A stretch of 64,000 bases of DNA from Chlorobiota bacterium (lineage in GTDB: Bacteria; Bacteroidota; Ignavibacteria; OLB7): the NCBI GenBank assembly GCA_028287785.1, contig JAQBOZ010000017.1, forward strand, positions 1-64,000, in the 5' to 3' direction. The notes beneath the pieces were generated by a model. That model saw only the letters and a program-made list of their open reading frames with translations. It did no database searches and was not told the DNA's origin. Within the stretch, counting starts at the first letter, position 1; each line of letters begins with the position of its first letter. The position numbers were made by a program, and so were the translations under genes. Shown here piece by piece: positions 1-64,000 of this stretch.

Positions 1-3000
1 CGCTCTGACGGAGAGCCACGCCACCGGCGACCACTTCGCCGCTCACGCCGCTGACCGCGTTGAGGTCCACATTTCCGCCGATCGTCACATCCTCATGACC
101 CCCCCTGGTCCCCTGCGTCGGGTTGTCGCCACCGAATCGTGCACTTGTTCCCGTTCCGCTCAGCGCCACCACCTTCAGGCCTGATGTAGCATCGCTCCCA
201 ATCGTCAACGTCGAGGTTGCGGTACCGGCAACGATGGGACTATAGGTCACTTCGAGATATTCCGTCTGTCCGGCATTCAACACCAGACGAGGCAGAGTTC
301 CCAGCGTGAAGTCGCTCGCGGTGGCACCGCTGATGATCGGCTTGGTCAACGTCACCGGAAGCGTCCCGATGTTCGTGATCGTCACCGTCTGACGGTTGAA
401 CTTTCCTGCTTTCGTGTCGAAGTTCAACGTCGTCGTGCTCACCGCGAGATCGCGCGTTCCGCTGACGCCGGTCACGATCGCGTCCACCGTGTCACCACTC
501 GACAGCACAAGACGAACCTTCACCGTCCGTGGGCCAGGCGTTCCGCTTCCCGGAGCAAAGACGATTCCGAGATCCAGCCGCTCGCCGGGGAAGAGATCCT
601 TCGGCAGCGTCGGCCATGCGTTCAATCCATCCATCTTGAAGTCCGCCGTGTCAGCCCCGTCGATCAACACCTGCGTGATCCTGATCGGGTTGCTGGCAGT
701 GTTCTCCAGATAAACCACGCCACGCTTCTGGTCAGCGGTTCCGCCACCAATCAGCGCCGAGCCGAGATCCAGGTTGCTGGCGGTAAGGCTCATCGGGCTG
801 GTGCCGAAGAGATCCAGATAGTAGACGCCACGCAGCGTATGACCCGGCAGAATCACCGTCGAGTCGTTGGTACGCAGCACCAGTGCCGCGCGACGAGCGC
901 CGCCTGTCAGCGGAGCAAAGCTGATCTCGATGGAGTTGTTGGACCCGCCGGCGGGGATGATCAGGTCATTGGTGACCGGATCGATACCGGCGGTCGGCAT
1001 CTTCGAGATGATGAATTCCTTCGCATCGCCGGAGATGACCTGGAGCGAGGAGAGCGAGATCCGCAGATCGCACTGACCAGGATTCGTAATCGTCACGGCC
1101 TTCTTGCTGACCTCGCCAACCTTCGTCGATGGGAAGGTGATGGTATTCGGCAGCCCGCCCTTCGCGTTGTCGGAAAGCTGTGCGCCCTGACCACGTGCGT
1201 AGACAGCGAAGTTGATAATCCCCTCGGTCATCACACCATTCGTGTCACGACCCAGGAAGTTCTGGCCGTTCGTCCGGATGTACAACTGCGCGAATCGCTT
1301 CGACGGCTGCTGGCCGATGAAGTTCAGATAGATCGTCCGCGTCTGTCCCTGACCAACCACGATCGGGTAGACCGGCACTGTCCCCGATTGCTGATCCGAG
1401 ATGAAGTAATCAGCAATCGGAACAAGGCGACCCTGAGCATCGCGACGATTCAGATACTTCGGCGTTCCCTGACCGTACGTCGTGTCGGTTGCGTATGCCT
1501 CGACTCCCGTGATCGTGAACGGACCGTAGCCCACGTTCGTGAACGTCACCGGATACGATGTCGGGGTCCCGCCGACGCAACTGTACTGATTGTTGAACAG
1601 AATCGTGTTCGAGTCCAGCAAAACGCTGTTGATCATCAGCGTACCGCCCGGAGCGGCCGAAATGCCGTTGAGCGGGAACGTCCGCGTCTGACCGGCCGCC
1701 GTCACCTGCAACGTTGCCGGAACGCGACCGAATGTCACCGGCGAAAACCGGATCGTCGGCGTCGTGCTGGCGCCCACGGCCAGACTGCTGGCCGGGAGGA
1801 TTGGGAAGGTGTACTGCGCCGCGCCGGGGCCGGTGATACTGTAGCTGATCGCGGCCACGCCGCTGCTCACATTCGTCAGCGTGAACGGCTGGAAGTCCTG
1901 GAACGTAAAGCGATTGACGGCGGTCTGGTTGAAGAGCGTATCGCCGCTGTTCATCGCCACCGACTGCGCGCCCTGGGCGATGTTGCCCGTGTAGTTGACA
2001 AACGGCGCCTGCGCGTTCAGCGTCACCGTCCGGCTGAAGCCGGCCGCATCGCTGATCAGCAGCGTCGCCGTCCGCACGCCCGTTCCCGTTGGACGGAACG
2101 TGATCGTGGGATTATCGACCTGCCCGTTGGAAAGCGAGCCGTTGATGACCTGCGTTCCGGGGGTGTTGTTGAAATAGTATTCGCTGGCTGCCGGGCCGCT
2201 GATCGACAGCGTGTAATTCCGGATGCACGATGGGTCGGTCATCTTGATCGACAGTGGCGAGTAGATCGTCTGATTTCCGACCTGGGTGGAGAAGTTCGTG
2301 AAGAACAGATCGCCGTTGTTGACCTGGGTGGCCGGTGCGCCGTTGCCCGCGCCGGTACGACCGGTAAGCTGCAGCGAGCAGGGGGTGAACGTGTAGAGAT
2401 CGCCACTGTTGATACGAGTGGCAAGGATATTCACGTTGTTATCGACCGAGACGGTGCTGGCAACCGGGGAACCGCTGGCGAGCGAGACGCTCACGAAGCG
2501 GGAGGGGGAGGCCGCGAGGCCGATCGTTGCCGACATGTTGCCGACACCGCGACCAAGATTGCAGTCGGAAGTGGTCCGCATCTCCGAGTAGAAATACTCG
2601 ATCCTGTTCGATGTTTCGTAGAGGCGGGTCTGGAACGTGCTGTAGTTGCCCGAACGCGAATACAGCTCAAACTTGGTCCACGTAACCGAAAGCACTCTGT
2701 TCGGCGCGGTCCCTGTAAGGTTATAGGAGAGGTACGGCCGTGAAGTACAGTTGCGGCTCTGCGCGCCGCCGGTGATGTAGAGATCGTCCCAATAACATGC
2801 GAGCAGCGGGTAGTAAAGCGACGAATAGTAATTCGCCAGCTGATTATATCCCGTGCTCAGCGGGTAGTTTGTTCCCAGCCCCATAAGCCCGCTGGTGTTG
2901 GCCCAGCAGGTGGTGTAGGTAACGCCATCGAACACAAATGGGAACCCGATGCCGAAGCTGAAGACATTCTGATATCCGCGGATGCCCGCGTATGAAGAAA

Positions 3001-3142
3001 TCAGCCGTATCTCACCAGCATTGGATGCAATCGATCCCGATCCAACCGTAAACGCATACTGGAGCGCCTGACCGTACGAACACTGCACGGATACCGCAAG
3101 CAGCAGAAAGGTTGAGAGTAGGAGGAGTGATAATCGCCTCAT
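1..3142 (-). CDS. Large secreted choice-of-anchor-D-like repeat protein, C-terminus beyond the window
   Basis: Minus strand is open from ATG at 3142 (MRRLSLLLLSTFLLLAVSVQCSYGQALQYAFTVGSG, signal peptide) to the window edge. Missing from the ORF track because it has no stop in the window. Internal sequence is paralogous to the next two genes. Confidence 0.85.
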   Translation of the reverse strand, partial: MRRLSLLLLSTFLLLAVSVQCSYGQALQYAFTVGSGSIASNAGEIRLISSYAGIRGYQNVFSFGIGFPFVFDGVTYTTCWANTSGLMGLGTNYPLSTGYNQLANYYSSLYYPLLACYWDDLYITGGAQSRNCTSRPYLSYNLTGTAPNRVLSVTWTKFELYSRSGNYSTFQTRLYETSNRIEYFYSEMRTTSDCNLGRGVGNMSATIGLAASPSRFVSVSLASGSPVASTVSVDNNVNILATRINSGDLYTFTPCSLQLTGRTGAGNGAPATQVNNGDLFFTNFSTQVGNQTIYSPLSIKMTDPSCIRNYTLSISGPAASEYYFNNTPGTQVINGSLSNGQVDNPTITFRPTGTGVRTATLLISDAAGFSRTVTLNAQAPFVNYTGNIAQGAQSVAMNSGDTLFNQTAVNRFTFQDFQPFTLTNVSSGVAAISYSITGPGAAQYTFPILPASSLAVGASTTPTIRFSPVTFGRVPATLQVTAAGQTRTFPLNGISAAPGGTLMINSVLLDSNTILFNNQYSCVGGTPTSYPVTFTNVGYGPFTITGVEAYATDTTYGQGTPKYLNRRDAQGRLVPIADYFISDQQSGTVPVYPIVVGQGQTRTIYLNFIGQQPSKRFAQLYIRTNGQNFLGRDTNGVMTEGIINFAVYARGQGAQLSDNAKGGLPNTITFPSTKVGEVSKKAVTITNPGQCDLRISLSSLQVISGDAKEFIISKMPTAGIDPVTNDLIIPAGGSNNSIEISFAPLTGGARRAALVLRTNDSTVILPGHTLRGVYYLDLFGTSPMSLTASNLDLGSALIGGGTADQKRGVVYLENTASNPIRITQVLIDGADTADFKMDGLNAWPTLPKDLFPGERLDLGIVFAPGSGTPGPRTVKVRLVLSSGDTVDAIVTGVSGTRDLAVSTTTLNFDTKAGKFNRQTVTITNIGTLPVTLTKPIISGATASDFTLGTLPRLVLNAGQTEYLEVTYSPIVAGTATSTLTIGSDATSGLKVVALSGTGTSARFGGDNPTQGTRGGHEDVTIGGNVDLNAVSGVSGEVVAGGVALRQS

Positions 3143-3390
3143 AAGTCGACTCCTGGTTAATCTTGGAGATGTGTAAAGAAAACTTGGAAGGAAGGCTTAT
3201 TTGAGGTTGGTAGTTGTTAGCTGCCAACGCGGCCAGGGGAATAGCGATAAATGTAAGGAATTATTGATTTTCTTAATACAAATTTATCACGCAATCGACT
3301 AATTTCACCGGCATGGGGAGGGTATCCCCCACATGCCGGTAGACAGCTTCAACAGCGGACAATCGCCATTCATTCATGCTGCCTGCGCGA

Positions 3391-6300
3391 TTACCTGACG
3401 ACGATGACCGGCCTGTCCAGCACCATTCCGCCGGATTGGAGGCGGCACTGGTAGACTCCGGCGGGGAATCGGCTCAGATCGAACCGTACCCGCCACGTGC
3501 CCGCCTCCCGCGTTCCCGTTTCCAGAAGCCGGACCATTTCGCCGCGCGCATCGAACAACGCCACCCACACCTCGGAACGCCTGGCAAGCCGATAGATGAA
3601 TTCCGCCACCCCGCGCGCCGGATTCGGCGTGATATCCCCCAGAACAACATCAATAGACCGATCTTCCGTTCTGTCATCACCCGCCTCGGCCGCCGTGCCG
3701 TTCAGCGATACCAGCACCGGAGAGTTTGTTCCATCGCTCTGAATGATCAACGTGCCGCTGGTGGTTCCGACAAATGTGGGGGCATATCGAACCTCGAGAG
3801 CAACCGAATCCTGCGGATCGAGAATCTGTTTCGCCAGAGAGCCCATCGTGAATTTTCCGTCGCGTGACGAAATGATCGGCGTTCCAAGCGTCAACGGCAT
3901 CGTGCCGGTGTTCCTGATCATCACGCTCTGCGGCGGGGAAATGCTCCCCGGCGCGGCCACGAACTGAAGCGATGCCGGGCTTACCGCGATATGGCGAACC
4001 CCCGCAATGCCGTCGAGAGCGGAGGTGATGGTATCGCCGGTCGAGAGCCCCAGCGTCAGAAATGCATGACGGGGACCGGCGGACCGGCCGCCGAGCGGCG
4101 CGAATATCACCTTCAGATCGATCGGTGTTCCGCTCCCCACCACCACCGGCAGGGTGGGCCACGGGACCGCCGGATCAGAAAGGAAATCGGCGGCATCGGC
4201 CCCGCTGATCGTCGCCGATGTGATCGTCGCCGATCCCCCGGAGACTGTCTCGACATGCACGGTTCCATGCCCGTATCCGGCCGGATCGACATCGATCGGG
4301 ATGGTCTTCAGATCAAGATCGTTCACGATCAACGCCGATGGGCTTGAACCGCTCAGATCCAGAATGAATGTCCCCTTTGGCGTGCCCTGAAGCGATGAAT
4401 CGTTGGTGTGCAGCGTAATCGTCCCACGCCTGGCCCCCATCTTCCTCGGGAGAAACCGGACGATGATGGAGGAATCGACAGTGCCGGGAGGAATCAACAG
4501 GCTGTTCGTCGCGGAATCGATCCTTGTCCTGGGGGGCAATCCCACGATACGCCACTCCAGCGGATCATCGGAGAGGGTGGCGAGACCTGTCAGCGAAACC
4601 CGCAGCGTGCAGAGGCTGGGATTCGAGAGGTAGATCGGAAAACGGAGGGAGTCACCGATCGCGGTCGATGGAAACACAACGGTTTTCGGAAGTCCGCTCA
4701 GCGATTTGTCGGAGAGCTTTGCGCCGGCGCCATGCCCCAGCACGGCAAACCCGAGAAGCCCCTCCACCGCGATCCCGTTGGTATCGGCCGTGCTGAAGTT
4801 CGCGGCGGTGGTGCGGAGGAACGCGGCCCCGTAGCGCTTCTCGGAACGCCGGCCGATAAAGGTGAGATAGAGCGTCTTCGATTCCCCCTGCGCGATCGTC
4901 AGAGGATATTTCGGAAGCTGGATTCCCCCGGCCGCCGGCGCATCGGTAAGGATATAGTCTGCAAGCGGAACAGCCTTCCCCTGTGCATCCCTTCGGAGCG
5001 GATAGCGCGTGCTTCCCCCCGGCAGCACGCTGTCGGTGGCGTACACCTCGAACCCGTTGATGGTGAACGACCCGGTGCCGATGTTCGAGATCGTCAGCGG
5101 GAGGGATGGGAGCGCCTCGCCCAGGCATCCCTCCTGATCCCTGAACAGCGCCGTCGTGGAATCGATGGTCGTATTGCCGGATTTGAACATCCCGGCTTTG
5201 GCATTGGAGCCGGCATACAGCAGGAACGTTCTGGACTCCCCGTTTCCCGCGTCCACCACCAGCGTCGCCGGCTGCACGCCGATCCCGGTCGGGATAAACG
5301 TAATCGTCGGGGTTGCGGACTGGTTGTTCGCCAGCGTCGTTCCGGCCTCGATGGAATATTGCCCATTGCCGCCGGTGATGGTATAGGTTATCGGCAGGTT
5401 GCCGCCGCTGGCGTTTGTCAATGTGAATGGCGTGAAGCTCCCCGTTGCGTGAAGCGCGATGTTCATCGCGCCAAGGAGCGTATCCCCGGAGGCCATCAGC
5501 AGCGTCCCCCCTTTCGCGGGATTGCCCGTATAGCTTAGCCGCCCTCCCTGCGCCACAAGATTGTAGCTGGCGATGGGGCCATCCTGATCCGAGAGCGCCA
5601 GCACCGCGCGGCGTGGTCCGGCGGCGGCTGGATGAAACGTGATCGCGATCGTGTCGATCCGCCCGGCCGTCGGCGAAGCGCTCAGCGATGCTGTTCCAGG
5701 GCTCCCGAAGTAATACTCGGAGGCGTTCGCGCCGGTGATCTGAAGAGTGTAGGCGCGCCCGCAGGCCGGATCGCTGGTTCGTAGGTCAAACGGCCTGTAG
5801 GTCACCGTCGAGCCGACCGGCGTCGCGAACCCGTAGAGGAGAAGATCGCCATCGGCCATCGCATCGGTCCCGCCGTTCCCCGCCCCGGTACGCCCGGTTG
5901 GAACAAGCATGCAGGGGGAGAAGGTGTAGAGCGTTCCGGTCGGGATGGCAACGGAGTTGAGGTTGAACCCGTTGTTGGCGGCGGATGTGCTCATGGTGGC
6001 GCTTCCGGCGGCGCCCGGCGTCACGCTCATGAAATCGCCACTGTTCCTGGCAATGCCGATCGATGCCGATGTATTGAAGCAGCCGGTGCCGCTTCCACAG
6101 ACATCGCATGCGCTCATGCGGCCGTAATAGAGTTCGATCTTCCCCGATCCCTCGTACAGCCGCGCCTGAAACGCCCCATAGGAATTCGGCTTGCTGCTGC
6201 TGTTCCAGTAGACATCGACATCCTTCCATTCCACGGTCAGCAGCCGGTTTGGAGCCGTCCCGGAGAGGAGATAGCTGATTTTGGGATGAGCACACGCGCC

Positions 6301-6681
6301 GTTCTGCCCCGCCCCCATGCCGAGATCGTCCCAGAAGGGGGCAATGACCGGATACGTCGGCGACCCGCCGAGAAGATTATCGGAGGAAGAGGTGACGGGA
6401 GTGGCGCCAAGGGAGAGAAGGCCGTTGCTGCTGATGGTGAACTGCGTGTAGCCGGCTCCGCCAAATCTGAACGTGAACCCGATATTCAGCAGACTGCTTG
6501 CCCGATCCTTATTGGTGTTGCGGCTCCCCTGCGTTCCCGTCAGAAATGTGGTCGCACTGGTCATATCCGTCGCAACGCCGGTCCCGACCGAGAAGTTGTA
6601 GCTGGCAAGCTGCGCCATGGCCGACGGAGCGGCAGCGATGACGATGAAAAGGAGGAGGCTGACAAAGCGTTGCATTGGCAT
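3391..6681 (-). CDS. Secreted choice-of-anchor-D domain protein with T9SS-type C-terminal sorting domain
   Basis: Open frame 3391..6807; likely start at internal MPMQRFVSLLLFIVIAAAPSAMAQ (signal peptide). C-terminus GDITPNPARGVAEFIYRLARRSEVWVALFDARGEMV...GVYQCRLQSGGMVLDRPVIVVR is type-A-sorting-like. Confidence 0.88.
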   Translation of the reverse strand: MPMQRFVSLLLFIVIAAAPSAMAQLASYNFSVGTGVATDMTSATTFLTGTQGSRNTNKDRASSLLNIGFTFRFGGAGYTQFTISSNGLLSLGATPVTSSSDNLLGGSPTYPVIAPFWDDLGMGAGQNGACAHPKISYLLSGTAPNRLLTVEWKDVDVYWNSSSKPNSYGAFQARLYEGSGKIELYYGRMSACDVCGSGTGCFNTSASIGIARNSGDFMSVTPGAAGSATMSTSAANNGFNLNSVAIPTGTLYTFSPCMLVPTGRTGAGNGGTDAMADGDLLLYGFATPVGSTVTYRPFDLRTSDPACGRAYTLQITGANASEYYFGSPGTASLSASPTAGRIDTIAITFHPAAAGPRRAVLALSDQDGPIASYNLVAQGGRLSYTGNPAKGGTLLMASGDTLLGAMNIALHATGSFTPFTLTNASGGNLPITYTITGGNGQYSIEAGTTLANNQSATPTITFIPTGIGVQPATLVVDAGNGESRTFLLYAGSNAKAGMFKSGNTTIDSTTALFRDQEGCLGEALPSLPLTISNIGTGSFTINGFEVYATDSVLPGGSTRYPLRRDAQGKAVPLADYILTDAPAAGGIQLPKYPLTIAQGESKTLYLTFIGRRSEKRYGAAFLRTTAANFSTADTNGIAVEGLLGFAVLGHGAGAKLSDKSLSGLPKTVVFPSTAIGDSLRFPIYLSNPSLCTLRVSLTGLATLSDDPLEWRIVGLPPRTRIDSATNSLLIPPGTVDSSIIVRFLPRKMGARRGTITLHTNDSSLQGTPKGTFILDLSGSSPSALIVNDLDLKTIPIDVDPAGYGHGTVHVETVSGGSATITSATISGADAADFLSDPAVPWPTLPVVVGSGTPIDLKVIFAPLGGRSAGPRHAFLTLGLSTGDTITSALDGIAGVRHIAVSPASLQFVAAPGSISPPQSVMIRNTGTMPLTLGTPIISSRDGKFTMGSLAKQILDPQDSVALEVRYAPTFVGTTSGTLIIQSDGTNSPVLVSLNGTAAEAGDDRTEDRSIDVVLGDITPNPARGVAEFIYRLARRSEVWVALFDARGEMVRLLETGTREAGTWRVRFDLSRFPAGVYQCRLQSGGMVLDRPVIVVR

Positions 6682-6902
6682 GGAAACGTTATGATCGATG
6701 ATATGATGGCGCACGAGGACAGGATTGTCCATCTGGGATGCGACCATCGGGGGGATTGCTGCGACACCGTACAGGATTTGAATGTACAGAATAATTTCAA
6801 CCTCCATGATCCCCTCCTGATCCCCTTACGGCAAAAAAAGAAGGGGCCGCCGCTCCATGCGATCAGCCCCTTCCCGATACTCTGCAAACCTCTGTTTCCC
6901 GA

Positions 6903-9900
6903 CTATCTGACCACGCTCAGCGAACGGTTCAGCACTCTCCCGCCGGCGGTCAGGCGGCAGTGATAGACGCCGCTTGAAAGCATCCCCAGATCAACCATCA
7001 CGCGATGCTCCCCGGCATCGCGCAGGCCGGCGTCCAGCACCCGCACCAGCCGCCCGTCGCCGTCGTATAATTCCAGCGCGACCGAACGTCGATCCGCCAG
7101 CCTGTAGGCAATCGCCACACGATCCCGCGCCGGGTTCGGCGTGCTCTGTTCCAGTGCAACGCCGGCGGCATCCGGGGTTTCAGCATCAGCGGACTCCGAC
7201 AGATCCTGCGCCCTGATATCTCCAGCCCCTCCTCGGGTCGCCGACACCGGCTCATCATCCCGATGTGTATTCGCCGCCGCCGTGCCATCCAGCAGCACGA
7301 TTCCGGGGCCGGATGTGGCATCGCTGCCGATTGTTATCGTGGCCGAGCCTGTCCCGACGGCAACCGGATGGTATGTCACCTCCAGAAATTCCGTCTGTCC
7401 CGGCTGAAGAACCATGCGCGGCAACGAGCCGAACGAGAAATCCGCCGCGCCCGCACCGCCGCTGATCACCGGATACACGAGCGTCAGGGGCATCGTCCCC
7501 ACGTTCGTAATCGGCAGGGTCTGCCTGCTCCGTCCGCTTCCGCCGAGACGGGCATCGAACTTCAGCGATGTGGCGCCCACCGTGATATCGCGCGTGCCGG
7601 CCATGCCGGTCAGCCATGCGGTGATGGTATCGCCGCTCACCAGCACCACCTTCACCATCGCGGAGCGGGGGCCGGGAGTTCCCCCGGCGATCGGGGCGAA
7701 GACGATCCCCAGATCGAGATCCTCCCCAGGCGTCAGCAGCCGTGGAAGCGCCGTCCAGCGACGGGCGGCATCCTCGTGGAATTCGCTGGTGTCGGCGCCG
7801 ACGATGGAGATGGAGATGATCGACGTGGCCGCCGGCGAGCTGTTGGTGACGTGGAGGAGATCATGACGCTGATCGCCGCCGATCAGCGCGATCCCGAAAT
7901 CGATGTTCGTCAGCGAAAGCGTGCTCCTGCCGGTGCCGAAGAGATCCAGATAGTGGATGCCCCGCCCCGCATATCCGTTGGATGGCAGGGTGGAGTCGTT
8001 GCTCCGAAGCGCGATGGTTGCGCGGTGCGAGCCCGGCTGGCGCGGCATGAAACGGACAAGAAGGGAGTCGCGCCCCCCCGGCGGGATCACCCACTCGTTC
8101 GCCGCCATGTCCACGCGGGCGCCGGTTGGGAGGCTCACGATCCGGAACTGGTCGATATCACCCGAGAAGATCCTGAGGTCTGCCATGGCGATACGAAGCT
8201 CGCATATGGCCGGATTTGCTATCGAGAGAACCGCGTCGGTCGAATCACCGACGGTTGCCTCGCGAAAGACGATCGGCAGCGGAAGCCGACCGCTTGCATC
8301 ACCGGCGAGGCGGCTTCCCGTTCCGCGCGCGAAAAGATCGAACACCAGCAGGCCGTACGTCGGCGCCACCGCGCCCGTGTCGAGATCCGAAAAGTTCTGG
8401 GCATTGGTCCTGAGATAGGCGCGGGCAAAGCGCTTGGTGGGACGGGTCGCCGTGAATGTCGCGTAGATGGTCGTTGTGGCTCCGGGAGCGACGATCACCG
8501 GGTTGGTCGGGGAGATGGGGAGGCCGCCCACCTGGGTCGACAGCGAGTAATCTCCCATCGGAATCAGCTTCCCGGCATTGTCCCGGCGCAGCGCATAGCG
8601 GGGCGCGCCCTGGGCGTAGACGGAATCGGTCTCGTAAAAATCCGCCCCCGTAATCGCCAGATCGCGCGTGGAGGGATTGCCTGCCGTGATCGGCGTGGCC
8701 GGCATGCCGCCACCGACGCAACTGGACTGATTGGCGAAGAACACGGTTCCGCTGTTGATGATCTCATCGCCCCGCTTGAGTGTCCCCTGTGCGCCAAGCT
8801 GGTAATCGAGCGGCGCGGAGAGGTGATAGATGACGATGTCCGATGGAATGCCGGTATAGGCCAGCTTGCCATCGGCGTTCGGCGAGATGATGCCGAAATC
8901 GTTGTCGTTGGCGATCGCAATGGTGGTCGGGTTGAGAATCGTCATCCCCTCCGCTTTCTCCAGGCTTACCGGATAGGGGATGTTGCCGGGGCCGGGGTTG
9001 GTCAGATCGATCACCAGCGTCTTGCCGACCGGCGTAAGACCGGCCACCGTGGTGATCTCCGAACGGCTCAGCTCCTCCAATGCCTTGAACGTCTTTGCCC
9101 CCGTCTGAAACACCTCAGTGGTGATGGGCGTCGCGCCCACAAGGGTCACCTTGTAGATCTTCTTGGCGTTCTGCGTTCCGCGGATGCCATGCTCGATAAC
9201 AAGCAGCTCGTTGTTGTTCAGCGCCACCATGTCGCCGACCTTGATATTCCTCCGGCGGAGATCGTTGCCGCCGACGGGATAGCCCGCGTCGATCATGTAG
9301 GCGAACATCCGGCTGATCCCGGTCCCTGGATCATATTCCAGCAGGCGGATCATCTCGGTCTGGTTGGAGGCATCGCCGTTGGCCTTCGTGGTATTGGCGA
9401 AGGAGTTGGCCATCCCGATCTCCAGCGCGGCGTAGATCTTCCCGTTCGGCGTCATCGCAATCGATTCAAACCCCTTGTTGACCACACGCTTCCTGAGGAT
9501 GTCGGGAATGCCGCCGCTTGGCTGCGGACGGAAACGGGCGATCACCTGGCCGGTGGCTGATACGTGGGAGATGCTCGGGCCGTACTCGTCGGAAACCCAG
9601 AATGTGCCGTCGGGAGCGCGGAGCAGCCCCTCGCTGTCGTATCCCCAGTCGTCGTTGGGAAGGACGTTGAGATTGATATCGAGAGCCACCTCGCCGGTGT
9701 TGTAGGGCGGGAGATTGGGGAGGCCGGTTGTCGGCGTGCCATCGGGACGGCGGAGCCTGATCGAGTCGATGATGGCGAGCGTTCCGTTCGCGTTCAGACG
9801 GACCTTCAGGATCGTCGGCGAGAAATCCGGCACGGGAAACACCAGCGCGCTGCCGGAATCGATATTGCCTCCGCGATCCGTGATCGCCCAGAACTCATTG

Positions 9901-10094
9901 CCACCCGCGTAGAAAAGGCCCGAGAGCCCGCCGAGCTTGATGGTGGAAGATCCCTTGAGGTAGGGGGTCGATGCGTCCGGTAGCGTATAGATGCCGGGGG
10001 CGGGAGCCGGGGCCGCGTACTGCGCGCGGGCCGCCGCCGGGATCATCAGAAGAAGGCCGGCCAGGATGGCGGCATGGAGTAATCGGAGGGTCAT
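6903..10094 (-). CDS. Secreted esterase-like/phytase-like N-terminal domain fused to choice-of-anchor-D repeats and T9SS sorting domain
   Basis: Signal peptide MTLRLLHAAILAGLLLMIPAAARAQ. N-terminal LSGLFYAGGNEFWAITDRGGN...YDSEGLLRAPDGTFWVSDEYGPSISH resembles the phytase-like esterase family. C-terminal module parallels the two neighbouring paralogs. Confidence 0.82.
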   Translation of the reverse strand: MTLRLLHAAILAGLLLMIPAAARAQYAAPAPAPGIYTLPDASTPYLKGSSTIKLGGLSGLFYAGGNEFWAITDRGGNIDSGSALVFPVPDFSPTILKVRLNANGTLAIIDSIRLRRPDGTPTTGLPNLPPYNTGEVALDINLNVLPNDDWGYDSEGLLRAPDGTFWVSDEYGPSISHVSATGQVIARFRPQPSGGIPDILRKRVVNKGFESIAMTPNGKIYAALEIGMANSFANTTKANGDASNQTEMIRLLEYDPGTGISRMFAYMIDAGYPVGGNDLRRRNIKVGDMVALNNNELLVIEHGIRGTQNAKKIYKVTLVGATPITTEVFQTGAKTFKALEELSRSEITTVAGLTPVGKTLVIDLTNPGPGNIPYPVSLEKAEGMTILNPTTIAIANDNDFGIISPNADGKLAYTGIPSDIVIYHLSAPLDYQLGAQGTLKRGDEIINSGTVFFANQSSCVGGGMPATPITAGNPSTRDLAITGADFYETDSVYAQGAPRYALRRDNAGKLIPMGDYSLSTQVGGLPISPTNPVIVAPGATTTIYATFTATRPTKRFARAYLRTNAQNFSDLDTGAVAPTYGLLVFDLFARGTGSRLAGDASGRLPLPIVFREATVGDSTDAVLSIANPAICELRIAMADLRIFSGDIDQFRIVSLPTGARVDMAANEWVIPPGGRDSLLVRFMPRQPGSHRATIALRSNDSTLPSNGYAGRGIHYLDLFGTGRSTLSLTNIDFGIALIGGDQRHDLLHVTNSSPAATSIISISIVGADTSEFHEDAARRWTALPRLLTPGEDLDLGIVFAPIAGGTPGPRSAMVKVVLVSGDTITAWLTGMAGTRDITVGATSLKFDARLGGSGRSRQTLPITNVGTMPLTLVYPVISGGAGAADFSFGSLPRMVLQPGQTEFLEVTYHPVAVGTGSATITIGSDATSGPGIVLLDGTAAANTHRDDEPVSATRGGAGDIRAQDLSESADAETPDAAGVALEQSTPNPARDRVAIAYRLADRRSVALELYDGDGRLVRVLDAGLRDAGEHRVMVDLGMLSSGVYHCRLTAGGRVLNRSLSVVR

Positions 10095-10215
10095 GGGTAT
10101 GAGCGTAAGATATTGAGTGCTGTTCATTTCCCCGTGTGGGGAACACGCAAACCTAGCCCATGAACCTTGGCTGAATTTTACCGCAACGTTATGATTCGAT
10201 AACCTGGTCGGAATC

Positions 10216-10265
10216 TGCGCGGGGCATCGCCCCGCGCAGCAGGGATTACACCCCTCCGGGCTTGG
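10216..10265 (-). repeat. REP-like double hairpin element, copy A
   Basis: TGCGCGGGGCATCGCCCCGCGCA ... CCCCTCCGGGCTTG; same architecture as copies at 23.7, 61.9, 63.2 and 63.4 kb. Confidence 0.75.
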
Positions 10266-10294
10266 GAAGATGGTAGATGGGGTTGGTCAACAGC

Positions 10295-11761
10295 CTACGT
10301 CTGCGCCGCTATCATCTGTGCCTGCGCCGACCCCTTGGCCGCATGATGCGGGTTCTGTTCCAGATCGGCCCGGAGCTTCTCCTCCTCGATCTTCACCCGC
10401 CGCTCATTGCGCCAGCGCGTGGCAAATCGGATGAGAAGCGATGTGACGGGGATCGCCACCAGCATCCCCGGTATCCCCATGAAATAGCCGAAGATCAGGA
10501 GCGAGACGATGACCAGGATCGGATGAAGATCGGTATGCCGTCCCATCACCTGCGGCCCGATCACGGTCGACTCGATAATCGCCTGAACGATAAACAGCCC
10601 GAGAACCCACAGAATCGTGATGCCGGGCTCGGGGGTGCCAAGCGCCGCGATCCCCGCCAGCGCGAAGGCGATATATCCCCCCACGAACGGGATCAGCGTG
10701 AGAAAGCTGGTAAGCACGCCAAGCAGCAGCGATCCCGGAACGCCGATGAAAAAGAGCCCCACGCCGACGAAAACCCCCTGGAAAAGGCTGGTGATCAGAT
10801 CCCCCCTGAGAAATCCCCCCACCACATCATCCATATCCCTCAGGAAACGCTGCGAACGTCGCTGATATTCCTGCGGCATGAACGAATAGAGCGCGCCACG
10901 GACCGTCCAGTAATCCTTCACGAAGTAGAACATCACAAACGGAACGGTCATAAAGTGAAGAACGCCGTTGAAGATATCCGGAGCGGATTTCCCGACAGTC
11001 CCCGCCATCTGCGCCATCGAGCCATCCATCGCCGCCAGTTTGGGCATCACGTGCAGTTTGATCATCGTATCGATCTTCTCCTGCGGTATCCCGGTAAGCT
11101 CCCTCAAGCCTCCATTGTGCGCCCACTGCAGCGCCGAAGCGGTCACTTTGTCGATCGATGATAGTGCCGTTCCGATCTGCTCGACCAGCACCGGAGTAAC
11201 CAGAACAATCCCCAGCACCACAATCATCACAAGCGTCATCGTCAGCACAAGCGCGGAAATCCACCGTCGGACAAACCATCGCTTCGCCACGTAGGAAACC
11301 AGCGGCTCCACGATGTACGCAATCATAAAGGCGATGATAAAGGGAAGGATGGTCCCGATCGCCGCGCCGATCAGCCAGCAGAAGAAGATGATGGCGGTCA
11401 CCAGAAGAAGCGGCCGGATCTTCGGCTCCTTCCTGAACGGATAGAAAATGACCGCGATTGCCGTCGCCAGCAGGAAGGGGGAGAGGATATCCCGCACCTG
11501 AAATATCAGCAGCCCGATCAGCGATGTACCGAAAAGGATCGTCAGGATGCCATAGAGTGTCGTCGGCACCGGAAAGAGATGAGGGAAGAACCGGAGAGGC
11601 TTTGGAAGATGCTTCCGCGATCGGCTTCCGCTCCTGTTCTCCGTCTGCTCGTCGATCTCCTCCGGCGTCTGGTCGGGCGAGGCAATAGTGGCGGAATTCC
11701 CTTGATTTAGAGGAATCTGAGGATTTCCGTTTGTGCGGACAACTCTATGATATCTGCTCAT
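10295..11761 (-). CDS. AI-2E family transporter / PerM-like permease
   Basis: Multi-span hydrophobic protein with ...GVLTSFLTLIPFVGGYIAFALAGIAAL...LFIVQAIIESTVIGPQVMGRHTDLHPILVIVSLLIFGYFMGIPGMLVAIPVTSLL, typical of the family. Start trimmed to MSRYHRV. Confidence 0.85.
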   Translation of the reverse strand: MSRYHRVVRTNGNPQIPLNQGNSATIASPDQTPEEIDEQTENRSGSRSRKHLPKPLRFFPHLFPVPTTLYGILTILFGTSLIGLLIFQVRDILSPFLLATAIAVIFYPFRKEPKIRPLLLVTAIIFFCWLIGAAIGTILPFIIAFMIAYIVEPLVSYVAKRWFVRRWISALVLTMTLVMIVVLGIVLVTPVLVEQIGTALSSIDKVTASALQWAHNGGLRELTGIPQEKIDTMIKLHVMPKLAAMDGSMAQMAGTVGKSAPDIFNGVLHFMTVPFVMFYFVKDYWTVRGALYSFMPQEYQRRSQRFLRDMDDVVGGFLRGDLITSLFQGVFVGVGLFFIGVPGSLLLGVLTSFLTLIPFVGGYIAFALAGIAALGTPEPGITILWVLGLFIVQAIIESTVIGPQVMGRHTDLHPILVIVSLLIFGYFMGIPGMLVAIPVTSLLIRFATRWRNERRVKIEEEKLRADLEQNPHHAAKGSAQAQMIAAQT

Positions 11762-11982
11762 GATCCCCTGTTGGCTTAATCGGATTGGAATGCAGATGAT
11801 AGTATAGCAGAGATTATGCCGAAGAGCGGACAGAACCATCATCCGCCCGATTCGCTCCGCGCGATGCTCGCGGCCGGTCGCGGGCCAATAAACTTTCCTC
11901 TTTCGAGTCTCAGGTTTTGTCGGTAAGATTCCCGACCCCGTAACGGCGTGCCGATATCCTATTTCGCTGGAACTCCTTGACG

Positions 11983-12681
11983 ATGATCCGATTCAGACTG
12001 ATACTGCCGCTGATGGTGGCGATGACGATTGCCGCGCACGCCCAGGAACCGGCCCCGGCTTCCTCTCCTACGGGAAACCAGGGGGGGGCGTTCGTGATAG
12101 CGCGGTTGAAATATTCCGGCGGCGGCGACTGGTACAACGACCAGTCATCCGAGGTGAACATGCTGGAGTATCTCCGCAAAACCACCGGCATGGATGTTCG
12201 CCCGTCGTTCGAGTATGTCGACCTCGCCACCGATAACATCTTCAGCTATCCGCTCCTCTTCCTGACCGGCCACGGCACCATCGCCATGTCCGATGCCGAG
12301 GTGAAACGACTTCGCGCCTACCTGGACAAGGGGGGATTCCTCTATATCGATGATGATTACGGCCTCGATTCATCCATCCGCAGGGAGATGCGGCGTGTCT
12401 TCCCGGAACAGGAGTTCCAGGAACTTCCGTTCACTCATCCCATCTATCACAGCTTCTACGATTTTCCCAACGGCCTCCCGAAGATCCACGAGCATGACGG
12501 CAAACCCGCGCAGGGCTTCGGCCTCTTCGCCGACAAGAAACGTCTCTGCGTCTTCTACACCTACGAGACCAACCCCAGCGATGGCTGGGCCGATGCCAGC
12601 GTCCACGACGACCCGCCCGAGAAGCGGGAGGCGGCCTTCAAGATCGGAACGAACATCATTGTCTACGCACTGACCAACTAA
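11983..12681 (+). CDS. DUF4159 domain-containing secreted protein
   Basis: MIRFRLILPLMVAMTIAAHAQ signal peptide; ARLKYSGGGDWYNDQSSEVNMLEYLRKTTGM..FLTGHGTIAMSDAEVKRLRAYLDKGGFLYIDDDYG. Confidence 0.82.
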   Translation: MIRFRLILPLMVAMTIAAHAQEPAPASSPTGNQGGAFVIARLKYSGGGDWYNDQSSEVNMLEYLRKTTGMDVRPSFEYVDLATDNIFSYPLLFLTGHGTIAMSDAEVKRLRAYLDKGGFLYIDDDYGLDSSIRREMRRVFPEQEFQELPFTHPIYHSFYDFPNGLPKIHEHDGKPAQGFGLFADKKRLCVFYTYETNPSDGWADASVHDDPPEKREAAFKIGTNIIVYALTN

Positions 12682-12703
12682 ATTGGGGAAAGGAGGTCAC
12701 GCA

Positions 12704-12719
12704 CGTTTCACGTGGAACA
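12704..12719. promoter_or_regulatory. parS-like ParB-binding site (imperfect)
   Basis: CGTTTCACGTGGAACA; 14/16 to TGTTTCACGTGAAACA. Confidence 0.55.
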
Positions 12720-12901
12720 CGACATTATCCAAAGTTTTACTTTAACTATATTGCGAGGATCGGCTTCGGCGGCATGATGGGAATTTCCATACGGCCGTAA
12801 TGTGCGCTCCTTATATCCAGGCATGTGAACGACAAAAAGCTCAGGCCCGAGATGATCCGGCCGGAGCTCTGTATTGCTGATTGCGGCTTACCCCGCTCCG
12901 G

Positions 12902-14731
12902 TTATTCCACCGTCACGGACTTCGCCAGATTCCTCGGCTGATCCACATTGCAGCCACGCTCCACCGCGATGTAATACGCCAGAAGCTGGAGCGGAAGGAC
13001 ATTGAGGATCGGTGAAAGGAAGGGGAGCGCCCGCGGGACATAAATCACATGCTCGGCAAGCGATTCCATCTGCGTGTCCCCCTCGGTGGCGATCGCTATC
13101 ACCCTGCCGCTTCTGGCCCGGACCTCCTGAATGTTGGAAATCACCTTCTCGTAGATATCCCCCTCGGGAGCTATAAAGAGCACAGGCATGTTCCGGTCGA
13201 TCAGGGCGATTGGCCCATGCTTCATCTCGGCCGCCGGATATCCCTCGGCGTGGATATAGCTGATCTCCTTCAGCTTCAACGCCCCCTCCAGCGCCACCGG
13301 GAAGTTGTAGCCGCGCCCCAGATAGAGAAAATTCCGCGCCTCGGCGAACTCGTGAGCGATCTTCTTCACCTGCTCCGCGCTCGCGAGCGTGGCGGCGACT
13401 TTTTCGGGCAGGTCTATCAGCGCATTGATCACCTGCGCCCCCTCGGCCGCCCCCATTCTCCGCATCCGGGCCAGCTTCACGGTCATCAGCGCCAGCACGG
13501 TGAGCTGCGATGTAAACGCCTTCGTCGATGCCACGCCGATCTCCGGCCCCGCGTGGGCGTAGACGCCGGCATCGGTCTCCCGCGCGATGGTCGATCCCAC
13601 AACGTTGACGATGCCGATCGTGGTGGCGCCGCGACGTTTCGCCTCCCGGAGCGCCGCCAGCGTATCGGCGGTTTCCCCGGACTGCGAGATGGCGATCACC
13701 ACATCATCCTTGAAGATGATCGGGTCACGGTAGCGGAACTCGCTGGCGTATTCCACCTCCGTCGGGATATTGGCGAGCTGCTCGAACATGTATTCCCCGA
13801 CCAGCGCGGAATGCCACGATGTGCCGCACGCAACGATGATGATCCGTCGCGCATCGCGTAGCTGATCCGCCACGCTGCTCAGGCCACCAAGACGGACAGT
13901 GCTCTCATCGAGCTGGAGCCGGCCCCGCATGGCATTCCGTATGGTATCCGGCTGCTCGAAGATCTCCTTGATCATGAAGTGCTCGTAGCCGCCCTTCTCC
14001 AGCTCCTCGGTATCGAAGGAGATCTCCTCAACCTGCCCGTTCACCACGACATTGTCGATCGTCTTGGTGGTGTACTTGTCCCGCTCCAGCACCGCCATCA
14101 TGCCGTCGGTCAGATAGACGACCTGACGCGTGTACTGGACGATCGCCGACGCGTCGGAGGCGACGATAAACTCGCCATCGCCGATGCCGAGCGCCAGCGG
14201 TGAGCCATTCCGCGCCACGAAGATGCGACCGGGATCGAGCGTGCTGATCATCGCCACGCCATACGTCCCGACCACCTGTTTGAGGGCCAGCCGGAATGCG
14301 TCCTCCAGATCCCCGAGCTTGTCGTAGAGCGCGCGGATCAACTGCACCAGCACCTCCGTGTCGGTCTCGGTCCTGAACGTATAGCCCTCGCTCTCCAGCG
14401 TTTTCTTGATGGTGGCGTAGTTCTCGATGATGCCGTTATGAATCAGGGCGATCTCCCCCTTCTCATCGGTATGAGGATGGGCGTTCACATCGTTCGGCGC
14501 GCCGTGGGTGGCCCACCGCGTATGCCCGATGCCGATATTCCCGATGGGGGTCGCCGACTGGATTTTCAGCTCCAGATCGACCACCTTCCCCGCTTTTTTC
14601 TCAACCTTGAGCGCGCCGTCGATCACCGCCACGCCCGCCGAATCGTATCCGCGATATTCCAGACGTTTGAGCCCGTTCAGAAGGATCGGGTATGCCTGCT
14701 GCGGACCTATATAGCCGATGATTCCACACAT
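12902..14731 (-). CDS. glmS: Glutamine--fructose-6-phosphate aminotransferase (isomerizing)
   Basis: MCGIIGYIGPQQAYPILLNGLKRLEYRGYDSAG...; C-terminus PRNLAKSVTVE. Confidence 0.98.
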   Translation of the reverse strand: MCGIIGYIGPQQAYPILLNGLKRLEYRGYDSAGVAVIDGALKVEKKAGKVVDLELKIQSATPIGNIGIGHTRWATHGAPNDVNAHPHTDEKGEIALIHNGIIENYATIKKTLESEGYTFRTETDTEVLVQLIRALYDKLGDLEDAFRLALKQVVGTYGVAMISTLDPGRIFVARNGSPLALGIGDGEFIVASDASAIVQYTRQVVYLTDGMMAVLERDKYTTKTIDNVVVNGQVEEISFDTEELEKGGYEHFMIKEIFEQPDTIRNAMRGRLQLDESTVRLGGLSSVADQLRDARRIIIVACGTSWHSALVGEYMFEQLANIPTEVEYASEFRYRDPIIFKDDVVIAISQSGETADTLAALREAKRRGATTIGIVNVVGSTIARETDAGVYAHAGPEIGVASTKAFTSQLTVLALMTVKLARMRRMGAAEGAQVINALIDLPEKVAATLASAEQVKKIAHEFAEARNFLYLGRGYNFPVALEGALKLKEISYIHAEGYPAAEMKHGPIALIDRNMPVLFIAPEGDIYEKVISNIQEVRARSGRVIAIATEGDTQMESLAEHVIYVPRALPFLSPILNVLPLQLLAYYIAVERGCNVDQPRNLAKSVTVE

Positions 14732-14810
14732 AGAAATTGCTGTACTGATTTGGGAGAAGAGAAGTCAACATGACAGAAGTAGTCGCCGGCGCTTCGCGGT
14801 GCCGGCCGCA

Positions 14811-15509
14811 TCATGCGTCCATCAGCAGGCCGTCCCGCATATGAAGCACGCGGTCCGCCCGGCCGGCCAGATCGGCGTTGTGGGTGACGATCACGAATGT
14901 CCGTCCCTCGCTGCGGCTTATCTCCCAGAGAAGCGTATGAAGCCGCTCGCCGTTTTCGGAATCGAGGTTGCCGGAGGGCTCATCGGCCAGCACAAGCTGC
15001 GGCTCCGGTATAAGCGCGCGCGCAACCGCCACGCGCTGCTGTTCGCCGCCGGAAAGCTCGGATGGCTTATGGGAGGAGCGATCGGCCAGGCCGACCAGTT
15101 CCAGATAGTTCTTCGACCGCGTCAGCGCCTCCCGCATGGAAACGCCGCGGATCAGCAGCGGCATCGCCACGTTTTCGGCGGCGGTGAACTCCGGAAGAAG
15201 ATGATGGAACTGAAAAATGAAGCCGATGTTGCGGTTGCGAAAATCGGCGAGCTGCGACGGGCTCATCCGCCCAAGCTCCTTCCCCGCAACCTGCACATCC
15301 CCGCCGGTAGCCTTGTCAAGCGCGCCGACGATATGGAGGAGTGTGCTCTTTCCCGCCCCCGAGCTTCCGATAATCGCGACAATCTGCCCGGAATCGACAT
15401 CGAGCGATATACCACGAAGCACCGGAAGGGATTTCCGTTCGACCTGATAGGCCTTTGTCACGTTTCGAAGCCGGACGAGCGGGGCGGAGGATCGGTCAGG
15501 AGCACTCAT
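14811..15509 (-). CDS. lolD: ABC transporter ATP-binding protein, LolD-type
   Basis: Walker [13 protein letters not shown], signature [15 protein letters not shown], Walker [13 protein letters not shown]. Confidence 0.85.
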
Positions 15510-15646
15510 AGAACGTCTAATCTATGCCGGGAATCGTCGCCGATCAACTCCTCTCGCGATATACAGAACATCCCGTAACAGTGGTGACATTGAGCGACCC
15601 CGGCCGGAGCGATGACTTTTCAATTGCATGGCCCGCCTCACCTCTT

Positions 15647-15654
15647 TATTTTTG
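15647..15654 (+). promoter_or_regulatory. Candidate Bacteroidota-type promoter -7 box (TAnnTTTG)
   Basis: TATTTTTG with TTG 20 nt upstream (15624..15626); positioned ahead of the rimP leader. Confidence 0.4.
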
Positions 15655-15911
15655 TCCCTCCAAGATTATCCCGCGATCCCTCTTCCGTGAGATCACGGGA
15701 ACGCAGAAGTTTCCGGTCGGCCGGCGCCTCTGCCAGTAGGGTATGGGGCGCAATCCCTGTATATTCCTTCCTCAGTACCGGGCCACGCTCGGGAATTCAT
15801 GCTTGTGGAGCGGCTGGAATGCGTCCGCGCATCCCCGGACATGGTCCTCTCTCTCGCAGAGGAGCAGCCCAAGAATCCGCCGGCACCGCCGGTTGGTGTG
15901 GTAATGTTTAC

Positions 15912-15947
15912 AGTGGGCTTGGCGGAAACGCGTGCCCACTTTTTTTT
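15912..15947 (+). terminator. Intrinsic terminator upstream of rimP
   Basis: AGTGGGC TTGGCGGAAACGCGT GCCCACT followed by T8; no + strand coding gene upstream in the 15510..15912 gap. Confidence 0.7.
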
Positions 15948-16037
15948 GAATGCAGAGCGTATGGAGATTCTCCATGGCGCTGGCGGGCCCCAACGGTCAT
16001 CGCCCCCCCCTGCCGGGCGCCTTTCCGCACAGATACA

Positions 16038-16514
16038 ATGAGATTTCTTCCGGAGCATATCGAGGAGCGCCTGCGCGCTGAAGTAGCCGGGCGCGGCCTG
16101 GTTCTACTCGAAGTGAAACGCCGCGGCGAACAGGGCACGACGGTGGTCGAGGTGATCGTCGATTCCGAACAGGCGATCGGGCTGGATGAGCTTACATCGC
16201 TTGCACGCTGGACGGGCGAGCTGTTCGATGAAGCGGCGGAGGCAATCCCCGGACACTATAAACTGGAGATCTCCTCCGGCGGGCTGGACCGGCCGCTGGA
16301 ACATCTCTGGCAGTATCGAAAGAATGTGGGAAGGCTTATCAAGCTGACCTATGACGATGGCGAGACAAGAAAAACCGAGCTGTTCCAGCTTGTCGGCGTT
16401 GATGACGCCGGGCTCTCGGTGGCTCTGAAGAACAATCGATCCAAGGCTCCGGTCGAGCCGGTCGCGATTCCGTTCGATCGCGTGGTGCGGGCGGTGATCG
16501 AGCCGCAGTTTTAA
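16038..16514 (+). CDS. rimP: Ribosome maturation factor RimP
   Basis: MRFLPEHIEERLRAEVAGRGLVLLEVKRRGEQGTTVVEVIVDSEQAIGLDELTSLARWTGELFDE...YKLEISSGGLDRPL; immediately upstream of nusA. Confidence 0.93.
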   Translation: MRFLPEHIEERLRAEVAGRGLVLLEVKRRGEQGTTVVEVIVDSEQAIGLDELTSLARWTGELFDEAAEAIPGHYKLEISSGGLDRPLEHLWQYRKNVGRLIKLTYDDGETRKTELFQLVGVDDAGLSVALKNNRSKAPVEPVAIPFDRVVRAVIEPQF

Positions 16515-16677
16515 AGCATCGCGGGCAATGTCCCGGACGGAGACCGACAGTCTCTCGACCCATCGTCTCCCGGAGATCGCAGAACTTTTTGACAGCTCCT
16601 CATCCGTGCGGAGCCCCCGAGGGTGGATATGACGGAAACCGCCGTCGGCCTTCAACGTTCCCATTTTCCCTTTAGTT

Positions 16678-18105
16678 ATGGCGAAGCGCAAATCCGTAAA
16701 ATCGAGCGCCAACAAGCAGATGATCATCGATGCATTTGCAGAGATGGCGCGCCAGAAAAATATCGATCGTGACCTGCTCCAGGGAATCATCGAGGACACC
16801 TTCTCGCAGATGGTGCGGAAGAAGTACGGCCTGGAGGCCAACTTCGACATCATCGTGAACATGGAGAAGGGGGATATCGAAATCTACCTCCTCCGTCAGG
16901 TGGTGGAGGTGGTGGAAGACCCGAACACCCAGGTTTCGATCGAGGAAGCGAACGAACGAGGCGAGGAATACGAGCTGGGAGATGAGGCGCTCACCGAGCT
17001 GAATCTGGAGAATCTCTCCGAGAACTTCGGTCGCCGGATGGTCTCGATGGCCGCGCAGACGCTCAGCCAGCGGGTCCGCGAGGTGGAGAAGGACAACATC
17101 ATCGCCGAGTATTCGCAGAAGGTCGGCGAGATCATCGTCGGCGAGGTCTATCAGGTCCGCCGGAACGATGTCTACGTGATGCACAACAAGGTGGAGCTCC
17201 GGATGCCCCGGAACGAGCAGATCTGGCGGGAGCGCTATAAGAAGGGGGAGACGATGAAGGCCCTGCTGAAGGAGGTTCGCCCCGAGGAGGGAACCGCATC
17301 GCAGCCGGAGCTTATCATCTCCCGGAGCGATCCCCAGTTTCTTCAGCGGCTGTTCGAAATCGAAATCCCGGAGATCTACGACGGCATCATCGAGATCAAG
17401 GGGATTGCGCGGGAGCCGGGAGAGCGCGCCAAGGTCTCCGTCTGGTCGCACGATGAACGTGTCGATCCGGCCGGCGCCTGCATCGGCATGAAGGGCGTCC
17501 GCGTCCACTCGATCGTCCGTGAGCTTTCGAACGAGCATATCGACGTTGTCTATTACTCGGCCGATTCCAAGAAGTACGTCGCCAGCGCCCTGTCGCCGGC
17601 GAAGGTGCGGGAGATCATGATCGACGAGGAGACCAGGACCGCCACGGTGCTCGTGGGGGACGATCAGGTTTCGCTCGCCATCGGCAAGAGCGGACAGAAC
17701 GTCCGCCTGGCGATGAAGCTCACCGGCTATACGATCGATCTGGTGAAGGAAGGGGGGGAGGATATCGAGCTGAGCGAGTTCAAGGACGAGATCGGCGACG
17801 AGCTGTTCGAGCGGATCGCGGCGCTTGGCATCGGCACGGCAAAGGAGTTCCTGACGGCGGACGAGGCGAAGCTCCTCGAAGTCGAGGAGATGACCAGCGA
17901 AAAGCTGGAAGAGCTGCGCGCGGTGATCACCTCGGAGTTCGATGAGGAAGAGCTTAAGAACATGTATCAGGATGCCCGTGGTGGCGCGCGCGGAGTTCGT
18001 CCGGTTGTTGCCGGCGGTGCTGCCGGCGCACCGGCAACCGACACCCCGGTGGCCGCCAATGGCACGGCTGCCAGTGCTCCCGCGGCACAGGAAGGACAGC
18101 CCTGA
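16678..18105 (+). CDS. nusA: Transcription termination/antitermination protein NusA
   Basis: S1/KH domain motifs: SVWSHDERVDPAGACIGMKGVRVHSIVRELSNEHIDVV; NEQIWRERYKKGE. Confidence 0.96.
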   Translation: MAKRKSVKSSANKQMIIDAFAEMARQKNIDRDLLQGIIEDTFSQMVRKKYGLEANFDIIVNMEKGDIEIYLLRQVVEVVEDPNTQVSIEEANERGEEYELGDEALTELNLENLSENFGRRMVSMAAQTLSQRVREVEKDNIIAEYSQKVGEIIVGEVYQVRRNDVYVMHNKVELRMPRNEQIWRERYKKGETMKALLKEVRPEEGTASQPELIISRSDPQFLQRLFEIEIPEIYDGIIEIKGIAREPGERAKVSVWSHDERVDPAGACIGMKGVRVHSIVRELSNEHIDVVYYSADSKKYVASALSPAKVREIMIDEETRTATVLVGDDQVSLAIGKSGQNVRLAMKLTGYTIDLVKEGGEDIELSEFKDEIGDELFERIAALGIGTAKEFLTADEAKLLEVEEMTSEKLEELRAVITSEFDEEELKNMYQDARGGARGVRPVVAGGAAGAPATDTPVAANGTAASAPAAQEGQP

Positions 18106-18383
18106 TCTCGACGACTGGCAGCCCGAAAGGGCCGCCCCCGGAAGGGCCTCGCGGGCGCAACGGGATGCCATGTGCATCCGCCGAACGCTTCGGGGCTCTG
18201 TTTCGCATGATTATTTCAAAGAGATGGAGTTGACCATGAACTAATCGACAAAAGACCCCTGAGTCCACGGGATGGAGGAGATTATCGAAAAGAGCGCTCG
18301 CCGGCGTTGCCGGAGTGTCGGTTCTCCACGATTGTTCCCCTTCCATCGTCGTATGGATACTTTGGGTCTTTCATACAACCCAT

Positions 18384-18403
18384 CTGCCCCCTCGGGCAGT
18401 TTA
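18384..18403 (+). terminator. Terminator/attenuator-like hairpin in the nusA-infB gap
   Basis: CTGCCC CCTC GGGCAG followed by TTTA. Confidence 0.35.
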
Positions 18404-18499
18404 TACCTTAGGTACTGCTACCCGCTACTCCGTGTTGATGGAACAGTAGTGATTGCTGTGAGAGGGAATAGACCAGAGTACTTATTTACTGGAGTTTGA

Positions 18500-21400
18500 A
18501 TGGCCGCGACAACAACCGCGAAAGGATCGACCTACAGACTATTCAAGGTCGCTGCCGAGCTTAATATTGGCAAGGAGACTATCGTAGAGTTTCTCCATGG
18601 CAAGGGATTCGAAATCGCTGATAAGCCTACCAGTACGCTTACTCAGGAGATGTACGATGTTGTCATGGGCAAATTCGAGAAGGAGCATCGCCAGATTGAG
18701 AAGCAGCGGATGAAGGTTGATGCCTATCATGAGAAGCGAGTACGTACCAAGGAAGAGGCCTCACAGCAGGCCGAAGAGAAAAAAACAAAGAAGCCATCCC
18801 GACCGGATGAAGGCGATCAGCCCGCGGTAGAGACCACCGCCGATACCGAGGCGGAAACCACCGTCGTCGCGGCCCACCAGCCGGAGCCGGAGGTTGCCGA
18901 GCCGGTTGCCTCCCATGAGCCTGTCACTGCGGGACACGTCGAGCCGGCCCCCACGCCCGCCCAGCCGGAGCCGGTTGCCGAGCAGCGTCCGGTGATCGCC
19001 GAGGAGCCGAGGCCGGTCGTCGAGCAGCCCGTGGCCGTGCAGGCGCCGCCGGTGCAGCAGCCCGTCATCATCCAGCCCCCGCCGGTTCAGGAGCCTGTCA
19101 TTACGCCGCAGGAGCGCGCCGAGCAGCTCGAAGCCGCCCGCCTTGCCCGTCGCGAACAGCTTCGCGCCATCGCGCAGCAGGGACGCGAGCATCTGGCCCC
19201 GACGATTCATCAGCCGGAACCGGTTCGCGAACCGGAGCCCGCGCCGGTCGTGGCAACCCCGGTTGCCGGCGAAACGCCCGCCGTGGATGCGGATGATCAG
19301 AGCAGAAAATATGTGACCACGCCGCCAAAGCTCCAGGGGCTGACGGTGCTCGGCAAAATCAACGTCGAGAAGAAGCCGGTCGATAAGTCCAAGGACAAGA
19401 AGGAGCGCGGGAAGAGGAAGAGGATTCAGGGAGGCGTGAAGTCGGTGGATATCACCGCCGAATCGCGCAATCGCCCGACGACCACGACATCGTCCACGAC
19501 GACCGGGCAGACCCCGCGTCCGGCGACCTCGACGACCGGTGCAAGGCCGGCCGGAACCACGGGCGCCGGCGTCGATCCCAAGAAGAAGCTTCGGAGCCGC
19601 GGCGCCAAGCTGAACGTGAATCAGGCCGATGTCTCCAAGGCTATCCGCCAGACCCTCTCCAAGATGGACGATACCAGCAGCTCGTCCCGCCAGAAGAGGA
19701 GCCGTCTCAAACGCGATGTCCGCGACGAGCGGGAGCAGCGGAGACGTGAGGAGCAGGACGCCCAGGCGATGGTGCTGACCGTCACGGAGTTCCTGACGGT
19801 GGCGGAACTCGCCAACATGATGAACGTGGATGTCAGCCAGGTGATCGGCAAGTGTATCGGCCTTGGCCTGATGGTTTCCATCAACCAGCGGCTCGACAAG
19901 GATACGATTCAGCTTGTGGCCGATGAGTTCGGCTACAGCGTGGACTTCCAGCAGGAGTATGAGGAAGATATCCTTATCGATATCGAGGACCTGCCGGAGA
20001 CCATGCTGCCGCGCGCGCCGATCGTCACGATCATGGGTCACGTCGATCACGGCAAAACATCGCTCCTCGATTATGTCCGGAGCGCCAATGTGGTGGCCGG
20101 CGAGGCTGGCGGCATCACGCAGCATATCGGCGCGTACGCCGTGCAGCTCCCCGACGGAAAGAAGATCACCTTCCTCGATACTCCGGGTCACGAGGCGTTT
20201 ACCGCCATGCGTGCCCGCGGCGCCCAGGTCACCGATATCGTGGTCCTGATCGTTGCCGCCGATGACGCGGTAATGCCTCAGACGCTTGAAGCAATCTCCC
20301 ACGCCCAGGCCGCCAACGTGCCGATGGTGATCGCCATCAACAAGGTGGACAAGCCCGATGCAAACCCGGAGCGGATCAAGCAGCAGCTTGCCGATCGCGG
20401 AGTGCTGGTGGAGGAGTGGGGCGGAAAGTATCAGGCGGTGGAGATCTCGGCGAAGAAGGGAACCGGTGTGGACAAGCTCCTTGAAACGATCCTCCTGGAA
20501 GCGGAGATCCTGGACCTCAGAGCCAACTCCGAGCGCCATGCGCGCGGAACGGTTATCGAGGCGGAGATCGATCGCGGCAAGGGTATCGTGGCAACGGTGC
20601 TGGTTCAGAAGGGAACGCTGCGCGTTGGCGACAACTTTGTGGCCGGGCAGTTCGCAGGCCGTGTCCGCGCGCTGTTCGACGAGCGGGGCAATCGCCTGGC
20701 AAAGGTCGGCCCGTCGGAGCCGGCGCAGGTGCTTGGATTCAACGGCACGCCGACCGCCGGCGATGTGATGGTGGTGCTGGACACGGAGCGGGATGTCCGC
20801 GATATCGCGGTTCGTCGCCAGCAGCTCCGTCGCGAGCAGGACTTCAAGCAGGTGCGGCATATCACGCTCGACGAGATCTCCGAGCAGATCGCACGCGGCG
20901 GCATCCAGCATCTCCCGATGATCATCAAGGGCGATGTGGACGGCTCGGTGGAGGCCCTGGCGGATTCGCTGCTGCGCCTCTCCACGCCGGAAGTGCAGGT
21001 TTCCGTGATCCTCAAATCGGTCGGCGAAATCTCCGAGTCCGATGTGCTCCTGGCAACCGCCTCGAACGCCATCATCATCGGCTTCCATGTCCGCCCGAAC
21101 CTGAAGGCGAGGAAGCTCGCCGAGCGGGAGGGAGTCGATATCCGCACCTACCAGATCATCTACGATGCGGTCAACGAGATCCGTCTGGCACTGGAGGGAA
21201 TGCTGAAGCCGGAGCAGAAGGAAGTGATCACAGGCACCGTGGAGGTTCGCGAAATCTTCAAGGTTTCGAAGATCGGCATTATCGCCGGATGTTATGTGCA
21301 GGATGGGAAGATCACCCGAAACGACAAGATCCGCCTGCTGCGCGATGGTCTGGAGATCTTTACGGGATCGATCGGATCGCTGCGCCGCATCAAGGAGGAT

Positions 21401-21538
21401 GTCCGCGAGGTGGAGCAGGGCTTCGAGTGCGGCATCACGCTGGACAACATGAACGATGTCAGGCAGGGTGATGTGATCGAGGCCTACAAGATGGTGGAAG
21501 TGAAGCGGCGGCTGGAGCCCGCCGGCGCGGGTCACTAG
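18500..21538 (+). CDS. infB: Translation initiation factor IF-2
   Basis: [39 protein letters not shown]; long Pro/Glu-rich N-terminal linker. Confidence 0.98.
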   Translation: [1012 protein letters not shown]

Positions 21539-21574
21539 GAATATCGTGGAGGCGGACGCTCCGTCTCTATCGCG

Positions 21575-21615
21575 CAGACCAGATCCCGCTGAAATGGGAT
21601 CTGGTCTGTTCATTT
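21575..21615 (+). terminator. Intrinsic terminator-like hairpin after infB
   Basis: CAGACCAGATCCC GCTGAAAT GGGATCTGGTCTG (perfect 13-bp stem), then TTCATTT. Confidence 0.6.
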
Positions 21616-21660
21616 CCCGGATGTCCGAACTGTTCGTCTACTTTTAATTTTTACGATACC

Positions 21661-22086
21661 GTGTCCGTACGTACCGAACGAGTGGGGGCGATGCTGCGCG
21701 AGGCGCTGAGCCATCAGTTCCAGCGGAGCCTGCCGGAATATCTTGACGGCATGATCACCGTGGTCTCGGTGAAGATGTCCCCTGATATCCGCATCGCGAA
21801 GATCTATATCAGCATCTATCGCAGCACGACCGATCCCGATATCCTGATCAAGCGACTCAACACCCACGCCCCGGAAATCCGCAAGGAGCTGGCCGGACAT
21901 GTGAGCATGAAGTTCATGCCGGAGCTTCGCTTCTATCGCGATGATACGCTCGATGCCGCGGAGCGGATCGAGAAACTCCTCCAGGCGGTTCGTCGCGAGG
22001 ATGAGGCGCGCGGCCTGCATCACGATTCATCCGATGGCGACGCCGAGGCGTCCGGAAGAGGAGATGAGGATGGATCTCCGGACTGA
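21661..22086 (+). CDS. rbfA: Ribosome-binding factor A
   Basis: MSVRTERVGAMLREALSHQFQRSLPEYLDGMITVVSVKMSPDIRIAKIYISIY; position between infB and truB. Confidence 0.93.
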   Translation: MSVRTERVGAMLREALSHQFQRSLPEYLDGMITVVSVKMSPDIRIAKIYISIYRSTTDPDILIKRLNTHAPEIRKELAGHVSMKFMPELRFYRDDTLDAAERIEKLLQAVRREDEARGLHHDSSDGDAEASGRGDEDGSPD

Positions 22087-22810
22087 GCCAGTGGTTATTT
22101 CCAGAAAAAATCTCGGGGAGTCCCCCGTCGATGATGTCCCCGAGCAGGGGGCGATTCTCCTGATCGACAAGCCGAAGGGATGGACATCGTTCGATGTGGT
22201 GGCGAAGACGCGGGGAATCATGCGGATCAGGAAAGTCGGCCATACCGGCACGCTCGATCCGATGGCAACCGGGCTGCTGATCCTCTGCCTGGGAAAGGCC
22301 ACGAAGCTGGTGGAGGAGATCCAGGCCGGCATCAAGGAATACACCGGAACGATTCATTTCGGAGCCACCACCCCGACCGATGACGCCGAAAGCGAGGAAC
22401 AGGCGCACTTCCCCACCGATCACCTGACGGAGGAGAATATCCGCGCCGCCGCCGCCACGTTCGTGGGCGAATCGATGCAGGTGGCGCCGATGTTCTCGGC
22501 GCGGAAAGTGGATGGGCAGCGGCTCTACAAGCTGGCGCGCCGAGGGGAAACTGTGGATATTCCCGCGAAGCCGGTCACGATTCATCAGTTCGAAATCACC
22601 TCGATCACGCTTCCCGATCTCCGCTTTCGCGTCGTCTGCTCCAAGGGAACATATATCCGTTCGCTGGCGCGCGATCTTGCGGTGATGCTTGGGACGGGAG
22701 GATATCTCACCGAGCTTCGCAGGACCAGCAGCGGGACGTTCCATGTGGATGACGCGCTGACGATCCAGGAGCTTCAGGAGGCGCGGCGACCTCGGGAGGC
22801 GGCTCGATGA
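22070..22810 (+). CDS. truB: tRNA pseudouridine(55) synthase TruB
   Basis: GAILLIDKPKGWTSFDVVAKTRGIMRIRKVGHTGTLDPMATGLLILCLGKATK. Confidence 0.96.
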   Translation: MDLRTEPVVISRKNLGESPVDDVPEQGAILLIDKPKGWTSFDVVAKTRGIMRIRKVGHTGTLDPMATGLLILCLGKATKLVEEIQAGIKEYTGTIHFGATTPTDDAESEEQAHFPTDHLTEENIRAAAATFVGESMQVAPMFSARKVDGQRLYKLARRGETVDIPAKPVTIHQFEITSITLPDLRFRVVCSKGTYIRSLARDLAVMLGTGGYLTELRRTSSGTFHVDDALTIQELQEARRPREAAR

Positions 22811-23724
22811 AGATCTACCAATCGCTTCGGGATGTGCCGCGCCGGGAGAGAACTGTTGCCACCATCGGCACGTTCGACGGGATTCATCGCGGCCACCATC
22901 TGATTATCGACGCGCTTACAGCGCAGGCCGGGAAAACGGACGGTCGCGCCCTGGTGATTACCTTTCATCCGCATCCGCAGGAAGTGCTCCGCCGCACCGG
23001 CGATTCCGTCCCGATCCTCACGACGATCGAGGAGCGGATCGCGGAGCTGGAGAAGCTGGACGTCGATGCGCTGGCAATCGTCAGGTTTACGCCGGAATTC
23101 GCCGCCATTCCGTGGCGAGATTTCTGCGATATGCTGATCCGGGAGATCGGCGTTGGGCATATCGTGATGGGGCACGATCACGCGTTTGGAAAGAACCGTG
23201 AGGGAAATGCCGCATCGCTCAGAAAGTACGGGGAGGATGGGGAGATGGAGATCACCGAGATCGGCCCGCTGATCGTTCGCGACGAGGCCGTCAGCTCCAC
23301 CAAGATCCGGCGCGCGCTGCTTGGCGGCGATATCGTCAGGGCAACCGAATTTCTGGGAAGAAACTACGCGTTCACCGGCACGGTGATCCGCGGAGATGGC
23401 CGCGGCAGATCGCTCGGCATCCCGACCGCGAACATCCGGCCGTTGGATGAAACCAAGCTGATTCCAGCCAACGGAGTCTACTGCGTCCGGCTTATCATCG
23501 GCGACCGACGTTGTTCCGGGATGGCGAATATCGGCGTCAGGCCGACCTTTACCGATGGAACCGAGCGGACAATCGAGGTCAATATCTTCGATTTCGACCA
23601 GGATATTTATGACGCAACGGTGACGGTCGAATTCCTTAAGTTTGTACGTTCCGAACGAAAGTTCGGCTCGGGCGCGGAGTTCATGCAGCAGCTTGAGCTG
23701 GATCACGCGACATGCAGGGAATAA
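22807..23724 (+). CDS. ribF: Bifunctional riboflavin kinase/FAD synthetase
   Basis: [17 protein letters not shown] ... [13 protein letters not shown] ... [13 protein letters not shown]. Confidence 0.95.
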
Positions 23725-23726
23725 TG

Positions 23727-23780
23727 ATTGCGTGGGGCGATGCCTCGCACAGTAGAAATTACGCCCCGTTGGGGCTTGAG
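23727..23780 (-). repeat. REP-like double hairpin element, copy B
   Basis: GATTGCGTGGGGCGATGCCTCGCACAGTAGAAATTACGCCCCGTTGGGGCTTGAG; same orientation as copy A. Confidence 0.65.
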
Positions 23781-23940
23781 AAAATGTTTTCCGCTTATTC
23801 AGACGAGCGGGAAAGGGGCAGGGAGAGGGAGTATCCTTTCTTCCGTCCTTCGGCCGCGGAGGTATCGGCCATTGCCGCAGCTCGTGACCTGTGGCGGATA
23901 ATCAGGCGTCACGAATTCACATTCAAACATGGAGCAACCA

Positions 23941-24209
23941 TGGCATTGAGCAAAGAGCGCAAGGCTGAACTTGTGCAGAAGTATGGTGATCACGCAAATG
24001 ATACCGGCAAGCCGGAAGTTCAGATTGCGATTCTCACCGAGCATATCACGACGCTCACCCCGCATCTCGAAGTCAACAAGAAGGACAAGCACTCCCTTCG
24101 CGGTCTTCTGCAGATGGTCGGTAAGAGGCGGTCGTTGCTTGACTACCTGATGAAAAAGGATATCAGCCGTTACCGCGCCGTCATAGCGCAGCTCGGTATC
24201 CGCAGGTAA
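23941..24209 (+). CDS. rpsO: 30S ribosomal protein S15
   Basis: [74 protein letters not shown]. Confidence 0.97.
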
Positions 24210-24218
24210 ATTCGATGA

Positions 24219-24257
24219 AGCGCCGTGATTGCTTCCAGTGATCACGGCGCTTTCGCT
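24219..24257 (+). terminator. Intrinsic terminator-like hairpin after rpsO
   Basis: AGCGCCGTGAT / ATCACGGCGCT perfect 11-bp stem followed by TTCGCTTTG. Confidence 0.6.
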
Positions 24258-24377
24258 TTGTAGCCCGCCGGGAACCATTGTCCCGGATGCACGGGAAGTG
24301 CGGCCAGCGAGTCCGCACCGATAACAATAGTTCCGCTCCGGGGAGTTGGCCCCGCGAGCCCGTAATGAAAAGGAAAA

Positions 24378-26639
24378 ATGAAAACAGTTCAGATGGAATT
24401 TGGCGGCAGAACGATCTCGCTCGAGACCGGTCGCCTCGCCAAACTAGCGAATGGATCAGTGATGGTCCGTTACGGCGATACCATGGTGCTTGCAGTTGCA
24501 GTGGCGTCCACCGCCCCGCGTGAAGGGATCGATTTTCTCCCTCTGCAGGTTGAGTATCGCGAGAAATATGCCGCTGTCGGAAAAGTCCCCGGTGGCTTTT
24601 TCAAGCGCGAAGCCCGGCCGTCGGAGAAGGAAATCCTCTCGGCGCGTCTGATCGATCGACCGATCCGCCCGATGTTCACGAAAGGATGGACCTACGAAAC
24701 GCAGCTTATCTGCACCACCTACTCCTTCGATCAGGCAAACGATCCCGATGTGCTGGCGGCCGTCGGCGCTTCCTGCGCCCTCCTCCTCTCCGGCATGCCC
24801 TTCGCCGGGCCGATCTCCAATGTTCGCGTCGGCTATGTCGATAATGAGTTCATTATCAACCCGACGCTCGAGCAGTTGAAGGATTCCGCGCTGGAAATCA
24901 TTGTTTCCGGCACCGATTCCTCGATCGTGATGGTCGAGGGTGAGTCCAAGGAGATCAGCGAGGATCTCTTCGTGCAGGCTCTGGAGTTTGGTCATAAGCA
25001 CGTCAAGATGCTGAACGACCTTCAGCGTCAGCTTATCGCCCAGTGCCAGGTGACCGAGATGGCGATGCCCGAGAAGAAGCAGTTCACCGATGTGAACGAT
25101 TTCATCAGGGAGCATTCGTCGGAGCGCCTTGCCACGCACGCCCGCGAGGCCACCTCGAAAGAGGGACGGAAAGAGCGGTACAAGATCCTTCGCGATGAGA
25201 TCGCGGGTCTGGTTGCCGAGAAATTCCCGGCCGGCGAGCATCCGACGCTCGAAATCGACAAGATCGTCGGCTCGGTGCTCCACGATCTGGAATCCGACGC
25301 GATGCGCGAGATGGTGCTGAGCGAGGGAAAGCGTCTCGACGGACGCTCCACCACGGAAATCCGCCCGATCACCTGCGAGATCGGCGTTCTCCCGCGGCCG
25401 CACGGCTCGGCCCTCTTCACCCGTGGCGAAACTCAGTCGCTTACGTCGGTGACGCTCGGCACGAAGCTCGACCGTCAGCTTATCGACAGCCTGCTGCCGA
25501 AGTACGAAAAGCGTTTTATGCTCCACTACAACTTCCCGAGCTTCTCCACCGGTGAAACCGGCCGTTTCGGTGCGACCTCGCGTCGCGAGATCGGCCACGG
25601 CAACCTGGCGGAGCGCGGCCTGAAGGAAGTGCTGCCGAACGAAGCCGAGTTCCCGTATACGGTGCGCGTTGTCTCCGATATCCTCGAATCCAACGGCTCC
25701 TCCTCGATGGCTACCGTCTGCGCCGGCACGCTGGCGATGATGCAGGCCGGCATCCCGATCCGCAAGCCGGTCGCCGGCATCGCGATGGGATTGATCAAGG
25801 GTGATGATGATCGCGTCGCGGTCCTCTCCGATATCCTTGGCGATGAGGATCATCTCGGCGATATGGACTTCAAGGTGGTCGGCACGCGCGACGGCATCAC
25901 CGCCTGCCAGATGGACATCAAGATCCAGGGGATCTCGATGGAGATCATGAGCAAGGCGCTGAACCAGGCACGCGACGGACGCCTCCATATCCTTGATATC
26001 ATGGAGCAGACGATCTCCACGCCGGCCGGCGATCTTTCGCCGTACGCGCCGCGCCTCACCACGATTCAGATCCCCGTCGAGATGATCGGCGCGGTGATCG
26101 GAAGCGGTGGCGAGACGATCCGGAGCATTGTCGCGGAGTCGGGAGCCGAGATCAACATCGAGGAGGATGGTACGATTATCATCGCCGCGGTATCGGGCGA
26201 GTCCGCACAGAAGGCGGTGGCGCTGATCGGCCGGATCACCGAGCAGCCGGAGGTGGGGAAGACCTACTCCGGTCGCGTGGTGCAGATCCGCGAGGGACTT
26301 GGCGCCATCGTCGAGTTCCTTCCGAAGAAGAGCGGGCTTCTCCATATCTCGCAGCTCGAGCATCACCGCGTGGAAAACGTGGATGATGTCCTCTCGGTTG
26401 GCGAGCGCGTTGAAGTAAAGCTCCTGGAAGTGCAGGACGACGGCAAGTTCCGTCTGAGCCGCAAGGCGCTCCTGCCGCTTCCCGAGGGAATGGTGGCAAG
26501 CGATGACAGCGCTCCGCGTCGCAGCAGCGGCGGTGGCGGTCGTGGTTACGGCGACCGTGGCGGTGATCGCGGTGGCGATCGTGGACGCGGCGGCTACGGC
26601 GACCGTGGCGGTGATCGTGGACGCGGCGGAAATCGCTGA
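24378..26639 (+). CDS. pnp: Polyribonucleotide nucleotidyltransferase with RGG-like C-terminal tail
   Basis: [45 protein letters not shown]1 domains; C-term [31 protein letters not shown]. Confidence 0.97.
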
Positions 26640-26668
26640 TCGTGATTCGCGGAAGCGATTCAAAACAG

Positions 26669-26705
26669 AGCCCGACGGTTCTCACAAACCGCCGGGCTTT
26701 TTTTA
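26669..26705 (+). terminator. Intrinsic terminator after pnp
   Basis: AGCCCGACGGTT CTCACA AACCGCCGGGCT then TTTTTTT. Confidence 0.85.
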
Positions 26706-26926
26706 TGGCACCGATACTTGATGAAATGTGGTATGTGCCAAGATTGCGTCAGAGGTGTAATCCGCCATTTCTCCGCCATGTGACGTCGTAGAGTACAACC
26801 CTGCGACAAACAGTACTATTTCGGTACAACTCCAGTTCTTATAGCTGATAACAGAAGGGGCCTTTGAACGGAAGCCTATAAAGGGCTTTTTGATAGGCTC
26901 ATTTAGTATAAACGGCTGAACACTTA

Positions 26927-27411
26927 TTACCCTGTTTGACACAGCCCCCCCTGACTATAGGTTAGTGATACCCCCGTTTTAAGACAGGTTCCGGTTACCA
27001 CAGTGCCCTCTGCCATACTTAAACGTATTTTATACTTGCATTGGCAGGAATAGCGACAACAGTCTTCCCCTCGCCGAACATCAGGTGTTTTAAAAACACA
27101 ATCACCATTTGGACATCCGCAAGCATTTGGTCCGGTCTCAGAAGTTTCTCCACTACCGCCACTGTAGCCCGATTCCCCCCCCCAGTATAGCTCCCACCTC
27201 CGAGACCTCCATGCCCACCAAAAAAACCTGCAAAGTCTGATCCCCACATTCCATCGCCAAAACCAAAAATTGGGCCGTCGGCTGTCCAGTCCCCTATGTT
27301 CCCACCAACAAAAGGGGGTGGAGGTGGCACCTCATTACGCGCTAACATTAATCGAGGGGTGGCTAGCAAGAGAAAAATAGCAGCCGAAATTATTACAGTC
27401 AGATATTTCAT
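26927..27411 (-). pseudogene. Small secreted Gly/Cys-rich protein, frame broken at a G9 tract
   Basis: ATG at 27411 gives signal peptide MKYLTVIISAAIFLLLATPRLMLARN... to SYTGGG. The other frame continues ESGYSGGSGETSETGPNACGCPNGDCVFKTPDVRRGEDCCRYSCQCKYKIRLS...GGLCQTG to 26927. The frames join across 27175..27183. Confidence 0.6.
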
Positions 27412-27420
27412 TATTGTTCT

Positions 27421-28521
27421 CTACTTGTTAATAATGATTTTTTTTACCCCGACAATACGATTTCCACTGAGGAGAGCCACGAAATACATTCCGTTGCCCG
27501 GAAATGTGTACTGTGCCTCCCCTATCCCCTGAGGGCTGGGGCTAACGTATGGCTCAAAAATGAGCGCGCCAGACGCATCATATATGGCAACCGCGACAGG
27601 TGCGTCACCCGCTGGAGAGAAATTTATGATGACCGTTCGTTGAGATTGATCAAGGAATTTCACCGACAGAGCTCCGGTCATCGTTTCATGATTGCGGTCA
27701 GTAAGGTCTTGAACTGCCACCTTTGGGTATCCACCAGAGAACAGTTCCTTCCACGGATAGAAGAGGCTGTCACTATCCTCAACCCGGTGGGACAGACCAA
27801 TCGTAACCTCATCCTTCCGAACGAACCAATACCCGCCACTGCCATTAGAGTATAACAAGCTTCTCATATATACTTGAACCCCATTCAGCGAAGAGGGAAC
27901 GATATACTTCACGATTGCCATCAGCGGCCGATCTCCATAGAGAACCGGAACGCCCGGCGTTGTTCGCGGTAACGCACCGAGGCTATCAAGGCGTGCCGCG
28001 CGCTGATGATTGGATGTGCGAACGAGTTCCACCGTATAGTTCAATGTGTCCAGAGCGCGGTAGTTGTTTGTGTCCCGTCCACCACCCGTCGTGGGATCAA
28101 GCCAGCCTAATTCCCGGTAAAATCGGACTGTGTCACCTGTATGAACAGTGAACGTATCCGTTGCGCTCTGGAATGAAAGAACGGCATTGTGCGCATTTAC
28201 AGCGCGTCCATCTTCCCAAGTTTTCAGTCTGAGTTTCGTGCTATTTTTGCGGCATTCTGTAATTGTGTAATCGATGCGGGCGGTAGAATCATACATCATA
28301 GTATATGTATATGCCTGAGAAATTTCCATTGGATCGGTGGTGTCACCTGAAGCCTCAATGCGATATACCGCTGTACTATCATCCAGTAGTACCCATAAAT
28401 CAGGATGACTCTAATACGACCAGATGGAATCCTGTGCAACCGCCTGCAAAGCAACAATACACAACAGAATACCCGCCATTCCAATACATGTCGATATCCT
28501 GATAATCTTCGATCGTTCCAT
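27421..28521 (-). pseudogene. Secreted protein with T9SS-like C-terminal domain, interrupted by in-frame TAG after the signal peptide
   Basis: ATG at 28521 preceded by GGAGG: MERSKIIRISTCIGMAGILLCIVALQAVAQDSIWSY*SHPDLWVLLDDSTAVYRIEASGDTTDP-MEISQAY... in one frame. TAG at 28413..28411. C-term AVAIYDASGALIFEPYVSPSPQG...NGMYFVALLSGNRIVGVKKIIINK. Confidence 0.75.
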
Positions 28522-28600
28522 CACAACCTCCGGATACAAGGTTTAATTATATGTGCATACTCCCACTGAATAGTATATGATTGCCGGTGCTGATGTTATA

Positions 28601-29209
28601 CTACAGGCAGTCAGCAACTCCCATAACTGAACTGCAGCCTCGCCAGAGATGCCTCACCGAGAATAAAGTAATGACCGAATGGCATGGTGCGGTACCCGTA
28701 TAGCTACTAAGAATCCCGATGCAACCCGGACATTTAGCAAACACAACAGACCGATGAACAGCAGTAGGGCTCTCGAGCGAGAGCATCACAGGAGTGATAT
28801 CGATAGGTGTCCTGTGACGGGCATGAACATAAATAACAGAACAATTTGAAACAAGGGCGCTCCCGTTGCATCCATTGGATCATTGTCAGCTCCTGATCAG
28901 AATAGAGTTGCGCGCTAACGTGCCCCTTCGATCAACCTGCACGTAACCGGACGGATGCCACCGGTAGTCCCCGAGCTTATAAACACACTGATCTCCTTTC
29001 CACCGGCCTTCAAACTCTGGTTCGGCACCATTGGCTTGCGTTGTTCCCCGGACAGAAATGTTCCATGTGAACGTGATTGCCGAGCCTCGGGTTGAAGGCT
29101 CGCTCCGGGCGTCTCCTCCACAGAAATCCATCAAAAACAAAAAAAAGGAATAAATCCCAGGAAATTCCAAATTAATTCCCCGAAAAATCAAGAGAAAATT
29201 ATTTCCCAC
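28601..29209 (-). pseudogene. Possible decayed small secreted-protein gene
   Basis: One minus frame of ~200 codons is open except for two TGA codons three codons apart (...ARNSILIRS*Q*SNGCNGSALVSNCSVIYVHARHRTPIDITPVMLSLESPTAV...). No homology recognised. Confidence 0.3.
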
Positions 29210-29283
29210 CCATGTCTACATATGGACCTGCCCTCCAGAAAGCGATGGAGGGCCCTTTACGGAGGAAATTTTTTGAGGCCTCA

Positions 29284-29323
29284 AGAACCCTTGAAACTGA
29301 GCAAATTTCAAGGGTTCTGTTTT
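29284..29323 (+). terminator. Strong intrinsic terminator-like hairpin with no + strand gene upstream
   Basis: AGAACCCTTGAAA CTGAGCAAA TTTCAAGGGTTCT GTTTT. Confidence 0.6.
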
Positions 29324-29543
29324 ACCGAAAACTCTGTTTGGCAATTGGCTGCGTCGATCGGGGAGAGATGGGCTGAAATGCCGGGCGATCAGGGGGACCG
29401 CGGGCGTCGGGTATTCATCCGATGCACCTTCCGGCTGGTGCAGGTGGTTTCACTGCTTCAACAGACGAGACGTGGTGAATAACGGCCCGCCGCATCGAAG
29501 ATGCTCGGCACCTATGCACCGCACGGTACACCGCCGCAGCTCC

Positions 29544-29854
29544 GGTAGTGACCCAGGTTGAGATGTTGTAGAGGATTCCCCGAGTCATATCCGGCATCAG
29601 TCTTCCCAGCCCCATGGGGGCGTACCGGTTGCAGCAGCATCACACCTTCCGTAATTCCAAGCTCCAGAGGAGCGTACAATCCTCGCATGCCGATAGGATC
29701 GTACGTTCCTCTGGAGCTTGAGTGGGAAAGGAGATATCGATCCTACAACCGGCACGCTCCCGACGGAGCTTGAAGAATGAAGAGAGGATCATCGATGGAT
29801 CATTGCGCTGTCAACCGGAGAGCTGGATTCAACGTGAGTCACTACCGTCGGCGC
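29544..29854. repeat. ~311-bp degenerate direct repeat, unit 1
   Basis: Shares GGTAGTGACYCA..GTTG, GGCATCMGTCTT..CAGCCCCATSGGGGCG..CGGTTGCAGCA, CTACAACCGGCRCGCTCCC..GGAGCTTGAAGARTGAAGA with unit 2. Confidence 0.65.
29658..29720. repeat. 26-bp inverted repeat (2 mismatches, 11-nt loop)
   Basis: CAAGCTCCAGAGGAGCGTACAATCCT / AGGATCGTACGTTCCTCTGGAGCTTG. Confidence 0.8.
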
Positions 29855-29870
29855 GGTAGTGACTCACGTT
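29831..29870. repeat. Perfect 17-bp inverted repeat at the repeat-unit junction
   Basis: AACGTGAGTCACTACCG TCGGCG CGGTAGTGACTCACGTT. Confidence 0.85.
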
Positions 29871-30165
29871 GGGAAGAAGTTCATGATGGCTGGAATTCCG
29901 GTCAGCATCCGGCATCCGTCTTGACAGCCCCATCGGGGCGAATCGGTTGCAGCAATGCCACGGCTTCGATGATCCAGCGAACCATTCCCATATTCATGAA
30001 GAACGGTAAGGTTCAGATGGAGCTGGCGCGGGACATGGGAGGATTGTTTCTACAACCGGCGCGCTCCCATGGAGCTTGAAGAGTGAAGAACAAATCGATC
30101 ATCGTCCAGCAGAGCGGGGGATGGACTCAGCATGAGTCACCACGGCGCCGACGTTTAGGTTCTTC
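29855..30165. repeat. ~311-bp degenerate direct repeat, unit 2
   Basis: See unit 1; conserved blocks recur at offsets of 308-311 bp. Confidence 0.6.
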
Positions 30166-30183
30166 GGCAATCGCACGATTCCT

Positions 30184-30191
30184 TATCTTTG
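30184..30191 (+). promoter_or_regulatory. Candidate -7 box TATCTTTG upstream of guaA
   Basis: Matches TAnnTTTG; 71 nt upstream of the guaA start. Confidence 0.35.
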
Positions 30192-30261
30192 CCGTTTCCA
30201 TTCATTGTAACCTCCGCCGGTATGCTCCGTAGCTGCCGGCTTAACTCCAGTAGATCTACCC

Positions 30262-31806
30262 ATGACTCATTCGGAGCGTATTCTTATTCTCGATTTCGGC
30301 GCGCAATACACCCAGCTCATTGCGCGCAGAGTACGGGAGGGGGGTGTCTATGCCGAGATCCATCCCTTCAACTTCCCGATCGAATCGATCCGCGAGCTCA
30401 ACCCGATCGGCATCATTCTCTCCGGCGGCCCATCGTCGGTGTATGCCGATGGAGCCCCCCACTCCGATCCGGCGATTTTCGATCTGGGGGTGCCGGTTCT
30501 CGGAATCTGCTACGGTCTTCAGTTGCTGGCCTATCAGCTCGGCGGCTCGGTGAACAGCTCGGCAAAGAAGGAATTCGGCCCGGCGCAATTGATCATCGAC
30601 TCCAACAGCGATGGAATTTTCCGCGGAATCCCCGAGGAATCGCGCGTCTGGATGAGCCACGGCGATTCGCTGACGCGGCCACCGGAGGGCTTCGAGGTGA
30701 TCGCCCACACGACCAACGCGCCGATCTGCGCCGTCGCGGATCTGAAACGGAATATCTACGGCGTGCAGTTCCACCCCGAAGTCCATCACACGACACACGG
30801 TGGTGAGATTCTGAAGAACTTCGTCTTCAACATCTGTCACGCGCATGGTGGCTGGAACGCGCAGGCGTTTATCGAGTCGGCAAAGAAGGATATCCGCGAA
30901 AAAGTCGGCGACGGGAAAGTGATCTGCGGGCTTTCCGGCGGCGTTGATTCAAGCGTGCTGGCGGTGCTGCTTCATGAGGCAATCGGCGATCAGGCGCTCT
31001 GCATTCATATCGATAACGGTCTGATGCGGAAGGATGAGTCCAGCCAGGTGGTGAAGATGTTCCGGGATACCTACAAGATCCCGCTGGATTTCGTGGACGC
31101 CAGCCCGATGTTCCTGTCGCGGCTTGCCGGCGTGACCGATCCGGAGAAGAAGCGGAAGATCATCGGAACCACATTCATTGAGGTGTTCGAGCCGGAGGCA
31201 AAGCGCTTTTCCGATGCGAAATGGCTGGCGCAGGGAACGCTCTACCCGGATGTCATCGAATCCGTTTCCTTCAAGGGCCCGTCGGTGACGATCAAATCGC
31301 ATCATAACGTTGGCGGGCTTCCGGAGCGGATGAACATGAAACTGATCGAGCCGTTCCGCGAGCTGTTCAAGGACGAGGTTCGCGCGGTGGGACGTGAGCT
31401 GGGGCTTCCGAAGGAATTTATCGACCGTCATCCGTTCCCCGGACCCGGACTTGCCGTCCGCGTGCTGGGGGAAGTGACCGAAGAGCGCTGCAATATTCTC
31501 CGCGAGGCCGATGAGATCTTCATCGAGGAACTGCACAACGCCGCGCAGTACGATCAGATCTGGCAGGCCTTCACGGTCCTTCTTCCAATCTCCTCGGTCG
31601 GGGTGATGGGGGATGAGCGCACATATGAGAATGTCTGCGCCGTTCGCGCGGTCACCAGCACCGACGGGATGACGGCGGACTGGTCGCGGGTTCCGTACGA
31701 AGTGCTTGCAAAGGTTTCCAACCGGATCATCAACGAAGTTCGCGGCATCAACCGGGTGGTCTACGACATCAGCTCCAAGCCGCCGGCGACAATCGAGTGG
31801 GAATAA
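30262..31806 (+). CDS. guaA: GMP synthase (glutamine-hydrolyzing)
   Basis: [45 protein letters not shown]-term [14 protein letters not shown]. Confidence 0.98.
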
Positions 31807-31868
31807 CAGCGAACCGGATCGTGCTTCCGATCGTGGCGTATTTCGAATTACATCAATAAAGGACGTTT

Positions 31869-33353
31869 ATGAAGTTATCAGTGCAGCGCTTCAAGCCGGA
31901 AGGATATTCGGCTGATGCGACGGTAGTGTTCATCTCGCAGGAGGATATCCGCGGAAAGGCGGAAAACGTACGCGCCCACTGGCCCGCCGCGAGCGGGATT
32001 CTGGACAGCAACGATTTCACCGGCGCGAAGGATTCCGTCACCGTTGTCTATACCGGCGCAAAAAAATCCTCCCGACTGATTCTGGTTGGCCTTGGCGAAA
32101 CCGCTTCGATCACGCTGGAGCGGGTTCGCCGCGCCGGCGCCACGGCGGCGCAGAAGGCAACCGCGCTGCAATGCGAAAGCATCGCCATCCTTCTTCCATC
32201 CCTTGCTCTCGACGCGGCCGAAGTCGCGCAGACGCTGGTGGAGGGGGGAATCCTTGGCGTGTACTCGTTCGATAAATACTTCACCGAGAAGAAAGAGAAG
32301 AAGAAACTGGCCCGGATCACCTTTCTTGTGGATGAGCAGGGGGATCTGAACGCGGCGAAGAAGGGAATGGCGATGGGGGAGGGGATTGCCAACGGCGTTA
32401 CGCTGGCGCGCGATCTTATGAACGCCCCATCGAACGAGCTGACCCCCGAGGCGCTCGCAAATCAGGCGAAGGGTCTCGACGCTGTCGGCGTAAAGGTGAC
32501 GGTGCTGAACAAGCCCCAGATCGAGAAATTGAAGATGGGCGGGCTTCTGGCGGTGAACCAGGGAAGCGTCCGTCCTCCGTTTTTTATCGTGATGGAGTGG
32601 AAGGGCGGAAAAGCCGGCGAGGCACCGATCGTGCTGGTTGGAAAGGGAATCACCTTCGATTCGGGGGGGATTTCGATCAAGCCGGCCGGAGGAATGGGGG
32701 AGATGAAGATGGATATGGGGGGCGCGGCCGCGGTGGTTGGCGCACTTCGCTCGATTGCCGAGCTGAAGATCGCCCGCAACGTAATCGGTCTGATTCCCAC
32801 CACTGAGAACATGCCATCGGGAAGCGCCTACAAGCCGGGCGATGTGGTCACGTTTATGAACGGAAAGACCGCGGAGATCGACAACACTGACGCCGAGGGT
32901 CGTCTGGTTCTGGCCGACGCGCTCACCTATGCCGATCGCTATAAGCCGCAGGCCGTGATCGACCTGGCGACGCTGACCGGCGCCTGCGTGGTTGCGCTCG
33001 GCAATGTGGCAACCGGCCTTATGGGGAACAACCCCGCGCTCAACGGACGTATCAGGGAAGCGGGGGAGAGGACCTACGATCGCGTTGTGGAGCTTCCGCT
33101 CTGGGAAGAGTACGAGGAGTTGATCAAGAGCGATATCGCCGACGTGAAGAACTCCGGTGGCCGCGGCGCCGGGACGATTACAGCCGGTCTGTTCCTGCAA
33201 CACTTCATCGGCAGCTATCCGTGGGCGCATCTCGACATCGCCGGCACCGCGATGCTTCCGAAGGGATCGGGATATCTCAACAAGGGAGGAACAGGGGCCG
33301 GCGTGCGGCTTCTGGTGGATCTTGTGCGTACATGGGGCGGCCCGGTGGCATAA
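31869..33353 (+). CDS. pepA: Leucyl aminopeptidase (M17)
   Basis: VGKGITFDSGGISIKPAGGMGEMKMDMGGAAAV; NTDAEGRLVLADALTYA. Confidence 0.95.
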   Translation: MKLSVQRFKPEGYSADATVVFISQEDIRGKAENVRAHWPAASGILDSNDFTGAKDSVTVVYTGAKKSSRLILVGLGETASITLERVRRAGATAAQKATALQCESIAILLPSLALDAAEVAQTLVEGGILGVYSFDKYFTEKKEKKKLARITFLVDEQGDLNAAKKGMAMGEGIANGVTLARDLMNAPSNELTPEALANQAKGLDAVGVKVTVLNKPQIEKLKMGGLLAVNQGSVRPPFFIVMEWKGGKAGEAPIVLVGKGITFDSGGISIKPAGGMGEMKMDMGGAAAVVGALRSIAELKIARNVIGLIPTTENMPSGSAYKPGDVVTFMNGKTAEIDNTDAEGRLVLADALTYADRYKPQAVIDLATLTGACVVALGNVATGLMGNNPALNGRIREAGERTYDRVVELPLWEEYEELIKSDIADVKNSGGRGAGTITAGLFLQHFIGSYPWAHLDIAGTAMLPKGSGYLNKGGTGAGVRLLVDLVRTWGGPVA

Positions 33354-33386
33354 ATATCCCGGATTTCCGGCTGATTCAGCGTTATT

Positions 33387-33422
33387 CGACGGCAGTGATG
33401 GTTGTATCCATCGCTGCCGTCG
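33387..33422 (+). terminator. Hairpin after pepA
   Basis: CGACGGCAGTGATGG TTGTAT CCATCGCTGCCGTCG, one G-T wobble; weak T tract. Confidence 0.45.
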
Positions 33423-33444
33423 TCATATACAGGAGATTTCAACA

Positions 33445-33840
33445 GCGGTTATCCACTTTTCCCCAACGCGGTTGAACAGTGACCAGGCAAAATCGCGTTC
33501 CACGGCAGTGGTAAATTCAGGTGACCTGAGAGGGCGTAAAACATGAAAATTTCGGGGGTAGTTTCCCACACTGTTTCCCACATATCCATATTTCCACGGT
33601 GAATAGCCGTGGAGGAGATGTGTGTATGTGACCGCCATCCGAGCCGCCCCGAAAGCTATCCCCACCCATGTGGGTAACCCCGATGTTATCCACACTTTAT
33701 CAACAGCCAGTCTCGCCATAAAACCCGTTTCCCGTGCGGATAAATCGGCATTTTTGGCCCTGTTCCACCGTGTTGTCCACTTTTCCCCTCCTTCATACCC
33801 ATCAATAAACTTTATATAATATTATTGAGAGAGAATAGAG
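33445..33840. other. Candidate replication origin (DnaA-box cluster plus AT-rich stretch)
   Basis: TTATCCACT 33449, TTTCCCACA 33562 and 33574, TTATCCACA 33686 (perfect), TTATCAACA 33697, TGCGGATAA 33735 (reverse), TTGTCCACT 33773; AT-rich AATAAACTTTATATAATATTATTGAGAGAGAATA at ~33805..33838. Confidence 0.6.
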
Positions 33841-34067
33841 AAGGGAATGAAAGGAGCAAGGATGGTCCGTGAAACGTCGCCGTTCAGATCTTCCATCCTG
33901 TCATAATCAACTGACGGTGCGAGCCATTCCTCCCGCGCCATCCTGACACTCTGTCATAACGAATTTCAGGCCAATATCGACATGCCTCGATTTTCATCGG
34001 AAATCCGCGATCTTTTCCTATGGCATATTCATTGAGCCGGGAGACTGGTTAACAAGGAGTATTCATT

Positions 34068-34535
34068 ATGAGCAATTCTGATTTTGACTGGATGCGGGAG
34101 ATTCAAGGATTCTCCAATCGTTTACGGGAGTACTTTGAAGATCTTGAAGATCCAAAGCCTGCGCCGAAGACTTCAAGTTCTTCCTCACCCTGCGCTCCAT
34201 CGGCCGGATATCCTTCAACCGATGTTTATATGGATGGAGAGAACCTGATCATCGAGATGGAGCTTCCGGGACGTGTCAGGAGCGATATTGCAATTTCCCT
34301 GGTGGGGGACGCCATAGAGGTTTCGGGGAATGGGAAACCGTACAAGGATGGCGCTGAGATCAAGGTATTGGTGAAGGAGCGGACGAACAGATCGTTCAAG
34401 CGCCAGATTCAGATCCCGCACGGAATCGATTTTGACGGCGGCCGTGTAGCCGCCACGCTTCAGGAGGGCATTCTGCGAATCATACTTCCCGCGCGTTCCG
34501 CTGCCGACGATCACATCTCGATTACGATCGAGTAA
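34068..34535 (+). CDS. Hsp20/alpha-crystallin family small heat shock protein
   Basis: YPSTDVYMDGENLIIEMELPGRVRSDIAISLVGDAIEVSGNGK...RTNRSFKRQIQIPHGIDFDGGRVAATLQEGILRIILPA. Confidence 0.92.
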   Translation: MSNSDFDWMREIQGFSNRLREYFEDLEDPKPAPKTSSSSSPCAPSAGYPSTDVYMDGENLIIEMELPGRVRSDIAISLVGDAIEVSGNGKPYKDGAEIKVLVKERTNRSFKRQIQIPHGIDFDGGRVAATLQEGILRIILPARSAADDHISITIE

Positions 34536-34602
34536 TCGTCCACACATCTTCGAGCATATCTGAATAACGTATACACTATCTAATTTCAAGGAGTACTGCA
34601 TT

Positions 34603-36489
34603 ATGGGCAAGATCATCGGTATTGATCTTGGAACTACCAACTCGGTTGTGGCGGTGATGGAAGGTGCCACGCCAACCGTTATTCCGAACAGCGAAGGCAT
34701 GCGTACCACACCGTCGGTGGTTGCGTTTACCAAATCGGGAGATCGTCTGGTGGGTCAGGCCGCAAAACGTCAGGCCGTGACCAACCCGACCAACACGATC
34801 TTCTCGATCAAGCGCTTCATGGGACGTTCCGAGAGCGAGGTGAAGGAAGAGGAGAAGATGGTTCCGTATACGGTGGTCGCTGGTGAGGGAAACTCCGTTC
34901 GTGTCAAGATTGATGATCGTCTCTATTCGCCGCCTGAGATTTCGGCGATGATTCTTCAGAAGATGCGTCAGACGGCCGAGGATTATCTTGGGCAGAAGGT
35001 GACGGAGGCTGTGATCACGGTTCCCGCATACTTCAATGATTCCCAGCGCCAGGCCACCAAGGATGCCGGCGAAATCGCGGGGCTTACGGTGAAGCGTATC
35101 ATCAACGAGCCTACCGCCGCGGCGCTTGCCTATGGTCTGGACAAGAAGGGGAAGAACGAGAAGATCGCGGTGTACGATCTTGGTGGCGGCACATTCGATA
35201 TCTCCGTGCTGGAGCTTGGCGACGGCGTCTTCGAGGTGAAGTCCACCAATGGTGATACGCACCTCGGTGGTGATAACTTCGATCAGCGTCTTGTCGATTT
35301 CCTTGCCGATGAATTCAAGCGTGCCGAGGGAATCGATCTGCGGAACGATGCTATGGCTCTCCAGCGCCTCAAGGAGGCCTCTGAGAAGGCCAAGATGGAG
35401 CTTTCGCAGATGATGCAGACCGATATCAACCTTCCGTTCATCACGGCGACTCAGGACGGTCCCAAGCACCTTACGCTGACGGTCACGCGGGCGAAGTTCG
35501 AGCAGCTCTGCGAGGATCTCTTCAAACGGACGCTGGAGCCGCTCCATTCGGCCCTGAAGGATGCAGGATTGAGCCCGAACCAGATCGATGAGGTTATCCT
35601 TGTCGGCGGATCGACCCGCATCCCGAAGATTCAGCAGATCGTTCGTGATTTCTTCGGCAAGGAGCCGAACAAGGGAGTCAACCCTGATGAGGTTGTGGCG
35701 ATCGGCGCCGCGATCCAGGGGGCGGTGCTGATGGGCGATGTCCAGGATGTCCTCCTGCTCGACGTTACGCCGCTGACGCTCGGCATCGAGACGCTGGGAG
35801 GCGTGATGACGCCGATGATCCCGTCGAACACCACGATCCCGACGAAGAAGACGGAGATCTTCTCGACGGCGGCCGACAGCCAGCCCTCGGTTGAAATCCA
35901 TATCCTTCAGGGCGAGCGTCCGATGGCGAACGACAACAAGTCGCTCGGCAAGTTCCATCTCGGCGATATCCCGCCGGCGCCGCGCGGCGTTCCACAGATC
36001 GAAGTGACCTTCGATATCGACGCCAATGGTATCCTCAACGTCTCGGCCAAGGATAAGGCGAGCGGCAAGGAACAGTCGATTCAGATCACATCGTCCGGCG
36101 GGCTCTCGCAGACCGAGATCGATCGGATGAAACGTGAGGCGCAGGATAATTCCGCGACCGATCGGAAGCGGAAGGAAGAAGTGGAGCTGCGGAACCAGGC
36201 CGACCAGACTGTCTTCTCGACAAAGAAGCAGTTGACCGATCTTGGCGATAAGATTCCGGCTGAAGGAAAGGCAAAGATCGAGGCGGCTGTTGAGAAGCTG
36301 GAGCAGAGCCTTCGCAATGGCACGATCGACGAGATCAGGACCGCGAAGGATGAGATGGATCGCGTCTGGAGCGAGGTATCGCAGCAGATGTATTCCAATG
36401 CGTCGGCTTCTGAGGGCGCCGCCCCAGGTTCCACGTCCGGTGGTTCGGCTGAAGATGCGGACTACACGATCGTGGAAGACGAGAAGTGA
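34603..36489 (+). CDS. dnaK: Molecular chaperone DnaK
   Basis: [49 protein letters not shown]-term [11 protein letters not shown]. Confidence 0.98.
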
Positions 36490-36541
36490 TCGTGTTCATC
36501 TGAACACTTGTTGGAGCTCTTCAAGGGCTGTTTTCTTAAAA

Positions 36542-36580
36542 AAATGGGTGAACCGATATACCGGTTCACCCATTTCTGTT
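36542..36580 (+). terminator. Intrinsic terminator after dnaK
   Basis: AAATGGGTGAACCG ATATAC CGGTTCACCCATTT. Confidence 0.7.
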
Positions 36581-36610
36581 TGCGCGTTGGGCTCTCTGCC
36601 GACGTGAAGC

Positions 36611-37039
36611 CTACTTCTTATCAACTGGTGGCCAGGTCATCTTCCCATTCTGGAATGATTCCAGTCGCCGTTGCGTGCTATCGAACAGCTGGCGCATCTT
36701 GTCGGGATCATCGCCAACGGACTTTATCTTATCGGTCATCTCCTGGACGCTGGCAAAGTCATACCGTTTCAGCACGCTATCGATAGTTCTGGCTGTTGCG
36801 ATGGAATCCCCCGGCGTGAGGCGTTTCGCGATGAGAAAATCCGCGTATGCCGCCGACAGTTTTTTGAGGTTTGCGTCGCTTGGCGTAGAGTGGCATCCGC
36901 CGAGCCCCACCGCTGTCAATGCAAGCAGGGCCAGGTAATAGCGGTTACGAGCCCGCGATTGTCTGCTGGAGGTGAGCGGCGAAATTATCGATCTGCTCTC
37001 TGGTTCCCTTCCCAAAAGTCGAGTGCTGTATGATGCCAT
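36611..37039 (-). CDS. Putative lipoprotein (start uncertain)
   Basis: NRYYLALLALTAVGLGGCHSTPS lipobox; overlaps the upstream gene. No obvious ATG near the signal peptide, so the long ORF start is unreliable. Confidence 0.6.
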   Translation of the reverse strand: MASYSTRLLGREPESRSIISPLTSSRQSRARNRYYLALLALTAVGLGGCHSTPSDANLKKLSAAYADFLIAKRLTPGDSIATARTIDSVLKRYDFASVQEMTDKIKSVGDDPDKMRQLFDSTQRRLESFQNGKMTWPPVDKK

Positions 37040-37448
37040 CCTTGTTCACGATGATGAGATTTGGATAACCCGCCGTTGTATTCAGCGCCTTGAAGAGCGT
37101 TCCTTCCCAATCGAGCAGGACGGAGTACTTGAACGTATCCTGAAACTTGCCGCGAATCAGCCCCTTCAGAAACCCCGGCACCGATTGAACATCCGCGACC
37201 GGCACAAACCGAACCGGGGATTGTTTGAATTGTGGGACCAGAACATCGGTCCATGCGTTGCTGTATTCGTATCCATCGCGATCGCTCAGGACAAATACCG
37301 TTATCCTTCCACCAAAGTCCCTGGTGCTCCAGGTGCGCTCGAATTGATCCTCGATCGCGAACTCCGGCAGTTTTCCGCCGATAATTGATGGTGTTGCCAG
37401 CGCATATGTTGTCGTGATCAGCAGCAGAAGCGGGAGGATTCGTTTCAT
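36945..37448 (-). CDS. Thioredoxin-like/redoxin-fold exported protein
   Basis: MKRILPLLLLITTTYALATPSIIGGKLPEFAIEDQFERTWSTRDFGGRITVFVLSDRDGYEY...YPNLIIVNKDGIIQHSTFGKGTREQIDNFAAHL. Confidence 0.65.
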   Translation of the reverse strand: MKRILPLLLLITTTYALATPSIIGGKLPEFAIEDQFERTWSTRDFGGRITVFVLSDRDGYEYSNAWTDVLVPQFKQSPVRFVPVADVQSVPGFLKGLIRGKFQDTFKYSVLLDWEGTLFKALNTTAGYPNLIIVNKDGIIQHSTFGKGTREQIDNFAAHLQQTIAGS

Positions 37449-37449
37449 A

Positions 37450-37845
37450 TCACTCTGACTTTTTCTCGGTCGGGGAGCGTTTGCGGATAAATAGACGCAG
37501 CGGCTCTTTCCTGTTCTGGTTGGTATAGACATCCACAATGATCGGTTGCAGCGTATCGATGCGCGCGGTTGTGATCGCCACATAGATATCGCCATCATGT
37601 CCCCTGGTTACTGTCCCTCGCTGTAGTGTTGTAAGGATGCAGCCGCAGCTTGGCTGTACCGATTCAATAACCGCGAGACTATCCCCGTCGTTGATCACTT
37701 TCAGATGAAAGCTTTCGTATTTCGCTGTATCTCCAACGAAGTACTCGGTTATATTGAGCCTGAGCGGTGGCAGCCTGGTTTGAATTGCCTGGGGCAAAAG
37801 CGAATTCAACGCCAGGAGGAGTATGGGGAGTATCATGATCTGCAT
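37450..37845 (-). CDS. DUF1573 domain-containing protein
   Basis: FHLKVINDGDSLAVIESVQPSCGCILTTLQRGTV...GDIYVAI. Confidence 0.75.
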   Translation of the reverse strand: MQIMILPILLLALNSLLPQAIQTRLPPLRLNITEYFVGDTAKYESFHLKVINDGDSLAVIESVQPSCGCILTTLQRGTVTRGHDGDIYVAITTARIDTLQPIIVDVYTNQNRKEPLRLFIRKRSPTEKKSE

Positions 37846-37935
37846 GGTATCGTGGGCCTGTTGTTATCGTCTACGTCGGATCACTCTTGACGATGATTTC
37901 CCTGCGGGGATTAAGTACTCTCGATGTTTCATTCA

Positions 37936-39285
37936 ATGAATTTCCTGCAAGATACGATTGTTGCACGTGCCACGCCTCCGGGGAATGGAGGGGTCGGGAT
38001 TGTGCGATTGAGCGGATCGAACGCGGTCGATCTTGTGGAACGCTTTTTTCGCCCTGCTTCCGGCGGGTCATTGTCGAATCTGCCACCCCGTTACCTGACT
38101 TATGGAATCATAACCGTCAGTGGCGATACTCTGGATCGTTGCATGGCCGTTCGGTTCGAATGTCCCGCCTCGTTTACCGGCGAGGATGTGGTGGAGCTGC
38201 ATCTTCATGGAAACCAATTGATCATCGATCAGGTACTCCGGCTCTCCGTTGCATGTGGGGCTCGCCTTGCCACAGCTGGTGAGTTCAGCCGACGTGCCTT
38301 TATGAATGGGAAGCTGGATCTTGTGCAGGTGGAGGCGCTCGGCGATCTTATAGCCGCCGAATCGGAGCAGGCGTTGTATATCTCTCAACGTCAGTTTCAC
38401 GGCGAATTTCGTCGAAAGCTCAATGCTTTTCGGGGAAACCTCGTGAGCCTTCTTGCCGCTCTCGAGCTTGAACTGGATTTCGTTGAGGATGGCTATCACT
38501 TCGCGTCTGATAATGAACTTCAATCGCTGCTGCGGGATCTTGGGGACTTCTGCGATGGGCTGCTCACATCGTATCATCTGGGGAACCGTCTGCGGAAGGG
38601 ACCGCGGGTGCTGCTCCTGGGAAGGCCGAACGCGGGGAAATCAAGCCTGTTCAATGCGTTACTCGGCTATTCACGTTCGCTTGTAAGTGCTCAGGCCGGG
38701 ACTACCAGGGATTATATCGAGGAATTGATTCATTATCGGGGGATTGCGTTTCACCTTATCGACACTGCTGGTCTGCGTGAAACCCTTGATGCGATCGAGG
38801 CCGAGGGAGTGGGGTATGCAAAGGATCTTATTGCCTTGTCCGATCATGTTCTCTATCTGATCGATTCCTCCGATGCTTTATCGATTGAAAGGGAGCTGAT
38901 TGCTGTTGATGCCTTGCGTCGTGCCCATCCCCAATCACAGATTGTTCCGATCTTGACGAAAGCCGATGTTGTCGATGGAGTTTCGGATTATCTGAACTGT
39001 TCCATTCTGCGCCCCGATTCCGTGACCCCGATACTCGACCTTCTTGCGGATTCGTATACGTCCGCCTTGTCCGATGCCACGGTTCTCCTGAATGAACGTC
39101 AATTCTTCCTTCTTGCGGATATTCAACGACAACTGGCGGCCATTCGTGCTGATGCGATTGTTGGAACCGAGTTTCTTTCGGCCGATCTTCGAGGACTGCT
39201 GGAGCCTCTCTCCCTGTTATCGGGCGCCGTCACCAACGATGATATTCTTACGACCCTGTTTTCATCCTTCTGTATTGGGAAATAG
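37936..39285 (+). CDS. mnmE: tRNA uridine-5-carboxymethylaminomethyl(34) synthesis GTPase MnmE
   Basis: DTIVARATPPGNGGVGIVRLSG; LLLGRPNAGKSSLFNALLGYSRSLVSAQAGTTRDYIEE; C-term FSSFCIGK. Confidence 0.96.
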   Translation: MNFLQDTIVARATPPGNGGVGIVRLSGSNAVDLVERFFRPASGGSLSNLPPRYLTYGIITVSGDTLDRCMAVRFECPASFTGEDVVELHLHGNQLIIDQVLRLSVACGARLATAGEFSRRAFMNGKLDLVQVEALGDLIAAESEQALYISQRQFHGEFRRKLNAFRGNLVSLLAALELELDFVEDGYHFASDNELQSLLRDLGDFCDGLLTSYHLGNRLRKGPRVLLLGRPNAGKSSLFNALLGYSRSLVSAQAGTTRDYIEELIHYRGIAFHLIDTAGLRETLDAIEAEGVGYAKDLIALSDHVLYLIDSSDALSIERELIAVDALRRAHPQSQIVPILTKADVVDGVSDYLNCSILRPDSVTPILDLLADSYTSALSDATVLLNERQFFLLADIQRQLAAIRADAIVGTEFLSADLRGLLEPLSLLSGAVTNDDILTTLFSSFCIGK

Positions 39286-39289
39286 TTCA

Positions 39290-39305
39290 TGTTCCACGTG
39301 AAACA
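39290..39305. promoter_or_regulatory. parS-like ParB-binding site
   Basis: TGTTCCACGTGAAACA, exact match to the well-known Firmicutes-type parS variant; ends 1 nt before the mnmG ATG. Confidence 0.85.
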
Positions 39306-41132
39306 ATGGATCGAGTAGAGAACGCAGCCATCATTGTGATCGGCGGCGGGCATGCCGGCATCGAGGCCGCGTCCGCCTCCGCGCGTATGGGCATGCAAAC
39401 TATCCTGATCACTGCCGACCGTCGGGCGATTGGCCGCTTGTCCTGCAATCCAGCGATTGGAGGCATGGCGAAGGGCCAGCTTGTGTGCGAAATCGACGCT
39501 CTTGGCGGAGAGATGGCCCGTATTGCCGATCGATCCGGTATCCAGTTCAAGATGCTTGGCCGATCGAAGGGCCCCGCCATGTGGTCGCCACGCTCGCAGA
39601 ACGATAAGGATCTCTATCCTCAGATAGCACAGGAACGGCTGGCGGAGATAGAGAATCTGATTATCGTCGAGGGGCTTGTCGATGATGTTCTCCTTGAGGA
39701 TGGTGCCGTTGCCGGGGTACTGCTCGCGGACGGATCGACCATTCGGTGCCATTCCGTTATTCTCTGTTCAGGCACATTCCTTTCAGGACGAATGTTCCGC
39801 GGCGAAGAGACAACCGTGGGTGGCAGGGTGGGTGAAGAGTCGGTGGAACATCTGAGCGGGTCGCTTCGGCGCACGGGATTGCAGACTGGACGCCTGAAAA
39901 CCGGCACGCCGCCCCGAATCCATTGTCGTTCCATTGATCTATCTGTCTGTCATGCCGATGGTGGAGATGCAGAGCCGGTGCCGTTTTCGAAGCGTACGTC
40001 GTCAGTGCATAACCAGGTTGACTGTTATATAACGCAGACGACATCCGCCACGCATGATATTCTCCGTTCGGGTCTCGACCGTTCGCCGATGTTCACGGGG
40101 AGGATCACGGGTCGCGGCCCACGCTATTGCCCATCGGTGGAGGACAAGATCTTCCGATTTGCCGATAAGGAAAGCCATCAGGTGTTTCTTGAGCCGGAGG
40201 GGCTTGCAACCGACTCCGTCTATGTCAATGGCTTTTCGACTTCGCTTCCTGAGGAGATACAACTGGCGGCGTTACGAACGATTCCGGGGCTGGAGGGGTG
40301 TGAAATTCTTCGGTATGGTTATGCGGTGGAGTATGATTATTTCCCATCGCATCAGCTTCATCGCTCGCTGGAGAGTAAATTTGTCCGGCGTCTTTTCTTT
40401 GCGGGGCAGGTCAATGGGACTTCGGGGTATGAAGAGGCTGCGGCTCAAGGGCTGATCGCCGGGATCAATGCCGTGCTTGGCCTTCGTGGTGAGGAACCTC
40501 TTGTGCTTGATCGCTCGCAGGGGTATATCGGAGTTCTGATCGATGATCTTGTCAACCTCACGATTGATGAGCCCTACAGGATGTTTACTTCGCGCGCGGA
40601 GTATCGGCTGTTGCTCAGGCGGGATAATGCTGATCTTCGTCTTACCCCAATCGGACATCGGCTTGGCCTTGTGGAACCGGCCGAGTATGAAAGGGTGATG
40701 GCGAAGCAGCAGGGATTTACCAGGGTCGTGGAATTGCTCCAGCGGGAATCGGTGAAGTCGCTTACGGGTGGCGGTTCGGTCAGGGCGTGGCAGTACTTGA
40801 AGCGTCCCGAAGTTTCCATCGACCAGGTGCGGGAGCAGATTGTGGATCAGGAGTTGGTGTCCCTGCTCGCACATGCCGAGGTCGCGGAGCAGGCTGATAT
40901 CATGGCAACATACGAGGGATATATTACGCGCCAGCTGGAGGATATCGAGCGGTTCAGACGGGGAGAGGAGATGATCATTCCCGTGGCACTTGATTACTCC
41001 TCGATACGATCGCTCTCATCCGAGGGGCGGGAAAAACTTTCCATGATACGCCCCGCGTCGTTAGGACAGGCGGCGAGAATTGCGGGTGTGAGTCGCTCGG
41101 ATATCGCGGTGCTTGGCCTCTATCTACGATAA
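39306..41132 (+). CDS. mnmG: tRNA uridine-5-carboxymethylaminomethyl(34) synthesis enzyme MnmG
   Basis: AAIIVIGGGHAGIEAASASARMGMQTILIT; PAIGGMAKGQLVCEIDALGGEM; FAGQVNGTSGYEEAAAQGLIAGINA. Confidence 0.97.
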   Translation: MDRVENAAIIVIGGGHAGIEAASASARMGMQTILITADRRAIGRLSCNPAIGGMAKGQLVCEIDALGGEMARIADRSGIQFKMLGRSKGPAMWSPRSQNDKDLYPQIAQERLAEIENLIIVEGLVDDVLLEDGAVAGVLLADGSTIRCHSVILCSGTFLSGRMFRGEETTVGGRVGEESVEHLSGSLRRTGLQTGRLKTGTPPRIHCRSIDLSVCHADGGDAEPVPFSKRTSSVHNQVDCYITQTTSATHDILRSGLDRSPMFTGRITGRGPRYCPSVEDKIFRFADKESHQVFLEPEGLATDSVYVNGFSTSLPEEIQLAALRTIPGLEGCEILRYGYAVEYDYFPSHQLHRSLESKFVRRLFFAGQVNGTSGYEEAAAQGLIAGINAVLGLRGEEPLVLDRSQGYIGVLIDDLVNLTIDEPYRMFTSRAEYRLLLRRDNADLRLTPIGHRLGLVEPAEYERVMAKQQGFTRVVELLQRESVKSLTGGGSVRAWQYLKRPEVSIDQVREQIVDQELVSLLAHAEVAEQADIMATYEGYITRQLEDIERFRRGEEMIIPVALDYSSIRSLSSEGREKLSMIRPASLGQAARIAGVSRSDIAVLGLYLR

Positions 41133-41137
41133 TGCAG

Positions 41138-41153
41138 TGTTCCACGTGGAACA
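41138..41153. promoter_or_regulatory. parS-like ParB-binding site (perfect palindrome)
   Basis: TGTTCCACGTGGAACA. Confidence 0.82.
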
Positions 41154-41265
41154 ATCCTCTCTCATGATCAGGGCCTGGAACGGAGAGCTGTATGCCTGGA
41201 AGAAGTTGGACAGGCGAGCTGGTAGCCTATTCTGTCAAGAGTTTTAAGAGTGTAAGGAATATCAG

Positions 41266-42174
41266 ATGCGGGTGGCAATTGTTGGAGCACAGGGAGCGTT
41301 AGGACGCAAGACCACGGAACTGATCTCGAAGGAGACGGGGTGGGAACTTGTGCAGTTAACCCGCACGACGCTCGACATCGATGGACACCAGTCGGGGTTT
41401 GACAGTAAACATCCCACATCCTGGAAAGCGCTTTTCGAAAGCGAGAGCCTCAAGCCTGATGTGGTCATCAACACTGCCGCGTTTACCAATGTTGATCGTT
41501 GTGAGCGGGAGCGTCACGAAGCCTGGGAAAGCAATGCGCGTCTGGTGGAGATGATAGCCAAACAGTGTAAACGTCACGACCGTCATCTGGTTCAGATATC
41601 AACCGATTATATCTTCGACGGGAAGAACGGGCCATATCTTGAAGGGGCACCTCCGTGCCCGATCAATTACTATGGGAAGACGAAACTGGCCGCGGAAAAT
41701 ATCTGTACCGGAAGCGGGGTCCACCATACGATCATCCGCACGATGTGGCTCTATGGCGATGACGGGGGAACGAAGCCATCATTCGTTTCATGGGTGAATG
41801 GGGCGCTGTCACGCGGCGAAACGATACGGGTGGTTAACGATGAGTATGGCAATCCAACGCTCCTTGAAGACCTGGCATATGGGATTATCAAGGCCGTGGA
41901 ACGGGAATATCTCGGCATTGTCAATATCGCCGGGCCGGAATTGATGTCGCGGTATGAATGGGCCTGCCATGTGGCACGTGTCAACGACCTTGATGCAGCG
42001 GCAATTGAGATGATTACTGATGAAGAACTTCATCGTCCAGCTCGACGACCTCTTCGATCCGGATTGGTCTCTCTGAAGGCACAGGCAGTAATGGGGCTCC
42101 GGCTTACGCCGTTGAATGAGGGATTACAGCGCATACGGATACGAGAAGCCAGAACCGCGGCGGAATCGCATTGA
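41266..42174 (+). CDS. rfbD: dTDP-4-dehydrorhamnose reductase-like protein
   Basis: MRVAIVGAQGALGRKTTELIS; PDVVINTAAFTNVDRCERERHEAWESNA; LVQISTDYIFDGKNGPYLEGAPPCPINYYGKTKLAAE. Confidence 0.85.
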   Translation: MRVAIVGAQGALGRKTTELISKETGWELVQLTRTTLDIDGHQSGFDSKHPTSWKALFESESLKPDVVINTAAFTNVDRCERERHEAWESNARLVEMIAKQCKRHDRHLVQISTDYIFDGKNGPYLEGAPPCPINYYGKTKLAAENICTGSGVHHTIIRTMWLYGDDGGTKPSFVSWVNGALSRGETIRVVNDEYGNPTLLEDLAYGIIKAVEREYLGIVNIAGPELMSRYEWACHVARVNDLDAAAIEMITDEELHRPARRPLRSGLVSLKAQAVMGLRLTPLNEGLQRIRIREARTAAESH

Positions 42175-42334
42175 AAGCCCCGGAAGCATGAGGTAACAGC
42201 GGGCAATGGATGAGGATCGTCGGACCATCACATTCTCCGATGTTGGTCGGACCAGAGGATAGCCGGAAGAGAAGGCACCGGGTGACAGCGACTCCCCGGA
42301 TACCAGAGCAGGGTCAGAGAACAGCGCAAGGAAC

Positions 42335-43117
42335 ATGGCGTTTATGAAGGTAACGTTTCTTGGCAGTGGCACATCGACCGGCGTTCCCACAGTGGGATGC
42401 ACCTGTGCCATCTGCCGATCATCCGATCCCAGGGACAAGCGGCTCCGCCCATCCGTGTGGGTAGAGTTTCACGACACGAGCATCATCCTCGATACCGCAA
42501 CGGATTTTCGCCAGCAATGTCTCAGAGCCGGTATTGATAAACTTAATGCCGTAATCTATACCCATCATCATTTCGATCACATTGGTGGATTTGATGACCT
42601 TCGGGCGTTCAATTTCAAAATGGGGCGTCCCATTCCCATCTACGGCATGCCGGAAACACTTGACTGCCTCCGGCAGATGTTTGCCTACGCCTTCACCGAT
42701 TCCGCAAACCAGGAGAGCAGCAGACCCCATATCATTGCGCACACAATCCTCGATGATCCTTTTGATGTGGATGGTCATATGATCACTCCATTACGGCTCT
42801 CTCATGGGCGTATGCGGGTCAACGGGTATCGCATTGGCAACTTCGCGTACTGTACCGACTGCAACGCGATCAGCGAGGAGGCGGCCGAACAATTGCAGGG
42901 GATCGATACGCTTGTGCTTGATGCCCTTCGATTCACTCAGCATCCCACGCACTTCACACTGCAGCAGGCAATTGATATGGCGGAACGGCTTGGACCACGT
43001 CGGACCTACTTCACGCATATCGCTCATGAGATAGGACACGCAGAGGTCGATAGCACCCTTCCAGCGTCGATGTCCCTGGCATATGATGGGCTGATCCTGG
43101 ATATTGACGAGGGGTGA
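42335..43117 (+). CDS. MBL-fold metallo-hydrolase (PhnP-like)
   Basis: MKVTFLGSGTSTGVPTVGCTCAICRSSDPRDKRLRPS...VIYTHHHFDHIGGFDDLRAFN. Confidence 0.9.
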   Translation: MAFMKVTFLGSGTSTGVPTVGCTCAICRSSDPRDKRLRPSVWVEFHDTSIILDTATDFRQQCLRAGIDKLNAVIYTHHHFDHIGGFDDLRAFNFKMGRPIPIYGMPETLDCLRQMFAYAFTDSANQESSRPHIIAHTILDDPFDVDGHMITPLRLSHGRMRVNGYRIGNFAYCTDCNAISEEAAEQLQGIDTLVLDALRFTQHPTHFTLQQAIDMAERLGPRRTYFTHIAHEIGHAEVDSTLPASMSLAYDGLILDIDEG

Positions 43118-43202
43118 GTTCGGGAAGGGGTTGCAATCAGAAGCAAAGATTGCTACATTGCTCATCGATCTCTTGTGATGGTATGATCAATTGTGAGCAG
43201 TA

Positions 43203-43616
43203 ATGAAAATCGTCAGGTATTCACTTGCTATCGTCGTCCTGCTGTGCATAGCCTTTCCGGCGACGGGAACACAGAGCATTTTCAGTTACGTCAAGGCATC
43301 GCCATACGGTGATGAGGTGCTTCTGCAGTGGGAAACGATGGAAGAGACGGGGATCAGAAGTTTTGAAATTGAACGGAAAAGCGACGAAACCATCGATTAT
43401 CGAATGATTGCGCGGATCGATCCCAAAGGCCGGCACTCCGCGTATAACTATATCGACAACGGGGCATTTTACAAGACCGAGAGCGGCAAGCATTTTACCT
43501 ATCGGCTGAAGGCGGTTGGCGCAAGCACCGATCAGTTCTCACCCGCCATCACCATTACTCATGAGGTTTCCGGGGTACGGAAATCGTGGGGGATGATCAA
43601 GGAATTGTTCCGCTGA
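43203..43616 (+). CDS. Small secreted hypothetical protein, fibronectin-like fold
   Basis: MKIVRYSLAIVVLLCIAFPATGTQSIFSYVKASPYGDEVLLQWETMEETGIRSFEIERKSDE; signal peptide and possible -7 box TACATTG upstream. Confidence 0.7.
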   Translation: MKIVRYSLAIVVLLCIAFPATGTQSIFSYVKASPYGDEVLLQWETMEETGIRSFEIERKSDETIDYRMIARIDPKGRHSAYNYIDNGAFYKTESGKHFTYRLKAVGASTDQFSPAITITHEVSGVRKSWGMIKELFR

Positions 43617-43764
43617 CAGATTATCGAACATTAAAATGACACATTGAGTATCAATGTGCTTTTTTTTACCCCGCCGTTAAAGTAAATTGTGAGCTAAGAG
43701 TTGATAGAGTGCTCATCTTGAAGATCTAAACCTTAATGGCCTGCCAATCTACAGTAATCAAACC

Positions 43765-46700
43765 ATGAGATGGAGCGTGGATGCCCGGAAATCGTGGCAT
43801 CAGGGGCTATTTCTAACTCTGCTGGTTGTGCTGACGTGGATGGCGGGAAGTAAAAGTGGGTGGGGACAACCAACAACAGCCCCGCTCGAAGATCTGACGC
43901 TGAAGCCGGATATCATGAAGTATCATCTCACGGGCGAGGAGATACCGGGGGAGTTCGGGGGATTCGATGCCTCATGGCGCGCTGTGCTGGACAAGGCGTA
44001 TCTGAGCCGATACCTCCTCGACGGTCGGTATGAGATGGCGAATGAAGAGGCGCGCCGGCAGATTGAATCCAATCCCAGTTTCCCATTTCTGGCGAAGACC
44101 TGGCTGCAGAAAGGGCGCGCCAACCTCGTGCTCGGCAGATATGAAGAGGCGAGAAGGGATTTCAATCAGGCATATCTGAAGGCCAGTGATGAAGAGACGG
44201 AGGAGGATCAGCTCACGGCAGGGTCCGCGCTCTTCTATCTGGGATTGATAGAAGTCGTTGACAGGGAACAGCCGATTGACAAAGCGTTGAACCTGGTGGA
44301 GGAGTTCGCAACCAGGTATCCCGATCATCCGATGCAGGGACGTGCATTGGCGCTGATGGGAATGATAGCGGAGTCCAATGGACGTTGTGACAAGGCTATC
44401 GATTACTACGAACAGGCGGCCAGCCGCGCAGAGGGCAAAGACCTTCCGCCCTTGCGTAATGCTATCGCCAGATGTCTCCTCGGTCAGGGGCGATACGCGA
44501 ACGCCGCCTCGATCGTGGAGGAACAGCTTCGGATGCTGCGGGCTCCCGAACCGTCGGACGCGGAACGGGAAAGCGGCGATAATGATTGGGCGGAATCCGC
44601 TCTGATCGCCGGGGCAATCGACATGGAAACCGGGAAATATCCGGAGGCGGAGTCGGCGTTTATCAACGTCGCGGATAATATGCAGGGGGCGTACAGGCGA
44701 CGGGGGCTGCTGGGGCTGGCCGATACGTACAAACAGGCGCATCGCACGGATTCGGCAATTACGCTCTACAAACGGCTGATCGCGGCCGATAGCAACGATC
44801 TTCCCGGCCAGACCGCGGAGTATCAGATGGCGCTTACCTACTGGGAGAGTGGAGCAACGGAACAGGCCATCGCGATGCTGGGGGAGATCGCGGCCGATGA
44901 GCGGCATCGGTATAACGATTACGCGATGCTGCTGCAGGGGGAGATACGATATAAGAATCAGGAGTATGCCGAGGCGCTCCGGCTGGTTGAACAGGCCCGG
45001 AAAACGGCGCGGAGCCGGCCGCTGCAGCGTACGGCGGCAACGCTCTCGGGAGCATCTCTTATCGCTCTCAACCGCGCGGCGGAGGCGGAACAGGTGCTGA
45101 GCGAGGCTGAAGCCGCCACCGGGGATCAGGCGGTCGGTGGAAACCTGGAATCGGCAAGGATCAAGCTGCTTCGGGGAATCGCGCTTGTAAAGATCGGAGA
45201 GCAGCCCGCGGCGATCACACGGCTCAACGCATGCCTTGAAGAGACGAACGATGACAGCACCGCGGCGCAGGCGATGTACTGGCTGGGCGAGGCATACTTC
45301 CAGTCGCGACTCTACAAGGCGGCGATTCATGCGCTGGATCAGCTTGTGGAACATTATCCCGGCTCAAGCCAGGTTCCCGGCGCCCTCTACACGATCGGCT
45401 GGTCGAATTTCAAGGATGGAAATTTCAACGCGGCTGAACGGGCGTTTTCCAGCCTGATCAAAGCGTATCCGATGACCGAATATGCCGCTGAATCGGAATT
45501 GCGGCGTGGTGACGCGCTGATGATGAGCGGGCATTACCCGGAAGCAATCACGGCGTATCAGCAGGCAAGGGAGAAAGGGGCTACGCCCGAAGAGGTGATC
45601 CATGCCGATTATCAGAGGGCATTGGCCTATTTCCGCCAGGGAGATATGAGCTCCGCCGATAAAACGCTGAAGCAGTTCTTCCTCTGTCATCCCGATAATG
45701 ATCTCTATGCCGACGCGCTCTATCTGCGGGCCTTTATGGCAGACAGAGAGGGGAAATCGGAGAGGGAAATCGATCGGCTGAATATCCTCCTGAAAACGCC
45801 GGTCTCCGATCAGCTCGGGGCGCAGGCCTACAACCTCATGGCAACGGCCTATTCACGGCTCGGCGATCGAGCCGGTGCGGCGGCGGCAAGCTCGATCCTT
45901 CTCGAAAAATATCCAAAAAGTTCCTACGCAATCGATGCGCGCACGCTGCTGGAGGAAGTACGGAAGGAAGGGGTTCGGGGCGAAGGGGCTGAAACGGGAG
46001 CATGCGGCCTGCGAGGGGATGACAGCCTCCAGGTGCGACGGGGTGAGATCTACATGGCGACGGGAAATGGCGAGGATGCGGCAAGGGAATTTCGCGATCT
46101 GATGGGGAAGCGAGGAACCGATACCTGCTCGCTCGACCTCTGGATAAACCTGGCAAAAAGCCTCCTCATTGCCGGAGAGAAAAAGAGAGCGGTCGATACG
46201 CTGACATTGATAACCGAAGGGTTCCCGCAAAGCGGTCCGGCGATGAAGGCCGCCTCGATGCTGGCGCGGATCGCGCTGGAGAACAATGATGTGGAATCGG
46301 CTCTGAAAAATCTTCGGATAATCGCCGGGAGTGAAAAATCCTCGGCCGCCGAGGGAAATCGAATTCTGGCGGAAATTTATCTGCGGCAGGGAAATATCGA
46401 TTCCGCGAAACAGGCGCTCTACCGGAATACGAAATTGTCCGGCGCACATGGGGAATCGGATCGGGCGTGGATCATGCTGGCGACGATTGAAAAGGATACA
46501 GCGCTTACGCGGCTTATCGACACAAATCTTCGCGCGGCCGAAAAGCGAAATGATTCTCTGGGAATTCGAGCAGGCCTGGCGCTCGCCGCGATGCGCTACG
46601 CCTCGGGCGACACGGCAGAGGCCTCACGACTGATCGAGCGGACGCTGACAAGGCTGGAGAGCGACGAGGAATATTCGGATGGCGACAGGCTGCAGATCGC

Positions 46701-46824
46701 CAGGCTCTATGAATCTCTGGGCGCGCCGGCTACCGCAAAAGACATTTATCGCCGGATAATCGGCGAAAGCTGCGATGGGGAACTACGCTCCGAGGCGGAT
46801 CGACGATTAAAGGGATTGAACTGA
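43765..46824 (+). CDS. Large TPR-repeat protein
   Basis: Repeated helical tetratricopeptide units (e.g. AMYWLGEAYFQSRLYKAAIHALDQLVEHYPGSSQVPGALYTIGWSNFKDGNFNAAERAFSSLIKAYP). Confidence 0.88.
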   Translation: MRWSVDARKSWHQGLFLTLLVVLTWMAGSKSGWGQPTTAPLEDLTLKPDIMKYHLTGEEIPGEFGGFDASWRAVLDKAYLSRYLLDGRYEMANEEARRQIESNPSFPFLAKTWLQKGRANLVLGRYEEARRDFNQAYLKASDEETEEDQLTAGSALFYLGLIEVVDREQPIDKALNLVEEFATRYPDHPMQGRALALMGMIAESNGRCDKAIDYYEQAASRAEGKDLPPLRNAIARCLLGQGRYANAASIVEEQLRMLRAPEPSDAERESGDNDWAESALIAGAIDMETGKYPEAESAFINVADNMQGAYRRRGLLGLADTYKQAHRTDSAITLYKRLIAADSNDLPGQTAEYQMALTYWESGATEQAIAMLGEIAADERHRYNDYAMLLQGEIRYKNQEYAEALRLVEQARKTARSRPLQRTAATLSGASLIALNRAAEAEQVLSEAEAATGDQAVGGNLESARIKLLRGIALVKIGEQPAAITRLNACLEETNDDSTAAQAMYWLGEAYFQSRLYKAAIHALDQLVEHYPGSSQVPGALYTIGWSNFKDGNFNAAERAFSSLIKAYPMTEYAAESELRRGDALMMSGHYPEAITAYQQAREKGATPEEVIHADYQRALAYFRQGDMSSADKTLKQFFLCHPDNDLYADALYLRAFMADREGKSEREIDRLNILLKTPVSDQLGAQAYNLMATAYSRLGDRAGAAAASSILLEKYPKSSYAIDARTLLEEVRKEGVRGEGAETGACGLRGDDSLQVRRGEIYMATGNGEDAAREFRDLMGKRGTDTCSLDLWINLAKSLLIAGEKKRAVDTLTLITEGFPQSGPAMKAASMLARIALENNDVESALKNLRIIAGSEKSSAAEGNRILAEIYLRQGNIDSAKQALYRNTKLSGAHGESDRAWIMLATIEKDTALTRLIDTNLRAAEKRNDSLGIRAGLALAAMRYASGDTAEASRLIERTLTRLESDEEYSDGDRLQIARLYESLGAPATAKDIYRRIIGESCDGELRSEADRRLKGLN

Positions 46825-46826
46825 TC

Positions 46827-48557
46827 ATGGAGTGGGCCAGATCCATATCGAACCGATACGGTACTATCTCCGCGCTCGCGACGATGGGAATTATTCTGCT
46901 TGCATGTTCCGGTGAATCGGTAATTGCCCAGCAGGAAAAAAAGAATAATGAACGCGATACGGCGGTCGGCGTTGCCCAGAAAAGAAAACCCAATGACCGC
47001 GGCGGTCGCGATAAACCCAGACGCGGAGAAAACCCTCCATCGCCCGCCAGGGCCGCGGAGCCCGATGATTCCCCGGTCGATCTGGCGCGAAAGACATATC
47101 AGGACAACGGAGGAACCGTCAAGCGCCAGCCGCGCATAATGGCTCCGGTGAACGTGGAACCGGTTCAGCTCAACAGTTCCGGCGAGAACGATCGCGAAAA
47201 GATCCAGGTGGGAAAATATGCCGGATTCGAGTCCGCGATGCTTGCCCGGCAGCCGTTCTACGCGGAGGGGACGTTTGGAATATTCACGACAGCGGGGCTC
47301 CGGCTGAATTATATCGGCACATCATGGCCGTATGATTATTCCGCGCAGATAAAATTCGCATCGACAAATGGTTTCGTCACAAACGCCCGACGAACCAGCG
47401 TGGAGGCGGGAGCGAACGGCGGATATGTGATCGGCGATAATTACGGGATATTCAGTGGCGGGCATATGGGAGGAGAGATCTCGTATGGCAATGATCGCTA
47501 CACGCTCTATACCCTCAACCCGGCGCCGGAACGGCGCAACGAGCGCTGGAAAATCGGTGCATCGGGGCGCAACAGCTACAAGGGGACAACGTTCGATCTG
47601 AAGGGGAATTATCGCTCGCTTGCGATGACGGGAGATTCCGCGGCCGCCGAGCGGACGCTGGGGGGCGAGGCGAGCGTAAGCACCGGCTGGCTCGGATTGA
47701 CTGTTGGAGGCGGTGCCAATCTCCAATTGACGACGCTGAAAGGGACGGCGATCAATTATGGCAGAGTGAATCTGTTCGCGGCATATACAAGCGCGTATTT
47801 CAAAATACAGGCGGGAGCGAACGGTGATTTCGCCGGCAACAGCGATGGAACATCGAGCGATAAAATTCTCCCGTCGGCGGAATTGCAGCTTTATCCGCTC
47901 CGCGGCATCACACTATCGGCGGGGATCAGCGGCGGAATAAATCCTCTCTCTCTCCAGCGCCTTCTCGATAACAATCCCTACGTCTCCTCGAATCCGCTGG
48001 TGCGGCATGAGGTGGAGGGGCTTGGATACAGGGCTGCCGTGCGTATCGAGCCGTGGGAATCCTTTGGTTTGCGACTGCTTGGATCGCGACGGAACTACGA
48101 TAATTATTCCTATTTCAGCGCGCGGACATCGGGGACGTTCAATCCACAATACGATGTGGCGACGGTGACATCGGGGACGGGCGATCTGTATTGGCAGATC
48201 GATGGCGATGATCTTCTCGCGCTGATCGCAACCTATAACGACGGAAAACTCGGGGCCTCGGGGACACGCATTCCCTATCTGCCGGCAATCGATGCCGAGG
48301 CGATGTACGGCAGGCGTCTCTCGAATATCCCGCTCTCGATTACCGCGACGCTCCATTATATCGGCGAGCGGACCGGCGCGACCGATACCCTGTCGAAACC
48401 GGTGGCGCTGATAAATCTCAAGGGACGATATACGATCAGCGGGCATTTCGATGCGATGATCGAGCTGGATAATATAATCGATCAGCAATACGAATTATGG
48501 AGCGGATATGGTGAGCGGGGGATATTCGGATCGATAGGAATTGCGGTCAGATATTGA
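46827..48557 (+). CDS. Outer-membrane beta-barrel / TonB-dependent-receptor-like protein
   Basis: Alternating beta-strand pattern; ends ...FDAMIELDNIIDQQYELWSGYGERGIFGSIGIAVRY, typical of TonB-receptor C-termini. Confidence 0.7.
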   Translation: MEWARSISNRYGTISALATMGIILLACSGESVIAQQEKKNNERDTAVGVAQKRKPNDRGGRDKPRRGENPPSPARAAEPDDSPVDLARKTYQDNGGTVKRQPRIMAPVNVEPVQLNSSGENDREKIQVGKYAGFESAMLARQPFYAEGTFGIFTTAGLRLNYIGTSWPYDYSAQIKFASTNGFVTNARRTSVEAGANGGYVIGDNYGIFSGGHMGGEISYGNDRYTLYTLNPAPERRNERWKIGASGRNSYKGTTFDLKGNYRSLAMTGDSAAAERTLGGEASVSTGWLGLTVGGGANLQLTTLKGTAINYGRVNLFAAYTSAYFKIQAGANGDFAGNSDGTSSDKILPSAELQLYPLRGITLSAGISGGINPLSLQRLLDNNPYVSSNPLVRHEVEGLGYRAAVRIEPWESFGLRLLGSRRNYDNYSYFSARTSGTFNPQYDVATVTSGTGDLYWQIDGDDLLALIATYNDGKLGASGTRIPYLPAIDAEAMYGRRLSNIPLSITATLHYIGERTGATDTLSKPVALINLKGRYTISGHFDAMIELDNIIDQQYELWSGYGERGIFGSIGIAVRY

Positions 48558-48691
48558 AAATATATACAGATGCGATGTTCCAGAGCATACGGATCGGCTG
48601 AGGGCGCGATCCGCCGGGAACAATGAATATTCAGGGGGTCCAGACTGTTACGGTCTCCAGCCTGGGAGCGCCGTACCCTCCGGAAGCGCCG

Positions 48692-48725
48692 GGATGCGAG
48701 CAGGATATGTTTCTTGCTCGCATCC
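48692..48725. repeat. Intergenic inverted repeat
   Basis: GGATGCGAGCA GGATATGTTTCT TGCTCGCATCC, perfect 11-bp stem. Confidence 0.5.
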
Positions 48726-48790
48726 AACGGCCGGCAGATACGCATTCCGATAACAAATGATTATCGGAAAATATCAGCGAGGAGATTGCG

Positions 48791-50356
48791 ATGGATAATA
48801 ATTACGATGAACATTCTTCCGACAGTGACAATCGCGGTCCCGAGGAACATGAAGGATCTGAAAGCACAATGAGCCAGACCACGGAACGAGGCGATCAGCA
48901 ACGGTTTCGCATGGAGAGGCTGGCGACCGGGGGCACATCCTCGGCGATGACCCGCGATGCCGCGCGGCTTCGTTCGGTGATGGGGCAGGCCGCCGAGCGC
49001 CCGAACGATGAACGCTCGATCCAGGCAGTTGCCGGGGATGCGACCGGCGGTATGATCCCCGAGACATCGCGGAACGCTGTCATGCCACCGCTGCCGGATC
49101 TGGATACAACCGCCGGCGCCGCAATGGCGACATCCGCGGTGGAGTCGGTGACGCAGCACGATGAGCCGGTCCCCACGAAATCCGCAACCCCGACGGGGTT
49201 GCGACCGATCGCGTCCGCCGCCGCCAAACCGCAGGCCGCCGAGAGGGCATCGGATGGCGCAACCAGACTCCGTTCGGTTGCCGTCCCTGGCGCTGCCGCT
49301 CCCGCTCCCAAAGAGGAGAAGAAAGCAACGGAACGCCCGCGAACCGCCTCCCGGTTGATGCTTGAGCCTTCTCCCGCCGGGAATATCTCCCGAAATAATT
49401 TCCGTCCGGCGGAATCGCGCGTGGCCGAGCCTCGCCCGGTGGAATCGCGTCCAGCGGAGCCTCGCGCCACTGAATCCCGGCCCGCCGAGCCCGCGCCACA
49501 GCGCGAACCGGCGGCCAGCTATGGCGAATACCGCGATGCGCCGACGGTGGCATTCGAGCCGAATTCGTATCCCTCATATTCCTCCGCGTCCGCTGTTTCG
49601 GCTAGGCCACGTGGAAGGATGTGGGCCATCGCGCTTACGGTGGTGCTGGGGACGGGGCTCGGAGTTGGGCTGTATGCGGGGGGAGGCGATCTTATTTCGA
49701 GCATCTTCGCGAACAGGAACGAGGGCGTGGTAACCGATAATCCATCGGCCGTGACGGAGCGTCCGCAGGCAGCGCAGCCCGCGCCACAACCGGCGCCGGC
49801 GGCATCTGAGGCCACGGGGCAGGCGGTTGAGGGAACGGCGCAGAATGCCGGGGTTGTTCAGGGGACTACCGCTCATCCGGCGAACACGGAGGCCGCGCCG
49901 CAGCCGGTCGCCGGCGGCGTAACGGCGGCTGATCATAACGAGATCACCACCGGATCGCGGCCGGCGGCGGAGAATCATGATGTGGCGGCGGCAAATGATA
50001 TCAGGCCGGGAAATGATCCGAAACCGATAAAGAACCAGGAAGAGAACAAGGAGAAGAAAAAGAAGCCGGCCGAAGCCGATGCGGCCAGGGAAAAAGGCTC
50101 CGACAAGGACCCCGCCAAACCATCTCCCTCGAAGTTCATGGTGCAGGTGCGCGCCACCCCCGATGAGGCCGAGGCAAATCTCCTCGCCAGGAAGCTCCGC
50201 AGCAAAGGGATGGGGAGCATCTCGGTCGTGAAATCGGAGAAGGATGGAGCGAAGGTATACCGAGTTCGATTCGGTTCGTTTGCATCGCAGAGCGAAGCGC
50301 AGTCAGCCGCGACACGCGCCGGTTATGCGAGCGTATGGGTGATCAAACAGAAGTAA
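48791..50356 (+). CDS. SPOR-domain protein with single TM and Pro/Ala/Glu-rich linker
   Basis: TM MWAIALTVVLGTGLGVGLYAGGG; C-term KFMVQVRATPDEAEANLLARKLRSKGMGSISVVKSEKDGAKVYRVRFGSFASQSEAQSAATR. Confidence 0.85.
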   Translation: MDNNYDEHSSDSDNRGPEEHEGSESTMSQTTERGDQQRFRMERLATGGTSSAMTRDAARLRSVMGQAAERPNDERSIQAVAGDATGGMIPETSRNAVMPPLPDLDTTAGAAMATSAVESVTQHDEPVPTKSATPTGLRPIASAAAKPQAAERASDGATRLRSVAVPGAAAPAPKEEKKATERPRTASRLMLEPSPAGNISRNNFRPAESRVAEPRPVESRPAEPRATESRPAEPAPQREPAASYGEYRDAPTVAFEPNSYPSYSSASAVSARPRGRMWAIALTVVLGTGLGVGLYAGGGDLISSIFANRNEGVVTDNPSAVTERPQAAQPAPQPAPAASEATGQAVEGTAQNAGVVQGTTAHPANTEAAPQPVAGGVTAADHNEITTGSRPAAENHDVAAANDIRPGNDPKPIKNQEENKEKKKKPAEADAAREKGSDKDPAKPSPSKFMVQVRATPDEAEANLLARKLRSKGMGSISVVKSEKDGAKVYRVRFGSFASQSEAQSAATRAGYASVWVIKQK

Positions 50357-50406
50357 AGAGTATTTGCGACCCCTCTTGCTTAGGTATCACACGTGACGAG
50401 CCAGAA

Positions 50407-50446
50407 GTTCGGGCCGGATCATTATCGATCCGGCCCGAACCCTTTT
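50407..50446 (+). terminator. Intrinsic terminator after the SPOR gene
   Basis: GTTCGGGCCGGATC ATTATC GATCCGGCCCGAAC CCTTTT. Confidence 0.75.
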
Positions 50447-50582
50447 CAGGGCCTCGGGATATCACCACGGCGTTCTCAATCGGTAATAAGTGGTCCGCCG
50501 GCGGGGTCGATCGATTGCTCGCGCAATGCTCTATCCCTATTTTATCCGTCTACCGGGGGCGCCAGCTAATTTCGATCACTTC

Positions 50583-51818
50583 ATGCGAATACTTCATACT
50601 GCGGACTGGCATCTGGGACGGAAACTGGAAGGTCGCAATCGTCATGACGAGCAGGAGCGCGTCATGGACGAGATCTGCCGTATCGCGGATGAGGAAGCGG
50701 TGGATGCCATCATCATCGCCGGCGATGTGTTCGATGCGTACAACCCGCCGGCGGAATCGGAATCGCTCTTCTATCGGACGATGACCCGGCTTGCCGATGG
50801 CGGACGCCGTGGCATCGTCGTCATCGCCGGCAATCACGACAGCCCGGATCGTCTTATCGCCTCCGACCCCTACGCGCGCGCGCTCGGGATAACCACGCTT
50901 GGCTATCCGAAGGACATCCCGGCCCTGTACGACGCCGGAAAAGCCCGCACGGCGTGCGTTGAATCGGCGCAATCGTTTATCCGTCTCCGCCTTCCCCGCG
51001 CCGAACGCATCCTCAATCTCCTGGCGCTCCCCTATCCCTCCGAATCCCGTCTGAAGGAACTCCTTACCGATGATGTCGCCAACGAGGAACAGGCGTCCGT
51101 GGATTACAACCGTCGCGTGCGCGAATTCATGGCACAGGGGGCCGCTCGCTTTCGCGATGGCGAGGCGAATATCGTCGCCAGCCATCTCTTCGTATCGGGA
51201 GGTCAGGAGAGCGATTCGGAGCGGCAGATCCAGGTCGGGGGCGTCTACACGGTGGAGCCGCTCAGCTTTCCGGCTTCGTCGTACGTGGCGCTTGGGCATC
51301 TGCACCGCGAGCAGGAGATGCGCGGGGTGAACGATACATGCATCCGCTACGCCGGCTCGGTGCTGCAATACAGTTTCAGCGAGGCGGGACAGAAGAAATC
51401 GGTGACGATCGTCGAGCTTCGCGATGGGAAGATCTCCCATTATCCCATTCCCCTCTCCGGTGGCCGCATGCTCCGCCGGTGGCAGATCGGCAACGGCATC
51501 GAGGAGCTGGAGCGGAGGCTGGCGGAGGTCGATGCCGCCGACTGGCTATCGGTCGCGCTTGTGCTGGATGAGCCGCTGGAGCCGGACTATCTCAACAATC
51601 TGCGACGAGCGCATCCCGGGCTGATCAACTGCACGTGCGCCTATCGGTGGGAGTCGGGGGATCCGAACGGGGCCGCTCCCGATGCCGTTCCCGTCACGAT
51701 CGAAGAGCAGTTCCGCCGGTTTGTTCGCGCCCGCTACGAGGAGCCGTGCAACGATGAAGTGCTGCGGCTTTTTCTGGAGCTGGCGGGCACCGGAGACGAG
51801 GAAACCCAGACGTCATAA
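50583..51818 (+). CDS. sbcD: Exonuclease subunit SbcD
   Basis: MRILHTADWHLGRKLEGRNRHDEQERVMDEICRIADEEAVDAIIIAGDVFDAYNPP; GNHDSPDRL. Confidence 0.95.
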   Translation: MRILHTADWHLGRKLEGRNRHDEQERVMDEICRIADEEAVDAIIIAGDVFDAYNPPAESESLFYRTMTRLADGGRRGIVVIAGNHDSPDRLIASDPYARALGITTLGYPKDIPALYDAGKARTACVESAQSFIRLRLPRAERILNLLALPYPSESRLKELLTDDVANEEQASVDYNRRVREFMAQGAARFRDGEANIVASHLFVSGGQESDSERQIQVGGVYTVEPLSFPASSYVALGHLHREQEMRGVNDTCIRYAGSVLQYSFSEAGQKKSVTIVELRDGKISHYPIPLSGGRMLRRWQIGNGIEELERRLAEVDAADWLSVALVLDEPLEPDYLNNLRRAHPGLINCTCAYRWESGDPNGAAPDAVPVTIEEQFRRFVRARYEEPCNDEVLRLFLELAGTGDEETQTS

Positions 51819-51839
51819 CGCTATCCCACGCTCATTCGA

Positions 51840-54800
51840 ATGAAGCCACTTCGCCTTCAACTTGCAGGACTGAACAGCTTTCGCGAGAAGACCTCGATCG
51901 ATTTCGAGACGCTTATGAACGGAGGGCTCTTCGGCATATTCGGCCCGACCGGCAGCGGCAAATCGACGATTCTGGACGCCATGACGCTTGCGCTCTACGG
52001 CAAGGTGCGGCGCGCGCCGGGGGGGACGCAGGGGATCATCAATATGGCGGAAAGCCGCTGCTCCGTGGCGTTCACGTTCGAGATCGGCGGCAATGGAACG
52101 CGGCAGACCTACACGATCGAGCGCCTGCTGGCCCGTACCAAGGCGGGAGGGATCGAGACCAGGCGGATGCGCCTGATGGAGCATCGCGACGGCGAACTGG
52201 TGCCGGTCAGCGAGAAGAAGAGCGAGCTGAAGGAGATCATTCAGGAGATCATCGGCATCAACGCCGAGGATTTTCTCCGGGCTGTGGTGCTTCCGCAGGG
52301 AGCGTTCGCGGAGTTCCTTTCGCTGGAATCGCGCGAGCGGAGCGCGGTGCTGCAACGGCTGTTCAATCTCCATCACTTCGGCGATCGCCTGAGCATACAG
52401 TTGAAACAGCGCCAGACGGAGATGCAGAAGGGACGCGCGGAGGTGGAGGGGAGAATGCACGAGCTCAGGGCGTACGATGATGACGCGGTGACGGCTCACG
52501 AACAGGCGGAGCAGCATGCCGCCGATCATCTTGCCACGATCCGGCGCGAGGTGATCGAACGGGAGAAGCTCCATGCCGATCTCCTGGCGCTCCACGGTCT
52601 GCTGATCGAACAGCGCGATCTGCTGGCGACGGAAGCGGCATGGAGCCTGCGCGAGCACGAGCTTCACGAGCTGCGATCGCGCATGGAACGGGCCGATCGC
52701 GGTCGGCTTGTGGAGCCGGCCATCAACGTGCTGGACCTTGCCGCGCGGCGTTGCGCCGAGTCGAACGCGCGGCATCGGGAGGCCGTCAGCCAGAACGATT
52801 TCATCATCAATCAGCTCGCCGCCGCCCGGCTTCTGTTCGACAGGGCCACGCTCGACTACCCGGAAGTGTTCAACGTGCTCTGCCAGGAGATCGCGGAGCT
52901 TGACGCGATCCGGCGGGAGGAATCGCGGCTGTTCGAGAACCGCGAACGACTGCAATTGATGCATGCCGAGCTGCCGGAGCTCCTCCGGCACCACGAGGCG
53001 ATGGAGGCGGAGCACCGGACGGTCGCGGCGGATGTCGAGGAGATGGAGCGGCTGATGCGGGAGTGGGAGCGGGAGGCGGAGGAGCATATGATCGCTCCCG
53101 ATGAGCGCGCGCTGCTCGCTGGGATGAGCCGTCTGCTTCAGAGCATTGCCGGCATCGGTGAGCAGATCGCGCGGAAGGAGGAGGAGATCGCGCGGCTCGA
53201 ACTGACGATATCCTCGGGGCGCGGCACGTCGAGCGCCGCCGACCGGGAGGAAGCCGCGGCCCTGGCGGAAGTGGAGCGTATCGGCGGGGAGAGGGAGCGC
53301 GCGAAGGCCGGGCAGGAACGTGCCAGAGCCGAACAGGAACATCTCCGGAACAGGTATGTGACGCTGAACAGAGCCTTGAGCGATATCAACGCGCAGGAGC
53401 ATCTGGCCGGTATCCACGACGCGGATCTGAAGAGTCAGACGGAGCGCCTGACGGCATTCCAGCAGGCACTGGAGCAGGAGATGCTCCATTTGAAGGAGGC
53501 CCGATCGCACGAATCGAACAACCTCATGGAGCTTGAGAACATCAGGACTCTGAGAGATGAGGCGCGCAGGAAATCATCGCTCGCATCGCTTGCCCTGCAT
53601 CTTCATACTGGATCTCCCTGCCTCCTCTGCGGCTCCCTGGATCATCCCACGCCCCATGTGCCCGAGGAGCGCCTGTCGACGGAGATCGAATCGCTCGATG
53701 CCGAGCTTGCGCGGCTGGAGGGGAAGGTGAGGGAATGCGAGATAACGTGCAGGCATATCGAACGCTCGGTCGCGGCCGCCGAGAATGCCTCGGAAACGGC
53801 CACGGCAACGTTGGAGAGCCTGACGGCAAAGCGGGATGCCGTGCGCGCCCGCATCGAGGAGCTGCTTGGCTCGGTCGTCGCCGAACCGCTGATTGCCACA
53901 AGCGACGCGTTGAGAGCGCTGATCGATGAGGTGGTTGTTGAGGGAACGATAAAGACCGAGGCGGTGGACTCTCTGAGCGCGCGACTTCATGAGCTGGAGG
54001 ATATCTCCCTGCAAGCCGAGCGGGAGCGGAGCCGTATCGCGGAGCAGCGGGCCGGTCGCGACGCGGAGTTTGCGCGGGACCGCGACCGGCTGGAGCGGGA
54101 GATTGCGGCGCTGCGCCAACTGCGCGATCAACGCCAGTCGATATCGCACGACATCGCCTCGCTCTCCGGCGGCCGTACCGCCGCCGATATCGAAGAACGT
54201 TTTGTGGAGGTCGAGCGGCACGATCACGCGCTGGCCGAAACGCGCGCCCGCATCGCGTCGAAGCGCGAGGAACAGGGTCGGGCGAGGCTGAACCTGGCCC
54301 GTATCGAAGCGATGCGGGAGGAGGGACGGCGGAACGCGATGGACGCCGAGAGCGAGGCGCGCGCGCTGGAGGGGGAGATCCTCAGACAGACCACGGAGGT
54401 TGCCTCCCGCATCGCGGCGCTTGTTCCGGAAATCGAACGGCGGGAACGTGTGGCGGTGCTGATCTCCGGTCGGGAGCTGCGCCGGAACAGGATCAAGGAG
54501 GAGTTCGATCGGGCGAAGCTCCGCTATGATGCCGCGCATACCGAGGCGCAGGTGAAACAGGGGGCGGTGGATGAGGCCTGGAAGGAGTTCTGCCGGGAGG
54601 ATGCCGCATGGAAGGAGGCCGATCGCGTATGCCGCGAGCGGTTGATCGAGCATGGGTTTGCCGGCACGGAGGAGGTGCGGGAAAGCATCCTTCCCGATGA
54701 GGAATTGCGCGGGCTTCGGAGTCGCGCGGAGCAGATCGCCATGGAACATGAGCGGCGCCTTCGCCGGATGGAGGAGCTTTCACTGTCGATCGCCGACCGG

Positions 54801-55478
54801 ACGCTGGCCGACGAAGAACTCCGCGAGCGCGAACAGGAGTTGACCGACGCCCAGGGGAGGGAGGAATCGGCAACGCTTGCGCTTGGCGGCGCCCGCGAAA
54901 AACTGAGGGAATGTCGCGAGAAGAACCAGGAGTGGCGGAAGGTGAGCCTGGATGATCGTGAGAACGCCGGGAAGCTGGCGACCATGGATCAACTGGGTCG
55001 CTATATCCGCGCGAACGCGTTCGTCGATTATCTCGCCAACGAGCGGCTTGTGGAGATCTGCCGTCGCGCGTCGGTGCAGCTTGCCACCCTCACCGGCGGG
55101 CGCCTGGCGATTGGAGCGCGTCCGAAGGATGGGTTCCACATTCGGGACAACGGCAACGGCGGCGGCGAACGCGCCCCCAGCACGCTTTCCGGCGGCGAGA
55201 CCTTTCTCGTCTCGCTTTCCCTTGCTCTCGCGCTCTCCGATACCATTCAGATGGGGCGCGCCCCGCTGGAATTCTTCTTCCTTGATGAGGGTTTCGGCAC
55301 GCTCGACAACGATCTGCTGGATACCGTCATGAACTCGCTCGACCGGCTCCGCTCGGAGAACCGGGCAATCGGCGTTATCTCGCATGTGGCGCAGCTTCGC
55401 GAGCGGATACCGCGTCGGTTGATCGTAACCCCCGCCGATGAGCGGCGCGGCTCGACCGTGCGCTACGAAATGGTCTGA
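51840..55478 (+). CDS. sbcC: AAA/SMC-like ATPase, exonuclease subunit SbcC
   Basis: MKPLRLQLAGLNSFREKTSIDFE..GIFGPTGSGKSTILDAMTLALYG; coiled coils around SPCLLCGS zinc hook; LSGGETFLVSLSLALALSD. Confidence 0.95.
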   Translation: MKPLRLQLAGLNSFREKTSIDFETLMNGGLFGIFGPTGSGKSTILDAMTLALYGKVRRAPGGTQGIINMAESRCSVAFTFEIGGNGTRQTYTIERLLARTKAGGIETRRMRLMEHRDGELVPVSEKKSELKEIIQEIIGINAEDFLRAVVLPQGAFAEFLSLESRERSAVLQRLFNLHHFGDRLSIQLKQRQTEMQKGRAEVEGRMHELRAYDDDAVTAHEQAEQHAADHLATIRREVIEREKLHADLLALHGLLIEQRDLLATEAAWSLREHELHELRSRMERADRGRLVEPAINVLDLAARRCAESNARHREAVSQNDFIINQLAAARLLFDRATLDYPEVFNVLCQEIAELDAIRREESRLFENRERLQLMHAELPELLRHHEAMEAEHRTVAADVEEMERLMREWEREAEEHMIAPDERALLAGMSRLLQSIAGIGEQIARKEEEIARLELTISSGRGTSSAADREEAAALAEVERIGGERERAKAGQERARAEQEHLRNRYVTLNRALSDINAQEHLAGIHDADLKSQTERLTAFQQALEQEMLHLKEARSHESNNLMELENIRTLRDEARRKSSLASLALHLHTGSPCLLCGSLDHPTPHVPEERLSTEIESLDAELARLEGKVRECEITCRHIERSVAAAENASETATATLESLTAKRDAVRARIEELLGSVVAEPLIATSDALRALIDEVVVEGTIKTEAVDSLSARLHELEDISLQAERERSRIAEQRAGRDAEFARDRDRLEREIAALRQLRDQRQSISHDIASLSGGRTAADIEERFVEVERHDHALAETRARIASKREEQGRARLNLARIEAMREEGRRNAMDAESEARALEGEILRQTTEVASRIAALVPEIERRERVAVLISGRELRRNRIKEEFDRAKLRYDAAHTEAQVKQGAVDEAWKEFCREDAAWKEADRVCRERLIEHGFAGTEEVRESILPDEELRGLRSRAEQIAMEHERRLRRMEELSLSIADRTLADEELREREQELTDAQGREESATLALGGAREKLRECREKNQEWRKVSLDDRENAGKLATMDQLGRYIRANAFVDYLANERLVEICRRASVQLATLTGGRLAIGARPKDGFHIRDNGNGGGERAPSTLSGGETFLVSLSLALALSDTIQMGRAPLEFFFLDEGFGTLDNDLLDTVMNSLDRLRSENRAIGVISHVAQLRERIPRRLIVTPADERRGSTVRYEMV

Positions 55479-55532
55479 CGATGTGCGGCATAGCTTGCAT
55501 TTTTCAATCACATTCATCCTAGTTCGGAATCC

Positions 55533-56258
55533 ATGATAACTGTGGTAACGATAGACTTCTGGAACACCCTCTTCGATCACACGGGAGGCGTGCCGCGCAA
55601 TCTTGCGCGCAAGGCGGCTCTTGCCGGCGCGGTTGCCTCATCCGGGAATCTCTGCGAGCCGGCAACGCTGGAGAGGGCCTATGAGGGGGTCTGGGAGTAC
55701 TTTGACGATCACTGGCTGAACCGCCAGCGCACGCCGACCTCGGAGGAAATGGTCAGGGAGATGTGCCGCCAGGCGAATATCACTCTTCCCGAGTCGGTGG
55801 TGATGGAAGTGGCCGAGAGCTTTTCGCGCGGCATCCTGGATCATCCTCCGTCACTGCTCCCCGGCGTGGATGCGGCTCTGGAGTTCCTGGCCTCCCGTGC
55901 AAAACTGGCGGTGATTTCCGATACGGCGTTCTCCGGCGGCGCGGTACTCCGCGAGGTGATGGAGGGCGCGGGGATCGCGAAATACTTCAGCGCATATGTG
56001 TTCAGCGACGAAACCGGGGTTGCCAAGCCGCACCCGGAGGCATTCCAGGCCGCGTTGGGCGCTCTGAACGCCCAGCCCCGGGAGGCGATGCATATCGGCG
56101 ATATCGAGCGCACGGATATCCGGGGCGCCAAGAATGCCGGCATGAAGGCGATACTCTACCGCGGAGGGAACGAGCCCTCCAAATACGCCGAAGAGTCGAC
56201 GATGGCGGATCTGGTGATGGATCATTGGGATGAAATGGGCGCGGATGCGCTGGCATGA
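55533..56258 (+). CDS. HAD family hydrolase
   Basis: VTIDFWNTLFDHTGG; KLAVISDTAFSGG; VFSDETGVAKPHPEAFQAAL; MHIGDIERTDIRGAKNAGMKAILYRGG. Confidence 0.9.
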   Translation: MITVVTIDFWNTLFDHTGGVPRNLARKAALAGAVASSGNLCEPATLERAYEGVWEYFDDHWLNRQRTPTSEEMVREMCRQANITLPESVVMEVAESFSRGILDHPPSLLPGVDAALEFLASRAKLAVISDTAFSGGAVLREVMEGAGIAKYFSAYVFSDETGVAKPHPEAFQAALGALNAQPREAMHIGDIERTDIRGAKNAGMKAILYRGGNEPSKYAEESTMADLVMDHWDEMGADALA

Positions 56259-56546
56259 TCTGCAAAGGGGAAGGGGGCGGCACGATAAGTGTAACGGAGT
56301 CAGGTATAGAGGCGGTGATGTCGATCAGCTCTGAACGATTTCGCGTGACAGCGAGGTGATCATTACGAGCGAGGTGCTACATTTGCCCGTCGTTGTGGAT
56401 TCACGTCGCCCGCGTGGTTTCCATGGTAGCGATTCCCTACATCGCTATCCGGTTCAGGATGATGAATAAGCCAATGGAATAACGCGGGCTCGATGTAAGC
56501 CGACGCTGATCGGGCCGGTTGTACCTGTGGCAACGAGGTTAATGAA

Positions 56547-57098
56547 GTGACGCGAAGAAACCTCAATAATATCAGCGAAGACGAGTTGATCTCGCTGCTC
56601 AGGCAACGGGAACAGTCGGTTGTCGGGGTGCTGTATGATCGATATTCCGGCGCTCTGTATCGAATGATTTATCGGGTCGTGCATTCGGATGAGATAGCGG
56701 AGGATGTTCTTCAGGAGACGTTCACGAAGATATGGACCGAGTTCGCGTCATATGATACATCGAAGGGCAAACTCTTTACATGGATGGCCCGCATAGGGCG
56801 GAATCTGGCGCTTGACAAGATCAAGTCAAGGGATCACAGGAACGCTCTGAAAAACCAGGAGATTGATAGCGTCGTACCTCTTATAGACAGTGAATTGAAC
56901 AGCGTCTATAATGCCGACCGGATCGGGCTTGCCGAGATCGTCCGCTCGTTGAGGCCGGAGCAGGAGGAACTTGTTGAACTGATCTACTTTCAGGGCTATA
57001 CACAGGCCGAGGCATCCGATCAACTGGGGATTCCACTGGGCACGGTTAAGACCAGACTACGTGCCGCGATAAACATTATCAGAAAAATCTTCGAATAG
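56547..57098 (+). CDS. RNA polymerase sigma-70 family (ECF) factor
   Basis: VLYDRYSGALYRMIYRVVHSDEIAEDVLQETFTKIW; LVELIYFQGYTQAEASDQLGIPLGTVKTRLRAAI. Confidence 0.93.
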   Translation: MTRRNLNNISEDELISLLRQREQSVVGVLYDRYSGALYRMIYRVVHSDEIAEDVLQETFTKIWTEFASYDTSKGKLFTWMARIGRNLALDKIKSRDHRNALKNQEIDSVVPLIDSELNSVYNADRIGLAEIVRSLRPEQEELVELIYFQGYTQAEASDQLGIPLGTVKTRLRAAINIIRKIFE

Positions 57099-57914
57099 GT
57101 GGACATCAACGAGTACATATCGTCGGGTATTCTCGAACTGTACGTGGCCGGAGCGCTCGCGCCTGATGAAATGCTCGACGTTGAGCGGATGGCCGAACAG
57201 CACCCCCAGGTCCGGGAGGAGATTGCCGCGATTGAAAAGGTTGTCCAGGCGTTGGTAAGCTCCCAGGCGAGAAATCCGCGGCCGGAGCTTCGCGCCCGAA
57301 TACTCGACAAGATCGGCGATGGCGATGAGAGCGCCTCCATTCATCAGCTCGATACACGTCCGGAACCCGCGCCCCGGCCGGCAGGAACCAGCATGCGATA
57401 TCTTCTTGCCGCCTCTCTGGTGTTTACCCTGCTCAGCGCATCGGCCGCCGGATATTTCGGGTATCGATGGAATCAGACCAGCAATCAGCTGGCGGCGGTT
57501 ATCAATGAGAAGGATCAGATCGCGGGCGATCGCCAGTTGCTTAAAACACGGCTCGATCGATCAAGCAGCGATCTGGCCCTGCTGCGCGATACCGAGAGCC
57601 GCGTCGTTGATCTGAAGGGGCTGCCGATCGCGGCCGATGCCCACGCCAGGGTCTACTGGAACCCACGTACATCGCGGGTGATGCTCGACAAGGGAAGCCT
57701 TCCCGAACCGCCGGCCGGACATCAGTACCAGCTCTGGGCGATTGCCAAAAGCGGGCCGGTGGACGATGGCGTGATCGTAAAGGCAGCCGATGCCACGGGA
57801 TTCCAGCAGATGAAGGATGTGGCCGCCGCCGATGCCTTTGCCATTACGCTCGAACCGGAGGGGGGAAGCCCGACTCCCACGCTTGACAGGATGTATGTGA
57901 TGGGAAAACTCTAG
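57099..57914 (+). CDS. Anti-sigma factor, RskA-like C-terminal domain
   Basis: GTG start directly after the sigma stop; SSGILELYVAGALAPDEMLDVERMAEQHPQVREEI; TM; ARVYWNPRTSRVMLDKGSLPEPPAGHQYQLWAIAKSGPVDDGV. Confidence 0.88.
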   Translation: MDINEYISSGILELYVAGALAPDEMLDVERMAEQHPQVREEIAAIEKVVQALVSSQARNPRPELRARILDKIGDGDESASIHQLDTRPEPAPRPAGTSMRYLLAASLVFTLLSASAAGYFGYRWNQTSNQLAAVINEKDQIAGDRQLLKTRLDRSSSDLALLRDTESRVVDLKGLPIAADAHARVYWNPRTSRVMLDKGSLPEPPAGHQYQLWAIAKSGPVDDGVIVKAADATGFQQMKDVAAADAFAITLEPEGGSPTPTLDRMYVMGKL

Positions 57915-58020
57915 AACAATTCGAGCCACGGGCGATCCGCTCGTGGCTGCCAGGGGCTTTAAGAATACACGGACTGTTGAACAATGCCACCGATGACGTT
58001 GTTCAATAGTCTGTCAGACG

Positions 58021-58058
58021 AAAAAGGCGGGATGGACCAGTTCCACCCCGCCTTTTTA
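58021..58058. terminator. Bidirectional intrinsic terminator
   Basis: AAAAAGGCGGGATGGA CCAGT TCCACCCCGCCTTTTT between convergent genes. Confidence 0.85.
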
Positions 58059-58075
58059 TAATTCCGGCCGCACGA

Positions 58076-59296
58076 TTATTTCGTGAGGGACATCGTTTTC
58101 GTTTCGGAGTAGCCGCCGGAAACAAGCCGGTAGAGATAGTTGCCGCTCGGCAGATCGGAACCGTCGAACGTCACGGAGTACGATCCGGCCGGCAGGTTTT
58201 CATCCTTCAGCACCTTGACCTCTCCTCCCTCGGCGTTGAACACCGTCAGCCTGGTCTGGCCGGCCTTCGGAAGGGTGAATGAAATAACCGTCTGGGTCGA
58301 GAACGGGTTCGGCCGGTTGGCTTCGAGCTGATAGCCGAGCGACTCGGACGCCGCCGGATGTTCGCTCGACTGCCTTGTGTCGAGCGTCGGACCCTCCAGC
58401 GTATCGCTCCCCGACGGGGTCTGCTGCTTGGTTGTGGTAACGATCGTCACTCTGGAACGGGTGCCGTTGGTCGCGGTATCGCGGCCGATCCGCACCAGCG
58501 TCCGGCTGTTGCCCCCTTCAATCACTCTGACGCTGTCGTTCCCCATCACCATTACTCTCTCCCTGGCGATCATCGGTTTTGTTCCATCGGCGTTGAGCGG
58601 CATCCCCAGCGAATCGGAGGTGATGACCTCCACCCTGACATCGCCATTCTCCCCCGGATCATTCAGCATGACATGGTCCTGCGTGGAATCGATGGTGGTG
58701 CGAACGATCACCGTGCTGGTGCACTTGAACTTGCCGAGCTTCGCGAGCGCCCCGTGACAGACGCTGGAATCGTTCATGACGATCACCGTGCGTACTGTTC
58801 CATTCCCCATTCCCGAGTCGGGGATAAGGGACATCGAAATCTCTCCCACTCCCGGCAGCGTCATATGCCGGATGTTGGAATCGACCTGGAGGAGATTGCC
58901 GTTGGCATCCTCGATGGATTTCCGCACATGTTCCATCTCCGCCTTCATCTCCGCCGCAAGCCCCGCGGTATCGCCATTGATAATGATCTGCCGCTGAATC
59001 CCGCGCATCTGCTTCTGAACGTCCTTGTTGATCCGCCGCAGCTCGATCTTCAACTGCCTGGCCTCCCTGTTCTGCATCCGCAGTTCGGTTCGCAATGAAT
59101 CGATATCGGGGAGATCATCCGCATTCATCTGTTCGATGATCAGCATCGAATCGTTCGATAGTATCTGCGGGGCGTTGCCGTTCCGGATGATAATGGTCCG
59201 TTCCTCGCGGCGCACCGGCGCCTTGCTGCTCTGCGCCAGCACCGGCATGGTTGCGGCCAGGGCGAGGGCGGCCATTACTGCTGTAGTCGATTTCAT
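58076..59296 (-). CDS. Secreted T9SS type A sorting domain-containing protein
   Basis: MKSTTAVMAALALAATMPVLAQ; C-term LEANRPNPFSTQTVISFTLPKAGQTRLTVFNAEGGEVKVLKDENLPAGSYSVTFDGSDLPSGNYLYRLVSGGYSETKTMSLTK. Confidence 0.9.
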   Translation of the reverse strand: MKSTTAVMAALALAATMPVLAQSSKAPVRREERTIIIRNGNAPQILSNDSMLIIEQMNADDLPDIDSLRTELRMQNREARQLKIELRRINKDVQKQMRGIQRQIIINGDTAGLAAEMKAEMEHVRKSIEDANGNLLQVDSNIRHMTLPGVGEISMSLIPDSGMGNGTVRTVIVMNDSSVCHGALAKLGKFKCTSTVIVRTTIDSTQDHVMLNDPGENGDVRVEVITSDSLGMPLNADGTKPMIARERVMVMGNDSVRVIEGGNSRTLVRIGRDTATNGTRSRVTIVTTTKQQTPSGSDTLEGPTLDTRQSSEHPAASESLGYQLEANRPNPFSTQTVISFTLPKAGQTRLTVFNAEGGEVKVLKDENLPAGSYSVTFDGSDLPSGNYLYRLVSGGYSETKTMSLTK

Positions 59297-59458
59297 TGAT
59301 AAGCCTCCCATTGGTTGACTGTGGAAATTCAGGTATTGTGCATTTCGAGCGTTGGGACGGCGCCGTGATAACTCTGTTCCGTTGAAGTTCGGGATGGAAC
59401 ATCTTGGCGGGACCCCCGTCTCAAGCCACAATTACAGTTGATGAGAGTTGCGTAGTTC

Positions 59459-60154
59459 ATGGATTTTGTCACCGGTAGCACGGCTATAGTGGAATATAGA
59501 GAGGGGCCTCAGCCCGAGCCACGTCAGGCAGCCACGCCGTACAGTTCCGGTGAGCGGCGGCGCATGTGCGCGCTTTGCGATCAGGAGTTGGTAAGCGGTT
59601 CGGTCGCGGGAAACTCGATGGCGTTCGATGAGCTGGTGGTGCGATACAGGTCGAAAGTGCTTCGCCTTATCGCCTCCACGCTTGGCCCCGATGCCGAGGC
59701 GGAGGATATCGCGCAGGATATCTTTGTGAAGATGTACCTGTCGCTTGCACGGTTTCGTGGAGATGCCTCCTTCTCCACGTACCTTTATACCGTGACCGTC
59801 AACCGCTGCCGGGACGAGCTGCGGAAAGGAAAGCTGCGGAAGTTCTTTTCGTTCGATGAATGGTTCTCGCGCAATGAGGTATCCCACCCCACGCAGGACA
59901 ACGCCCAGGATATCGATTCCGATGAACGCCGGCGCGCCGTGCGGCGCGCGATGAAATCCCTGCCGACCCAGTCGCAGATGCTTCTGCATCTCCGCGAGAT
60001 CGAGGAGTTGAGCTATAAGGATCTGGCCGATATTTTTGACGTGGAGATCGGCACCATCAAATCGCGCCTTGCCCGCGCAAGAGAACGATTGCGATGCCAG
60101 CTCCAGCCGTATCTGACCGAGGGAACATTCCCCGGCGCCGGCGACCCGGAATAG
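59459..60154 (+). CDS. RNA polymerase sigma-70 family (ECF) factor
   Basis: MAFDELVVRYRSKVLRLIASTLGPDAEAEDIAQDIFVKMY; LREIEELSYKDLADIFDVEIGTIKSRLARARERLRCQLQPYL. Confidence 0.93.
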   Translation: MDFVTGSTAIVEYREGPQPEPRQAATPYSSGERRRMCALCDQELVSGSVAGNSMAFDELVVRYRSKVLRLIASTLGPDAEAEDIAQDIFVKMYLSLARFRGDASFSTYLYTVTVNRCRDELRKGKLRKFFSFDEWFSRNEVSHPTQDNAQDIDSDERRRAVRRAMKSLPTQSQMLLHLREIEELSYKDLADIFDVEIGTIKSRLARARERLRCQLQPYLTEGTFPGAGDPE

Positions 60155-60250
60155 GCATCGCGATGATGAACAATGGATATCGTGAATTCTCTTTGAAAAA
60201 ATCCTATAACGCCTGTCCGTGTATCGCGGACGTTCTCCGTTCATGCGAAG

Positions 60251-61771
60251 ATGATTCATAAACTTTCAGAGATCGATCGAACACTCCTCTCCGCCTATCT
60301 CGATAACGAGGTGTCGGCCGTGGAACGGCTCAGGGCCGAGCAACTGCTCGCGTCCTCCGGGCACGCACGCGCCTATCTGGGGGAGCTTCGGGCCGTCGGC
60401 CAGCTCTCGGAGGCCGGGGTGATCGTGCCGGCGGTGATGACATCGCTTCCGGGGGCCACCAGACTGACCGGAAGCGCCATCGAGACGATTGCCAGGCGGG
60501 CGGCCATAAAGAAGGCGATGGCGTTCACGGCATTGAAGATCGCCGGCGTGGCAACCACCGCCGCCGCCGTGGTAACAGGCGTGGTGCTGATTACAAGGCA
60601 TCCGGTCGTAAAGGAAAAGCCCCCGACGGCTCATGCCAGAGTGGCGCCCAGAGAGACGGTGTCGCCAGTCGCGGCGCAGCCGGTCGCCAATCTCGACACC
60701 AACGTTTTTCTTGTGCCGCCGATGACCGCGGCTGATCTCTACGCCTTTGCCGTGCACGGGACGCTGCCGATGGATTCCAAGCGGGAACGCTTTATCACCG
60801 TCGCCCCGAAGGGAAAGGATTCGCTCGAGGTGCATGTTCATGCCGATTCCCCGGTTGACCTGCGCGAGGAGTTCAAGGAGTTCGACGAGGCCGATCTTCA
60901 CATTCTGGATTCGATTCAGCGGGTAATCCGTACATCGCTCATTCAGTATTCCAACGGCAACATCGCCCTGCGCGCCGATATCCCCTCGATACGCCTCGGC
61001 GCCATCCGCACGCTGGAGCGTGCCAAGGCGCAGCTCCCGGCTCAACTGCGGGAACAGCTCAACCGCACGCGCGCCGAACTCGATCGTCTCCGCCCGGAAC
61101 TCGCCGCCGAGAACGCGCTGCGCGACATGCCCCCGCCCCGGTTTTCGTACCAGGGAAATGTCCCGAAGAAAAATGTCGTCGTCCCCTACATGGTGCTGAG
61201 CTTGAAGGGCGGTTTTGGAGAGGCGCGCGAGAACCACTCGAACAGGGAGGGGCAGTTCCTCATCGGCGTCGACAACAGGCATACCTTCTCGATCGATCAG
61301 AACCAGCTTGGGTCGTTCGAGTCGAGGATGTCCAATGTTCCGCCGCCGCCATTTCCATTGGAGACGGTGGAGGATGATGAGCAGCAGAAGTTCAACGTCG
61401 TCAACGCCGGCGTCCGGCCGGTGGTGCGTCCACGGAAGCCGCGGCACGCCGAAGAGCAGCAGCAGGAAGAGCAGGAGAATGATAACCTTCCGGTGGAGAT
61501 GCGGACGGATGCGGCCCAGCAGCGGAAGGCCTATCAGTACATGATCTCCGTGGATGATACGCTTCTCTTCCGCGCCGATTCATCGCTGCGGTCGGCCCGC
61601 CGGTCGATCATCCGTATCGACACGATGCTCAATCGCATTCAGATCAGAACCCAGAGCCGTGGCGGGAAGAAGAGCATCATCATCATGCAGCCGGATGGGA
61701 GCATGAACGGCGGGATGATATTGCAGGGGAGTGATGACCCCGACGGGCCGGAGTCGCACGAAGAGGAGTAA
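60251..61771 (+). CDS. Putative membrane-anchored anti-sigma factor-like protein
   Basis: N-term LSEIDRTLLSAYLDNEVSAVERLRAEQLLASSGHARAYLGELRAVGQLS, a TM (IAGVATTAAAVVTGVVLI) and a long extracytoplasmic region; follows the sigma gene. Confidence 0.65.
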   Translation: MIHKLSEIDRTLLSAYLDNEVSAVERLRAEQLLASSGHARAYLGELRAVGQLSEAGVIVPAVMTSLPGATRLTGSAIETIARRAAIKKAMAFTALKIAGVATTAAAVVTGVVLITRHPVVKEKPPTAHARVAPRETVSPVAAQPVANLDTNVFLVPPMTAADLYAFAVHGTLPMDSKRERFITVAPKGKDSLEVHVHADSPVDLREEFKEFDEADLHILDSIQRVIRTSLIQYSNGNIALRADIPSIRLGAIRTLERAKAQLPAQLREQLNRTRAELDRLRPELAAENALRDMPPPRFSYQGNVPKKNVVVPYMVLSLKGGFGEARENHSNREGQFLIGVDNRHTFSIDQNQLGSFESRMSNVPPPPFPLETVEDDEQQKFNVVNAGVRPVVRPRKPRHAEEQQQEEQENDNLPVEMRTDAAQQRKAYQYMISVDDTLLFRADSSLRSARRSIIRIDTMLNRIQIRTQSRGGKKSIIIMQPDGSMNGGMILQGSDDPDGPESHEEE

Positions 61772-61844
61772 GAGGGGCGCACGCCATGACAAACGAACAA
61801 GGGCTCGGTCCGCTGGAGATTCGGATCGGGCCCTTCCTCGTTGC

Positions 61845-61871
61845 GGAGGGACATTCTGCCGATGTCCCTCC
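61845..61871. repeat. Hairpin downstream of the anti-sigma-like gene
   Basis: GGAGGGACAT TCTGCCG ATGTCCCTCC. Confidence 0.5.
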
Positions 61872-61927
61872 GCGGTGCCAGTCGTATCAGGCTGTTGAAC
61901 CGTTGAACCATTCCACCCGCACGTGTT

Positions 61928-61978
61928 CAAGCCCCGGAGGGGCGCAACACCTGGTGCGCGGGGCATCGCCCCGCGCAC
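61928..61978 (+). repeat. REP-like double hairpin element, copy C
   Basis: CAAGCCCCGGAGGGGCGCAACACCTGGTGCGCGGGGCATCGCCCCGCGCAC. Confidence 0.8.
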
Positions 61979-61994
61979 GCCCTTAGGCCCTTAC

Positions 61995-63191
61995 CTACCG
62001 TACCACCACCAGCTTTCGCGACAGCACATCACCGTTCGAACGCACGATGACCATATACGTATCGGACGGAACGGGCGCGCCATGTTCGTCGGCGGTGTTC
62101 CATTCGGTATGGTGGGAGCCGGCCTGAAGATTCTCGTTCAGGAGACGGCGGACACGCTGGCCGATCGAGTTGAAAATCTCCACCGTCGCCATCCCGCCAC
62201 TACTGGTCGTGAAGTCGACCGCTGCCGTGGCACCGGAGCGGACCGGGTTCGGCGCTACGATATCGCCATCGGTGCCGTGCGTTCCCTGCGTGGGATTGTC
62301 GATGCCGAGGCTGCCGCTGAAGATGTTGACGCCCAGGAAATCCTCCATGATCGGCGCGATGTCCGTGTTGTCCATCAACCCGTGGCCGGTGATGCGCGAG
62401 GCGAAGGTGCCGTTCACGTTGTCATCGGCATAGGTGAGGATGTCCTGCGGTGTGTGATTGCCCGGCGTTCCGCCAAGGGCGTCGCCGTTGCCGTTGGTGA
62501 CCGGGTTGGAGCCGTAGGAGACGACGATCCGGCGACCGCTCGGGCCCACTTTCGGCCACATGTATCCCTGGAAATCGACCAGGGTGTAGTCGGGAAACCA
62601 GCCGTTGGTGGCCCGGTCGCCGCGCGTGACGTTCACCGGCGTCGGCGTGAAGACCGGCTTCTTCGGGGTGTTGGCGTAGGTGCGGATCTTGGTGCCGTTC
62701 TTCTGAAGGTCGCCTTCATCGTGAAGCCCGACCACCGCGAATCCGCCGCACTCGTGATCGCTCGTTGCCAGTATCAGCGTCTGCGCGGAATTGTCGTTCA
62801 GCAGCGCGCGCCCCGTGCCGACGGCGTAATCGTAGGCGAGGACTTCCTTGATCATGTAGTCGGAGCCGTAGATTCCCGGCACGATGGCCGTGGTATCGCC
62901 GTTGTAATCCTTATCCTCCGCGATGGCCGGCTTGTCCGATGTCACCACATACCGGCGATGCGTGCTGTCCACGGCCGCGAAGCCGATGCCGCCGCAGTTG
63001 GCATGCTCCAGATGATCGATACGCCCGCCTTCCACCATCAGAAAGAATCCCTTGTCGCTCTTCCGCTTCAGCACCTCGAGAAGGGGGGATCTGATCGTGG
63101 CCGGAAGCAATGGATTGTGGCGGATCGATCGGGATGCGGTTCGGGAGATGACCGGCGGCGGGCGGGCATCCCGCTGAAGGCTGATGTGCAC
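61995..63191 (-). pseudogene. 5'-truncated alkaline phosphatase with T9SS-type C-terminal domain
   Basis: SPLLEVLKRKSDKGFFLMVEGGRIDHLEHAN, ILATSDHECGGFAVVG and SRITGHGLMDNTDIA are C-terminal-half motifs of the PhoA superfamily. The N-terminal catalytic Ser region is absent. The apparent ATG lies inside a REP copy. Confidence 0.75.
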
Positions 63192-63238
63192 AGGGCGATG
63201 CCCTGTGCACCAGTTATTGCGCCCCTCCGGGGCTTGAA
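63186..63238 (-). repeat. REP-like double hairpin element, copy D
   Basis: GTGCACAGGGCGATGCCCTGTGCACCAGTTATTGCGCCCCTCCGGGGCTTG. Confidence 0.8.
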
Positions 63239-63342
63239 AGGAAATATCGCGGATGAGGTTGCCGAACAGTCTAAGGAAATGTCGCGGGTGAGATTGCTGA
63301 ACAGTCTAAGGAAATATCGCGGATGAGATTGCTGAACAGTCT
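63238..63342. repeat. Three tandem 35-bp repeats
   Basis: AAGGAAATATCGCGGATGAGATTGCTGAACAGTCT x3 (63238, 63273, 63308) with few substitutions. Confidence 0.9.
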
Positions 63343-63390
63343 GCGGATCTGGGAACCAACACCATCTGCGGAGCCGGCGGAACAATCGCC

Positions 63391-63442
63391 AAAGCCCCGG
63401 AGGGGCGCAATTCCTGGTGCGCGGGGCAACGCCCCGCGCACA
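63391..63442 (+). repeat. REP-like double hairpin element, copy E
   Basis: AAGCCCCGGAGGGGCGCAATTCCTGGTGCGCGGGGCAACGCCCCGCGCA. Confidence 0.8.
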
Positions 63443-63446
63443 TTGT

Positions 63447-64000
63447 TCAGCGCGCCGATGCCCTGAGCGGCTGATCGCGCTCGACGCTGGCCGGGATCGA
63501 CTTCTCCACCTTGATCACCACCAGCGTGATGTCATCGTTCTGCACGGCGCCGCCGCGGAACTTCTCTACGTTCTCCAGCAGCCGGTCGCGAAGCGCTTCC
63601 GCGCCGGGATCGGATGTCTGGGCGATGATATCGTGCAGGCGTCCGTCGCCGAACTCCTCGCGCACCTCGTTCACCGCCTCGGAAACCCCATCGCTGTAGA
63701 GAATGAACGTCTCTCCCGGCTCGTACTCCACCGTGTATTCCTGAAGCAGCTCGGCGAAGAGATCGCGCGAACAGAGCCCCAGCGCGACGCCGGCGGGGAT
63801 AAGCGTATCGACCTGGGAGCTGTTCCTGCGGATGATGGGCGTATGCCCGGCGCGCGCGAAGCTCACGATCTTCCGCGCCGTATCGAACAGGAGCATGCTG
63901 GCGGTGATAAACGATCCCCGCTTGATGATCTCGAAGAGGTGTTCGTTCAGGAGGGTCAGAATCTCACCGGGGGATTTCTGCATTGCGGAGGCCACGTGCA
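63447..64000 (-). CDS. SpoIIE/PP2C-type protein phosphatase, N-terminus beyond the window
   Basis: GSFITASMLLFDTARKIVSFARAGHTPIIRR..; GETFILYSDGVSEAVNEVREEFGDGRL; GGAVQNDDITLVVIKV; frame open to the window edge. Confidence 0.88.
   Translation of the reverse strand, partial: HVASAMQKSPGEILTLLNEHLFEIIKRGSFITASMLLFDTARKIVSFARAGHTPIIRRNSSQVDTLIPAGVALGLCSRDLFAELLQEYTVEYEPGETFILYSDGVSEAVNEVREEFGDGRLHDIIAQTSDPGAEALRDRLLENVEKFRGGAVQNDDITLVVIKVEKSIPASVERDQPLRASAR

Follow-up and report, generated by a model that had tools for sequence, protein, structure and literature searches.

Genes and frame breaks at the locus

The window (the whole 64,000-nucleotide stretch of DNA that was analysed) carries a pair of adjacent genes on the minus strand, a partner gene and, directly downstream, a small gene. 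The features discussed below are as follows; G001 is a sister genome of the same genus, L079, L085 and L087 are intact relatives in it, and the C15 copy is a second copy of the small gene in the window's own genome.

26640..30261, no strand: pnp-guaA segment holding the pair, 3.6 kb; the interval is ~0.2 kb in G001
27421..28521, minus strand: partner gene, signal peptide and T9SS type A sorting domain (TIGR04183; five-copy family in G001)
28411..28413, minus strand: in-frame TAG cutting the partner after its signal peptide; relatives read through
27184..27411, minus strand: 5' part of the small gene, with signal peptide (called by eye), PPPPPFVGGNIGDWTADGPIFGF motif and start of the Gly linker (profile match to, and alignment with, intact G001 proteins)
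27175..27183, minus strand: G9 tract, first frame break, in the Gly linker (sequence; tract absent from L079 and L085)
26952..27174, minus strand: Cys-rich domain in the shifted, true frame (profile match; dN/dS against the C15 copy, no stops)
27019..27174, minus strand: unshifted, Cys-free tail, an out-of-frame artefact (counterpart absent from intact relatives)
26945..26951, minus strand: G7 tract, second frame break, of opposite sign (sequence; homology changes frame there)
26899..26944, minus strand: 3' end of the small gene in the original frame (aligns with the C15 copy; matched separately by the profile, E 1.1e-4)

A sequence-only reading of this DNA had proposed that a G9 homopolymer separates a signal-peptide, Gly-rich frame from a Cys-rich frame, that G10 would enter the latter, and that the unshifted frame is also open with a tail free of Cys. 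These three observations are confirmed. On the minus strand, TATACT-G9-AATCGG occupies 27183..27175. The ORF at 27411-27019 (130 aa) starts with MKYLTVIISAAIFLLLATPRLMLA and a stretch rich in Gly, and its tail, which includes TVVAIPANASIK, contains no Cys. The Cys-rich frame is open over 134 codons from stop to stop, ending at 26927, and its Cys domain includes the peptide TPDVR. Setting the tract to G10 in silico joins the signal peptide, the Gly linker and the Cys tail. A G9 tract alone is not rare, as the 4.75-Mb genome holds ~40 runs of at least nine G.

That reading had missed the G7 break, the TAG in the partner, two further copies in the genome and the intact relatives in the sister genome. 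Past G7, homology returns to the original frame, giving GCVKQGNKCSAVYTK* and ending at 26899. With G10 alone, the product is a 161-aa protein that has most of the Cys residues, lacks the conserved last segment and ends at the second break. Because of this break, one tract-length change does not restore the complete gene, and the full 170-aa form requires both tracts to be changed.

Intact relatives and the C-terminus of the small protein

G001 encodes three intact relatives, L079 (173 aa), L085 (169 aa) and L087 (169 aa), whose genes lie directly downstream of copies of the partner gene. In each, the signal peptide, a GGNxGDWxxxGPxFGF motif, the Gly linker and the Cys domain form a single ORF. 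A profile including these proteins matched the 5' part in the window with E 2.8e-34 and the Cys part with E 5e-27; the window sequence makes up one of its four rows, and the independent support is the alignment with the intact proteins. Since the intact one-ORF homologues carry the Cys domain, the Cys frame is the real C-terminus of the small protein; the Cys-free tail, by the same comparison, is an out-of-frame artefact.

The C15 copy points the same way. In the Cys frame it is 54–59% identical to the window, has no stops and keeps every Cys of the compared blocks. dN/dS between the two was 0.45 here; the two alternative frames, each interrupted by stops, gave 0.69 and 2.87. These values compare two degenerate copies over 62 codons only. 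Codon scores did not tell the frames of the small gene apart, owing to its atypical composition.

The two frames flanking G9 are thus halves of one protein, as the intact homologues show, and only this part of the two-frame interpretation survives. The evidence does not support a switch between alternative, meaningful C-termini. Nothing in the intact relatives corresponds to the Cys-free tail, and sequence comparison found no G tract at the junction in L079 and L085, the sister-genome comparison that had been suggested as a check. Moreover, G10 alone ends wrongly at the second break, the partner holds a nonsense codon, and only remnants are left of the two further copies in the genome.

A two-gene secreted cassette

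The partner sequence reads MERSKIIRISTCIGMAGILLCIVALQAVAQDSIWSY, then the TAG, then SHPDLWVLLDDS..., and its relatives read through at the TAG. Downstream of it, the partner ORF at 27421-28329, directly upstream of the small gene, is otherwise open (302 codons); the TAG severs a signal peptide from a T9SS-domain ORF with which it forms one ORF in the G001 relatives. The C-terminal domain resembles that of T9SS type A sorting domain proteins (TIGR04183/PF18962): it scores 25.1 bits with the NCBIfam model TIGR04183, above the curated cut-off of 23, and 14.7 bits with Pfam PF18962, under the cut-off of 27. The pair differs from these in that neither the remainder of the partner nor the small Cys-rich protein has a Pfam match above cut-off. 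Beyond the T9SS domain, Pfam searches above cut-off and PDB sequence searches found no match to either protein, an NCBIfam search with the partner likewise added none, and the small protein itself showed no T9SS domain. An AlphaFold model of the partner had a pLDDT of 68 (moderate) and Foldseek matches with TM ~0.2, which were set aside; the model of the small protein, with a pLDDT of 35, was too poor to use.

The partner family has five copies in G001, and related genes occur in further families of the class. There, a protein of ~350 aa is followed just downstream by a small Cys-rich ORF with a signal peptide at ~15 of 20 loci judged by eye; the exceptions are L134, L136, L140 and L142, which have no clear partner, and L132, which is cut by a contig end. 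These relatives were found via the partner gene and not via the Cys-tail profile, which gave no match in a GTDB contig scan and, among 396 genomes of the phylum, matched only its own genome. When plasmids were searched with L154, an intact partner from G001, no match appeared. We conclude that the small gene belongs, as its downstream member, to an apparently undescribed two-gene secreted pair present in several families of the class. As to function, the pair may at most be described as a protein exported to the surface together with a disulfide-rich companion outside the cell. In one genome (G146:C8, L143, 16884-18245), a 454-codon open frame appears to combine partner sequence with a Cys-rich tail, possibly a fusion of the pair.

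Probable decay of the window pair

The pair in the window is most likely a pseudogene in progress. Compared with intact homologues it carries, as expected of a pseudogene, three independent inactivating lesions (frame breaks at G9 and G7 in the small gene and the nonsense TAG in the partner). Decay is favoured because of the intact homologues, the G7 break, the partner TAG and the state of the two further copies in the genome, both truncated: the C15 copy lacks its 5' half and has lost its stop, which it reads past, and the C11 copy is missing its signal peptide and has become joined to what is left of a partner gene. It is favoured also because the family decays without G tracts (a remnant in G001:C9, a frameshift in L144, a stop in L143b), because the segment between pnp and guaA is present here and absent from G001, and because of its lower G+C content (48–49%, against 59–61% in the neighbours). 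Upstream of the pair, at 29543-30100 of the window, lie diverged repeats of ~30–60 nt; similar repeat sequence occurs just before the C11 remnant (L128, ~2600-2730), possibly as a dispersed repeat linked to the cassettes.

When intact, the first gene would encode a Sec-exported protein bearing a T9SS sorting domain, and the second a small Sec-exported protein that combines a Gly-rich linker with a Cys-rich domain, the latter probably disulfide-bonded. In the window copy, the TAG stops the first gene after the signal peptide, and the second has lost its frame at two G tracts through shifts of opposite sign. These frame losses most likely arose from replication slippage no longer removed by selection, and the product as sequenced would be a 130-aa protein that lacks the Cys domain and ends in a meaningless tail. 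We infer that slippage produced the frame losses and that the population is fixed for these lesions, which would be irreversible. Against decay, the lesions are few, every Cys of the compared blocks is kept and the partner ORF is otherwise open; decay would therefore be recent or incomplete. G tracts would also be expected of a phase-variable gene.

Alternative explanations

Contingency loci of Campylobacter and Neisseria switch by tract-length change. If the window gene behaved in this way, a change in the length of G9 at replication would toggle the Cys domain, on at G10 and off at G9. The tract does sit in a gene for a secreted protein, and a change to G10 by itself brings back 161 aa, most Cys residues included. 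Frame-changing repeats or tracts are found in two other genes: the same linker of the G001 paralogue L087 holds a 22-bp array of 4.5 copies, and a secreted-protein gene on contig C7 is out of frame at a G10 where three close paralogues are intact. Yet the full protein also needs a change at G7, the partner carries a nonsense codon, the tract is missing from the intact L079 and L085 and the other copies in the genome are truncated, so we regard phase variation at this locus as unlikely.

The array in L087 lies at 811-909 (G001:C26), in the Gly linker of an intact paralogue, and its copies are 98% alike; since its unit is not a multiple of three, a change in copy number would shift the frame. 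The repeat is not kept in place among homologues, as L079 and L085 have none and the array of L087 is unrelated to G9. A broader possibility is that the undescribed multi-copy pair, a T9SS-sorted protein with a small Cys-rich secreted one, repeatedly gains frame-changing repeats in its Gly linker (G9 here, the 22-bp array in the sister genome) that toggle the Cys domain. To this we attach rather little credence.

Sequencing or assembly error at both G tracts would leave the gene intact in the cell. Both breaks fall on G runs, the genome is a 37-contig draft, and long G/C runs lie at the ends of contigs C3 and C12 (G000:C3:50769-50798 and G000:C12:1-9), as if assembly had halted there. Set against this, ~18 other G9/G10 coding tracts keep the same best frame on both sides, a count based on codon-score classification and not on gene-by-gene homology, with L055 checked by eye. 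G9 is therefore not generally miscalled, which argues against a systematic tract error, and a homopolymer error would not explain the TAG in the partner. We consider error at both tracts improbable.

Programmed ribosomal frameshifting or transcriptional slippage at G9, yielding both tails, can be dismissed as very improbable: the tract holds the slippery pattern G GGG GGG with both frames open downstream, but downstream RNA structure is not unusual (z -0.21 and 1.05), neither the tract nor the alternative tail is conserved in intact homologues, and the shifted product still ends at the second break. Programmed frameshifting was accordingly rejected for want of a stimulatory structure and of tract conservation, and ribosomal slippage, which the sequence-only reading had put forward, fails for the same reasons.

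Relation to known systems

The closest parallel to the probable decay of the window pair is in the capC/capD autotransporter genes of Campylobacter, which have poly-G tracts and show lineage-specific decay (PMC7168839). For inactive capC genes, the authors favour progressive, lineage-specific formation of pseudogenes over phase variation (PMC7168839). In both cases the genes encode exported proteins, have tracts of ~G9 and are intact in some lineages and inactive in others; as in capD, the tract of the window gene lies inside the coding sequence. In contrast, the proteins are unrelated, and many strains were compared there, against one genome and its relatives here. A full-text literature search found no paper joining homopolymer, phase variation and type IX secretion.

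What the analysis exposes is a conserved two-gene cassette for secreted proteins, apparently without a name, which occurs in multiple copies and turns over fast, with frame-changing repeats arising in one linker. Should reads reveal a mixture of tract lengths, the locus would add a contingency gene to a lineage that has been little studied. The gene on C7 is a cleaner candidate for phase variation than the window G9. Its G10 (G000:C7:2256-2265; L067, L159) breaks the frame of a secreted repeat-protein gene just after the signal peptide, and the paralogues L160, L163 and L164 read through without a tract; the case fits phase variation, decay or error.
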